A stretch of 47,010 bases of DNA from Rothia similimucilaginosa (lineage in GTDB: Bacteria; Actinomycetota; Actinomycetes; Actinomycetales; Micrococcaceae). The notes below the pieces were generated by a model, which saw only the letters and a list, made by a program, of their open reading frames with translations, did no database searches and was not told where the DNA came from. Positions 1-47,010 of this stretch are shown here, in pieces (position 1 is the stretch's first letter; each line of letters opens with the position of its first letter). The stretch spans positions 1-47,010 of the forward strand of contig NZ_JAOVAM010000011.1 in the NCBI RefSeq assembly GCF_029850875.1, given 5' to 3'. Both the position numbers and the translations under genes were made by a program.

Positions 1-320
1 AAGTTCTTCGAAAAAAGTTTAAAAACCTTCAAAAGAACCCAAAAAACCTGCAGAAGCTCCCTAAAGAGCCCATATAGAAGGGCGACAGAGCCCCTCAGCC
101 TCAAGAAGAGGAGCCCCCCCCATCTCTGGAATCTCTGGATTACCTATATTTCTCTACCGCTACGATTCCCCGTTTCCCCGTTCTGCAGCCTCCCTATATA
201 TGAATATATGAACCCATATATATGGGGAGAGCGCAGAAAAGACAGAAAAGGAGGGCACCCCCTCACGGGGACGCCCTCCTCACTCAAGCTACAAGCCTGC
301 AGCTCGCTAGCTTCAAAACT
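1..320. other. Gene-free AT-richer end of window
   Basis: No convincing gene is seen here. The stretch is richer in A and T than its surroundings and lacks codon structure. It holds a perfect 14-bp palindrome (CCCATATATATGGG, 213-226) and the hairpin listed separately as the rlmB terminator. The window edge may cut off the context that would explain the rest. Confidence 0.6.
249..280 (-). terminator. Intrinsic terminator downstream of rlmB
   Basis: The arms AGGAGGGC (249-256) and GCCCTCCT (273-280) pair perfectly around a GC-rich inner stem. Read on the minus strand, the hairpin is followed by a T-rich stretch (TTTTCTGTCTTTTC). It lies 41 bases past the rlmB stop and would end the minus-strand transcript. 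Confidence 0.8.
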
Positions 321-1307
321 CTAGTTCACGGTAGCGCGACGACGAGAGACGTCGTACAGAGTAATGCCCACAGCCATCGCCGCGTTCAAAGACTCCATCG
401 CAGAATCAATCGGAATCGACACAATCTGATCGCAGTTCTCAGTCACCAGGCGGGACAGGCCCTTACCCTCAGAACCAACCACCACGCACAGCGGCTCATT
501 CGCAAGCTCCAGAGCCGGCAACTCAATATCACCACCGCCATCCAGACCAATCACGAAAATACCCTGCTCCTTAGCCTGCTGAATCACGCGAGTCAGATTA
601 GTCGCCATCGCAACAGGAACACGAGCAGCTGCACCAGCACTAGTCTTCCACGCACCAGCAGTCACAGCAGCCGAACGACGCTCAGGAATAATCACGCCAT
701 CACCGCTAAAAGCGGACACGCTACGAATAATCGCGCCCAGGTTACGCGGATCAGTAATACCGTCCAAAGCAACAAACAGCGGCGGAGTCGACAGCTTACC
801 CGAGTGCCAACGCTCCATAGTATCCAGCACCAGGTCAGTCGCATCCGGGTACTTATACGGCGGAATCTGCATCGCAACACCCTGATGCACAGAACCATCA
901 GTCAAACGATCCAGCTCGCTACGCGGAATCTCCAGCATCGGAATATTGCGCTTATTCGCAATAGTCATGATCTCACGAACGCGGTCATCAACCTCAACAC
1001 GGCTCATGATGTACAAGTGCTTTGAGGGAATCTCAGTACGCAGAGCCTCAAGCACCGCATTACGACCAGTCACCAGCTCATCGCTAGCACGCTTACCACC
1101 CAGACGAGTCTGGAACTTACGGTTCGTACCAGTAGCAGCGCGACGCTCAGCAGCACGCTTCATCTTATACGCCTTGTGATAAACGCGGTCCTCAGCCTTC
1201 GGAGTAGGCCCCTTACCCTCAAGCGCCTTACGACCGTGACCGCCAGTGCCCTTAGTAGCACCCTTCTTCTTGCTGGTAGCGCCCGGGCGCGAACCTGCCT
1301 TAGCCAT
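321..1307 (-). CDS. rlmB: 23S rRNA (guanosine-2'-O-)-methyltransferase RlmB
   Basis: This is a SPOUT-class TrmH-family enzyme of 328 aa. By family knowledge it methylates the ribose of G2251 in 23S rRNA using S-adenosylmethionine. The first ~65 residues are a basic, Gly/Lys-rich extension common in actinobacterial members. The SpoU substrate-binding domain follows (GRNAVLEAL near residue 82). The C-terminal catalytic knot carries the three SPOUT motifs: LDGITDPRNLGAIIRS, VVGSEGKGLSRLV and SLNAAMAVGITLYDVSRRR. The ATG start has a good ribosome site (AAGGAAG) just upstream. It is the last gene of the ispD-ispF-cysS-rlmB group, an order typical of actinobacteria. The specific target base is inferred from the family. 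Confidence 0.93.
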   Translation of the reverse strand: MAKAGSRPGATSKKKGATKGTGGHGRKALEGKGPTPKAEDRVYHKAYKMKRAAERRAATGTNRKFQTRLGGKRASDELVTGRNAVLEALRTEIPSKHLYIMSRVEVDDRVREIMTIANKRNIPMLEIPRSELDRLTDGSVHQGVAMQIPPYKYPDATDLVLDTMERWHSGKLSTPPLFVALDGITDPRNLGAIIRSVSAFSGDGVIIPERRSAAVTAGAWKTSAGAAARVPVAMATNLTRVIQQAKEQGIFVIGLDGGGDIELPALELANEPLCVVVGSEGKGLSRLVTENCDQIVSIPIDSAMESLNAAMAVGITLYDVSRRRATVN

Positions 1308-1402
1308 TCTTCTCTTCCTTTGTCAAAGTAATGAATACGAGTCTACGCGAGAGAAACCCGCGGGACCTAAGCCTTACGCACAAACGCGTGGCACATCACC
1401 CT

Positions 1403-2821
1403 CTAGCCAACGCTCCAGCTCGAACCATTCGCGCCATCCTTCACCTGCACACCAGCAGACGCCAACAGATCACGCATCGCATCAGCCTTCGCCCAATCCT
1501 TCTGAGCACGAGCATCAGCACGCTCCGCCAACACCGCCTGAATCAGTGCATCCAGCGCCTCATGCTCAGCACCCGAAGTGCCCTCAGCGTTAAAACTCAT
1601 CAGCTGAGCCAAACCCAGCACCTCCGCCATAGCCATCACAGCGTTAGCTGCCTCCGAAGCATCCTCACCAGCAGCAAGCGCAGCATTACCCGCACGAGTC
1701 TGCTCATGCAGAACCGCCAAGGCACGCGGAATGTTCACGTCATCATCCATAGCCTCAGCAAAAGCCTCCGGAACCTCACGGCCCGGCTTCAGCACATCCT
1801 GAGTTGCAGCAAGGAACGCCTCAACACGCTCAATAGCAGTTGCCGCCTCCTGCAGAGACGATGGACGGTAGTCAAGAATCGAACGATAATGCGCACTACC
1901 GAGATAGTAACGAACCACCAGCGGACGAGCCATCTGCAGCATCTGCGCCGGCGAAATCGTATTACCAATCGACTTCGACATCTTCTCACCCTCATAGGTG
2001 ACCATGCCGTTATGCATCCAGAAGTTCGCGAAATCATCACCGGCAGCGGTCGACTGCGCCAGCTCATTCTCATGGTGCGGGAAACGCAAATCCAAACCGC
2101 CGCCGTGAATATCGAAACGCGAACCCAAATACTTACCAGACATAGCCGAGCACTCCAGGTGCCAGCCCGGACGGCCGCGACCCCACGGAGACTCCCACGA
2201 AGCAGTCAGAGGCTCGCCCTCTTTATAACCCTTCCACAGGGCAAAATCGCGGGGGTCACGCTTACCGCGCGGATCAGCATCTACCGAATCCTGCATATCA
2301 TCAATGCTCTGATTAGTCAGCGCACCATACTTATCCCAGGAACGCACATCAAAATACACATCACCAGAATCATCCAGCGCAGGATACGCGTGGCCACGAT
2401 CAATCAGACGCTGAATCAGAGAAAACATCTCCGGAATATGACCGGTCGCACGCGGCTCATAAGTCGGCGGATCAATACCCAGCGCCGCATACGCCTGAGC
2501 AAAAACCTTCTCAAAACGATACGCGAGCGCCCACCACTGCTCATTCGGGAACTCACCCTCAAAACCGGGCTCCATAGAATCAGCAGACTTCGCCAAGATC
2601 TTGTCATCAATATCAGTGACATTGCGGACCGTCGTCACCTTCAGACCGCGGTAACACATCCAACGGCTCAACTGGTCAAAAACCAACGCCGAACGGATAT
2701 GGCCCAGATGTGGTTCACCCTGTACCGTAGCACCACAATAATAGATACGCGCCTCACCGGGCACGACGGGCTCAAACTCGCGAATAGTCGCGGAAGCTGA
2801 ATCATAAAAACGCATAGTCAC
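1403..2821 (-). CDS. cysS: Cysteinyl-tRNA synthetase
   Basis: This class I aminoacyl-tRNA synthetase (472 aa, normal length) charges tRNA-Cys with cysteine in the cytoplasm. Cys29 begins the zinc/cysteine-binding set, the HIGH-type motif is HLGH (38-41), and KMSKS is intact in the sequence [10 protein letters not shown]. The rest is the expected catalytic domain and helical DALR-type anticodon region. Two starts are possible: GTG at 2821 and ATG at 2815. The GTG sits exactly six bases after a TAGAAT -10 box, which favours a leaderless transcript starting at the GTG. It lies between ispF and rlmB, as in many actinobacteria. The ending is reasonably complete and no frame break is seen. Confidence 0.95.
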
Positions 2822-2827
2822 ACTTTC

Positions 2828-2833
2828 ATTCTA
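2828..2833 (-). promoter_or_regulatory. -10 box of cysS, leaderless arrangement
   Basis: On the minus strand TAGAAT is followed by six bases (GAAAGT) and then the GTG start of cysS. There is no Shine-Dalgarno sequence. The same geometry occurs at several other genes in this window. A -35 box is not clear. Confidence 0.55.
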
Positions 2834-2892
2834 CGGGGTCGGTTCAGACACCGGGACGGTAAGTTACGGAATAGGTCAAGCCGACCAGACAC

Positions 2893-3375
2893 CTAAGGAC
2901 GCTCGAACACCAGCGCCGTCGCAATAGCAGCCACACCCTCGCCGCGGCCAGTCAAACCCAAACCGTCAGTAGTCGTTGCAATCACCGTCACCGAAGCACC
3001 CACCGCCTCGCTCAGCACGCGGTTCGCCTCATCACGGCGCAGAGAGAACTTCGGGCGGTTACCCACCAGCTGAACGCTCACATTACCAATCTCAAAACCA
3101 GCAGCACGCACAATCGCCGCAGCCTCAGAAAGAATACGAACACCCGAAGCACCCTTCATATCCGGGCGGTCCACACCGAAATTAGAGCCCAAATCCCCTG
3201 TGCCGGAGGCGGCAAAAAGAGCATCCGCGGCAGCATGGGCCACCACATCACCATCAGAATGGCCGCTCAAACCACGCTCACCGGGCCAATGCAGACCAGC
3301 AATGTACAGAGGAGTGCCCTCCTCACCAAAAGCGTGGACATCAACACCGGTACCAACACGAGGAATAACAGTCAT
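2893..3375 (-). CDS. ispF: 2-C-methyl-D-erythritol 2,4-cyclodiphosphate synthase
   Basis: IspF (160 aa) converts CDP-methylerythritol 2-phosphate to the cyclic diphosphate in the MEP isoprenoid pathway and releases CMP. The family's metal-site motif is present as GTGVDVHAF (Asp12, His14), followed by the [14 protein letters not shown] stretch that supplies the third metal-binding histidine. The C-terminal [12 protein letters not shown] stretch is also typical. The frame is open to a TTG at 3390, but two ATGs follow at 3378 and 3375. A GAAGGG ribosome site favours 3375. It lies downstream of ispD, the preceding activity in the same pathway, with a gap of 73 bases, and upstream of cysS. Confidence 0.94.
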
Positions 3376-3448
3376 CATAGGACCCTTCAATCGATCAAAA
3401 ATCTTCTCAGTAGCAGCGCCTCAGCACAAGAGACGTTAGGAGGCAGGC

Positions 3449-4195
3449 TTAGGCAGTAGAATCACCAAACAGCGCGCGAGCAATCCGCAAATCCATCGGA
3501 GTCGTCACCTTAAACGCATCCGCATCACCGGCAACCGTCAACACCGGCTCGCCCGCCGCTTCCATCGCCATTGCATCATCAGTGAGCAGCTCAGCCTCCT
3601 CAGCAGGCAGGGAACGGCTACGCTCATGCACCGCCAACAGGGCAGCCACCTCAAAACCCTGAGGAGTCTGCACCGCACGCATCTGCGCACGCGAAGGAGT
3701 ACCCGTCACCAAACCAGCAGAATCCACAGTCTTCACCGTATCCACCACCGGCAACACAGGAATCACCGCACGCACAACACCCTGCGGGCTCTCAGAACCT
3801 AAACCCTCAAACACGCGGTGATACACCTGCGGCGGAGTAAAAGCACGAGCGCAATCATGAATCAGCACATAATCCACTGGAACCTGCGCATCCTTCAAAG
3901 CATCCAACGCCGCAACCACCGAAGCAGTACGTGTATCACCACCGGCAGTAATCAACGCACCGGCACGGCGGGCATCCTCCAAAAGCTCCGGGCAACTCAC
4001 CGAACAATCAGCAGGAACAGTCACCACCACATGCTCAGCAACACCCGAAGCGAGCGCACCCTCCAACGCATAATCCAGCAAAGTACGACCATGCACACGC
4101 ACAGCGGCCTTCGGAATCGGCTCACCCAGGCGAGTACCCGAACCAGCCGCCAAAACAATCACAGCAGTATTCGCCGCAGAAGCAGAAGTCATCAT
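3449..4195 (-). CDS. ispD: 2-C-methyl-D-erythritol 4-phosphate cytidylyltransferase
   Basis: IspD (about 248 aa) transfers CMP from CTP to methylerythritol 4-phosphate in the MEP pathway. The nucleotide-binding signature VLAAGSGTRLGEPIPKA lies near the N-terminus. The VLIHDCARAFTPP motif (normally VxxHDAARP) and the C-terminal TTPMDLRIA also match the family. In the HDCARAF stretch Cys replaces the usual Ala and Ala the usual Pro, which is mild divergence. The frame is open from a TTG at 4201, but ATGs at 4195 and 4192 are more likely. The start lies about 12 bases after the regX3 stop, so the two are probably cotranscribed. CarD, often found between regX3 and ispD in actinobacteria, is absent here. 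Confidence 0.93.
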   Translation of the reverse strand: MMTSASAANTAVIVLAAGSGTRLGEPIPKAAVRVHGRTLLDYALEGALASGVAEHVVVTVPADCSVSCPELLEDARRAGALITAGGDTRTASVVAALDALKDAQVPVDYVLIHDCARAFTPPQVYHRVFEGLGSESPQGVVRAVIPVLPVVDTVKTVDSAGLVTGTPSRAQMRAVQTPQGFEVAALLAVHERSRSLPAEEAELLTDDAMAMEAAGEPVLTVAGDADAFKVTTPMDLRIARALFGDSTA

Positions 4196-4207
4196 TCTCA
4201 AGCCCGC

Positions 4208-4891
4208 CTACACCTCGAACTTATAGCCCAATCCGCGAACCGTCACCACATACTGCGGGGCGGAAGAATCCGGCTCAATCTTCGAACGCAGACGTTTAAT
4301 ATGCACATCCAGAGTCTTCGTATCACCCACATAGTCAGCCCCCCACACGCGCTCAATCAGCTGGCCACGAGTCATCACACGACCCACATTGCGCAGCAGA
4401 ATCTCCAGGAGCTCAAACTCCTTCAGCGGCATAGAAATCTCTTCACCATTAACCGTCACCACATGGCGATCAATGTCCATACGCACCGGGCCGCCCTGCA
4501 ACACCGGCTCAGTAGTAGAATCAGTCTCCGCCGAACGACGACGCAACACCGCGCGGATACGAGCAATTAACTCACGCGCAGAATACGGCTTGGTCACATA
4601 ATCATCAGCGCCCAGTTCCAAACCCAGAACCTTATCTAGCTCAGAATCCTTAGCGGTCAGCATAATAATCGGGACCGAAGACACCTCACGTAGCTTGCGG
4701 CACACCTCCATACCGGACATGCCCGGGAGCATCACATCCAGCAGCACCAAATCTGCACCCTCGCGGTCAAACACCGGCAGAGCGTCCAGACCGCTGTCAA
4801 CAACAATCGTCTGGAAACCCTCACGACCCAGTAAAAACGCAAGGGGATCCGAGAGGGCCTCTTCGTCCTCAACAATCAGAATTTTAGACAT
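4208..4891 (-). CDS. regX3: OmpR/PhoB-family response regulator, RegX3-like
   Basis: This is a two-domain DNA-binding response regulator of about 227 aa. The receiver domain has the acidic pair EDEE near the start, the phospho-acceptor aspartate in VLLDVMLPG (about Asp52), the conserved Thr in MLTAKD and the Lys in YVTKPYS. A winged-helix output domain follows (MPLKEFELLEILLRN through VRGLGYKFEV). The frame opens at a TTG (4894), but the adjacent ATG at 4891 is preceded by AAGGAAG. Its partner kinase lies 41 bases upstream. By synteny with mycobacterial SenX3-RegX3 it probably controls phosphate-starvation genes; that role is inferred. No PhoU gene is beside it. Confidence 0.88.
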   Translation of the reverse strand: MSKILIVEDEEALSDPLAFLLGREGFQTIVVDSGLDALPVFDREGADLVLLDVMLPGMSGMEVCRKLREVSSVPIIMLTAKDSELDKVLGLELGADDYVTKPYSARELIARIRAVLRRRSAETDSTTEPVLQGGPVRMDIDRHVVTVNGEEISMPLKEFELLEILLRNVGRVMTRGQLIERVWGADYVGDTKTLDVHIKRLRSKIEPDSSAPQYVVTVRGLGYKFEV

Positions 4892-4932
4892 CAATAACTT
4901 CCTTCGATTCCATAAAACCTATAGCGCTAACA

Positions 4933-6060
4933 CTACACTTCGACCGGAGGCTCATTCAGCGGCAACGCCAACGTAAACGTCGAGCCCTCCTGCGGCATCG
5001 ACCGAACCGTCACGCTACCACCGTGCTGAGTCATCACATGCTTCACAATGCTCAAGCCCAAACCAGTACCGCCCGTCTGACGCGAACGAGCCGGATCAAC
5101 CCGATAAAAACGCTCAAAAATACGTTTCTGCTCATCCTCCGGAATACCCACACCCTGATCAGTAACCTCAACCAGTAGCTGATCAGCTACACGGTGGACC
5201 CAAATATCAACCTTCGTATGCTCCGGGGAATAACGCACCGCATTCTCCACCACGTTCTGCACAGCAATACCCAGTAGCTCGGCGTCACCATACACCTCGG
5301 GGAGCTCCTCGATGCGGGTAGAAATCTGAATATCCTTCTCCTCCGCCACAATATTCGAACGATCCACCGCATCAGCCACCAAAGAAAGCACCGACACCGG
5401 ACCACCACGCGCAATCACATCAGTCGACTGCAGACGCGAAAGCTCAATAATGTCACGCACCAGCGCAGACAGGCGAAGAGTCTCCTTATGCAAACGACCC
5501 ACAAAATACTCAATCGCCTCCGGGTCATCGCTCGCTTGCTCAATAGCCTCAGCCAACAGACTCACCGCGCCCACCGGAGTCTTCAACTCATGCGAAACAT
5601 TCGCCACAAAATCATTACGCATACGCTGAACACGAGAAATTTCAGTGCGGTCATCTGCGAGCACCAGAATGTACTCGTCCCCCAGCGAAGCAACACGCAC
5701 GTCCAAGACCAGCGCCTCACCCTCACCGCGGTCAATCTCAAAAGTACGCTCAACAAAAATACCGCGATGACGCACCGTGCGAATCATCTCCGCCAGCTCA
5801 TCAGAGGCTACCGTATGACCACGCACCAGACCCATCGCATACGCACCCGGAGAAGCCTGGACCACGCCGCCCACCTCATCAATCACCAGGTAAGCACGAC
5901 CAATCACAGCAAGCACCTGAGCGGCACCATCACGCAGCGCCGGTACCGACACCAAGCTACGCTCCTGCTCCCGCTCGCTACGCGCCACCGCATTCATGCT
6001 CAGGACGCCCACCAGCAGACCTATCATGCCCGAAATAAAGGCGATCAGACCGGCATCCAT
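4933..6060 (-). CDS. senX3: Sensor histidine kinase, SenX3-like
   Basis: This membrane-associated histidine kinase has about 375 aa. One N-terminal transmembrane segment (LIAFISGMIGLLVGVLSM) is followed by a PAS-like region. A HisKA domain carries the phosphorylated His in NVSHELKTP (about His157). An HATPase_c domain has NVVENAVRYS (N box), DQGVGIPEDE (G1), FERFYRVD (F box) and GGTGLGLSIVKH (G2). The frame extends to an ATG at 6075, but the ATG at 6060 has GGAAGGG at good spacing and is preferred. A TATACT box upstream is a likely -10. The single short membrane anchor and PAS domain match SenX3 rather than PhoR with a large sensor loop. Phosphate sensing is inferred from synteny. Confidence 0.87.
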   Translation of the reverse strand: MDAGLIAFISGMIGLLVGVLSMNAVARSEREQERSLVSVPALRDGAAQVLAVIGRAYLVIDEVGGVVQASPGAYAMGLVRGHTVASDELAEMIRTVRHRGIFVERTFEIDRGEGEALVLDVRVASLGDEYILVLADDRTEISRVQRMRNDFVANVSHELKTPVGAVSLLAEAIEQASDDPEAIEYFVGRLHKETLRLSALVRDIIELSRLQSTDVIARGGPVSVLSLVADAVDRSNIVAEEKDIQISTRIEELPEVYGDAELLGIAVQNVVENAVRYSPEHTKVDIWVHRVADQLLVEVTDQGVGIPEDEQKRIFERFYRVDPARSRQTGGTGLGLSIVKHVMTQHGGSVTVRSMPQEGSTFTLALPLNEPPVEV

Positions 6061-6176
6061 GTACTTCCCTTCCATTCGGGTACCCCATAAGTATAAATGT
6101 GGCCGATACCCAGCACTTGAGCGGACGCCCCCCTTCTCAGGCGGGCTACCCGTGCAGAAACCTTACAGAGAGCGCA

Positions 6177-6209
6177 ATGAGCCGCCCACCTCAACGGTGG
6201 ACGGCTCAT
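6177..6209 (-). terminator. Hairpin downstream of gpmA
   Basis: The arms ATGAGCCG-c-CCACC and GGTGG-a-CGGCTCAT form a 13-bp stem with one mismatch and a five-base loop. It lies 34 bases past the gpmA stop. No T-run follows, so termination here is plausible but not of the classic type. Confidence 0.55.
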
Positions 6210-6242
6210 CACAATGACAGGGGTGCAATCCTGCCGGAGATA

Positions 6243-6980
6243 TTACTTACCCTGGTTTGCTACGGCAGCAATAGCGTCCTTAGCAGCCTCCGGGTCCAGG
6301 TACTCGCCAGCCTTGACGGGCTTGAAGTTCTCATCCAGCTCGTAGTACAGCGGAATACCGGTGGGGATGTTCAGGCCCGCGATGTCCTCATCGGAAATAC
6401 TCTCTAGGTGCTTGACCAGCGAACGCAGAGAGTTACCGTGTGCAGCAACCAGAACGGTCTTACCTGCTGCGAGGTCGGGCTTGATGTCCGACTCCCAGTA
6501 GGGAAGCATACGGCCCAGAACGTCCTTCAGGCACTCGGTGCGGGGAGCGTTCTCAACATCCGCGTAGCGGGGGTCGTGCGCCTGCGAGTAGGGGTCGTTA
6601 TCATCCAGCGGGGGCGGCGGAACGTCGTAGGAACGACGCCAGGTCATGAACTTCTCGTCGCCGTATTCCTCGCGAATCTCGGACTTGTTCTTACCCTGCA
6701 GAGCACCGTAGTGACGCTCGTTCAGGCGCCAGGAGCGCTTGACGGGAATCCACAGACGGTCTGCCGCATCCAGGGCAAGGTTTGCGGTGTTGATTGCACG
6801 ACGCTGCAGGGAGGTGTGAACAACATCGGGGAGGATGTTGCGCTCTGCCAGCAACTCGCCGCCGCGCTTAGCCTCAGCACGGCCCTTATCGGTCAGGTTA
6901 ACGTCCACCCAGCCGGTGAACAGGTTCTTCTCGTTCCACTCGGACTGGCCGTGGCGCAGGAGTACTAGTTTGTAAGTCAT
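6243..6980 (-). CDS. gpmA: 2,3-bisphosphoglycerate-dependent phosphoglycerate mutase
   Basis: This cofactor-dependent mutase (245 aa) interconverts 3- and 2-phosphoglycerate in glycolysis and gluconeogenesis. The phosphohistidine motif is [10 protein letters not shown] (catalytic His10), followed by FTGWVDV. The ERHYGALQG stretch holds the acid/base Glu, and the second catalytic His is in [13 protein letters not shown]. The start ATG has an AGAGG ribosome site. The gene lies just upstream of senX3, the same order as gpm1-senX3-regX3 in mycobacteria, but a hairpin separates the two here, so it is probably transcribed on its own. Codons are mostly C-ending, unlike the isoprenoid block to its left, which fits high expression. 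Confidence 0.96.
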
Positions 6981-7200
6981 ACCTCTATTTTTTCATTTAC
7001 CCGCTGGTTTGTCATGCCTCAAGGCTTAGAAAGTATGCATTCTCCCAAAAATTTATAAGGGTCTTCCTTACCAGAACAGAAGACTCAAGAACCCCACTAG
7101 AAAAGGACAAAGCCCCGCACACCACCCGATCAGGCCAAACCCGTCAGACAGCGCACGAGGCTTCACCGTCTATCGCTCAAAGCGAGCGCACAAGCTAATG

Positions 7201-7518
7201 CTAGAAACGGCGGCGACCAACCGAAGGCCACACACCAGCAAGAAACACGCAGCTAATCACAGCCGCAACCAACTGAAGAATCAGCACAGTATTACCGCCG
7301 CCAGTCACCGCAGCAAAAACGCTAAACAGCGAAACCGCAGCAGAACCACCGGTCAAAGCCAACCACGTGTTCTTCGGGCGCTTACCGGCAAAATCGTACG
7401 CGTTTGCCGGAGACGCCCACGCACGCATAAAAGCCAGCAGACCAACCGCAGCACCAGCGATAGCCAGCAGCGTATCAACAAAAGTGGTCACATACCAGAC
7501 CAGCAGAATAGGAGACAT
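7201..7518 (-). CDS. DUF2516 family small membrane protein
   Basis: This 105-aa protein has about three hydrophobic segments: residues ~4-30, ~52-70 and ~78-97. The Lys/Asn-rich stretch GKRPKNTWLAL lies between the first two. This layout and the short basic tail match the DUF2516 family of actinobacteria as I recall it. The function is unknown. The start ATG is preceded by AAGGAA. It sits alone between gpmA and the cystathionine-type enzyme, and no operon partner is obvious. The 220 bases on its downstream side hold no gene. Confidence 0.7.
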   Translation of the reverse strand: MSPILLVWYVTTFVDTLLAIAGAAVGLLAFMRAWASPANAYDFAGKRPKNTWLALTGGSAAVSLFSVFAAVTGGGNTVLILQLVAAVISCVFLAGVWPSVGRRRF

Positions 7519-7566
7519 AGTATTCCTTAGAATCAGCAGCTTCTCTAGACAACCCTAGCAAAGCGC

Positions 7567-8769
7567 TTAGCGGACGACCTTAAAGGCCTCAACCAAGTCA
7601 TTGTAAAGGTCATCCACGTTCTCAATACCCACCGACAGGCGCAGCAGAGACTCCGGAATCGAATCCGGCTCGTTACCGTGGCGACGACGACGCTCTACCA
7701 GAGACTCCACACCGCCCAGGGAAGTTGCCGGAGTCCACAGCTTCAGCGCCTCCACAACGTTACGGGCACCAGCAGCGTCCGTATCAAGAGTAACGCACAG
7801 AATCGCGCCGAAACCGTCCATCTGCTTCTTCGCAATCTCATGACCTCGGTCGCTCTCCAGACCCGGGTAACGCACCTCAGCCACGAAGGGGTGCTGGCTC
7901 AGACGCTCTGCAAGAACCTGCGCGTTCTCTACAGCACGTTCCACGCGCAGTGCCAAGGTGCGCAGACCGCGCAGGCCAAGCCACGCCTCCACCGGACCGG
8001 GGATTGCGCCATTGGTGATACGGTGGTGACGCATCGCCTTATACAGCTCCTTATTCGAGGTCAGAGCCATACCCAGCAGAACATCGGAGTGTCCCGCAAG
8101 AAACTTCGTCGCGGAGTGAACCACTACGTCTGCACCAAAATCCAGGGGACGTTGCAGAATCGGGGTTGCGAAGGTGTTATCCACCGCGGTCACAATGCCC
8201 AAGCGGCGAGCGGCAGAAAGTAGGGCAGGCAGATCAGCAACCTCAAGCATCGGGTTCGTGGGGCTCTCCAGCCACGCCAGGACCTTCGGCTCCGAGTAGT
8301 TCACGTTCTCCGGGGTCACACCGGTGCGGGATGCGGCATCCTCCATCGTAGCGATAACGCTCTCGGTGTCTTCAATGTCCACGCGAACGAGCTCAATGAT
8401 GCCGCGGCGTTCCAAATCCTTACATATGGTTACAGACGCCATGTATGCGTGCTTCGGAATCAGCACAATGGAACCAACCGGCACCAGGTCGATGACAGCA
8501 GCGACAGCAGCCATACCAGAGGGGAACAGCAGACCAGGCTGGATAGCGTTCTCCAGCTTCGCCACAACCTCTTCCATACCCTCCCAGGTGGGGTTCGAGA
8601 AGCGGGCGTACACGCGGTCCTGCTCAATATTGACAGCATCCACACCGCGGTAGGTGGAAGAAAGAACGATCGGAGGGTTCACCGGCGCATCATGTTCGTG
8701 TGCCGGGCGGCCGCCAGAGACGACAAAGGTCTCTGCGGAGTAATTCATGTTGTGGTTATCTGCACTCAT
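7567..8769 (-). CDS. PLP-dependent cystathionine gamma-synthase/lyase family enzyme
   Basis: This is a Cys/Met-metabolism PLP enzyme of fold type I, about 400 aa from the ATG at 8769. The cofactor lysine is Lys222 in HSATKFLAGHSD. The partner aspartate is Asp197 in VDNTFATP. YARFSNPT and SGMAA, which bind the phosphate and substrate, are also present. The family includes MetB, MetC, MetZ and methionine gamma-lyase, and the sequence alone does not separate them. MetB (O-acyl-homoserine plus cysteine) is my first guess. The frame extends to a GTG at 8805, but the added residues look non-conserved. No sulfur-metabolism gene is adjacent. It is transcribed divergently from tmk. Confidence 0.85.
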   Translation of the reverse strand: MSADNHNMNYSAETFVVSGGRPAHEHDAPVNPPIVLSSTYRGVDAVNIEQDRVYARFSNPTWEGMEEVVAKLENAIQPGLLFPSGMAAVAAVIDLVPVGSIVLIPKHAYMASVTICKDLERRGIIELVRVDIEDTESVIATMEDAASRTGVTPENVNYSEPKVLAWLESPTNPMLEVADLPALLSAARRLGIVTAVDNTFATPILQRPLDFGADVVVHSATKFLAGHSDVLLGMALTSNKELYKAMRHHRITNGAIPGPVEAWLGLRGLRTLALRVERAVENAQVLAERLSQHPFVAEVRYPGLESDRGHEIAKKQMDGFGAILCVTLDTDAAGARNVVEALKLWTPATSLGGVESLVERRRRHGNEPDSIPESLLRLSVGIENVDDLYNDLVEAFKVVR

Positions 8770-8915
8770 GTCCTTAAGCCTGGCACACCCGCGCCCAGAA
8801 CGCACACCTGCACAGGTGACGGCACACAGGATTTACATGTTTTTTACCTTTATGCGCGCTCAATCCCACGCGGATGTATCACCAAAACCGCACCGGTGCC
8901 GCTAAGAGACCCGGT

Positions 8916-8927
8916 ACCCTTAAGGGT
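8916..8927. promoter_or_regulatory. Palindrome immediately before tmk start
   Basis: ACCCTTAAGGGT is a perfect 12-bp palindrome ending just before the tmk ATG at 8929. It lies in the divergent spacer between tmk and the PLP enzyme. It could be an operator, or it could simply include a TAAGGG ribosome site. Nothing further supports either reading. Confidence 0.3.
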
Positions 8928-8928
8928 G

Positions 8929-9645
8929 ATGGATACTCTCAGCTACACCCCCGATGCACAGAATCTTCCCGCTGACCCGACCGGTCGCCGCGGGCTTTTT
9001 ATCGTGGTCGAAGGAGGCGACGGCGCCGGCAAAACCACCCAACTCACCCTGCTGAATGAAGCGCTCAGTGCCCGCGGATACCGTGTCATCACCACCCGCG
9101 AACCCGGTGGCACCGAGATTGGCGAGAAGCTTCGCACCCTCGTCCTGGAAGCAGGTCAGGGCACCATTGACGACCGCGCCGAGGCGCTGATTTTTGCAGC
9201 GTCCCGCGCGGATCACGCCTCCCAGCTGATTCGCCCCGCACTCGCTGAGGGCGCCATCGTGCTCAGCGACCGTTATATTGATTCCTCCGCTGCGTACCAG
9301 GGGGTCGGCCGTGATTTGGGTATTGAAACCATCGTCGATTTGAGCCGCTGGGCCACCGCCGACTTGGTTCCCGACGCGACCCTATTGCTGAGTGTGCCGC
9401 TGAGCGCCGAGCAGGAGCGCATGGACCAGCGCGGCACCGTCGACCGTATTGAGGCTGAAGGCGCGGCGTTCAAGGCACGCATTCACGGTGCATTCGAGCA
9501 GATCGCACGCGAGGACACTAACGGTTCGCACCGCATCATTGATGGTGTGGGCACGATTGAGCAAGTACACGCGCGCGTGCTTAAGGTGATTGAGCCTCTG
9601 CTTGCCACCCGCGAACTGGTCCGCACCGGTCAGGAGGACTCATGA
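8929..9645 (+). CDS. tmk: Thymidylate kinase
   Basis: Tmk (238 aa from this start) phosphorylates dTMP to dTDP with ATP, an essential step in dTTP supply. The P-loop is EGGDGAGKTTQ. The DRYIDSSAAYQGVGR stretch is the family's DRY/substrate-binding region, and TTREPGGT binds dTMP. The frame is open much further upstream, but homologous sequence only begins around GRRGLFIVVEGGDG. The ATG at 8929, or the GTG at 8926, is the nearest plausible start. The ribosome site (TAAGGG) is very close, so start choice is uncertain. The stop overlaps the next start by four bases (ATGA), so tmk and holB are translationally coupled, a common actinobacterial pairing. Confidence 0.93.
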   Translation: MDTLSYTPDAQNLPADPTGRRGLFIVVEGGDGAGKTTQLTLLNEALSARGYRVITTREPGGTEIGEKLRTLVLEAGQGTIDDRAEALIFAASRADHASQLIRPALAEGAIVLSDRYIDSSAAYQGVGRDLGIETIVDLSRWATADLVPDATLLLSVPLSAEQERMDQRGTVDRIEAEGAAFKARIHGAFEQIAREDTNGSHRIIDGVGTIEQVHARVLKVIEPLLATRELVRTGQEDS

Positions 9646-10781
9646 GTCTCTGGGATACCCTGCTGATTCCTGCCGATAAGCTCCAGCAGCTACGCACGGA
9701 TGCCGCTGCCGACCGCCCCACGCACTCTTGGCTTTTCACAGGTGCAACCGGTGCGCCCCACCGTGAGGCAGCAAAAATTTTCGCTGCCGCACTGCTGTGT
9801 GAACAGCCCGACCCCCAGAACCGCGGATGCGGTCAGTGCAAGGGCTGCGTAACAGTCATGAACGGTTCGCACACAGCTTTTACGCACTTTAGTACCGAGG
9901 CGACGCACATCAGCATTGATGAGGCACGCGAGCTGGTCATGAAGGCTCAGGACCGCCCGGCCGTGGGTCGCTGGCGCGTGATTCTGGTCGAAGACACCGA
10001 GCGCATGCCGGAGCGTACCTCCAATGTATTGTTGAAGGCGATTGAGGAGCCACCACCGCATACGATTTGGTTGTTGACGGCACCCTCCCCCACCGATGTG
10101 CTGGTAACGATTCGTTCGCGTTGCCGCCCAGTGCAGTTGCCGGTTCCTACCGATGCACAGGTGCACGAGTATCTGCTTACACACGGTGTAGCTGATCCTT
10201 TGGCGCAGCGTGCGGCGCGTCTGGCTCTGGGCGATGCGCAGGAGGGGTACCGTTTGGCGACCGATGAGCAGGCTATGGCTCATCGGGAGTTGATTACCTC
10301 CCTGATTCTGAATGTTCGTTCTATTTCTTCAGCTTTCAACGCAGCAGAGAAGCTCACCGACCTTGCTGACCAGGACGCACAGGCTGTCTCCGCTCTCAAG
10401 GATGAGAAGGAACGCCAGGAGCTTCTGGCGCTGCTGGGTATTCGCGAGGGTGAGCGTGTTTCTCCGTCTTTGCGAGCGCAGGTTCGCCGTCTGGAGGAGG
10501 AGCAGAAGCGCCGCGCTAAGCGTGTTTCATCTGATACGCTGTTGCGTTCCGTGGCGCAGGTTCAGACGGTTCTGCGTGATGCATTGACGGTGGCTCTGTC
10601 GGCTCAGGCTCCGCTGGTCAATGAGCATTTGCGTGAACCTCTGGAGGCGTTCTGCACCCGCCGTTCCGCCCAGCAGCTGCTGGAGGATGTGCAGGCGGTC
10701 GAGCTGACTCTGCGTCGCCTGCGGACGAACGCGAATGCGCGTCTGGCGCTTGAGGCGTTGATGAGCCGTTTCGTGTATTAG
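9642..10781 (+). CDS. holB: DNA polymerase III subunit delta prime
   Basis: This clamp-loader AAA+ subunit (379 aa) helps load the beta sliding clamp at replication. The P-loop position reads FTGATGAPHREAA, which lacks the GKT needed for ATP hydrolysis, as is usual for delta prime. Four cysteines (CEQPDPQNRGCGQCKGC) form the expected zinc module. VEDTERMPERTSNVLLKAIEEPP and the SRC arginine-finger motif (TIRSRCRPVQLP) are intact. A charged segment (ERQELLALLGIREGE and following) is longer than in the E. coli protein but normal in actinobacteria. It starts inside the tmk stop and ends before a strong terminator, so the two genes form a bicistron. Confidence 0.92.
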   Translation: MSLWDTLLIPADKLQQLRTDAAADRPTHSWLFTGATGAPHREAAKIFAAALLCEQPDPQNRGCGQCKGCVTVMNGSHTAFTHFSTEATHISIDEARELVMKAQDRPAVGRWRVILVEDTERMPERTSNVLLKAIEEPPPHTIWLLTAPSPTDVLVTIRSRCRPVQLPVPTDAQVHEYLLTHGVADPLAQRAARLALGDAQEGYRLATDEQAMAHRELITSLILNVRSISSAFNAAEKLTDLADQDAQAVSALKDEKERQELLALLGIREGERVSPSLRAQVRRLEEEQKRRAKRVSSDTLLRSVAQVQTVLRDALTVALSAQAPLVNEHLREPLEAFCTRRSAQQLLEDVQAVELTLRRLRTNANARLALEALMSRFVY

Positions 10782-10809
10782 TAGCTTCTTGGTAGCTTAT
10801 ACAGCACAC

Positions 10810-10852
10810 AGGGGAGGTACCGAAGAGATGATCTTCGGTGTCTCCCCTTTTC
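10810..10852 (+). terminator. Intrinsic terminator of tmk-holB
   Basis: The stem AGGGGAG-gt-ACCGAAGA (from 10810) pairs with TCTTCGGT-gt-CTCCCCT (to 10848) around a five-base loop. TTTTCT follows on the plus strand, 28 bases after the holB stop. Confidence 0.88.
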
Positions 10853-10895
10853 TATTGGTTCTCAGCGCCCCTAGAGCTTCGTTACGGAACCGAGC

Positions 10896-12251
10896 TTAGT
10901 TGCGGAAACCGTGAACCAGCGACGGAATACGACCGCAGCGGGCGATGAACGCCTCCGCGCTGGGGGTGTGGGTGGGCATGACGGGCGCGCGACCGAACAG
11001 GCCACCGAATTCAATCATGTCGCCTACGCCCAGGCCGACCGCCGGGATGACGCGGACCGCGGTGGTCTTGTGGTTCATCACGCCGATTGCTGCCTCGTCG
11101 GCAATCATTGCGGCGAGGGTAGCAGCGGGAGTATCTCCGGGGACCGCGACCATGTCCAGACCGACGGAGCATATGGCAGTCATTGCTTCAAGCTTGTCCA
11201 GAGTGATATATCCAGTGGCTGCGGATTCAATCATGCCGATATCCTCAGAAATCGGGATGAAGGAGCCGGAGAGACCACCAACATTTGAGCACGCCATGAG
11301 GCCGCCCTTCTTCACCGCGTCGTTGAGCAGCGCAAGTGCCGCAACAGTGCCGTGGGTACCGACGGTTTCCAGACCCATCTCTTCGAGGATGTGCGCGACC
11401 GAGTCGCCAATCTCTGCGGTGGGTGCCAGGGAGAGGTCAATAATGTTGAAGGGTACGCCCAGACGCTCGGAAGCGAGGGTACCAACCAGCTGACCGACGC
11501 GGGTAATCTTGAAAGCTGCCTTCTTGATTTCTTCGGCGCAGGTGTCGAAGGATTCGCCCCGGACCCTCTGCAGGGCGCGGTGTACCACGCCGGGACCGGA
11601 GACACCCACGGAGATGGTGGTGTCTGCCTCCTGCACACCGTGGAATGCACCCGCCATGAAGGGGTTGTCGCTGACGGCATTCGCGAAGACGACGAGCTTG
11701 GCGCAGCCGAAGCCGTGTGCATCCTCGGTCAGGTCTGCGGTGGCTCGGATGGTTTCGCCCATGAGCTTGACTGCGCTCATGTTAATGCCAGCGCGGGAGG
11801 ATCCGATGTCTACGGAGGAGCAGACCACGTCGGTTTCTGCGAGCGCTCGCGGGATGGAGCGAATCAGCTTCTCGTCAGCGAGGGTCATGCCTTTGTCGAC
11901 GAGGGCACTGAAGCCACCGACGAAGTTCACTCCGACTGCTTTGGCTGCTGCGTCAAGGGTGCGGGCGAATTCTACGTAGTCCTCGTCACTGGAGGCGCCT
12001 GCCACCAGTGCGATGGGGGTGACGGCGATACGCTTGTTGACAATCGGGATGCCGAGCTCAGTTTCGATACCTTCGCAGACGCTGACGAGGTTTGCAGCGC
12101 AGCTGGTGATTTTGTCGTAGATTTTGCGGCGGGCTACCTCACCGTCAGAGTCGGCGCAGTCGAGCAGGGAGATACCCATAGTGACGGTGCGAATGTCGAG
12201 CTTCTGCTCCTCGATCATTCGGAGGGTTTCTAAAATGTTGGTGTTGCGCAT
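10896..12251 (-). CDS. UPF0210 (PFL family) protein
   Basis: This 451-aa protein belongs to the widespread UPF0210 family. Its fold resembles glycyl-radical (PFL-like) barrels, but no enzymatic role is established. Typical features are the N-terminal [20 protein letters not shown] and the [23 protein letters not shown] and [17 protein letters not shown] stretches. Many small and Gly residues occur in the C-terminal half. The frame is open to 12338, but the first 29 residues are not family-like and overlap the upstream gene. The ATG at 12251 is clearly the start. It lies 10 bases after the ACT-domain gene, and this pairing is conserved across many bacteria, suggesting a shared regulatory or enzymatic unit. 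Confidence 0.88.
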
Positions 12252-12261
12252 AAGTGGAGCC

Positions 12262-12531
12262 CTAGATGGTGTGCATTGCCTTGAAGATGGATTCTGCCTG
12301 GATGCGAATCTGCACCTTCTGTTCGTGCTCGACACCAATCATGGCTTCCTGCAAGTCAATGAGGTTCTGCTGCGCTTCGTCGAAGGAGCAGTGCATAATC
12401 ATAGTGAAGTATTCGCCCATGATGGTCTGGGAGACGTCGAGGACGTTGACCTTACGCTCGGCGAGGGTTGCGGTCACGGCGGCAATAATGCCTTCGTGGT
12501 CGATACCTGTGACGGTGAGGATGATCTTCAC
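12262..12531 (-). CDS. UPF0237 ACT-domain protein
   Basis: This 89-aa protein is a single ACT domain, the small-ligand (often amino-acid) binding fold. The opening [20 protein letters not shown] and the [14 protein letters not shown] strand-helix match UPF0237. It starts with GTG and has a well-spaced AGGAG site. No catalytic domain is attached, so a regulatory partnership with the following UPF0210 protein is the likely role; this is inferred from conserved pairing. The two form a bicistron on the minus strand. Confidence 0.9.
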
Positions 12532-12661
12532 GGTGTTCTCCTAGCGGTTTGGGGCTGCGTACCTGAGGAAGAGGTGCATAAAAGCACAGGTAAACGCATA
12601 TTTATAAGACCAATTATAGGTTACTTAGAACACATTCTGTAGGGTCAACACAAAAAGCCCT

Positions 12662-12682
12662 CCCCCCCCCGAGCATCGGGGG
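12662..12682. repeat. Nine-C tract with G-rich inverted partner
   Basis: A run of nine C (12662-12670), then gagcat, then CGGGGGG can fold into a hairpin. It lies upstream of the ACT-domain gene in the spacer that also holds the manA terminator. A homopolymer of this length could vary by slippage, though no reading frame crosses it. Confidence 0.4.
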
Positions 12683-12684
12683 AA

Positions 12685-12736
12685 TAAAAAATCCACGTAC
12701 CCTCACCTTATTCAAAGGTACGAAAGAACGTGGATT
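12685..12736 (-). terminator. Terminator downstream of manA
   Basis: AATCCACGT (12690-12698) pairs with ACGTGGATT (12728-12736), with an inner GTACC/GGTAC pairing. On the minus strand TTTTTTA follows at once. It lies about 107 bases beyond the manA stop. A further stretch with repeated GTCTAGA-like words (about 12780-12840) separates the two and has no assigned role. Confidence 0.75.
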
Positions 12737-12842
12737 CTTTATGAGCATTATTAGCGGAGCGATCTCTTTTGAATGCTCCATTTATCTGTCTGGACTTGAG
12801 TGTCTAGAGACATCTCCCAGACATAACGTCTAGAGGTAAGAC

Positions 12843-14030
12843 CTAGACGTAAGAAGCGATGTACAGCTCACCACTACCGCTCAGGGTTGCCACCGAGGGC
12901 TCACCCACGTGCAGCACCGACTCGGTAGCACCCAGTACGAATTCCTCAGTGCCGTTGCCGTCTGCTGCGTGAATGGTGATTTCGCCAGATACGCTCAGTG
13001 CGGCGCTAATGCCCTCGAAGGTGTATTCCTGCCATTTGCCCTCTTCAACGCGGATGCGGGTCACGCTCATGCGCTCATCCCACATGGCGTAGGTGCCAAC
13101 GGGTGCATTCTCGGGGGTGGGGCTCTGGATGACGGGGGCATCCTGGCTCTCGCCGAGAACCTTAATGAGCTCCTCAGTATCGATGTGCTTTGCGGTCAGA
13201 CCCGCACGCATCACGTTATCGGAGGGGTTCATCAGCTCAATAGCGGTACCGGAAACATAAGCGTGCACCTGACCATCGGGGGTAAAAGCGGATTCACCCG
13301 GTGCCAGGCGAACCAGGTTCATGACGAATGCTACGAGCAGACCGCGGTCGCCGGGGTACTTGCCGGCAACGATCTGCACGAGCTCAGCGGCGTCAGCAAT
13401 AGCAACGTTTTCGGAGTCGGCCAGCTGTGCTGCCGCCTCGACAAGCTGCTCAACAGCCGCGGTGGCGGTCTCTTCGGGCATGCGAATAATCTCGGTTAGC
13501 AGTTGCTTGGGGGTAAGCTCCACGCGCTCTGCCAGCCAGCCAGCCTTGAACGCCTCGGCAAGCTCTGCCACCTGCGCTGAGGTACGCACGCCGGTGAGCA
13601 CACGCATCGGTGTCAGCGCGATGACGGTTTCAGGCTTGGAGTAGCGATCCTTGTAGTTACGGTGCGGAGCGTCAATGGCGATACCACGTGCCTGCTCATC
13701 CTCGAAGCCGGCAATAGCCTGCTCAGGGGTGGGGTGCACCTGAATCGACAGGGGTGCATCAATCGCAAGGATCTTAAAGAGGAAAGGGAACCAGTCGGAG
13801 GTACGATCCGGGCGCAGGAATCGAGAGGGCTCAGCCTGAATCAGCTCGTTGAGCGGGGACTCAGTGCCGTCAACGGTTGCGCGGGAGGGAGCAGCCGGAT
13901 GCGCACCAACCCACACCTCAGCCTCGGGCTGCTCGGTGGGCACGGGTACCCCGCGCATGCGTCCGAGAATTTCGCGGGAACCCCACGCATAATTCTGAAT
14001 CTGGTTTTTTAGGGAAAAAATCTCACCCAT
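12843..14030 (-). CDS. manA: Mannose-6-phosphate isomerase, class I
   Basis: ManA (395 aa) interconverts mannose 6-phosphate and fructose 6-phosphate using zinc. The N-terminal NQIQNYAWGSREILGRM is typical of type I enzymes. The metal/active-site stretch LSIQVHPTPEQA is intact, and YKDRYSKPETVIAL holds the conserved KPE. GQVHAYVSGTAIELMNPSDNV carries the later metal-binding His and catalytic region. The frame opens at 14093, but the ATG at 14030 (MGEIFSLKNQ) is the family start and has GAGAGG upstream. It is divergent from the phosphomannomutase-type gene. Together they can connect fructose 6-phosphate to mannose 1-phosphate for glycan synthesis. Confidence 0.93.
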   Translation of the reverse strand: MGEIFSLKNQIQNYAWGSREILGRMRGVPVPTEQPEAEVWVGAHPAAPSRATVDGTESPLNELIQAEPSRFLRPDRTSDWFPFLFKILAIDAPLSIQVHPTPEQAIAGFEDEQARGIAIDAPHRNYKDRYSKPETVIALTPMRVLTGVRTSAQVAELAEAFKAGWLAERVELTPKQLLTEIIRMPEETATAAVEQLVEAAAQLADSENVAIADAAELVQIVAGKYPGDRGLLVAFVMNLVRLAPGESAFTPDGQVHAYVSGTAIELMNPSDNVMRAGLTAKHIDTEELIKVLGESQDAPVIQSPTPENAPVGTYAMWDERMSVTRIRVEEGKWQEYTFEGISAALSVSGEITIHAADGNGTEEFVLGATESVLHVGEPSVATLSGSGELYIASYV

Positions 14031-14154
14031 GGGGGAAAATACCTCTCGACGTGAGTTGTTTGAAGCAAACGACGTGATAAAAAACCCATACATTCAGCGG
14101 AATTTATAAGGTTTTACCAGCCCATTATAGAGGCTAGTTGTATTTCTTTACCGC

Positions 14155-14160
14155 TAGAAT
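14155..14160 (+). promoter_or_regulatory. -10 box before the mutase gene, leaderless arrangement
   Basis: TAGAAT is followed by seven bases and the GTG at 14168. No well-placed Shine-Dalgarno site exists for that start, so a leaderless transcript is likely. An alternative TTG at 14138 with AGAGG upstream would lie before this box. Confidence 0.5.
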
Positions 14161-14167
14161 AAAAGGC

Positions 14168-15574
14168 GTGACTACTATTAATCTACATGACTCATTCAAA
14201 GCGTACGACGTGCGTGGCATTGTCGGTGAAACCATTACCGCAGAGACTGTTCGCGCTACTGGCGCGGCTTTCGTAGACGTTCTGGGCCTGGAGGGCCAGA
14301 CTATCCTGGTCGGCGGCGACATGCGCCCCTCCTCCCCTGAATTCATGGATGCATTCGCCCAGGGTGCAACCGCTCGCGGTGCAAATGTTGAGAAGATTGG
14401 TCTGATCTCCACTGACGTTCTGTACTTCGCATGTGGCGTTGAGAACGCTGCCGGTGTTACCTTCACTGCTAGCCACAACCCCGCAGAGTACAACGGCATG
14501 AAGATGGCTAAGGCTGGCGCTGTTCCGCTGTCTTCCGAGTCCGGCCTGTTCGACATTCGTGACCTGGCTCAGAAGTACCTGGATTCGGGCGAGATTCCTC
14601 CGGCGGAGAAGGTCGGCACCGTTTCTGAGAAGGATGTTCTCAAGCCTTACGCAGATTACCTGCGCAAACTGGTGGACCTGTCCTCCATCCGCCCCTTGAA
14701 GGTTGTTGTTGACGCCGGTAACGGCATGGGTGGTATGACCACTCCCGCTGTTCTGGGTAACACCATCCTGCCGGGCCTGCCTCTGGAAATCGTTCCGCTG
14801 TACTTCGAGCTGGACGGCACCTTCCCGAACCATCCGGCTAACCCGCTGGAGCCGGCTAACCTGGTTGACCTGCAGAAGGCTGTTGTTGAGCACGGTGCTG
14901 ACATTGGTCTGGCATTTGACGGTGACGCTGACCGTTGCTTCGTTATCGATGAGAAGGGTGAGCCCGTCACTCCTTCGGCTGTGACTGCTCTGGTTGCTGA
15001 GCGCGAGATTGCTCGTGCGAAGGCAGAGGGCAACGAAGAGCCCGTCATCATCTACAACCTGATTACCTCGAAGGCTGTTCCTGAGCTGGTTGAGAAGCTG
15101 GGCGGCCGCTCCGTGAAGACCCGCGTGGGACACTCCTTCATCAAGGCTGTTATGGCCAAGGAGAACGGCGTTTTCGGTGGCGAGCACTCCGCTCATTACT
15201 ACTTCAAGGACTTCTTCAACGCAGACACCGGCATGCTCGCTGCAATGCACGTGCTGGCTGCTCTGGGTGGCAATGACATGCCCCTCTCTGAGATTAGCGC
15301 GAAGTACTCCCCGTACGTTGCCTCTGGTGAGATTAACTCCGAGCTGGAAGACAAGGCTGCCGCTGTGGACCGCGTGCGTGCACACTACGCTAACGCTCCT
15401 GTGGTTATTGAGGACTCCGACGGCACCACCTTCACTAACACTGAAGAAGGCTGGTGGGTCAACCTGCGTCCTTCAAACACTGAGCCTTTCCTGCGCCTGA
15501 ACCTTGAGGCACCGGATGCTGCGACCATGGAGCGCGTCCGCGACGAGGTTCTGGCTTTGGTTCGCCAGGGCTAA
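14168..15574 (+). CDS. manB: Phosphomannomutase/phosphoglucomutase
   Basis: This alpha-D-phosphohexomutase (about 468 aa) moves phosphate between C6 and C1 of mannose or glucose. Four signature regions are visible. They are KAYDVRGIVGE at the start, TASHNPAEYNGMK (phosphoserine loop), the metal loop FDGDADRCFVID, the sugar-binding GGEHSAHYYFKDF, and the phosphate-binding RPSNTEPFLRLNLEA. The start is uncertain: GTG at 14168 suits a leaderless transcript, while TTG at 14138 would add ten poorly conserved residues. It is next to manA, transcribed divergently, which supports a mannose role. Codon use is strongly biased, suggesting high expression. PMM and PGM activities cannot be told apart by sight. 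Confidence 0.9.
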   Translation: MTTINLHDSFKAYDVRGIVGETITAETVRATGAAFVDVLGLEGQTILVGGDMRPSSPEFMDAFAQGATARGANVEKIGLISTDVLYFACGVENAAGVTFTASHNPAEYNGMKMAKAGAVPLSSESGLFDIRDLAQKYLDSGEIPPAEKVGTVSEKDVLKPYADYLRKLVDLSSIRPLKVVVDAGNGMGGMTTPAVLGNTILPGLPLEIVPLYFELDGTFPNHPANPLEPANLVDLQKAVVEHGADIGLAFDGDADRCFVIDEKGEPVTPSAVTALVAEREIARAKAEGNEEPVIIYNLITSKAVPELVEKLGGRSVKTRVGHSFIKAVMAKENGVFGGEHSAHYYFKDFFNADTGMLAAMHVLAALGGNDMPLSEISAKYSPYVASGEINSELEDKAAAVDRVRAHYANAPVVIEDSDGTTFTNTEEGWWVNLRPSNTEPFLRLNLEAPDAATMERVRDEVLALVRQG

Positions 15575-15590
15575 GCACTAGCTAGCTACT

Positions 15591-15634
15591 AAAAAATCCC
15601 GCCCCGCAGATTATTTCTGCGGGGCGGGATTTTT
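15591..15634. terminator. Bidirectional terminator between mutase and hmp
   Basis: A perfect 14-bp stem (TCCCGCCCCGCAGA at 15597-15610, complement at 15616-15629) with loop TTATT is flanked by six A on the left and five T on the right. It can therefore end transcripts from both strands of this convergent pair. Confidence 0.92.
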
Positions 15635-15729
15635 GTTTTGAATTCTCAATCCGGCCATGTTCTTCTGTCTCAGAGAAAGAACCTAGTCGGGCATAAGAAA
15701 GCTAACCGGTAATCCGGTGTGCGCAGTTT

Positions 15730-16911
15730 TTAATCCTCGCGTGCCTGATCGTGGAGCATCCACTGGTCGGGGCCGAAGATTTCGTAGTTGATGTTCTTGC
15801 CGGGGACACCTGCCTCTACCAGTGCGGAGCGTACGCCCTGCATGAAGGGCAGCGGGCCACAGAGGTAAACGTTAGCGTTGGCGGGAACATCTAGCTTGGA
15901 GACGTCAACACGGCCGGTGAAGTCGCCGCCTTCACCCTCAATAAAGGATACGAGGTGTGCATTGGGCAGCTTACCGACGAGCTCGGTAAGCTCTTCACGC
16001 AGGGGCCAGGTATCCAGGCGGCGGTCTGCGTGCACTACGGTCACGGGACGCTCAGAGCCCTTCTCAGCCAGCTCGGAGAGGAAGCTGAGCATGGGGGTGG
16101 TGCCAATGCCTGCGGAGAAGAGGTACAGGGGTGCCTGGGGGTCGCCAAAGCCTTCTAGGGTCAGGTCACCGTAAGGGTTGGAAATCTCGACAACAGCGCC
16201 AACTTCGAGTTCGTGCAGGACAGAGGTCATCTCACCGTTGGGGTCGAGCTTCACACCAATGCGGCGCTGGTTCTTTTCGCTGGGCAGCAGGGTGTACTGG
16301 CGTGCCTGGCGCAGGCCATCGCGTGCGGGAACGATGATGGAGATGTACTGCCCGCCCTTGGACTCGGTCATGGGGGTCTTGTCGGCAGGTTCGAAGGTCA
16401 GCACGACAACGTTCTCCCCAGTCTCCTTGCGGTCAACGAGCTTGAAGGGTGCGAACATCACATCGTTTGCCTGAGAAGCATACAGGCCCTTCTCCAGCTT
16501 GATAAGGGCGTTGCCCATGAGCCAGTAGACCTCGGTCCATGCCTCAACAATTTCGGGGGTAGCCAGGTCGCCCAGGTTAGCGGCGATTGCCTCGAAGAGA
16601 TACTTGTAGACGGTGGGGTATTCTTCTTCCTTCAGGCCCAGGGATGCGTGCTTGTGTGCTACGCGGGAGAGGACCTCGTCGGGGTAGGAGTCCGGGTTCT
16701 GGACGATATAGGAAGCGAACACAGCGATGGAGCCAGCCAGTGCCTTGGGTTGGGTTCCTTCGAGCTGAGAGGAGCGGGAGAACATGCCGTCCATCAGGTC
16801 GGGGCGAGCGGCGAACATTCGACGGTAGAAGTCGGGGGTGATGTCGTTGATGCGCTCAGCAATGATGGGTAGCGTTGCCTCAATAATGGGGCGGGACTTC
16901 TCGGAGAGCAT
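15730..16911 (-). CDS. hmp: Flavohemoglobin (nitric oxide dioxygenase)
   Basis: Hmp (393 aa) oxidises nitric oxide to nitrate with O2 and NAD(P)H. The globin domain (about 1-140) carries Tyr29 (B10), Gln54 (E7) and the proximal haem ligand His88 in VAHKHASLG. The reductase half has the FAD-binding RQYTLL and FGDPQAPLYLFSAGIGTTPMLS for NAD binding, and ends with YLCGPLPFMQGVRSAL. All domains are complete. It has an AGAAGG ribosome site. An NsrR-like repressor gene lies upstream on the same strand across a 614-base gap, which supports control by NO. Hmp is expected in a cell exposed to nitrite and NO. Confidence 0.95.
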   Translation of the reverse strand: MLSEKSRPIIEATLPIIAERINDITPDFYRRMFAARPDLMDGMFSRSSQLEGTQPKALAGSIAVFASYIVQNPDSYPDEVLSRVAHKHASLGLKEEEYPTVYKYLFEAIAANLGDLATPEIVEAWTEVYWLMGNALIKLEKGLYASQANDVMFAPFKLVDRKETGENVVVLTFEPADKTPMTESKGGQYISIIVPARDGLRQARQYTLLPSEKNQRRIGVKLDPNGEMTSVLHELEVGAVVEISNPYGDLTLEGFGDPQAPLYLFSAGIGTTPMLSFLSELAEKGSERPVTVVHADRRLDTWPLREELTELVGKLPNAHLVSFIEGEGGDFTGRVDVSKLDVPANANVYLCGPLPFMQGVRSALVEAGVPGKNINYEIFGPDQWMLHDQARED

Positions 16912-17525
16912 GTCTTGCCTTCTTCCTGTACGGTCACCGCGGTCGTTGTGGTGACACCCTTGATATATGTGATGCGGGGGCGTTCACTCGGACAGCTCAG
17001 TTGGTGACGGAGTGTTTATAAAGCACCCTTACCGTAGCATTTTGCAGGGTGTTTGCGCTGAGTGCAGGTCACTCTCTAAGGGGTGTTGATGGGTTTAGGT
17101 GAGGCTTATGGTTCAGCCTGACTCAAAGAGAGAGCCCTGCATCACACTATATATTTTCAGTGCTACCTTTGAGTTCGCCGCGTGACTAGCCCCGGAGTGT
17201 GCATAAAAATTCTGGCATCAAAATATATTTACTGCGGAAAGTATGCAATGCAGTGCAAAAATGAACATGGTCACATTTTCCGCATCTGAAAAGTAGATTT
17301 GCAATATTTTGTATTTCCTGCACAAATTTAGGATTCATGCAGACTCCAACAGCCCCCTCAAATAGAGGCAGTATACCCCCGATTTCCTTCGAAAACTCTA
17401 TAGAAAGTCATCACAGAAAATCTCCAGCAACCCCGGTAGTGGTCACAGAATTCCCCTTTAAAACCCTGTGGAGCCTCCCGCCGGGAAGCTCCACAGGTAT
17501 CACGTATCCCTTTTAGCATGCAGAC
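16912..17525 (-). promoter_or_regulatory. hmp-nsrR spacer with several inverted repeats
   Basis: No gene is seen in these 614 bases. Inverted repeats that could bind a regulator are GTCACC/GGTGAC (16933-16938 and 16950-16955), CACCCT/AGGGTG (17024-17029 and 17046-17051) and a perfect 8-bp TGCGGAAA/TTTCCGCA (17233-17240 and 17277-17284). The middle is AT-rich. The first two lie within 140 bases of the hmp start and are the better operator candidates. Confidence 0.4.
17466..17496 (-). terminator. Terminator downstream of nsrR-like gene
   Basis: CTGTGGAGC-c-TCCC pairs with GGGA-a-GCTCCACAG around a GCC loop. On the minus strand it is followed by GGGTTTTAAAG. It lies 30 bases past the stop, so the regulator and hmp are probably separate transcripts. 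Confidence 0.7.
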
Positions 17526-17996
17526 TTACCACACAGACAGCGCTTCCTCCGGAGGTGCAAAGCCCAGCTCCACAAACACCGGACCCGCGGGGCGCGCACC
17601 GGCAGGCAACTCGCTAATCACAATCGAATCCACCGAAGCGTAGAACGCCTCACGCGCCTTCGCCAGCACATTGCGCAGTCGGCAGAACTTATCGAGGGGG
17701 CAGTGGCCGTTCTCATCCTCGCACTCAATCATGGGGATATCTCCCTCAGTAGCCCGAAGAACCATGCCGACGGTCACAGAACGACCCGCATCCGAAAGCA
17801 TGACACCACCAGAACGACCACGAGTCGAATCCAGGTAACCCATGTTCACAAGGAAAGCCACAGCCTTCGCCACATGGTTATAGGGGGTGTCCACTCCCTC
17901 AGCAATCTTCTGAGTAGAGAGCTTCTGGCCGGGCTCCAGGGCAGACAGGAGCATCAGAACACGGAGCGAGACATCCGAAAATGCTGTCAAACGCAT
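17526..17996 (-). CDS. nsrR: Rrf2-family regulator, NsrR-like
   Basis: This 156-aa protein has an N-terminal winged helix (MRLTAFSDVSLRVLMLLSAL, then KIAEGVDTPYNHVAKAVAFL as the recognition part). A cluster of three cysteines follows: Cys92, Cys99 and Cys105. Together with Asp8 these match the [4Fe-4S] ligands of Streptomyces NsrR, which loses DNA binding when the cluster reacts with NO. The ATG has AAGGAG. The C-terminal tail of about 30 residues is Pro/Ala-rich and less conserved. Its position upstream of hmp agrees with an NO-sensing repressor. IscR and RsrR are other Rrf2 types but have different ligand sets or contexts. Confidence 0.83.
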   Translation of the reverse strand: MRLTAFSDVSLRVLMLLSALEPGQKLSTQKIAEGVDTPYNHVAKAVAFLVNMGYLDSTRGRSGGVMLSDAGRSVTVGMVLRATEGDIPMIECEDENGHCPLDKFCRLRNVLAKAREAFYASVDSIVISELPAGARPAGPVFVELGFAPPEEALSVW

Positions 17997-18285
17997 GGAT
18001 ACTCCTTCTATCCTCTCGTGTTAGCACCATCTTAACAGAGGCAATAACGGGTGCTCCGAACCGTCACAGGCTCAGAGCGCTCAAAATCTTACATTGGAAT
18101 TGTATTCCGTGCAGTGAGAGTGCAAGAAATTAAGGTGAGCAACTACCAAAACCTTCAGTGCTCCCCAAAAATTTTTTGAGTATTTCTCAAGAGCAAGTGG
18201 ACTGCATAGCCTTGCACTCACACTGTTGAGAGAAAACTTATCATTTCACATCTGATAGGGATTCAAAAATTTCCCCTAAATACTA
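17997..18285. promoter_or_regulatory. nsrR upstream region with inverted repeats
   Basis: No gene is seen. GGAAT-tgt-ATTCC (18096-18108) is a perfect 5-3-5 inverted repeat about 100 bases upstream of the regulator and could be its operator. A longer pair, AGTGAGAGTGCAAG (18113-18126) and CTTGCACTCACACT (18211-18224), matches at 13 of 14 positions in inverted orientation and would bracket a structured RNA or a looped DNA site. The rest is AT-rich. Confidence 0.35.
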
Positions 18286-18324
18286 GGAAGGAGCGAAACC
18301 TCACAGCGAGATTCCGCCCCTTCC
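18286..18324 (-). terminator. Hairpin downstream of pckG
   Basis: GGAAGG and CCTTCC, with further imperfect pairing inside (GAGCGAAACCTC against GAGATTCCGCCCC), form a long imperfect hairpin about 32 bases past the pckG stop. No strong T-run follows, so confidence is modest. Confidence 0.5.
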
Positions 18325-18356
18325 AAACGCCTAACCATGCGGTTCAGCAGAGAACT

Positions 18357-20207
18357 TTAGTCTTCCAGGGCCTTAGCCAAAGCATCGCGCTGCTCACGAA
18401 CCTCAGCAGGCAACTTGTCACCGAACTTAGCCAGCCACTCGTCGATGCCAGGCAGCTCAGCAGTCCACTCTTCCTTCGAGACAGCCAGAGCAGCCTTCAG
18501 CTCATCCTCGGAGATTTCCAGACCAGTCAGGTCAAGGTCTTCCTTGGTGGGAACGGTGCCCAGGAAGGTCTCCTGGCCGCCAGCCTTACCGTCCAGGCGG
18601 TCGCAAATCCACTTCACAACGCGAGAGTTCTCACCGAAGCCCGGCCATGCGAAGCCGCCATCGGGGGTACGGCGGAACCAGTTGACGTAGTAAACCTTCG
18701 GCATATTCTCAGCGCCGTGCTTCTTACCCAAGTCAATCCAGTGCTTGAAGTAGTCACCAGCGTTGTAACCGATGAAGGGCAGCATAGCCATCGGGTCGCG
18801 GCGAATCACACCGACAGCACCCTTAGCAGCCGCGGTGGTCTCGGAGGAGAGAGTAATAGCGCGGAAGACGCCCTGCTCCCAGCTCTCAGACTCGGACACC
18901 AGCGGGATGGTGGTCTTACGGCGACCACCCAGAACAATAGCGCTCAGCGGCACGCCCTCGGGGTCGTAGTACTCGGGAGCGAGCATGTCGACCTGGGATG
19001 CGGGGGTGCAGAAGCGAGAGTTCGGGTGAGCTGCCGGGCGGCCAGACTCGGGGGTCCAGTCCTGACCGGTCCAGTCAATTAGGTGCTCGGGAGTCTCGTC
19101 GGTCTTGCCCTCCCACCAGACGGAGCCGTCGTCGGTCAGTGCAACGTTGGTGAAGATGGTGTTGCCCTTGGCGATAGCCTTCATAGCGTTCGGGTTGGTG
19201 GAGTAACCGGTGCCCGGTGCCACGCCGAACAGGCCAGCCTCGGGGTTGACCACGCGCGCCTGGTGGTTCTCGTCGAACTCGATCCATGCGATGTCGTCGC
19301 CGACCATCTCAGCCTTCCAGCCGTCAATGGTGGGTTCCATCATTGCGAAGTTGGTCTTGCCACATGCGGAGGGGAACGCTGCGGAGATGTAGCGAACCTT
19401 ACCCTCGGGGTTGGTGACCTTCAGGATGAGCATGTGCTCTGCCATCCAGCCCTCATCGCGACCGATAACGGATGCGATACGCAGTGCGTAGCACTTCTTA
19501 CCGAGTAGTGCGTTACCGCCGTAGCCGGAGCCGAAGGACCATATTTCGCGGGTCTCGGGGAACTGGACAATGTACTTCTCGGGGTTGCAAGGCCAGGGGA
19601 CATCTTCCTGACCGGGCTTCAGGGGTGCACCAACAGAATGCAGAGCCTTGACGAAGAAACCGTTGGTCTCGTTCAGCTTGGCAAGAACGTCCTTACCGAT
19701 GGTTGCCATGATGCGCATGGAGCAGACAACGTACGCGGAGTCGCTGAGCTCAACAGCAATCTTGGGGTTCTTAGCCTTCAGGGAGCCCATGACGAAGGGA
19801 ATGACGTACAGGGTACGACCGCGCATGGAGCCCTCGAACAGACCGGTCAGGGTCTGCTTCATTTCGACGGGGTCGCGCCAGTTATTGGTCGGGCCTGCGC
19901 CTTCTTCAGTCTCGGAGCAGATGAAGGTGCGCTCCTCGACACGTGCAACGTCGTCAGGATCGGAGAAAGCTGCATAAGAGTTCGGGAATTCGTGATCACT
20001 GAGGCGAACGAAGGTACCGGCGTCAACCAGTTCCTGTGCCAGGCGGTCATATTCTTCCTGAGTGCCATCCACCCAGTAGATGTGTGCGGGCTGGGTCAGT
20101 GCCGCAACCTCGCGAACCCAATCCAGGAGGCCCTGGTGGGTGGTGGGTGCGCTCTGCAGCTCCTTTTCGAGTTCAGCAGAGAGAGTACGAGTTGAGGTGT
20201 CAGCCAT
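18357..20207 (-). CDS. pckG: Phosphoenolpyruvate carboxykinase (GTP)
   Basis: PckG (616 aa, normal for the GTP class) converts oxaloacetate and GTP to phosphoenolpyruvate, CO2 and GDP, the first committed step of gluconeogenesis. The kinase-1 loop is [13 protein letters not shown], whose Cys is the GTP-class hyper-reactive cysteine. [13 protein letters not shown] is kinase-2, and the R-loop and Mn ligands are in the region of [23 protein letters not shown], which is typical. The frame opens at a TTG (20225), but the ATG at 20207 follows AAGGGG at nine bases and begins the conserved protein. It is transcribed alone, divergent from tRNA-Arg. A perfect inverted repeat about 84 bases upstream may mediate carbon-source control. 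Confidence 0.96.
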
Positions 20208-20290
20208 TGACGTTTTCCCCTTCAATCGGTGGCCCGGATACTACATTGATCCGGTTAGGTCTGCGGTAACAAAGAAGCAGTTAAACACTA

Positions 20291-20324
20291 CAAGCGTGCA
20301 AACAAAGGTGAATATGCACGCTTG
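20291..20324 (-). promoter_or_regulatory. 10-bp inverted repeat upstream of pckG
   Basis: CAAGCGTGCA (20291-20300) and TGCACGCTTG (20315-20324) are perfect inverted copies separated by 14 bases. They lie 84-117 bases before the pckG start in an otherwise gene-free 440-base spacer. The symmetry suits a dimeric regulator or an RNA hairpin in the leader. The rest of the spacer is AT-rich and also holds a GTGGG/CCCAC pair at 20465-20495. Confidence 0.45.
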
Positions 20325-20629
20325 GACAGTCTCCACTTCCTCGTGATGCTTACAGAATAACGCATTAATGGCCTGCAGAGCTTTCTATGACGCCATTTCT
20401 TAAGTTCTGCGCATCACATTCTTAGAGTACGGGAGATTTCTGTAAAGAATTTTTAGGTCGTATGGTGGGACCCTTCGGGGATTTCAGGGGCCCACAGCAT
20501 CGATTTTAGGGCGCTGAGAAAATATTTTGAAAAAATTTTACGCCACCAAAAACCCTGGAATCATGCGGCAAAACAGGTTGTTATCAAATTTTTCGGAGAG
20601 AATTTTGGGTCAATTTCGAGCTTTTCGGC

Positions 20630-20658
20630 TTGCATACCCTTGGGGACATCCGTATAGT
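20630..20658 (+). promoter_or_regulatory. Promoter of tRNA-Arg
   Basis: The -35 box is TTGCAT (20630-20635), the spacer is 17 bases and the -10 box is TATAGT (20653-20658). Transcription would begin near 20665, about 40 bases before the tRNA. Confidence 0.75.
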
Positions 20659-20705
20659 AGTACCTGTTGCCGCGACGGGTTGAACAAATCCGAAACGAGG
20701 AACAT

Positions 20706-20781
20706 GCGCCTGTAGCTCAACGGATAGAGCATCTGACTACGGATCAGAAGGTTGGGGGTTCGAATCCCTTCGGGCGCACCA
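20706..20781 (+). tRNA. tRNA-Arg (anticodon ACG)
   Basis: The acceptor stem GCGCCTG pairs with CGGGCGC, with one G-T pair. The anticodon stem TCTGA/TCAGA encloses the loop CTACGGA, giving anticodon ACG, read as ICG after A34 deamination for CGU/CGC/CGA arginine codons. The T arm has GGTTCGAATCC and CCA is encoded (20779-20781). A clear promoter precedes and a terminator follows, so it is a single-gene unit. Confidence 0.97.
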
Positions 20782-20784
20782 CCG

Positions 20785-20816
20785 ATCCCCGGTTCTTCGG
20801 AACCGGGGATTTTTTA
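20785..20816 (+). terminator. Terminator of tRNA-Arg
   Basis: ATCCCCGGTTC (20785-20795) pairs perfectly with GAACCGGGGAT (20800-20810) around a TTCG tetraloop, followed by TTTTTA. It begins four bases after the CCA end. Confidence 0.95.
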
Positions 20817-21165
20817 TATACCCAGAAGATATACCCCGGAAGACACACCCGGGAAGATGTCTTTGGGAAACAAGCACACAGAAAACGCTCTGACACAAGC
20901 CCCGGGCAGAGCTCAAGCCACCGCATAGTACAACATGTTGCAGTACGACACGTTGCAGGGTCTAGCTAGGCGTAGCAAGGATGCTTCACCAGCTGACGCT
21001 GCCCCATCCGTGCCAAAAGCCGCACCTAAAAGTACCCCAACCTGTGAATTCACAGATTTACGCGCCCAGATGACGTGCTCCGGGGCACACCCGCCAAAAA
21101 ACGCCTAGGATGGAAAGAGGACCCTCCACGCATAGGTTGGAGAGTAGACAACGCAAAGGAGTACT
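20817..21165 (+). promoter_or_regulatory. Leader region of the paired unknown operon
   Basis: No gene is seen between the tRNA terminator and the next ATG. A possible -10 box, TAGGAT (21106-21111), lies before a small CTCCA/TGGAG stem. A strong ribosome site AAAGGAG (21155-21161) sits four bases before the start at 21166. No clear -35 box, integrase, or repeat of the tRNA 3' end is visible. Confidence 0.4.
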
Positions 21166-22653
21166 ATGGCACAGCTATCCATTCCGCAGTCCCTGATAGG
21201 TACGCTCATTGATATTGCTGACTTGGGCACCCTCGATTACTTCCCACCCACCGAACGATGCGCCCACTGGTCCCTCTATGACGCGCATCGCCAAGAACTC
21301 CTCTGCCCTTGCGCACCCGCCGCCAACACCACCGCAGAAAAGCTCTTTGAGGCCGCGGCGAAGATTCTCTACGAGAATTTCCCCCGATATATCGACTCAC
21401 CTGAGGAAATCATTCCTTATACTTCCCGTCAGGAACTCATTGCCGCCCTCCGACGCGGCGATGAGAAAACCAGCGACAGCAAGCCTCTTAAAGAAGAACA
21501 GAACGACCTGCAGGCAACCGAAACTACCGCAGACTCCACTGCTGAGGCTCCCGTTGCAGAGGCCAACGAGGGTGCAGTCAGTGAGGATGCCGTGGTAAGC
21601 GCAGCCGCCACTCCCAAGCCTGCAGCGCCGAAGCCTGCAGCGCCGAAGCCCGCAGCCCCCAAGCCTGCAGTGCCTACTCCCGGTGCTCCCTCCCCCGGCA
21701 TGTTCCGCAAGTCCACGCTAACCTACCGTCCGCCGCGCATCGAAGAGTACCTGGAGGGTCTGCGTGCCCGTCAACAGACTGCCGAAGCTGCAGAAGCTAC
21801 TCATACGGAAGCATCTAGCGAGCAGGCACCTGTTGAAGAGTTGCCCGTACTCAGCCAGCCCCTACCGAGTGCGCCCGCCGCCCCGGAGATGAGTGTCCCG
21901 AAGCCGAGCAAGCCGAAGCCCGCAGCCCCGATCCCCACGGCTACGGCAGCCATCAGCGCGCCCGCCACTCAGCCGGTAACCACTGAACCGACCGCGCCTC
22001 GCGGCATCAGCGAAGAGGACCGCGAACGCAGCTACCGCCTGCGCCCGAGCCTGCGTGCCCGCCTCGAACGCGAAAACATCAGCGAAGAGATCGTGCGCAC
22101 CATCCTGCGTAAAGGCGCGGTAGAACAACTCAACGACTGGACGATTCGCTTCACTCACGATGATTACCGGGTGGACGTTAACACCGCCTCCGCAGAAATC
22201 ATTACCGTCATTGACGAATACGACGCCGAATACAACGAAGCGGCACAAGTATCCCTGACGCACGGCAAATACAACTCGCTCAACGCCCTGGAACTCGAAT
22301 TCAGCGAGCGCGCCCGTACCTTCTTGAAGAAGAACCCGCCTTTCGTCTTCGACCTGATGCTTCATGCCCTGAGCAACCCTGAGAGCGTGCGTATGGCTGA
22401 AGGCTGGACCCGCATCTACGCGGCACAGGGTCTGGAAATTGCAATTTCGCCCGATGAGCGGACCGTTATGGCTCTTGCGAAGAGCCCGGACTTCCATCAC
22501 CTGCACGCCGAAACCCTGCGCAAGGCGCAGCTCGAAGAGCTCAGTAATGCGCTGGCTCAGCAGGCGGAAGACTCAGAAAATGCCACTGACCAGGCAGAAG
22601 ATGGCGTAACTCAGGCAGAAAACACCACCGAGGAGGAAAATAATGTCCGTTAA
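21166..22653 (+). CDS. Unknown protein A with two DUF4258-like modules
   Basis: I do not recognise this 495-aa protein as a named family. Residues 1-97 form a helical N-terminal segment starting SIPQSLIGTLIDIADL with a Cys pair (CPC, 47-49). Residues about 100-285 are a low-complexity Pro/Ala/Glu linker with a PKPAA repeat (149-169). Two similar modules follow, about 290-352 and 375-440. Each has a helix, an isoleucine/leucine-rich second helix, then a beta-hairpin containing a W-T-aromatic motif (WTIRF, WTRIY) and an ending like EIITVI or TVMALA. This resembles DUF4258, a fold linked to RelE/BECR-type toxins; the link is inferred. The tail is acidic. No signal peptide or membrane segment is seen, so it is probably cytoplasmic. 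Its stop overlaps the next gene by 11 bases. Confidence 0.8.
   Translation: MAQLSIPQSLIGTLIDIADLGTLDYFPPTERCAHWSLYDAHRQELLCPCAPAANTTAEKLFEAAAKILYENFPRYIDSPEEIIPYTSRQELIAALRRGDEKTSDSKPLKEEQNDLQATETTADSTAEAPVAEANEGAVSEDAVVSAAATPKPAAPKPAAPKPAAPKPAVPTPGAPSPGMFRKSTLTYRPPRIEEYLEGLRARQQTAEAAEATHTEASSEQAPVEELPVLSQPLPSAPAAPEMSVPKPSKPKPAAPIPTATAAISAPATQPVTTEPTAPRGISEEDRERSYRLRPSLRARLERENISEEIVRTILRKGAVEQLNDWTIRFTHDDYRVDVNTASAEIITVIDEYDAEYNEAAQVSLTHGKYNSLNALELEFSERARTFLKKNPPFVFDLMLHALSNPESVRMAEGWTRIYAAQGLEIAISPDERTVMALAKSPDFHHLHAETLRKAQLEELSNALAQQAEDSENATDQAEDGVTQAENTTEEENNVR
21610..21672 (+). repeat. 15-bp tandem repeat encoding PKPAA
   Basis: About four imperfect copies of a 15-bp unit (near gcagcgccgaagcct) encode PKPAA repeats in the linker of protein A. 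Copy number could vary between strains by slippage without shifting the frame. Confidence 0.75.
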
Positions 22654-23896
22654 GCAGATCACCGTTCCTCTTGAGGTGTACGTTCGTCTGCAGGAACTTG
22701 CCTCCCTCGCCGCCTATAGCTACCGCGATGAGCAGGGTTCCGAAGATAGCACTGCAAACAATAAGCCGTGGGATTTGCTCTCCAAGGACGGCGCATCCCT
22801 GCTCGATGAGAACGGCGCGCTCAAGCCCGAAGCAGCAGAGCTCTACTTCACCCTCCTACCGCTCATTGCCCAGGAATTCATGGAGCAGCAGCAGGCACTG
22901 GTGGACGCGTACCGTCAGGCACCCAAACCCGCCGCCGCACGCGCCAAGATTCGCCCCTCCAACCAACGCCTCATTCCGCTAACCGAGGTACCGCTGGAGA
23001 ACCAGCGTATTGCCGCGCGCATTGAGAAGGAATTCTACGGTGACGTGCCGCCGCACCGCCGCATCTACGGTGTGCTCCCCGGTGTAATGGATTACATGAT
23101 GCGCCACGGGCTCACCTACGAGCTGCTTCTGGATATCATCGAATCCCCCGCAAGCACGGTGGTTCAAGAAAGCGCACAAGAGAACCGCTACGGCCGCGAA
23201 GTTACCCTCTACACGCATGAAGAGGAAGGCTACCAGGTGGTGCTCAACCCCCTGACCGCCGAAGTGCTCGCGCTACGACCGCTGCAGGCTCTCGCTGGAG
23301 GCTATCAGCTCTCCCCCGAGGCTCAGGCTCAGCTCAAGTCGCTCGGACTGACCGGCGAGTACATTGCCCGCATCCTGGATGAGGCCGAGGACCGCCGCCC
23401 GATTCCCGGTAGTAGCCGCACCGTGTACTCGCTCAACGGCTACCAGATAGAGTTCTCGCACTCCGACCAGCAGGTAGTTCGTATTAGTCGCGGCACCGCA
23501 CCCAACCGTAACCCCTTCGAGTCGCAGCCGAGGATGAGCGGTACCAAGAGGCAGCGCGGCCGTAAGATCCCGCACGATGTGGATGCATTCGTGCACTTGC
23601 TGCAGGAGCACGGCTTCACCATCACTATGGGCGGTAAGCACTACGATATTCGCCACGAGAAGCTGGCTCCGGGTCAGAAGGCGGTCACCTCCGTAACCCC
23701 CTCGGATTCGCAGCGCTGGCACCTGAACTCGGCTCGCCAGATCCGCAATACCTTCGGTATCGACCTGCGCTACGCTGATCCGCGCGATAGTGTATGCGGT
23801 ATTGTGCGCGGCCCCGGAGGAAGCGTCCAGAACGCCGATCACCACAGCGCAGACACGCAGGACACCGAGAAGACCTCGGAGAAGGAATCCGAGTAG
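22643..23896 (+). CDS. Unknown protein B with DUF4258-like modules and a HicA-like domain
   Basis: This 417-aa protein appears to be an architectural relative of protein A. Residues 5-95 mirror A's N-terminus (ITVPLEVYVRLQELASLAAY against SIPQSLIGTLIDIADL, then a later Ala/Glu/Leu helix in both). Modules follow at about 147-212 (MRHGLTYELLLDIIESP then GYQVVLNPLTAEVLAL) and 225-283 (LKSLGLTGEYIARILDE then GYQIEFSHSDQQVVRIS). Residues about 308-376 resemble a HicA/dsRBD-like fold. They have LLQEHGFTITMGGKHYDI, where His333 takes the place of the HicA catalytic His, and the VTPSDSQRWHLNSARQIR stretch, which is like actinobacterial and phage HicA-like proteins. The start overlaps the end of A, so the two are translationally coupled. 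Toxin-like activity is only inferred; no short HicB-like antitoxin is beside it. Confidence 0.8.
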   Translation: MSVKQITVPLEVYVRLQELASLAAYSYRDEQGSEDSTANNKPWDLLSKDGASLLDENGALKPEAAELYFTLLPLIAQEFMEQQQALVDAYRQAPKPAAARAKIRPSNQRLIPLTEVPLENQRIAARIEKEFYGDVPPHRRIYGVLPGVMDYMMRHGLTYELLLDIIESPASTVVQESAQENRYGREVTLYTHEEEGYQVVLNPLTAEVLALRPLQALAGGYQLSPEAQAQLKSLGLTGEYIARILDEAEDRRPIPGSSRTVYSLNGYQIEFSHSDQQVVRISRGTAPNRNPFESQPRMSGTKRQRGRKIPHDVDAFVHLLQEHGFTITMGGKHYDIRHEKLAPGQKAVTSVTPSDSQRWHLNSARQIRNTFGIDLRYADPRDSVCGIVRGPGGSVQNADHHSADTQDTEKTSEKESE

Positions 23897-23939
23897 GTCT
23901 TCGTCACCATTAAAGCGAGCCTACGTGCCGGTTCTCTAT

Positions 23940-23974
23940 ACTGCCCCCAGCATGTCTTTCCATCTGGGGGCAGT
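23940..23974 (+). terminator. Hairpin downstream of the A-B operon
   Basis: ACTGCCCCCAG and CTGGGGGCAGT form a perfect 11-bp stem with a 13-base loop, 44 bases past the stop of protein B. Only ATTCATATA follows, so the T-tract is weak. Confidence 0.65.
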
Positions 23975-24137
23975 ATTCATATATGCCTATATCCTGCGCT
24001 GTCAGGGCTTTAAGCGGTAGACTGGGAACAATACAGACATGCTATTCAGCATAAAAATTATTCTGCGTTCCCGTGATATGCGTGACGGTAGGGTTGGGGA
24101 TACACCACAAAGTACGGTGAATAACAGTCCCTACCTC

Positions 24138-24143
24138 TACAAT
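24138..24143 (+). promoter_or_regulatory. Possible -10 box of the ferredoxin gene
   Basis: TACAAT lies about 33 bases before the ferredoxin ATG, which itself has a strong AAGGAG ribosome site. No good -35 box was found. Confidence 0.4.
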
Positions 24144-24175
24144 AGAAACGCATCACTACAGAAGAAGGAGAACGC

Positions 24176-24496
24176 ATGGGCGTAACGATTAAGGTCACTG
24201 ACGAAGCAGGCGTAAACTACGATATTCAGTGGGAAGACCACCACACCCTCCTGGAAGCCCTCCAGGCTAACGGCGTACCGGTCCTCGCAACCTGCGGTGG
24301 TAACGCATCCTGCGCTACCTGCCACGGCTTCATCGACCCCGAGCACTTCGAAGCTTCCGGTGAACGCACCGAAGCTGAGCAGGATCTGCTCGACATGGTC
24401 GATGATGTTGCAAACGAGTACTCTCGCCTGTGCTGCCAGGTCGAGTATGCCCCCGGTATGGACGGAGCAGAAATCCAAATGCAGGCGGCGATGTAA
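24176..24496 (+). CDS. [2Fe-2S] ferredoxin, adrenodoxin type
   Basis: This 106-aa electron carrier has the cluster cysteines Cys40, Cys46 and Cys49 (CGGNASCATC), then a fourth at Cys86 or Cys87 in RLCCQV. The spacing C-x5-C-x2-C-x36/37-C is that of adrenodoxin/putidaredoxin proteins, which pass electrons to P450s, oxygenases or Fe-S assembly. The acidic ERTEAEQDLLDMVDD helix is the usual partner-docking surface. No reductase or P450 gene is adjacent, so the partner is unknown. Start and ribosome site are clear. A lipoprotein gene begins two bases after its stop, so they are cotranscribed, though a functional link is not obvious. Confidence 0.92.
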   Translation: MGVTIKVTDEAGVNYDIQWEDHHTLLEALQANGVPVLATCGGNASCATCHGFIDPEHFEASGERTEAEQDLLDMVDDVANEYSRLCCQVEYAPGMDGAEIQMQAAM

Positions 24497-24498
24497 CT

Positions 24499-25407
24499 AT
24501 GTTCAAATCGGCTCAGGTGCTCGCATCAACCACCTTCCTCTGCTGCGCGCTCGCGCTCAGTGGATGCGGCGCGTCCCAGGCCGGTCAGGAAGCTGAAGGC
24601 ACCTCAGCAAATCCGAGCGCATCAGCTTCGGTCAAGCCCGGCACGATTCGAGTAGCCTCTGACGGGGCTACCGCTTCGGTGACACCGGGCTCCATTACCG
24701 TGGTGAATTCCCCCGAGGCGGAGAACCACGAATCTTCCTCTGAACACTCCGAGTCTTCTTCCCACACCGAGACTCACAAGTCTGAGCAGAACTCTGACTC
24801 TCATTCTTCTGAGTCCTCCCGCGAGGGTTCCGATCAGAATAAGTCAGACAACTCTGCAGATTCTCAGAAGAGCTCAAACTCGTCTTCACAGTCGGGTTCC
24901 AACTCTTCAGGTAGTTCCTCGAACTCCTCGGGTTCTTCGAGCTCGTCGAAGAAATCCTCTAGCTCCTCCAGCAATACTGTTGCTGAGGGCCCGACCCAGT
25001 GCGATCTGGATGATTTGAACATTTCAGTATTCATTGGAAATGGCTCTCCCGGCGCCCGAAACTATACCCTGTACTTCCAGAACTCTTCGGATTCTTCCTG
25101 CACCCTGCGCGGCTACCCGCGTGTGGTACATGCGGGTCCTTCAGGCACCTGGATTGGTCGTGAGGCATCCACCTCCGACGAGTATATGAACCCTGCAGGC
25201 GTAACCCTCAACCCCGGCGATAGCACCACCGCGGTACTGCGTTCGGTGTACCCGGCACGCTTCGGTGATGATTGCGGTAGCCGCCCGGTTCAGGGTTTTC
25301 TGGTGGGTCTTCCCTCGGGTTCCGGCGGCGTGATTGTTCCGCTGGATACTACCGCTTGTTCCTCATCTGTTCCGCAGCTGTCGGTGGGTCAGTTTGGTGC
25401 CCGCTAA
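24499..25407 (+). CDS. Ser-rich lipoprotein with DUF4232 domain
   Basis: This 302-aa protein has a lipoprotein signal peptide with lipobox LSGC (Cys23), so it should be anchored on the outer face of the membrane. Residues about 45-75 carry two copies of a short motif (SVKPGTIRVAS and SVTPGSITVVN). About 75-165 is very rich in Ser with Glu/His/Lys, a likely spacer through the cell wall. From about 170 to the end is a DUF4232 domain (CDLDDLNISVFIGNGSPGA, then TLRGYPRVV and a late Cys), a beta-rich fold common in actinobacterial surface proteins, of unknown role. The ATG at 24499 is chosen because the upstream frame lies inside the ferredoxin gene. It is followed by a strong hairpin. Confidence 0.85.
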   Translation: MFKSAQVLASTTFLCCALALSGCGASQAGQEAEGTSANPSASASVKPGTIRVASDGATASVTPGSITVVNSPEAENHESSSEHSESSSHTETHKSEQNSDSHSSESSREGSDQNKSDNSADSQKSSNSSSQSGSNSSGSSSNSSGSSSSSKKSSSSSSNTVAEGPTQCDLDDLNISVFIGNGSPGARNYTLYFQNSSDSSCTLRGYPRVVHAGPSGTWIGREASTSDEYMNPAGVTLNPGDSTTAVLRSVYPARFGDDCGSRPVQGFLVGLPSGSGGVIVPLDTTACSSSVPQLSVGQFGAR

Positions 25408-25452
25408 CGCGCCCGTTGCAGGTGTGAATACTCTGGCACCTCTTGTGGACCT

Positions 25453-25500
25453 ATAGTTCAAGGGCGGTTCCCCATGATGGGAGAACCGCCCTTGAACTAT
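25453..25500. terminator. 18-bp perfect hairpin between convergent genes
   Basis: The arms at 25453-25470 and 25483-25500 are exact complements, and the inner loop can pair further (CCCA/TGGG). It lies between the DUF4232 and nitroreductase genes. Flanking T-runs are lacking on both sides, so it may be a bidirectional terminator of the U-less kind or an mRNA-end stabiliser. Confidence 0.65.
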
Positions 25501-25550
25501 CTATAAGTCTAAATCTAGGGTTTAGCTTTAGCTATACCGTAGGCGCTCGC

Positions 25551-26138
25551 TTAGAGAGAGCGAGTAACCTCATCGTAGCTGAAGCGTGCACCGCGCGGGT
25601 ATGCGGGACCCTCACCGTGACCGAGGTTGACGATCAGGAACGGGATCTCGGCATTGTCCGCGAAGAATTCTTTCCTGATGCCGACGAAGTCTGCGCCGGT
25701 CATGGGGCCAGCATCCAGACCGAGGGCACGGATTGCGGTGATGAAGTAGCCTGCCTGCAGGTGAGCGCTCAGCTCAGCGGCGGGGGTGGCAAGCTCCTCA
25801 GTGGTGTAGTAGCTCTTGATGAAGCCGGCAGCATTGGGGTTGAAGGTGTCAGCGTGCTCTACCCAGTTTGCGTCTGCGGAGAGAATCGCAGTCACCGGTG
25901 CCGCCTGAGTCTTTGCCTTATTGCCGTCTGCCAGGTGTGCGACGAGGCGCTCGCGTGCCTCGGAGCTCTTGACCCAGGTGATGCGCAGGGGCTGGTTGTT
26001 GAAGGCGGTGGGGCCGTAGAAGGTCAGTTCCTGGATGCGGCGCAGCTGCTCGTCGGTGACGGGCTCCTCGGTGAAGGAGGAGGCGGTGCGCGGCTCGTGG
26101 AAGAGGTTGATGAGCTGTTCTTCGTTCAGGCGGGTCAT
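25551..26138 (-). CDS. Nitroreductase-family protein, RutE-like
   Basis: This FMN-dependent oxidoreductase (195 aa) resembles RutE/HadB, the malonic semialdehyde reductase branch. Visible features are PRTASSFTEEPV at the N-terminus, the FMN-binding stretch YGPTAFNNQPLRITWV, ALGLDAGPMTGADF and the C-terminal NLGHGEGPAYPR. It lacks the rest of a rut pyrimidine-degradation cluster, so its substrate here is unknown. It probably reduces a small aldehyde, quinone or nitro compound using NAD(P)H. The ATG has an AAAGGAG-type site. It is divergent from lhr and convergent with the lipoprotein gene. Confidence 0.85.
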   Translation of the reverse strand: MTRLNEEQLINLFHEPRTASSFTEEPVTDEQLRRIQELTFYGPTAFNNQPLRITWVKSSEARERLVAHLADGNKAKTQAAPVTAILSADANWVEHADTFNPNAAGFIKSYYTTEELATPAAELSAHLQAGYFITAIRALGLDAGPMTGADFVGIRKEFFADNAEIPFLIVNLGHGEGPAYPRGARFSYDEVTRSL

Positions 26139-26287
26139 GGTGAGGCTCCTTTTGGTTGTTCCCTCGGTCGATTACTTTACGGGTAAAACATTACATGCTC
26201 TGTAGAAACCCTGTCAAGCACATCTTCCTCCCCCCAGCCCCCAACAATTCAAGAGGTGCACACCATAAACCCCGCCATAATAGATAC

Positions 26288-29200
26288 ATGACCGACGCAC
26301 TCTCCCATTTCTCCGCCCCCGTACGCGACTGGTTCCGCGCCACCTTCAGCGCACCCACCGCTGCCCAAGAATGCGCCTGGGAGAGCATCCGCAACGGCAA
26401 CAACACCCTCATTATTGCCCCCACCGGCTCCGGCAAAACCCTCGCTGCCTTCCTCTGGGCACTCGACGCCCTGCACCGCGAACACGAAGCCGGAACCACA
26501 GGCGGCACGCGCATCCTCTACATCTCGCCCCTCAAGGCACTCGGCGCCGATGTTGAACGCAATCTGCGCGCACCGCTGACCGGAATCACACGCCTGAGCG
26601 GAAACAACACAGACGAACCGAACATCAGCGTGGGCGTGCGCAGCGGCGACACCCCCGCACGCGAACGCCGCCAGCTCATCAGCAACCCGCCCGATATTCT
26701 CATCACCACCCCCGAATCCCTCTACCTCATGCTCACCAGCGCCGCCCGCAACACCCTCGCGGGCGTGACCACCGTGATCGTGGATGAGATTCACAACCTC
26801 GCCGCCACCAAACGCGGCGCACACCTGGCGGTCTCCCTCGAACGCCTCGACGCGCTCCTCGAAAAGCCCGCACAGCGCATTGGACTCTCCGCAACCATCG
26901 AAAACCCGGAGACAGTCGCCCGGTTCCTCGGCGGCATTCAGCCGGTGACCATCATGAGCCACCCGGGCACCAAAGAATGGGATCTGCGCCTGAGCGTGCC
27001 CGTACCCAATATGGCGGCGCTCGGAGGCGCCAACGACTACGGGCAAGGGCTCTACGCATCCTCGGAGGTAACGGGCGGCGGGGGCTCAGAATCTACCGGC
27101 TCACCGCGGGGCACAGCACACCCTACCTCTAGCGCAGCAAATACCCCGGTGAACGTGCCCTACACCCTGGAAGATGCCATTGGCGTATTCCCCGGACAGG
27201 AAACCGGTCAAGAAACCGGACAGGCAAACCCGGCGAGAAAGGGCGATAACGCCGCGCCCAAAAATACGCTCACCGTTTCGGAAGAGGTATTGCGAGAAGG
27301 GGCGCTGCACGAAAAGGCGTTGCGAGACACAGCCAATAGCGAGCGCCCCGAGACCTCCATCTGGCCGCGTGTGCAGGAGCGCATCGTCAACCATATTGAG
27401 AACAACCGTTCTACGATTGTTTTCGTTAACTCGCGCGGACTAGCGGAAAAGCTCACCGCGGCACTCAACGATATTCACCTGCGCCGCGTCCTCGCAAAGC
27501 AGGGAATCGACCCCGAAGACTACACGGCAGGCATCTGCGACATCACCGAGGTACCACCGCTCGCCCGCGCACACCACGGCTCCGTATCCAAGGAACAACG
27601 CACCCTCATCGAGGAGGCACTCAAGGGCGGAACCCTGCGCTGCGTCGTCGCTACCAGCTCCCTGGAGCTGGGTATCGACATGGGCCACGTGGACCTCGTA
27701 ATCCAGGTGGCCGCACCTCCCTCAGTCGCCTCCGCACTGCAGCGCGTGGGCCGCGCCGGACACCGCGTGGGGGAAATTTCGCGCGGATTCTTCTACCCCA
27801 AGCACCGCGGCGACCTGCTCGGTGCAACCGTCACACTCACCGGAATGCGTAGCGGAACCCTCGAACCGCTCACCATCCCCACCAACCCCCTGGACGTACT
27901 CGCACAGCAGACCGTCGCCGCCTGCGCGTTGGGACCCATTAGCGTGGACTCCTGGTACGAGGCGCTACGCCGCAGCGCACCCTACGCCGAACTGCCGCGC
28001 GCCCTCTTCGACTCCGTGCTCGAAATGCTCGCCGGACGCTACCCCTCCGACGAGTTCGCCGAACTGCGCCCACGCATCATCTGGGACCGCACCCCCACCG
28101 AGGAGGCGCCCTCCGGCAGTATTGAGGGCCGCCCGGGCGCACAGCGCCTCGCAGTCACCAGCGGCGGCACAATTCCCGACCGCGGGCTCTTCCCCGTCTA
28201 CCTGGTCAGCGGCGATGAAGAGCGCGGCCCGAAGCGTGTGGGTGAGCTCGACGAGGAAATGGTGTACGAATCCCGCGCCGGCGAGGTTATTACTCTCGGC
28301 GCGAGCAGTTGGCGTATTGAAGAAATTACGCACGATGCGGTGCGGGTCTCCCCCGCGCCCGGTCAGCCCGCGCGCCTACCCTTCTGGCACGGCGACCGCA
28401 TGGGCCGTCCCTACGCCCTGGGCGTGCAGACGGGTGCATTCACGCGCGCGCTCTCCAGCCTGGACGCCATCGATAGCGCCGCCGCCCGCCAGCAGCTCGA
28501 ACAGCTCGGACTGGACACCTGGGCGGTTGATAACCTGCTCACCTACCTGCGTGAGCAACGCGAATCCACCGGGGCGGTCCCTTCCGACACCCGCATGATC
28601 GTGGAACGGCACCGCGACGAACTGGGCGATTGGCGCGTGATCCTACACTCACCGCTCGGCTACGGGGTGCACGCGCCCTGGGCTCTAGCGGTACGCGCCC
28701 GCATTGAGGAGCGGTACGGGGTGGATGCCTCCGTCATGGCGAGCGATGACGGCTTGATTCTGCGCCTGCCCGCCATGGAGGATGTGCCACCCAGCGCTGA
28801 CCTGTTCCTTTTCGACCCGGATGAGCTGGAGGCAATCGTCACTGAAAGCGTGGGCGATTCAGCGCTTTTTGCGTCTCGGTTCCGTGAGAATGCGGCGCGT
28901 GCCCTGCTGTTGCCACGCCGTGATCCGGGTAAACGCACCCCGCTGTGGCAGCAGCGTCAGCGCGCTGCGCAACTGCTGGATGTGGCGCGTAAGTACCCTG
29001 ACTTTCCGGTGCTTTTGGAGACGGCACGCGAGTGTCTGCAGGATGTCTACGATGTTCCGGCGCTAGTTCAGGTACACCGTTCGTTGCAGTCTCGGGCGGT
29101 GTCCATGCTGGAGGTTGAGACAAACGACCCTTCGCCTTTTGCAAGAACTCTACTCTTTGAGTACGTTGCCGAGCACCTCTACGACGGGGATGCGCCCGCC

Positions 29201-31876
29201 GCCGAACGCCGCGCCGCCGCGCTGTCGCTGGACCCCGCGCTACTGGCTGAATTGCTGGGGTCGAGCGGTCTGCGTGACCTGCTGGATCCGGCGGTGCTGG
29301 TGCAGACTCAGCAGCGTCTGCAGCGCACAGGTGAGCGTTATCGTGCCTACGGTGTGGAGGGCGTGGCGGATCTTTTACGTCAGCTGGGTCCGTTGAGCGC
29401 GCAGGAGTTGAGTCTGCGTATGCGGACTGACAGCCTGCAGGCTGCGGCGCACGGTTCGCAAGATTTCGGCGAGTCCGAGGACTCTGAACACTACGGCGAG
29501 GAGTACGGCGCGCGCGCCAGCACGACTGAGGCGCATGCCCTAGCGGAGGAGCTGGTGCGCTCACGTCGCGCGTTCTCGTTCATGGGAGCTGCCGGTAGTT
29601 CCGCCGAGCCGCAGCTGTACTATGCGGTGGTTGAGGATGCCGCGCGCCTACGCGATGGGCTGGGTATTATGCCCGCCGCGGCGATTCCTACTGCCCTGTT
29701 GGAGCCGGTCGCCGAGCCTTTAGAGGATCTGGTTTCTCGCTATGCGCGCACCCATATTCCCTTTACGGCGCAGCAGGCGGCGGAGCATTTTTCGCGTCTG
29801 ACCCCGGTGGGTGTGGGTGTGCTGGCTCCGGTGTTGCAGCGTCTTCAGCAGCAGCGCCGTCTGAGCTCTGGTGAGTTCCTGCCCGAGGTGTTGCGTGCCT
29901 CCGGGACGGCTGGTGTTGAGTGGGTGGATGCGCAGGTTTTGCGCACGATTCGCGCCCGTTCTCTGGCAGCGTTACGTGAGGAGATTGAGCCGGTATCGGC
30001 GCAGGTCTATGGCATTTTCCTACCTTCGTGGCAGAACGTTCGTTCTTTATCTGTGCGGGTTGCGCAGACCCTACCGGAGGCAAGCGCCTATGGTGCGTTC
30101 ATACCCTCCCGCCGCGCCGCCGCTGTGGTGGGCGAGAGGGTGGCACCCCTCGGCTCGGCAGCGCCCAACCCGATGGCACTCAACTCGGCGGCACTCACCC
30201 CGATAGCACAGAACGGTGCAGAAAACGGCATCGCTCATGCGGGCCAGGATTCCGCCTCCACCACGGAGGATCTGCTCACCGCCATCGACCAGCTCGCGGG
30301 TGTGCGCGTACCGGCTTCTGCACTGGAGACGCTGATTCTTCCAGCACGCGTGCCCGGTTACCAGCCGCACATGCTGGACGAGGTCATGGCCAGCGGCAGG
30401 GTGTTCTTCACCGGTGCCGGTCAGCTCGGCGGGGGTAGCACGCAGAAGTCTGACGGCTGGATTCGCCTGCATTTGAGCGAGAGTTCTTCGCTGACTCTGG
30501 GTGAGGACTACCCGGAGCAGCTATTGCGCACGGAGAACCCGGAGCTCTGGGAGGCGCTGCAGGCTCCGGGCACGCTCGAGCACGCCATCTATGAGGCGCT
30601 GGCTCACGGCGGCCTGTTCGTGTCGGCACTGCGTGAGCGGGTGGTGCAGCTGATGAGGGCGGCGGCACCTGCTGGTCAGGTAGTGACTTTCCCGGATGCT
30701 GCGGAGGTTTCGGCGGCATTGTGGCGCTTGGTGTGGGCTGGTGCGGTGACGAACGATAGTTTCGCACCGGTTCGGGCGATGCTTGCCGGTGTCCGCAGTG
30801 CGCATCCGACTCCGGCGGCTGCCGCGCGTCTGTCGCGGGTAGGTCGCCGCGGTGCGGGTCGTATTGCGGCGGCACGCGCCTCCATGGGTAACGGCATGGC
30901 GGGCGGTTTCAATGCTGGCAATTATGGTTCCGGCGGCTACTCTGCGCCTGCCACCGGGCGCGGTCTGCATTCCCTGCGCAACAATTCCCTCCGCGGCGGG
31001 CTCCATACCATCACTCCCACTGTTGCCCCGCAGGATAGCGGTCGCTTCTCACGCGTGGACACGCTGCTACAGGAGCCTGTAGAGGCAACGGTTGCGGCAC
31101 TCGCACGCGCCGACCTGTTACTGGACCGCTACGGTGTGCTGACTCGCGGATGCTTGCAGGTGGAGGATTCTACCGGCGGATTCTCGCAACTGTACCGGAT
31201 TTATTCGGCGGCTGAGGATCGTGCGCTGGTACGTCGCGGCTACTTTATTGAGGGTTTGGGTGCGGCGCAGTTCGCCGCCCCCGCAACCGTGGACCTGCTG
31301 CGTTCTACCGCCGATAATCTCAGCGTTCCCACAGGTCCACAGAGTTTTGGTGCGAGCGCCTACACCCCGCAGCGTACAGATACGGAACAGGTGTACGGCA
31401 CGTTCACGGTGACCCTGTTGGCAGCAACCGACCCGGCGAACCCGTACGGTGCGGCGCTGAGCTGGCCCACGATTCCCTCCTTCGCGCATGAGGGGGCGGG
31501 AGTCGTCAAGCACCGCCCGGCACGCAAGGCGGGCGCCTGCGTAGTACTGGTGGACGGCGCACCGGTGCTGTATGTGGAGCGTGGCGCGAAGACCCTGCTG
31601 GCTTTTACCACCGACCCGATACTTCTGGAGGCGGCAGCCCCCGCCCTGGCGCGCCTGGTGTCTGCCGTTGGTGCGGAGAAGATTTCGGTGGAGAAGGTCA
31701 ACGATGTGGAGCTTTTGAACACCCACACACTGGATACATCCACACCGGGCGCATCTACACTGGGCATCTCTGGCGGCGAGGTTATGGAGCATCCGGTGGA
31801 GGCACTGCGTGCAGCACTGCAGGCGCAGGGTTTCTACGCAACGGTTCGTGGCCTGTCGCTACACCGTTCCATTTAG
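26288..31876 (+). CDS. lhr: Lhr-family ATP-dependent helicase, enlarged
   Basis: This superfamily 2 DNA helicase has 1862 aa; most actinobacterial Lhr proteins are near 1500-1600. Motif I is APTGSGKT (Lys50), motif II is DEIH (166-169) and motif III is SAT (201-203). Motif IV is IVFVNSR (about 376), and the motif V-VI region reads SSLELGIDMGHVDLVIQ to QRVGRAGHRVG (about 487). A winged helix and the Lhr C-terminal domain follow. The extra length includes a low-complexity insert at about 252-358 (Gly/Ser then a GQETGQETGQ repeat) and a Gly/Ala/Asn-rich stretch near 1518-1558. Lhr repairs DNA crosslinks and other damage. The ATG is six bases after a CATAAT box, fitting a leaderless message; the upstream open frame is not protein-like. 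Codon choice shifts near 28.8 kb. Confidence 0.93.
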   Translation: MTDALSHFSAPVRDWFRATFSAPTAAQECAWESIRNGNNTLIIAPTGSGKTLAAFLWALDALHREHEAGTTGGTRILYISPLKALGADVERNLRAPLTGITRLSGNNTDEPNISVGVRSGDTPARERRQLISNPPDILITTPESLYLMLTSAARNTLAGVTTVIVDEIHNLAATKRGAHLAVSLERLDALLEKPAQRIGLSATIENPETVARFLGGIQPVTIMSHPGTKEWDLRLSVPVPNMAALGGANDYGQGLYASSEVTGGGGSESTGSPRGTAHPTSSAANTPVNVPYTLEDAIGVFPGQETGQETGQANPARKGDNAAPKNTLTVSEEVLREGALHEKALRDTANSERPETSIWPRVQERIVNHIENNRSTIVFVNSRGLAEKLTAALNDIHLRRVLAKQGIDPEDYTAGICDITEVPPLARAHHGSVSKEQRTLIEEALKGGTLRCVVATSSLELGIDMGHVDLVIQVAAPPSVASALQRVGRAGHRVGEISRGFFYPKHRGDLLGATVTLTGMRSGTLEPLTIPTNPLDVLAQQTVAACALGPISVDSWYEALRRSAPYAELPRALFDSVLEMLAGRYPSDEFAELRPRIIWDRTPTEEAPSGSIEGRPGAQRLAVTSGGTIPDRGLFPVYLVSGDEERGPKRVGELDEEMVYESRAGEVITLGASSWRIEEITHDAVRVSPAPGQPARLPFWHGDRMGRPYALGVQTGAFTRALSSLDAIDSAAARQQLEQLGLDTWAVDNLLTYLREQRESTGAVPSDTRMIVERHRDELGDWRVILHSPLGYGVHAPWALAVRARIEERYGVDASVMASDDGLILRLPAMEDVPPSADLFLFDPDELEAIVTESVGDSALFASRFRENAARALLLPRRDPGKRTPLWQQRQRAAQLLDVARKYPDFPVLLETARECLQDVYDVPALVQVHRSLQSRAVSMLEVETNDPSPFARTLLFEYVAEHLYDGDAPAAERRAAALSLDPALLAELLGSSGLRDLLDPAVLVQTQQRLQRTGERYRAYGVEGVADLLRQLGPLSAQELSLRMRTDSLQAAAHGSQDFGESEDSEHYGEEYGARASTTEAHALAEELVRSRRAFSFMGAAGSSAEPQLYYAVVEDAARLRDGLGIMPAAAIPTALLEPVAEPLEDLVSRYARTHIPFTAQQAAEHFSRLTPVGVGVLAPVLQRLQQQRRLSSGEFLPEVLRASGTAGVEWVDAQVLRTIRARSLAALREEIEPVSAQVYGIFLPSWQNVRSLSVRVAQTLPEASAYGAFIPSRRAAAVVGERVAPLGSAAPNPMALNSAALTPIAQNGAENGIAHAGQDSASTTEDLLTAIDQLAGVRVPASALETLILPARVPGYQPHMLDEVMASGRVFFTGAGQLGGGSTQKSDGWIRLHLSESSSLTLGEDYPEQLLRTENPELWEALQAPGTLEHAIYEALAHGGLFVSALRERVVQLMRAAAPAGQVVTFPDAAEVSAALWRLVWAGAVTNDSFAPVRAMLAGVRSAHPTPAAAARLSRVGRRGAGRIAAARASMGNGMAGGFNAGNYGSGGYSAPATGRGLHSLRNNSLRGGLHTITPTVAPQDSGRFSRVDTLLQEPVEATVAALARADLLLDRYGVLTRGCLQVEDSTGGFSQLYRIYSAAEDRALVRRGYFIEGLGAAQFAAPATVDLLRSTADNLSVPTGPQSFGASAYTPQRTDTEQVYGTFTVTLLAATDPANPYGAALSWPTIPSFAHEGAGVVKHRPARKAGACVVLVDGAPVLYVERGAKTLLAFTTDPILLEAAAPALARLVSAVGAEKISVEKVNDVELLNTHTLDTSTPGASTLGISGGEVMEHPVEALRAALQAQGFYATVRGLSLHRSI

Positions 31877-31939
31877 GCTGAGCAGAACCTCAAGCTTAGC
31901 ATCAGATTGAATTATTTCTCTCACCCTCAACCTGAGCAT

Positions 31940-31985
31940 CATAATACCCCGCACCCTCACGGAGGGGGTACGGGGCATTATGTTT
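31940..31985 (+). terminator. Terminator downstream of lhr
   Basis: CATAAT-a-CCCCG (31940-31951) pairs with CGGGG-c-ATTATG (31971-31982), with an inner CCTC/GAGG. TTT follows on the plus strand. It is 63 bases past the lhr stop. Confidence 0.65.
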
Positions 31986-32149
31986 CCCTACTCACGAACC
32001 GGGTGGTGTTTCCGGAATCCACCACGTCGCAAGCGGCGCGGCGGAGGAGTAACTACCCGGATGCCCACGGCATCTTCACCCTGGAGCACATAACCAAACA
32101 TCGGAGCGGGAAGTCTAGGGCGCTCCCCTAATAGCTTCAGAATTGTCGG

Positions 32150-32839
32150 CTAGTAGCCACCGGTGAGGGTGTCAACGGCACCCAGGCACAGGTCGATGGC
32201 TTCTTCGAGCCCGAGCCCGCGGGAGCGAACGGTACGCTGATCGCGGGGGTTGAGTTGCACAACGTGCAGGGCGAAGTAGTCGACAAGTTGCAACCAGCCT
32301 CCGAGAATGACGCGGGTGCGGTCATTAATCGGCATACCAGTACGTTGAAGCATCCATTCGAGGTAGTCGGTGGGGTTGTTCGGGAAGTCCTCCCCACCGG
32401 GGGTGGGGACACCGGCTACAACGAGGAAGTAGGTGCGCAACGCCCTGCGGAGTGCTTCCTCGGGGTTTTCGTGATGCTCACCAAGAGCCTCAAGGACTGA
32501 GTTGGCTTCGCGTCGGGTGACGGCTGCCGCCAGGGAGTCCTTGCCGGGGAAGTAGTGGTAGAGCAGAGCGCGGGTAATGCCTGCATCGCGGGCGATAGCG
32601 CTCATGGAGGCACCGAGCACGCCACGTCGAGCGAAATGTTCTGCAGCAATTTTTAGAATTTGCTCTTCGCGTTCGTGCGGGTCCATACGCAGGGCACCGG
32701 TGCGAGGCTCCGCATTCTTTTGTGAATGTTCCATACCCTCTCCTATCGCATTTTCCGGTGCTTTGGAATTGTCCGATTGCACCGCTGTAATTTGGGGTTT
32801 TCCTTTAATCTGTGCGCCCTTGCGCTGTTTCTGTCCCAT
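32150..32839 (-). CDS. TetR-family transcriptional regulator
   Basis: This is a TetR repressor of 229 aa (194 aa if the inner ATG at 32734 is used). The helix-turn-helix is AIARDAGITRALLYHYFPGKDSL, preceded by the usual first helix (REEQILKIAAEHFARRG). The C-terminal ligand domain is less conserved and does not reveal the inducer. Both starts have good ribosome sites: AAGGGG before 32839 and AGGAGAGG before 32734. The N-terminal 35 residues of the longer form are Lys/Gln-rich. An inverted repeat just upstream is a likely autoregulatory operator. Its target could be itself or the gene across the divergent spacer, an RluA-family enzyme. No efflux pump is adjacent. Confidence 0.82.
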   Translation of the reverse strand: MGQKQRKGAQIKGKPQITAVQSDNSKAPENAIGEGMEHSQKNAEPRTGALRMDPHEREEQILKIAAEHFARRGVLGASMSAIARDAGITRALLYHYFPGKDSLAAAVTRREANSVLEALGEHHENPEEALRRALRTYFLVVAGVPTPGGEDFPNNPTDYLEWMLQRTGMPINDRTRVILGGWLQLVDYFALHVVQLNPRDQRTVRSRGLGLEEAIDLCLGAVDTLTGGY

Positions 32840-32851
32840 TTCGACCCCTTC

Positions 32852-32867
32852 GTTCGAAATATCGAAC
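32852..32867. promoter_or_regulatory. Probable operator of the TetR gene
   Basis: GTTCGA-AATA-TCGAAC is a perfect 16-bp inverted repeat located 13 bases upstream of the longer TetR start. Its position and symmetry fit a TetR dimer. The same region contains -10-like TATT on the minus strand, so binding would block the gene's own promoter. Confidence 0.6.
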
Positions 32868-33305
32868 TTCTGTTTCTTAATCGTACCGCTTTAAGGGTAA
32901 TTTCAGTCTTTATTAAGGCTTTTATGACGTAGGTTGCCTAGCTTAGCAGGTCTTTAATTGCTTTACATCTTTTATACTTAGAAAAACCACAGGGGCTAAA
33001 TTGAGGCTTATTAGTTTCTGATTTGACAGTATTTTCGAAAATACCGCACTTAAACGCTGTTTTTTGCAAAAATAATGCAGTTTTTTAAATTAAATGTCCG
33101 ATAATTTCAAGAATTTGTGAAGTTTTCGTTTTTTGTTCCACATATTCGCACAAACATTCATGAGTGTCAGACAAAACTGTATTCCCCAACCGCACATCAA
33201 ACCCACGACAATATTTCTGTCTGCCTCATCAGCAGGCAATCCGGTTCAGCTTACCTCGACCCCAGCCCCGCTCAGGTGATAAGGTTCAGGCGGTAGAGTA
33301 GAGCC
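32868..33305. promoter_or_regulatory. AT-rich divergent spacer with TTGACA and palindrome
   Basis: No gene is seen in these 438 bases, which are much more AT-rich than their neighbours. TTGACA (33023-33028) is a perfect -35 box on the plus strand and is followed directly by the perfect 16-bp palindrome GTATTTTC/GAAAATAC (33029-33044). No good -10 box stands at 17 bases. It may be a regulated promoter for a small RNA or a distant start of the next gene. Confidence 0.4.
33294..33299 (+). promoter_or_regulatory. -10 box of the RluA-family gene, leaderless
   Basis: TAGAGT is followed by six bases (AGAGCC) and the ATG at 33306. There is no Shine-Dalgarno site. The -35 region is weak. Confidence 0.5.
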
Positions 33306-34457
33306 ATGCCCACACAGAACACCGCACGTACACAGCCTAACGCACGCCCCGATACACAGCAGAGAATACAGCCCGATGCCACCTATCAGGCAAAACCGGC
33401 ACGCCGCACGCATCGCCGCCTACTGACCCCTCCTCTGACTCAGAAGAATGGTATCGACCCGATTCAGTTAACCCTGCCACTCTTGGAGGAGCTCCCCGCC
33501 GAGCTCACCCCGAACAATGCAGCTCCGGTAACCATTGCGGATTATCTGGTTGCGCGCTTCTACCCAAACGACCCGCAGATTATTCACGCCCGTTTCAATA
33601 CCGGTGAGGTGCGTCTGGATGGCGGCACGATTCTGAGCAGCGATAGCCCGTACATGCCGGGCGAGCGCATCTGGTACTTCCGTGAGCTTGCCGATGAGCC
33701 GCAGCTACCCTCCGATATGCCGGTGCTCTACGAGGATGAGCACGTGCTGGCGATTGATAAGCCGCATTTTCTGCCGACCACCCCGCGCGGCTCCTATATT
33801 GCGCAGACCGCGCTAACCAAGCTGCGGGTGCGTGAGCAGAACCCGTTGCTGATTCCAATTCACCGTCTGGACCGCCCAACCGCCGGCGTACTGCTTTTTG
33901 CTAAGACGGTTCAGGCGCGCCGCCCTTTCCAGATGATGTTTCAGCATCGTCAGGCGTCGAAGACCTACCGCGCTGTGGCGCCGGTTCCCTCCGATGTTAC
34001 CGCCGCCGAGCAGGCGTTGAGTACGGAGGGACTGCAGGTGCGTTCGCAGATTCAGAAGATTCGTGATCAGCTGCAGGTTCAGCAGCTGTCCGAGCAAGAG
34101 TGTGCGGCACAGGGCGTGGAGCCGAATACGCTAACGACCGTAAAGATTCTGCGGACTTTCACCCCGAGCGCGCAGGCTGTTGAGGGGTGGCGTGCCGAAC
34201 CTGCACTGAACAAAAAACAAGAATGGGCGCTCTATGATTTCGAGCCTCACACCGGTAAGACCCACCAGTTACGGGCGCACCTGAACCTTTTGGGTTCCCC
34301 CATTCTGGGCGATGTGCTCTACCCGCAGGTGCTGCCCGACACCCCAGACCGTCCCGAGTACCCGTTGCAGCTGCTGGCGTACAGCCTGCACTTTGAACAC
34401 CCCATCACCGGCGAGCGGGTTGACCTACACAGTGGGCGTTCACTGGCCGCCGCCTAA
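33306..34457 (+). CDS. RluA-family RNA pseudouridine synthase
   Basis: This 383-aa enzyme isomerises uridine to pseudouridine in rRNA or tRNA. The catalytic motif is HRLDRPTAGVLLFAKT, whose Asp is the nucleophile. The other family blocks are YEDEHVLAIDKP and KTYRAVAPVP, and a late GKTHQLRAHLNLLGSPILGD. The N-terminal ~45 residues are a basic, Gln/Arg-rich extension with no clear domain. The stretch about 60-130 resembles an S4-like or family-specific N-domain. Target RNA is unknown; the split arrangement is close to actinobacterial YlyB/RluD relatives. It starts with a leaderless-type ATG, divergent from the TetR gene, and an inverted repeat follows it (34509-34539). Confidence 0.88.
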   Translation: MPTQNTARTQPNARPDTQQRIQPDATYQAKPARRTHRRLLTPPLTQKNGIDPIQLTLPLLEELPAELTPNNAAPVTIADYLVARFYPNDPQIIHARFNTGEVRLDGGTILSSDSPYMPGERIWYFRELADEPQLPSDMPVLYEDEHVLAIDKPHFLPTTPRGSYIAQTALTKLRVREQNPLLIPIHRLDRPTAGVLLFAKTVQARRPFQMMFQHRQASKTYRAVAPVPSDVTAAEQALSTEGLQVRSQIQKIRDQLQVQQLSEQECAAQGVEPNTLTTVKILRTFTPSAQAVEGWRAEPALNKKQEWALYDFEPHTGKTHQLRAHLNLLGSPILGDVLYPQVLPDTPDRPEYPLQLLAYSLHFEHPITGERVDLHSGRSLAAA

Positions 34458-34508
34458 CTCGTTTTTGAGTGGCGTTCACCCCGTTCCCCGCATTGTGTCT
34501 TCTCGGCA

Positions 34509-34539
34509 GGCTCTCGAAAAGGGATCACACCCGAGAGCC
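34509..34539 (+). terminator. Inverted repeat after the RluA-family gene
   Basis: GGCTCTCG (34509-34516) and CGAGAGCC (34532-34539) are perfect 8-bp arms with a 15-base loop containing AAAAGGG. It lies between two genes on the same strand. No T-run follows, so termination is uncertain. Confidence 0.4.
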
Positions 34540-34621
34540 CACCCCACAGTGTTCAGGCGCTCAGAGGGCAAAAAGTGGGATAATTTCAGACGTAATACTT
34601 CACCACAACTACAGAGGGTCC

Positions 34622-35884
34622 ATGAAATTCCAGCCGCCTTCCCACAACGAGCAGTCTCTGGAGTCGATTAGCGAGTACGCCCAGCGCACCTCCTCGCAGG
34701 CTGCTACCGCAGCCGACAGCGTCACCGACACCTTCGTGCACCGCATCCTCGGTGTTCCCGGCGCCCTCATCGGTTCGGTGCAGGTTCCCGACCCGCGCCC
34801 GCTGAGCCAGCGTCTGAGCACTTGGCACTACTGGTGGCAGGCGCACCTGCTGGACTGCATGATTGATGCCGGTCAGCGTCACCTGCGTGAGGGCGATATG
34901 ACTGCCGCCCAGGAACAGTTGCACCGCGCCCGCGCACTATTGCGCGGCATTAACATGCGTAACTACGGCCGCTTCGCCAACGATTATTTTGACGATATGG
35001 CGTGGCTGACCCTCGCGGTGGACCGCATGAACTCCTTCTGCATTGACCTGACCGGCGCTACTGACGTTGCCGCCCAGGACGCTGGCGCAGCTCTTTTTGA
35101 GCAGCTAGCAAAGGGCTTCTCCTCGGTGGGCGGCATGAGTTGGCGCAAGTCCAAGCGTGATTTTGTAAATGCTGCAGCGACCGCGCCAACCGCTCTGGCG
35201 TATGCGCGTGCAGGCGACCCGAAGACTGCCGCCGCACTCATGGACTGGATGAACGAAACCCTCTGGGATGCAGAGCATTCGCTCTATATTGACGGTGTAA
35301 ACGTGCGCGGCGACAAGTACGAATACGAGCACAGCGAATTCACCTACAACCAGGGAACCGCCCTGGGCGCCCTACTGGGCCTCGCCGCATCCGATGTACC
35401 CTGCGAGGTGGACCCTGCAGAACGCGCCGAGCGTCTCATCGTCGGCATCGTCAAGCACATGACCGAAGAGGTAGAATTCCTCTCCGGTGTGCGCGGCCGC
35501 ATCCTCATCTCGCACGGTGACGGTGACGGCGGCCTATTCACCGGCATTCTTGTGCGTTACCTAGGCGTGGCAGCTTCTTCACCACTGCTCAGTGACGAGG
35601 CTCAAATACTCGCCTCGACCCTGGTGTACTCAACCGCACGCGCCCTGTGGGAGGGCCGCCGCGAGTTCGACCCCAACCTGCCGATGAACGAGTACGGCAT
35701 TGACCCGAATGAGATTCGCGGTAAGGCGCTCGTGCAGTTCTCCCCGCGGTTCACCGAGCCGATGAGCAAGGTTGTGAAGCCCGGTGCGCCGGTGGAGCTG
35801 TCCACTCAGGTGCAGGCGTGGACTATTTTCGAGACGGCGGCACGCCTGGCACATGCGCGTCACCTCGCCTCCCACGGCCTCTAA
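34622..35884 (+). CDS. Glycoside hydrolase family 76 protein
   Basis: This 420-aa protein resembles GH76, a family of alpha-1,6-mannanases with an (alpha/alpha)6 barrel. The catalytic aspartate pair is present as YFDDMAWL (Asp124-Asp125), and EFTYNQGTALGALLGLA is the second signature. MKFQPPSHNEQ has no signal peptide or membrane segment, so it appears cytoplasmic, unlike most characterised GH76 enzymes. Family members without signal peptides are annotated in many actinobacteria. The ATG at 34622 has AGAGGG close by; the frame extends upstream but without family-like sequence. Activity on alpha-1,6-mannan or a mannose-containing cell glycan is inferred from the family. ManA in this window could process released mannose after phosphorylation. 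Confidence 0.8.
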   Translation: MKFQPPSHNEQSLESISEYAQRTSSQAATAADSVTDTFVHRILGVPGALIGSVQVPDPRPLSQRLSTWHYWWQAHLLDCMIDAGQRHLREGDMTAAQEQLHRARALLRGINMRNYGRFANDYFDDMAWLTLAVDRMNSFCIDLTGATDVAAQDAGAALFEQLAKGFSSVGGMSWRKSKRDFVNAAATAPTALAYARAGDPKTAAALMDWMNETLWDAEHSLYIDGVNVRGDKYEYEHSEFTYNQGTALGALLGLAASDVPCEVDPAERAERLIVGIVKHMTEEVEFLSGVRGRILISHGDGDGGLFTGILVRYLGVAASSPLLSDEAQILASTLVYSTARALWEGRREFDPNLPMNEYGIDPNEIRGKALVQFSPRFTEPMSKVVKPGAPVELSTQVQAWTIFETAARLAHARHLASHGL

Positions 35885-35903
35885 AAACCTACGATTCTTT
35901 GCC

Positions 35904-35946
35904 CCACCCCTCATCTTCTCCGTTCAGCGCAGAAGGTTAGGGGTGG
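35904..35946 (+). terminator. Hairpin after the GH76 gene
   Basis: CCACCCCT (35904-35911) pairs with AGGGGTGG (35939-35946) across a 27-base loop. It lies 20 bases past the stop. No T-run follows. Confidence 0.45.
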
Positions 35947-35987
35947 ATTCATTGCAGGGGCGTACACACGGGCGTACGGTGAATTTT

Positions 35988-36926
35988 ATGCTTGCTTCAG
36001 AATCACAACAGGTCACTGCCAGCCCGAACACTAACACCATTTTCATGGTCTGGAAGTTCAAGGAAGGTATCTCTCAGGACGCGCTCATTGAGGGGTTCCA
36101 GAACCTCTGCGGGCTCGTCATTAACCTTAACCACACCGCCGCGAACCGCTACTCGCCCGAGAATGCCAGCATTGTGCTGGGTATCAGCCACAGCGCGTGG
36201 CTGGCCCTGGACCTGCCCAAGCCGCTGCCGCAGGAACTCGTGGAGTTCGAGGAGATTCGGGGCCCCAAGTACACCGCAGTGTCTACTCCCGGCGACTTGC
36301 ACTTCCACATCCGCACGACCCATCCGTCCGTTGCCTACGATATGGCCTCCGCTATTACTGCAACTCTACGCGATATTGCTGAGAGCGTGGATGAGGTACA
36401 CGGCTTCCGCTACTGGGACGGCCGCTCCATTATCGGTTTTGTGGACGGCACCGAAAACCCGCAGACCCCCGCGGCACGCGAATACTTCGGCCTCATCGGT
36501 GACAACGACCCCATGTACAAGGGCGGCAGCTACCAGTTCGTTCAGAAGTACATCCATGACATGACCGCGTGGAATGCCCTGCCCGTCTCCGAGCAGGAGA
36601 AGGTCATTGGCCGCTCCAAGCACGACGACATCGAGATGAGCGAGGACGAGAAGCCCACCAACTCGCACTCCGCTATTGCCAATATCGGTGACGACTTCAA
36701 GGTCATTCGCGATAACATGCCCTTCGGCACCGTGGGCAACAACGAGCTGGGTACCTACTTCATCTGCTACGCCAGCACCTTCTCGACCGTTCAGAAGATG
36801 CTCATGAACATGTTCATGGGAGTGGATGGCGCCAACTACGACCGTCTACTGGATTTCAGCACCGCGGTGACTGGCACCCTCTTCTTCGTGCCAACCGTAG
36901 ATATGCTCGGCGACTTCGCTGGCTAA
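35988..36926 (+). CDS. DyP-type heme peroxidase
   Basis: This 312-aa protein is a dye-decolorising peroxidase, closer to the YfeX-like (class P) branch. The distal motif is GFVDGTENP (Asp153), the proximal haem ligand is His227 in TNSHSAI, and the distal Arg241 lies in RDNMPFG. The N-terminus has no Tat or Sec signal, so it is cytoplasmic unless exported by cargo loading into an encapsulin; no encapsulin gene is nearby. The start is uncertain because the ribosome site is weak. A TACGGT box seven bases before the ATG would again allow a leaderless message. The role is peroxide-driven oxidation, with unknown physiological substrate. Confidence 0.9.
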   Translation: MLASESQQVTASPNTNTIFMVWKFKEGISQDALIEGFQNLCGLVINLNHTAANRYSPENASIVLGISHSAWLALDLPKPLPQELVEFEEIRGPKYTAVSTPGDLHFHIRTTHPSVAYDMASAITATLRDIAESVDEVHGFRYWDGRSIIGFVDGTENPQTPAAREYFGLIGDNDPMYKGGSYQFVQKYIHDMTAWNALPVSEQEKVIGRSKHDDIEMSEDEKPTNSHSAIANIGDDFKVIRDNMPFGTVGNNELGTYFICYASTFSTVQKMLMNMFMGVDGANYDRLLDFSTAVTGTLFFVPTVDMLGDFAG

Positions 36927-36956
36927 GATCAGCTACCCTGAGCTGAAATCTCGTGA

Positions 36957-38351
<1,395 letters not shown>

Positions 38352-38383
38352 ACCCGCTCTTCAACCCGTTTAAGGAGAACCCT

Positions 38384-38893
38384 ATGAGCATCACTCATGT
38401 TCCCGATGAGGAGCTTCTCGTCTTCGACCACGAGATCGCAGCCTCGGTCGAGGATATCTTCGGCGCCTACCTGGATCCCGAACTGTTGGTCCGCTGGTAC
38501 GGCCCTGCCGGCTGGCATGTGCGCCCCACCGACGTTGTGGTGGAGCCCGTCGTCGGCGGTCTGCAGCGTCTGTCCATGATCAACGAGGTTGACCCCTCGG
38601 TGTCCTGCATTCTGCAGAGCCGCTTTTTGAGCATTGAACCGTTCAAGGAGCTCGAATACGCCGAGCAACTGCCCGACCACCTGGGCAACCCCGGTAGCGT
38701 GCTGGTGTACCAGCGTCACCGTTTCTTCCCCGAAACCGTGATTACCGCCGACGGCGTGGGTTCCGGTACCCGCATCGTCATTGAGATTGGCCCCATGCCC
38801 GCCTCGGTCCACGAGGAGGTGCGCACCACCTGGCGTTCGACCTTCGCCCGCCTGGATGATGTGCTTGCCGCCCGCGCTCGCGGAGAGTTCTAA
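38384..38893 (+). CDS. SRPBCC (AHSA1-like) domain protein
   Basis: This 169-aa protein has the helix-grip fold of the SRPBCC/AHSA1 group, which binds hydrophobic ligands. The opening FDHEIAASVEDIFGAYLDPELLVRWYGPAGWHV, the middle GTRIVIEIG strand and the long C-terminal helix (VHEEVRTTWRSTFARLDDVLAARA) match. It has no catalytic signature. A strong AAGGAG site precedes the ATG. It starts 32 bases after tgt, so it is probably cotranscribed, but a link to tRNA modification is not evident. Function is unknown. Confidence 0.8.
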   Translation: MSITHVPDEELLVFDHEIAASVEDIFGAYLDPELLVRWYGPAGWHVRPTDVVVEPVVGGLQRLSMINEVDPSVSCILQSRFLSIEPFKELEYAEQLPDHLGNPGSVLVYQRHRFFPETVITADGVGSGTRIVIEIGPMPASVHEEVRTTWRSTFARLDDVLAARARGEF

Positions 38894-38937
38894 CTCGCAC
38901 CAGCTCTAATTCTGCCCGCCTGCAAGTGGGAATACTA

Positions 38938-38976
38938 AAGCGCCGCGTTGACGAATGATTCGTCAACGCGGCGCTT
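38938..38976. terminator. 39-bp near-perfect palindrome between convergent genes
   Basis: Two 19-base arms (38938-38956 and 38958-38976) flank a single central base. In RNA the loop opens to at least three bases. It lies between the SRPBCC and lipoprotein genes, which converge. No T-run follows on either strand. Confidence 0.65.
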
Positions 38977-39031
38977 GTGTGTAATACCCGTGCCTTGCCG
39001 GGGGTGCGCCTAGCCGGGTGTGAGTCGTAAA

Positions 39032-39730
39032 CTAGTTGGTCAGCTTTACAGTAATGACGGTGCTGCCACCATCCAGGGACACGCACTCGGGGGTTGCACG
39101 ATCCGCGCCGTCACCCGGCTTCCAGTAGCAGCGCGCCGACATAACGGTACGCTCACCATTCGCCTTATCGGTCACCTCTGCGGGGTTCTGCACCACAAAC
39201 TGGCGAATCAGCTCACGCGCAAACAGGCAATCCACCGCGCCAGAGGCTACCTGCACGGTCGCATTATGCTTCAGGTAGCCGGTAGCGTCCATACTGCCGC
39301 AGCTACCGCCCGCAGACTGAACGTCCGAGCTGGATAGACTCGCGGTGCTCGACGCCTTCGCCACTTCACTCGCCGAAATATTCGCCTTAGCCGATGCCGC
39401 CGCGTTCGCCTGAGCAGTCGTTACCGGGCTTACGGTAGTGATGGTTCCGGGGCTCACGGTAGCCGCCGCGGTGGGGGTGTGCACAGTACCGGCAGTCGGA
39501 GTGCTTTCAGTGACCGTTGCGGTGCGAGTGGGGCTGGGGGTCGCCTTCGCGCTCGTAGCACTGGGGCTAGGGATTCCGGTGGCGCTCGGGGAGGCGGTGG
39601 TGGCGGCACCGGAGCATGCCGACATCGTCAGCAGCAGCGTGGCACCGAGTGCTACGGGACTGTAGGTGCGGAGCGTAGTAGAACGAGCCTGGGTAGAAGT
39701 CTGGGTAGCGTAATTCTGTGCCGGGTGCAT
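39032..39730 (-). CDS. Putative lipoprotein with Thr/Ser/Ala-rich linker
   Basis: I do not recognise this 232-aa protein. Its N-terminus has a basic part, then a hydrophobic segment (VALGATLLLTMSAC) ending in a lipobox-like M-S-A-C (Cys39). Residues about 40-130 are rich in Thr, Ser, Ala and Pro, a wall-spanning spacer, and contain TVSPGTITTVS, a motif shared with the DUF4232 lipoprotein. The C-terminal ~90 residues have four cysteines (CGSMDATG, VDCLFAREL, SARCYWKPG, PECVSL) and probably form a disulfide-stabilised small domain. The start ATG has AAAGG. It is probably surface exposed. It is convergent with the SRPBCC gene; 299 bases separate it from the thioesterase, with no gene seen in that gap. 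Confidence 0.75.
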   Translation of the reverse strand: MHPAQNYATQTSTQARSTTLRTYSPVALGATLLLTMSACSGAATTASPSATGIPSPSATSAKATPSPTRTATVTESTPTAGTVHTPTAAATVSPGTITTVSPVTTAQANAAASAKANISASEVAKASSTASLSSSDVQSAGGSCGSMDATGYLKHNATVQVASGAVDCLFARELIRQFVVQNPAEVTDKANGERTVMSARCYWKPGDGADRATPECVSLDGGSTVITVKLTN

Positions 39731-40029
39731 AGTGACCTTTCTGCGTCATCGGTTCGGGTTCCTAACCAGTATTCTAAAGACGCTACCTGTGAGCTAGCTA
39801 TACGGTATCTTAGAAACCCGCAGGATGACCCCTCTAGGGTACAGCGGGTAGGGCGGCGGCGCATCCGGTGGCACGCATCGTGCGGCGACCTCATCCGGCG
39901 GGGTCTCACTGAGCGTGGTAAAACGACATTGTTATCTCTCCCGGGAATACCTTTTGCTTCCTTTGCAGAAGGTCTTTAAAACATACGTTTATCCCCGTTC
40001 AATACCATTCTATTACAGCGGAGCACCCT

Positions 40030-40554
40030 CTACTTCTCCGGCAGGTAGGAGCTCAGCAGTTCACGCTGCTCGGGGGTCAGTCGAGTCAGTCGCCCCGCAA
40101 TGGAGTCCCAGAATGCCAGCACGGTAAAAGCACGCACACATTCACCGCCGTCCACCGGGGAGAGAATCGAGTAGCCAATACGCACAGATGCGGCACTGAC
40201 CTTCTCCACTCTCAGGCGTACCGGCACCTGCTCACCGGTATAGGGCAGCTGAGCCAGGTAGCGGATGCTGTGCTCGGCAATGAGCGCCTGCACGCCCTCG
40301 GTAACCAAGTCAAAAAGCGGAATCGGAGGCTGCGGTGCCACGGTAGGCTTCTGCCCGGAGGACGGCGGCGGACCGAAGAGCGCCACACGGGCTTCTTCCA
40401 TGACCGAGAGGATGGCAACGTTGTTGACGTGCCCGTAGGCGTCCATATCGCCCCAGCGTGCGGGTACGTACACCAACAATTCGTCGGTGGTGCCAGCTTC
40501 AGAGGTGGGAATCTTTTCGGGGGTATTTTCGCGTTTCTTTTCGTGGCTTTGCAT
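40030..40554 (-). CDS. 4HBT-family acyl-CoA thioesterase
   Basis: This 174-aa protein belongs to the hotdog-fold 4-hydroxybenzoyl-CoA thioesterase family. The signature is VPARWGDMDAYGHVNNVAILSVMEEAR, whose Asp is the usual catalytic residue and whose HVNN is diagnostic. The strands IRYLAQLPYTGEQVPVRLRVEKVSAASVRIGYSI follow. It likely hydrolyses a fatty or aromatic acyl-CoA. The frame is open to 40725, but the ATG at 40554 directly follows a TAGAGT box by seven bases, as for other leaderless genes here, and begins the homologous sequence. The acyl substrate is unknown. Neighbours give no clue. Confidence 0.87.
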   Translation of the reverse strand: MQSHEKKRENTPEKIPTSEAGTTDELLVYVPARWGDMDAYGHVNNVAILSVMEEARVALFGPPPSSGQKPTVAPQPPIPLFDLVTEGVQALIAEHSIRYLAQLPYTGEQVPVRLRVEKVSAASVRIGYSILSPVDGGECVRAFTVLAFWDSIAGRLTRLTPEQRELLSSYLPEK

Positions 40555-40561
40555 GGTTTTA

Positions 40562-40567
40562 ACTCTA
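40562..40567 (-). promoter_or_regulatory. -10 box of the thioesterase gene, leaderless
   Basis: TAGAGT on the minus strand is followed by seven bases and the ATG at 40554. A run of G lies just upstream. No ribosome site is seen. Confidence 0.5.
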
Positions 40568-40673
40568 CCCCCCCGCCGCCGTGAAGGGGGTATTCGTACG
40601 AATCCGCAAGGTACAGCAAATGAATCAGCTGATGATAATTCGGGTACTAGAAATATATTTGGTGGGTTAAAGC

Positions 40674-40711
40674 GATGAGGCTCGAAAGCTACGATGCTTT
40701 CGAGCCTCATC
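40674..40711 (-). terminator. 16-bp perfect hairpin downstream of permease 1
   Basis: GATGAGGCTCGAAAGC (40674-40689) pairs exactly with GCTTTCGAGCCTCATC (40696-40711), loop six bases. On the minus strand GCTTTAACCC follows, so the T-tract is weak. It lies 190 bases past the permease 1 stop, and the spacer between holds nothing else recognised. Confidence 0.6.
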
Positions 40712-40900
40712 CAACACACAGACATTTGAACGCATACAAGATCATACGGTTCACTGTCTATGATAGACCCGCTCTGAGGGTCAACGGCATTTTTACGGTT
40801 TTATTACGAGCAATTCCAGAGATTTTCCGTATTTTTCGTTTATTGCCTTCTTGGAGTCTCAGCAGTCCCCAACACAAGCCTTCCCGGCAGCTACAGAACC

Positions 40901-42406
40901 TTAACGGCCCAGCTTTGCCGCAGTCTCCAGAGCATGATCAGCGTCATACTTCATGGCGTCGTACTCGGCAGTTGCCTGCTGAGCCTCCACGAAGGTCTGC
41001 TCATCAATCACGTGAGTGTGGCGAATACGAGCGAAGTACAGCAGGCTCAGCACCACAAAATACCCCACGCCCACGATCGCCGGAACCATGGAACCACGCA
41101 CCATGAAGAGCGCAATCCACACCGCGAAGAGCAGCAGAACACCGAGCGCCGCGGTGAACTGGCCACCCCACAGTCGGAAACCATCAGTTACTGGCTCAAC
41201 ACGCTTGTACACGATGTAAGCGAAAAGAATCAGAACCCACACGGTCAGCGCGCACACCATAATCACAAAAATCATGGAGAGGAACGCTTCCTTTGGGCTG
41301 TACAGAGCCAGCAGAATAGCAATCACCATACCGCTGGTTGACAGCCATACCGAACGAGCCGGAACGCCAGCACGGTTCACCTGAGCCAGCTGACGAGGCG
41401 CCATGCCGTCAGCCGCCAACGAGTGCATCAGACGCGCACCCGCGTACAGGTTCGCATTCGCACTCGACAGCGCTGCAATCAGCACCACAAAGTTCACAAA
41501 GTGCGCCACACCATGCACACCCAGCTGCTCAAAGACCAGAACAAACGGGGAAGCTTCCACCGCATCGCCCAGACCGGACGCCGAACGCCAGGGAATAACA
41601 GCCACAACAATCAGAACTGCCAATACGTAGAAGGTTGCCAGTCGGATCATCATCGCCTTCGCTGCGGAACGCACCGAACGAGAAGGATCCTTCGCTTCCG
41701 CAGCGGAGATCGAGATCATCTCAATACCACCGAAGGAGAACATCACAACAGCCAGCGACAGCCACACCGACTGGGGGCCATTCGGCATAAAACCGCCGTC
41801 GTTGAAGAGGTTCGCGGTACCCACCGCAGCGTGACCGGGCAGACCGAAGAAAATCAGGCACAGGCCCACCAGCAGGAAGGCAACAATCGAAATGACCTTA
41901 ATGGACGAGAGGAAAAACTCCAGCATGCCGAAAGACTTCACACTCGTCAGGTTCAGCACAATCAGCGCCACGCCAAACACAGCAATACCAGCCCACAGCG
42001 GCAACTGCGGCCACCAATAATTCAGGTAGGTAGCCACCGATACTAGCTCAACACCGGCAATCAGAACAGTCGCCGTCCAGTAGGCAATGCGAGTCAAAAA
42101 GCCCGCGAAGGGGCCCAAGTAGCGGGTAGCAATAGTACCGAAACCGCCACGGACAGGGTAGCGAACCGCCATTTCACCGGTTGCCGCACCAATCACCGAA
42201 GCAAGCGCAGAACCAATAGCGTAGGTGAGAATGACCGCAGGACCAGCCATCGCAATGGCGGTGCCCGATCCCAAGAAGAGGCCCGTACCGAGCGCAGAAC
42301 CCATCACGATCATGGTCATCTGTCCGTGGGACAGAGAACGTTTCAGGGTGCGTGATCCAGCGGTCCCCGATGCAGCGTGGCTGCGGGTATCGTCGTTGTG
42401 GGACAC
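40901..42406 (-). CDS. APC-superfamily amino-acid permease 1
   Basis: This 501-aa integral membrane protein has about twelve hydrophobic segments and belongs to the AAT branch of the APC superfamily, which imports amino acids with protons. LSHGQMTMIVMGSALGTGLFLGSG is the TM1 signature, GEMAVRYPVRGGFGTIATRY lies after TM2, and FSFGGIEMISISAAEAKDP is the TM6 region with the conserved Glu. The substrate is not evident. It starts with GTG after GGAAGG. Its neighbour (permease 2) is a close paralogue on the same strand, but a hairpin between them suggests separate transcripts. The C-terminal tail is acidic. Confidence 0.9.
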   Translation of the reverse strand: MSHNDDTRSHAASGTAGSRTLKRSLSHGQMTMIVMGSALGTGLFLGSGTAIAMAGPAVILTYAIGSALASVIGAATGEMAVRYPVRGGFGTIATRYLGPFAGFLTRIAYWTATVLIAGVELVSVATYLNYWWPQLPLWAGIAVFGVALIVLNLTSVKSFGMLEFFLSSIKVISIVAFLLVGLCLIFFGLPGHAAVGTANLFNDGGFMPNGPQSVWLSLAVVMFSFGGIEMISISAAEAKDPSRSVRSAAKAMMIRLATFYVLAVLIVVAVIPWRSASGLGDAVEASPFVLVFEQLGVHGVAHFVNFVVLIAALSSANANLYAGARLMHSLAADGMAPRQLAQVNRAGVPARSVWLSTSGMVIAILLALYSPKEAFLSMIFVIMVCALTVWVLILFAYIVYKRVEPVTDGFRLWGGQFTAALGVLLLFAVWIALFMVRGSMVPAIVGVGYFVVLSLLYFARIRHTHVIDEQTFVEAQQATAEYDAMKYDADHALETAAKLGR

Positions 42407-42567
42407 GAAGGTGCCTTCCGTCAGTACGCCTTAAGGGGCGTGATGTGCAATGTGTGCTCGCACCCGACTTCTGCATCTTCTAGTCTCGTTGACGGGTACG
42501 AATAGTTAACTATTCTACGGGCACACTCCCATCGCTCAGAACGTCACCGTCTAGAGCACACAAGCGA

Positions 42568-42605
42568 AAGGCACCGAACGGGGGTACTCCCCCATCCGGT
42601 GTCTT
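42568..42605 (-). terminator. Terminator downstream of permease 2
   Basis: AAG-g-CACCG pairs with CGGTG-t-CTT, and GGGGG/CCCCC pairs inside. On the minus strand CCTTTCG ends the structure. A perfect palindrome AGCCTCGCGAGGCT (42615-42628) sits between it and the gene, so there may be two hairpins. Confidence 0.55.
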
Positions 42606-42643
42606 TTATGTTTTAGCCTCGCGAGGCTTTCACGCTATTTAAT

Positions 42644-44098
42644 TTAATGCTGCGCCGCGCTGGTGTCCTCGTCGGCGTGCATAGCGTCCAGATCGGGGCG
42701 CTCATAACCGCCCTGAACCTTCGAGGAGATGGTGTAGCCAATAGAAATCAGCACAAAGAAGACGATACCGACCATGATGGATTCCTGAACGCCCGAGCCG
42801 GGCAGCATGAACATTGCCGCCAGGGTTGCCAGAACACCCGCCAGAGCCAGACCTGCGGTGACGCGGCCACCCAGCACGGTGAAGGAGGAAGCGTCCTTCT
42901 GATCCTTCTTGTACGCCTGGTAGGTCAGCAGAATCATGACCCACACAACCAGGATGCACAGGGTCACCAGCGCCATGAGCAGCGCAAAGATATCGCCAAT
43001 CTTGGCAACAGCCATCACGGTCGCTACGACAACACCGGTGAAGGAGATGAGCAGAGCCACCACCGGCACGCCGCGCGAGGAGGTGCGTGCAGCCACTGCA
43101 GGAGCCATACGGTCAGAGCCCAGGGCGTGCAACAGGCGAGTTGCCGCGTACAGGGAGGCGTTAGCGCCAGAGAGCGCAGCAACGAGTACCACAAAGTTCA
43201 TGATGTCCGCCGCGAAGGGGATACCCAGTTCAGAGAAGACGAGCACGAACGGCGACTCGGTCAGCGCCGAGTTCTGTGCGGCGGTCTGCCAGGGCACCAG
43301 GCACAGAATAATTGCCATAGACACCACGTAGAAGGTGGACAGGCGCCAAATCATGGCCTTCACGCTGGTTGCCACCGAGCGTGCTGGGTCTTTCGCCTCC
43401 GCTGCCGAGAGAGAAATCATTTCCACACCACCGAAGGAGAACATGACAACAGCCATCGAAATCCAGATTGAGGCCGGGCCGTTGGGCAGGAAGCCACCGT
43501 CATTCACGAGGTTTGCGGTACCCGCCGCGGCGTGGCCGGGCAGGCCCACGAACACCAGCAGTACACCAATCACCATAAACACGATGACGGCAGAAACCTT
43601 AATCGAAGAGAGCATGAACTCCAGGGCACCGAAGGACTTCACGCTCACCAGGTTCAGCACCAGAATAATTGCCCCGAAGAGAACGACGAATACGGCCAGG
43701 GGAACATCCGGGAACCAGTACGCCATGTAGTGGCCAACCGCCACCAGCTCAGCACCAGCCAGCGGCACGGTGCATGCCCAATATGCCCAGCGAGTCAGAT
43801 AGCCGCTAAAGGGGTTCAGGTATCGGCTCGCAATGGTGCCGAAACCGCCCTGGACGGGGTGACGCACAGACATTTCACCCGCACACGCAGCAATGGTTGC
43901 CGCAATCATCGCACCAATAGCGTAAGAGACGATTGCACCGGGGCCCGCAATTTTAATGGCTGAGGAGGACCCCAGGAACAGGCCCGTACCCAGCGCCAAG
44001 CCCATTGCAATCATGGTCAACTGGCCGTGGGAGAGGGAACGATTCAATGAGTCGTTCTTCTCCGACTGCTCGGGGGTATTCCCCTGCAGTTTAGACAT
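42644..44098 (-). CDS. APC-superfamily amino-acid permease 2
   Basis: This 484-aa paralogue of permease 1 has the same TM1 signature (LSHGQLTMIAMGLALGTGLFLGSS), the GEMSVRHPVQGGFGTIASRYL loop and FSFGGVEMISLSAAEAKDPARS. The two are similar along their whole length, so they look like an old tandem duplication that has since diverged, perhaps with different substrates. About twelve transmembrane segments are visible. The frame extends to 44164, but the ATG at 44098 (MSKLQGN) is preferred with AAGAGA upstream. It lies 107 bases downstream of the yhhQ-like gene, whose transcript may read into it. Confidence 0.9.
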   Translation of the reverse strand: MSKLQGNTPEQSEKNDSLNRSLSHGQLTMIAMGLALGTGLFLGSSSAIKIAGPGAIVSYAIGAMIAATIAACAGEMSVRHPVQGGFGTIASRYLNPFSGYLTRWAYWACTVPLAGAELVAVGHYMAYWFPDVPLAVFVVLFGAIILVLNLVSVKSFGALEFMLSSIKVSAVIVFMVIGVLLVFVGLPGHAAAGTANLVNDGGFLPNGPASIWISMAVVMFSFGGVEMISLSAAEAKDPARSVATSVKAMIWRLSTFYVVSMAIILCLVPWQTAAQNSALTESPFVLVFSELGIPFAADIMNFVVLVAALSGANASLYAATRLLHALGSDRMAPAVAARTSSRGVPVVALLISFTGVVVATVMAVAKIGDIFALLMALVTLCILVVWVMILLTYQAYKKDQKDASSFTVLGGRVTAGLALAGVLATLAAMFMLPGSGVQESIMVGIVFFVLISIGYTISSKVQGGYERPDLDAMHADEDTSAAQH

Positions 44099-44205
44099 AA
44101 CGTATCTCTTTCTTAGACATGCTGTGTATTGAATAAAGCTGAAATGGCAACGCCGCCCAGGCATTAGGCCGGGCGGCTCTGCACATCAGCTATAAGGAGG
44201 TTAGC

Positions 44206-44934
44206 TTACGCCACGTACTCGAGTTCGTGACGCTTGAACCAACCAATAATCGGGTAGCTGATCGGCATGAGGAGCACCTCGACCAGGCACTTGTAGATAT
44301 AGCCAATCAGTACGTAGTTGATGAATGCTTCCGCGGTGTCGATGCCGAGCACCGGTGCCGCGATGGAGCAGAAGATGAGGGTGTCGAGTAGCTCACCAAC
44401 CAGGGTGGAGACAATCATGCGTAGCCACAGGAAACGGCCTTTGCATGCCTTCTTCATTGCCACCATGACCCAGGCGTTCAGGGTCTGACCGAAGAGGTAA
44501 CCGAGCAGGGAGCCCGCAAAAATCTGCCAGACCGGGCCAAGAACCTGCGCGAATGCCTCCTGGCCGGTGTAGAAGCTCGCAGCGGGCAGGTGCACGATCA
44601 GCAAGAAGCATAGGGCAGCAAAAGCAGCCGAGCTGAAGGACGCCACAATCGCGCGGCGGGCACGCTTGAAGCCGTACACCTCAGAAAGAAGGTCGCCAAT
44701 CACGTAAGCGAGCGGGAAGAGAAAGAAACCACCATCGGTGACAATGGTCGAACCAATCAGAGGCAGTTCGAAGGGTAGCGGACCGAACTCCACACCCTTG
44801 GTTGCACCAATATTCGAGATGATTAGGATGACACAGGATGCGCCCAGCAGCAGATCAAAGTAGCCGCGGCGACCAGCCCAGGGCACCTTAACGGTGCTCG
44901 CCTGAGCCTTAGATTCGCTAACGGGTTTAGCCAT
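44206..44934 (-). CDS. yhhQ: Queuosine precursor transporter, YhhQ-like
   Basis: This VUT-family membrane protein (242 aa from the preferred start) has about six transmembrane segments. The stretches NIGATKGVEFG, FFLFPLAYVIGDLLSEVYGFKRARR, TLNAWVMVAMKK and MIVSTLVGELLDTLIFCSIA are family hallmarks. YhhQ imports preQ0/preQ1, and relatives import queuine. A tgt gene is in the same window, while queC, queD, queE and queF are not, so precursor uptake is consistent. Three ATGs are in frame: 44994, 44958 and 44934. GGGGA at six bases favours the last. I saw no preQ1 riboswitch I could recognise in the upstream spacer. Confidence 0.88.
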   Translation of the reverse strand: MAKPVSESKAQASTVKVPWAGRRGYFDLLLGASCVILIISNIGATKGVEFGPLPFELPLIGSTIVTDGGFFLFPLAYVIGDLLSEVYGFKRARRAIVASFSSAAFAALCFLLIVHLPAASFYTGQEAFAQVLGPVWQIFAGSLLGYLFGQTLNAWVMVAMKKACKGRFLWLRMIVSTLVGELLDTLIFCSIAAPVLGIDTAEAFINYVLIGYIYKCLVEVLLMPISYPIIGWFKRHELEYVA

Positions 44935-45207
44935 TACTTTCCCCAAGTCTTTCTTCATGCGATGTGTTTCTTCACGTAAGGTACGAGCCTTCACGCGTGG
45001 TGGTAAGCCTGCAATGCAGGGCAGGGTTCACCAGCTCGTCTGCCACCCGAGCCTATCTAATAGTACATATATGCCGTGCCGGCGGCAGGTTTATGGGCTT
45101 CGTTCAAGAGTGTGGACGCTATATGCGCCCGGCTACCCGGTGTGGGGTGCTTGCGGAACCGCCTTATCCCAGCGGAGGCGGAACCCTCACACCTACACAA
45201 TGGAGGT
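44935..45207. other. Divergent spacer upstream of yhhQ without a clear gene
   Basis: Short open frames here lack consistent codon bias or a protein-like composition. CCTGC-aat-GCAGG (about 45005-45018) can form a small stem, and GTGCCGG/CCGGC pairings occur near 45078. It may hold the yhhQ leader, but no known riboswitch consensus was recognised. Confidence 0.35.
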
Positions 45208-45492
45208 ATGAAGAGTCTGAGCCGCAGATTTCGTCACAGCGGAGTTCACGGTACCGGTGCTCACCATACCGGGCAGGTGGCGTCCCCACTGGGGGCTGGG
45301 CGTACTTTACGCGCCTCGGTGCGCCGCTTGGTTCGGGGCTCTATACGGCGAGCGCGGAGGTGGCGGCACCGTAACCAGCGGCAGCTGAATGCGCATATTC
45401 CGCGTCTGCATCCGTTTTTTGACTATGCGGCGCGCGCAAATTTCTTGGTGACACATTTAATCAATTCGTCATTTACTGACGGTTTGGGGTAG
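45208..45492 (+). CDS. Possible small basic protein, doubtful
   Basis: An open frame of 94 codons starts at an ATG that directly follows TGGAGG. The predicted protein is very rich in Arg and His (RRLVRGSIRRARRWRHRNQR) and ends in LINSSFTDGLG. Its last part overlaps the likely promoter and operator of the next TetR gene, which argues against it. The ribosome site is only one base from the ATG, closer than normal. I recognise no family. It may be a chance frame in GC-rich DNA. Confidence 0.25.
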   Translation: MKSLSRRFRHSGVHGTGAHHTGQVASPLGAGRTLRASVRRLVRGSIRRARRWRHRNQRQLNAHIPRLHPFFDYAARANFLVTHLINSSFTDGLG

Positions 45493-45495
45493 AGT
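45467..45495 (+). promoter_or_regulatory. Promoter and possible operator of the second TetR gene
   Basis: TAGAGT (45490-45495) is followed by six bases and the ATG at 45502, again without a ribosome site. CGTCA-TTTAC-TGACG (45467-45481) is a perfect 5-5-5 inverted repeat that overlaps where the -35 box would be, which suits autorepression. Confidence 0.5.
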
Positions 45496-45501
45496 GTCAC
45501 T

Positions 45502-46197
45502 ATGCCTCGTATTTCTGCAGCAACCAACGCCGCCCAGCGTGAGAACACCAAGCGTGCCATTCTCGACTCCTTCGGCGAGATCCTCTACACCCGCGGCCTG
45601 CCCGGCCTGACCATGACCGACGTCGCCAAGAACGCCGGTATCGGTCGCACCGCGGTCTACAACTACTTCGCTGACATGGGCGAACTGCTGGTCGCCTACG
45701 CCTTGGACGAGACTGAACGCTTCCTCAACGAGCTGCGCGTCGGCCTGGATGGTATCGAGAACCCGATTGACCAGCTCGCGGTCTACGTTCGCCTGCAGAT
45801 CAACGATTTGGCGCGCCGTCACCTGCCTCCGGGCCCGGCGATGCGTTCCATGCTTTCCCCCGAGTCCTATGCGAAGCTCGGCAAGCACGTGCACGAGCTG
45901 CAGATGGTGTTGGCGCATATTCTTTCTGCCGCCATTGCTGAGAACTACATTCCGAAGAACGATATTCGTGAACTGGCGATGCTCGTGCACGGTTCCCTCT
46001 CCTCAAGTGCGGGCCGTGCGGAGGACGCGCCGGATGAGGAGACTCGTGAACGCCAGATTCTGAGCACAATTCGTTTTATTCAGATGGGTTTGGGTGCCCG
46101 TTTTGATGCTCAAGGTGCCCCAGTTCGCTTGGATTCTCAGGAGTCCCTGCCAGAGCAATCGCCTGTGCAGGAGGTAAACCTGAAGGTTGCTTCCTAA
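45502..46197 (+). CDS. TetR-family transcriptional regulator (second)
   Basis: This 231-aa repressor has the helix-turn-helix VAKNAGIGRTAVYNYFADMGELLVAY, after a first helix KRAILDSFGEILYTRGLPGLTM. The rest is the helical ligand/dimer domain, which is less conserved, and a loose C-terminal tail of about 30 residues rich in Gln, Ser and Pro. The starting ATG fits a leaderless transcript. No transporter or enzyme is adjacent on the same strand; a terminator follows at once, so it is monocistronic. Its regulon is unknown. YhhQ is divergent across a 567-base spacer and could be a target, but this is speculation. Confidence 0.88.
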   Translation: MPRISAATNAAQRENTKRAILDSFGEILYTRGLPGLTMTDVAKNAGIGRTAVYNYFADMGELLVAYALDETERFLNELRVGLDGIENPIDQLAVYVRLQINDLARRHLPPGPAMRSMLSPESYAKLGKHVHELQMVLAHILSAAIAENYIPKNDIRELAMLVHGSLSSSAGRAEDAPDEETRERQILSTIRFIQMGLGARFDAQGAPVRLDSQESLPEQSPVQEVNLKVAS

Positions 46198-46226
46198 GGG
46201 TTTAGCGAGCTGAATAGCTACATATA

Positions 46227-46271
46227 ATGCCGCGGGCCTAATGCTTCTTTGTATCGGTCCGCGGCATTTTC
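46227..46271 (+). terminator. Terminator of the second TetR gene
   Basis: ATGCCGCGG (46227-46235) pairs with CCGCGGCAT (46259-46267) across a 23-base loop, followed by TTTTCTG. It lies 29 bases past the stop. Confidence 0.8.
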
Positions 46272-46288
46272 TGTATTCGGGTGGGTTT

Positions 46289-46612
46289 TTATGCGCCGGA
46301 CAATAGTGCCGGGGAGATGGAGTCCAGGTCTAGTACGCGCGCGTACATGACGGCACGGCGGTGCAGGGCGTTACGCAGTGCGCGGTGCACGCCGTCTTCG
46401 AGGTAGAGTTCGCCGCCCCATTTGACCACGTGCGGGAAGAGGTCGCCGTAGAAGGTGGAGTCTGCGGCAAGTAGGGTCTCGAGGTTGAGGGTTTTTTGGG
46501 TGGTGATGAGGGTGTCGAGGCGCACCTGCTGCGGCGGGATTCCTCCCCAGTCGGCGTGGGTCATGCCATGCTGGGGGTAGGGGCGACTGTCGCCTACTTT
46601 TTTGAAAATCAT
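46289..46612 (-). CDS. Small ParB-like nuclease-fold protein
   Basis: This 107-aa protein is of a type I recall as conserved in actinobacteria. It begins MIFKKVGDSRPYP and has a central VRLDTLITTQKTLNLETLLA, then KWGGELYLEDGVHRALRNALHRRAVMYARVLDLD. The G-x-H-R-A pattern resembles the ParB N-terminal/sulfiredoxin motif (GxHR), but there is no DNA-binding helix-turn-helix. Function is unknown. The frame extends to 46657, but the ATG at 46612 starts the conserved part. It is close to tRNA-Ser on the same strand, separated by a terminator. Confidence 0.7.
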   Translation of the reverse strand: MIFKKVGDSRPYPQHGMTHADWGGIPPQQVRLDTLITTQKTLNLETLLAADSTFYGDLFPHVVKWGGELYLEDGVHRALRNALHRRAVMYARVLDLDSISPALLSGA

Positions 46613-46692
46613 AGTGGTGCTTTCTACAGGTATGGGGAGCCTCGGCGGCACGTGCAACCGTGGGGTTCTGAAGAAATAGTACCAAGGGGCGT

Positions 46693-46728
46693 AAAAAATC
46701 CCCGGTCTTAGAATCTAAGACCGGGGAT
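46693..46728 (-). terminator. Terminator of tRNA-Ser
   Basis: ATCCCCGGTCTTA (46698-46710) pairs perfectly with TAAGACCGGGGAT (46716-46728), loop GAATC. On the minus strand six T follow (46698 downward to 46693). It lies four bases from the tRNA 3' end and shares the ATCCCCGGT start with the tRNA-Arg terminator. Confidence 0.93.
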
Positions 46729-46731
46729 CGG

Positions 46732-46820
46732 TGGCGGAGGATGGGGGATTTGAACCCCCGAGGGCTGTTAACCCAACACGCGTTCCAGGCGTGCGCCATA
46801 GGCCGCTAGGCGAATCCTCC
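46732..46820 (-). tRNA. tRNA-Ser (anticodon GGA)
   Basis: On the minus strand the acceptor GGAGGAT pairs with ATCCTCC, the anticodon stem CACGC/GCGTG encloses CTGGAAC, giving GGA for UCC/UCU serine codons. A long variable arm (TTGGGTTAACAGCCCTC) confirms a class II tRNA. The T arm has GGTTCAAATCC and CCA is encoded. It is a single-gene unit with its own terminator. Confidence 0.97.
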
Positions 46821-47010
46821 AGCTATGTTTTCTACGCATTGCGTAGGCAACGAATAAAACTTTACTACGCTTTTGCAAAACGCGCAAGCCCTGGATAGGA
46901 AAAGTAACAGAAAGCACACTTGTGAATGCTGGTGCCCCTGCTTTTGGGCGGAGCACCAGCGGAGCGGGCACGCAGTGCATATGACGGGTGCAAACTATCC
47001 AGGTGCCTAA
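46821..47010. other. Window end, no gene seen
   Basis: No coding frame with support was found. CTACGCA/TGCGTAG (about 46832-46846) is a small inverted repeat upstream of tRNA-Ser and may lie in its promoter region. The window may cut a gene here. Confidence 0.4.

Follow-up and report, generated by a model that had tools for sequence, protein, structure and literature searches.

Paired Rothia genes joining BECR-like modules and a HicA-like domain: possible halves of a duplicated RNA-acting protein

The conserved histidine of HicA is catalytic, and to our knowledge the BECR and HicA folds are encountered almost only as toxins. A conserved chromosomal family combining the two would reveal a route by which toxin folds are domesticated. 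PMC11980606 lists DUF4258 (PF14076) among the BECR-fold RNases and proposes that BECR toxins act in defence. Here we describe two overlapping genes, A and B, from a 47,010-nucleotide stretch of a Rothia similimucilaginosa contig (NZ_JAOVAM010000011.1; henceforth the window), whose products carry four BECR-like modules and one HicA-like domain. A literature search, mostly without subscription papers and without bioRxiv preprints, found no title on this architecture.

Architecture of the A and B proteins

The open reading frames and their frames are as first described in an earlier note on this DNA: the genes overlap by 11 bases (Table 1), and each product opens with an I-x-[IV]-P-like helix (LSIPQ in A, ITVPL in B). 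An AGGAG-type ribosome site precedes each gene. Neither protein has a match in Pfam or NCBIfam up to E 10, in keeping with the note's remark that no described family has this layout, and A is likewise without a match in PHROG. The sequence of B matches nothing in the PDB, and that of A gives 18 matches up to E 10, all of them weak. The best of these, to the acyltransferase 8x02 (E 4e-4), was discounted as composition: it runs through residues 199-303, nearly all of which belong to the Ala/Pro-rich linker. The best named match to B comes from Rothia mucilaginosa 141_RMUC (82%). Both genes are under purifying selection, with dN/dS against the three nearest relatives of 0.10-0.16 for B and 0.18-0.20 for A. 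The A/B family is a real one that lacks a Pfam or NCBIfam model and is built, by prediction, from known folds.

Table 1. Coordinates of the A-B locus in the window and of single-module relatives
Feature	Position	Strand	Description
tRNA-Arg(acg)	20706-20781	+	flanking; terminator-like hairpin next at 20784-20811
Near-perfect palindrome GTGCTCCGGGGCAC	21075-21088		5' of a TAGGAT -10-like site (21106-21111, by eye)
Gene A	21166-22653	+	495 aa: Cys/His N-domain, Ala/Pro-rich linker, two BECR-fold modules, C-terminal helix
A N-domain	21169-21393	+	residues 2-76; kin to the R. kristinae N-domain, distantly to that of B
CxHW...CPC in A	21259-21312	+	putative metal site: C32, H34, C47, C49
PSPGMF linker motif in A	21688-21705	+	P[ST]Pxx[LFM]
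Module A1	22033-22230	+	residues 290-355, BECR-like fold (predicted)
Module A2	22288-22494	+	residues 375-443, BECR-like fold (predicted)
Gene B	22643-23896	+	417 aa: N-domain without the Cys/His set, two BECR-fold modules, HicA-like domain
B N-domain	22652-22912	+	residues 4-90; from profile comparison
Module B1	23066-23287	+	residues 142-215, BECR-like fold (predicted)
Module B2	23303-23503	+	residues 221-287, BECR-like fold (predicted)
HicA-like domain	23564-23776	+	B residues 308-378; GKH, then TPSD..RW..N tail
H333 of B (in GKH)	23639-23641	+	aligns with the GSH His of HicA
Single-module loci	L110:1297-1725, L111:1345-1728, L112:1561-1968, L114:1297-1701, L115:1297-1701

Each protein contains two modules of about 70 residues. 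Profile-profile comparison with hhalign links all six module pairs at E-values from 2.2e-4 to 6.9e-8. These values are pairwise and carry no database correction, and swapping the two profiles changes them by up to about 20-fold; for each of the six pairs none of 100 column shuffles reaches the observed value. As controls, module profiles (A1, A2, B1, B2, one-gene and single-module) were set against N-terminal or HicA-like profiles, giving E of at least 0.045 in 24 of 24 pairs. The claim of two related modules per protein, with all four alike, is borne out by these comparisons.

Examination of the predicted structures with DSSP reveals a strand, two helices and four strands in all four modules, the first strand being just 1-3 residues long. 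The best PDB structural alignments of the A and B models, with modest Z, are to BECR-fold toxins (colicin E5, CdiA-CT and RelE), and by title BECR-type nucleases and toxin-antitoxin toxins fill the top 23 of the best 50 rows for B and the top 18 of the best 50 for A. For each of the four modules a BECR/RelE-type structure is the best match, at modest Z, in line with the suggested RNA-cleaving toxin fold. HicA is absent from the best 50 rows of either model, which is no evidence either way because the modules fill those lists. Inspection by eye finds no basic residue invariant across the four modules, only one invariant Arg each in A2 and B1 and none in A1 or B2; catalytic sets vary among BECR families.

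The modules had also been likened to DUF4258, and here a weak relation stood while membership did not. The pooled modules match a DUF4258 profile (built from 10 of the 11 segments found) at E 4.7e-5, a value reached by none of 100 shuffles, with the similarity lying mainly in the helices. No module reaches the Pfam model: neither A, B nor the relatives scanned attain the curated cut-off of PF14076, and none was found in the window's genome.

The HicA-like domain and one-gene relatives

Residues 308-378 of B match two phage families, phrog_2053 (E 1.8e-7) and phrog_2089 (E 9.4e-5). By hhalign the pooled domain is linked to PF07927, represented by 21 of the 29 HicA segments found, at E 2.8e-7, the one-gene proteins described below giving E 5.2e-7 and the B orthologues alone E 4.4e-4, while all nine control profiles stay at E 0.011 or worse. 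The sole PDB profile match of B is the HicA structure 6hpb (E 0.18), with the histidine aligned. This histidine is kept in 18 of 18 aligned HicA-like domains, and the model of the domain shows a helix, three strands and a helix, the dsRBD-like layout of HicA, with the histidine in it. The C-terminal part of B is thus HicA-like, as the note had held. At the PF07927 cut-off of 27 bits B has no match and five relatives lie below it (13.6-20 bits), and no PF07927 protein was found in the window's genome. A HicB partner was not found either; A, the only adjacent same-strand partner, matches nothing in Pfam, NCBIfam or PHROG.

Against the three nearest relatives, the HicA-like domain has dN/dS values of 0.034, 0.034 and 0.038, and module B1 has 0.0 in the two nearest, where it is identical, and 0.094 in the third. 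In comparison with two more distant genomes, no part of B is as well conserved as the HicA-like domain (84.5% and 69% identity, the other parts 39-54%). Since the two nearest relatives have an identical B1, the HicA-like domain can be called the most constrained part of B in the distant comparisons only.

Relatives encoded by one gene illuminate this architecture. In Rothia kristinae a single protein of 273 residues comprises an N-domain, one module and the HicA-like domain, so that a Cys/His N-domain, the linker motif and the HicA-like domain stand together in one chain. A module plus HicA-like protein is also present in 35 of 38 Brachybacterium genomes, where no adjacent second copy was seen in the search, with a weak second match elsewhere in a few genomes; Dermabacter and Kocuria varians have the one-gene form as well. 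Across the order, phrog_2089 matches 38 of 297 genomes, and across the class 9 of 394 match the B-family profile, and in seven of these the match is confined to the module. Single-module proteins of 127-142 residues, from other actinobacterial families, are readable in five of the seven (Table 1); none scores above cut-off in Pfam, and their profile matches the module of the one-gene proteins at E 3.3e-9 (hhalign). The relatives scanned against Pfam and NCBIfam gave sub-threshold matches only. In Dermabacter and Kocuria varians the gene next to the one-gene form is of tRNA(U5)-methyltransferase type, so named from a Pfam run on the Dermabacter gene only, and in a Brachybacterium such a gene lies about 4.6 kb away.

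The N-domains of A and of the R. kristinae protein are related (hhalign, E 7e-10). That of B is more distant: it matches the A N-domain at E 0.0023 and 0.0085, with 0 of 100 shuffles as good (best shuffle 0.017), and the R. kristinae one at E 0.017. The CxHW..CPC set, which may bind a metal, is found in all seven A proteins (one read from a fragment) and in none of seven B proteins; R. kristinae has H, H, C and H at the corresponding columns. Among 24 one-gene proteins only that of R. kristinae carries the Cys/His N-domain motif, which may therefore be a gain in Rothia and not ancestral. The linker motif P[ST]Pxx[LFM] is found in A of all seven carriers and is shared by 22 of the 24 distinct one-gene proteins, and none of the seven B proteins or the five single-module proteins has it; it was chosen after looking, and 20 of 300 shuffles of the window's A also contain one.

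Distribution and genomic setting

Among 59 relatives, B finds matches at E <= 0.001 in 12, seven of them full length, and A in 10, namely the same seven, R. kristinae, matched in the N-domain, and two genomes matched in the linker. Matches to A through the Ala/Pro-rich linker (G040, G056 and G009 at C1:2122979) were set aside, and G008 was counted for its N-domain only. The B profile matches 14 of 35 Rothia genomes, comprising seven pairs, the one-gene form of R. kristinae and six short separate HicA-like frames; the remaining 21 have no match to the family profile. Of these short frames, three were read (76-84 residues; L037:5663-5893, L039:5582-5824 and L040:5966-6220), the last adjoining what by eye is a tyrosine-recombinase-like gene.

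A adjoins B in each of the seven genomes with a full-length B, as expected from the coupling first noticed. Within this clade no B orthologue stands without A, the pattern that the note had named as contrary to its reading; beyond the clade, one-gene relatives without A do exist. B is intact in all seven carriers. Gene A, by contrast, has interruptions in G010 and in the R. aeria record, and its G015 copy is without module A2; in G010 an in-frame stop in the linker leaves two open pieces (L033:7532-8866).

The gene order in all seven pairs is PEPCK, tRNA-Arg, A, B and ferredoxin, the protein-coding neighbours being named by Pfam. PEPCK is found in 33 and the ferredoxin gene in 32 of the 35 Rothia genomes. 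The tRNA-Arg(acg) gene lies 5' of A in 7 of 7 carriers and is present in 15 of 15 fetched non-carrier intervals, of which the nine longest, examined by eye, hold other or unnameable genes and no A-B pair. The cargo between tRNA-Arg and ferredoxin varies among Rothia species (L092-L100), including by eye a UDP-glucose-dehydrogenase-like gene and a sensor/regulator pair. Given this differing cargo, the interval may be a site of gene turnover. An Lhr-type helicase gene (Pfam; 26156-31876) lies 2.3 kb downstream of B and is also downstream in the six other carrier loci.

The position beside tRNA-Arg had been taken to suggest horizontal movement, and a horizontal island there found no support: the pair occupies one place in all seven carriers, no att-like direct repeat of the tRNA was found (at most 9 bases shared in a row, against 7-12 in random controls), and tblastn of A and B against phages and plasmids gave no match, nor did two relatives against phages, although the HicA-like domain, taken by itself, is related to the two phage families above. 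Inspection of the open reading frames by eye showed no integrase. Because of the fixed place, the lack of an att-like repeat and the lack of phage or plasmid matches, the pair looks vertically inherited in one clade, which it either entered or survived in.

Upstream of A, four of the seven carriers have a palindrome of the form GTGCNCCGGNGCAC, perfect in two of them, close to where by eye the -35 region is expected. In the window's genome the pattern at 21075 occurs at one place, as does a reversed control pattern, and a strict promoter scan gave no site; the palindrome could possibly be a candidate operator. A second palindrome-like stretch of 20 bases, AACCTGTGAATTCACAGATT, lies at 21039-21058, with a near copy in one relative (L031).

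Origin and possible role of the pair

The features of the R. kristinae protein are shared out between A and B, which suggests that the two act together. We tentatively propose that an actinobacterial RNA-acting protein was duplicated and that A and B are its two halves, which most likely form a complex and so bring the ancestral features back together. The Rothia ancestor would have resembled the R. kristinae protein, with a Cys/His N-domain, a P[ST]Pxx[LF] linker, one BECR-fold module and a HicA-like domain. In the clade of the window a tandem gene duplication, a doubling of the module and a division of features may then have followed, such that A retained the Cys/His N-domain and linker motif and lost the HicA-like domain, and B retained the HicA-like domain and lost the Cys/His set and linker motif. 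Expressed from one operon, the two would contact each other in a complex, whose role is most likely RNA binding or cleavage: the HicA-like domain could bind or cut RNA via its invariant histidine, and the BECR-fold modules, in which no basic residue is invariant in all four, could provide a scaffold that binds RNA or the ribosome. Because just 1 of 24 one-gene relatives has the Cys/His N-domain seen in A, the split is less certain than the modules. A more ambitious version, possible but doubtful, envisages a split RNA-processing machine: a one-chain ancestor gave rise by duplication to two partners, one taking the Cys/His N-domain and the other the HicA catalytic domain, while an RNase-toxin fold was doubled into a four-module RNA-reading array and so tamed into a chromosomal, vertically inherited RNA-binding repeat.

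A classic toxin-antitoxin module built from paralogues is less likely than such a duplicated and divided protein, which is probably a complex. B would then be a HicA-type mRNA interferase, A its antitoxin, bound to it via the related N-domains or modules, and the 21075 palindrome an autoregulatory operator. The overlap of the genes with the putative antitoxin first, the histidine at the catalytic position and the palindrome that four of the seven carriers have close to the expected -35 region (by eye) would suit this unlikely reading, but the one-gene form is not patchy in the manner of toxin-antitoxin modules, being present in 35 of 38 Brachybacterium genomes. No second copy was seen to adjoin it in that search, and its neighbours in R. 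kristinae, among open reading frames of at least 130 aa, are a Na+/H+ exchanger and a thiolase. Furthermore, Pfam yields nothing for A up to E 10, and B is intact in both genomes with an interrupted A. The same Brachybacterium count, together with purifying selection, the absence of a basic residue invariant across the four modules and the tRNA(U5)-methyltransferase-type gene near the one-gene form in three genera, could instead point to a housekeeping RNA-binding factor, for example ribosome- or tRNA-associated, whose BECR and HicA-like folds only hold RNA and have no nuclease activity. This too we consider rather unlikely: the retention of the histidine in 18 of 18 domains and the conservation of the HicA-like domain against distant relatives suggest catalysis, and 21 of 35 Rothia genomes are without a match to the family profile.

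Least probable, in our estimate a distinctly remote reading, is an anti-phage defence pair with an RNase released during infection. The downstream helicase does match many defence helicase models, such as DpdJ, but it is Lhr-type by Pfam, and seven of the eight neighbours scanned have no PADLOC match. A has none either and B just one (E 0.023), although the PADLOC 'HicA-like' model matches both one-gene relatives scanned (8e-7 and 7e-5). Divergence is fast, B ranging from 95 to 39% identity while PEPCK stays at 98-86%, and BECR toxins have been proposed (PMC11980606) to act in defence; against this, the pair keeps a fixed chromosomal place.

The duplicated and divided protein remains our preferred account, under which the two-gene Rothia form is a case where the division of one protein between two genes can be tested. 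Compared with HicA (PF07927) and phrog_2053/phrog_2089, the domain of B is alike in its helix, three strands and helix with an invariant histidine, but differs from HicA in its fusion to BECR modules, GKH in place of GSH, the additional TPSD..RW..N..R tail, the lack of a HicB partner and a score below the Pfam cut-off. With the BECR-fold RNases (colicin E5, CdiA-CT NC101 and RelE/ParE) the modules share the predicted strand, two helices and four strands, but they occur in four copies across two partner proteins, have no Pfam match and lack a basic residue invariant in all four, and no antitoxin is seen adjoining the one-gene form of the family. The one-gene proteins of R. kristinae, Brachybacterium, Dermabacter and Kocuria varians differ from the A-B pair in having a single gene, a single module and, in 23 of 24 cases, no Cys/His N-domain motif, and share with the pair both the module and the HicA-like domain.
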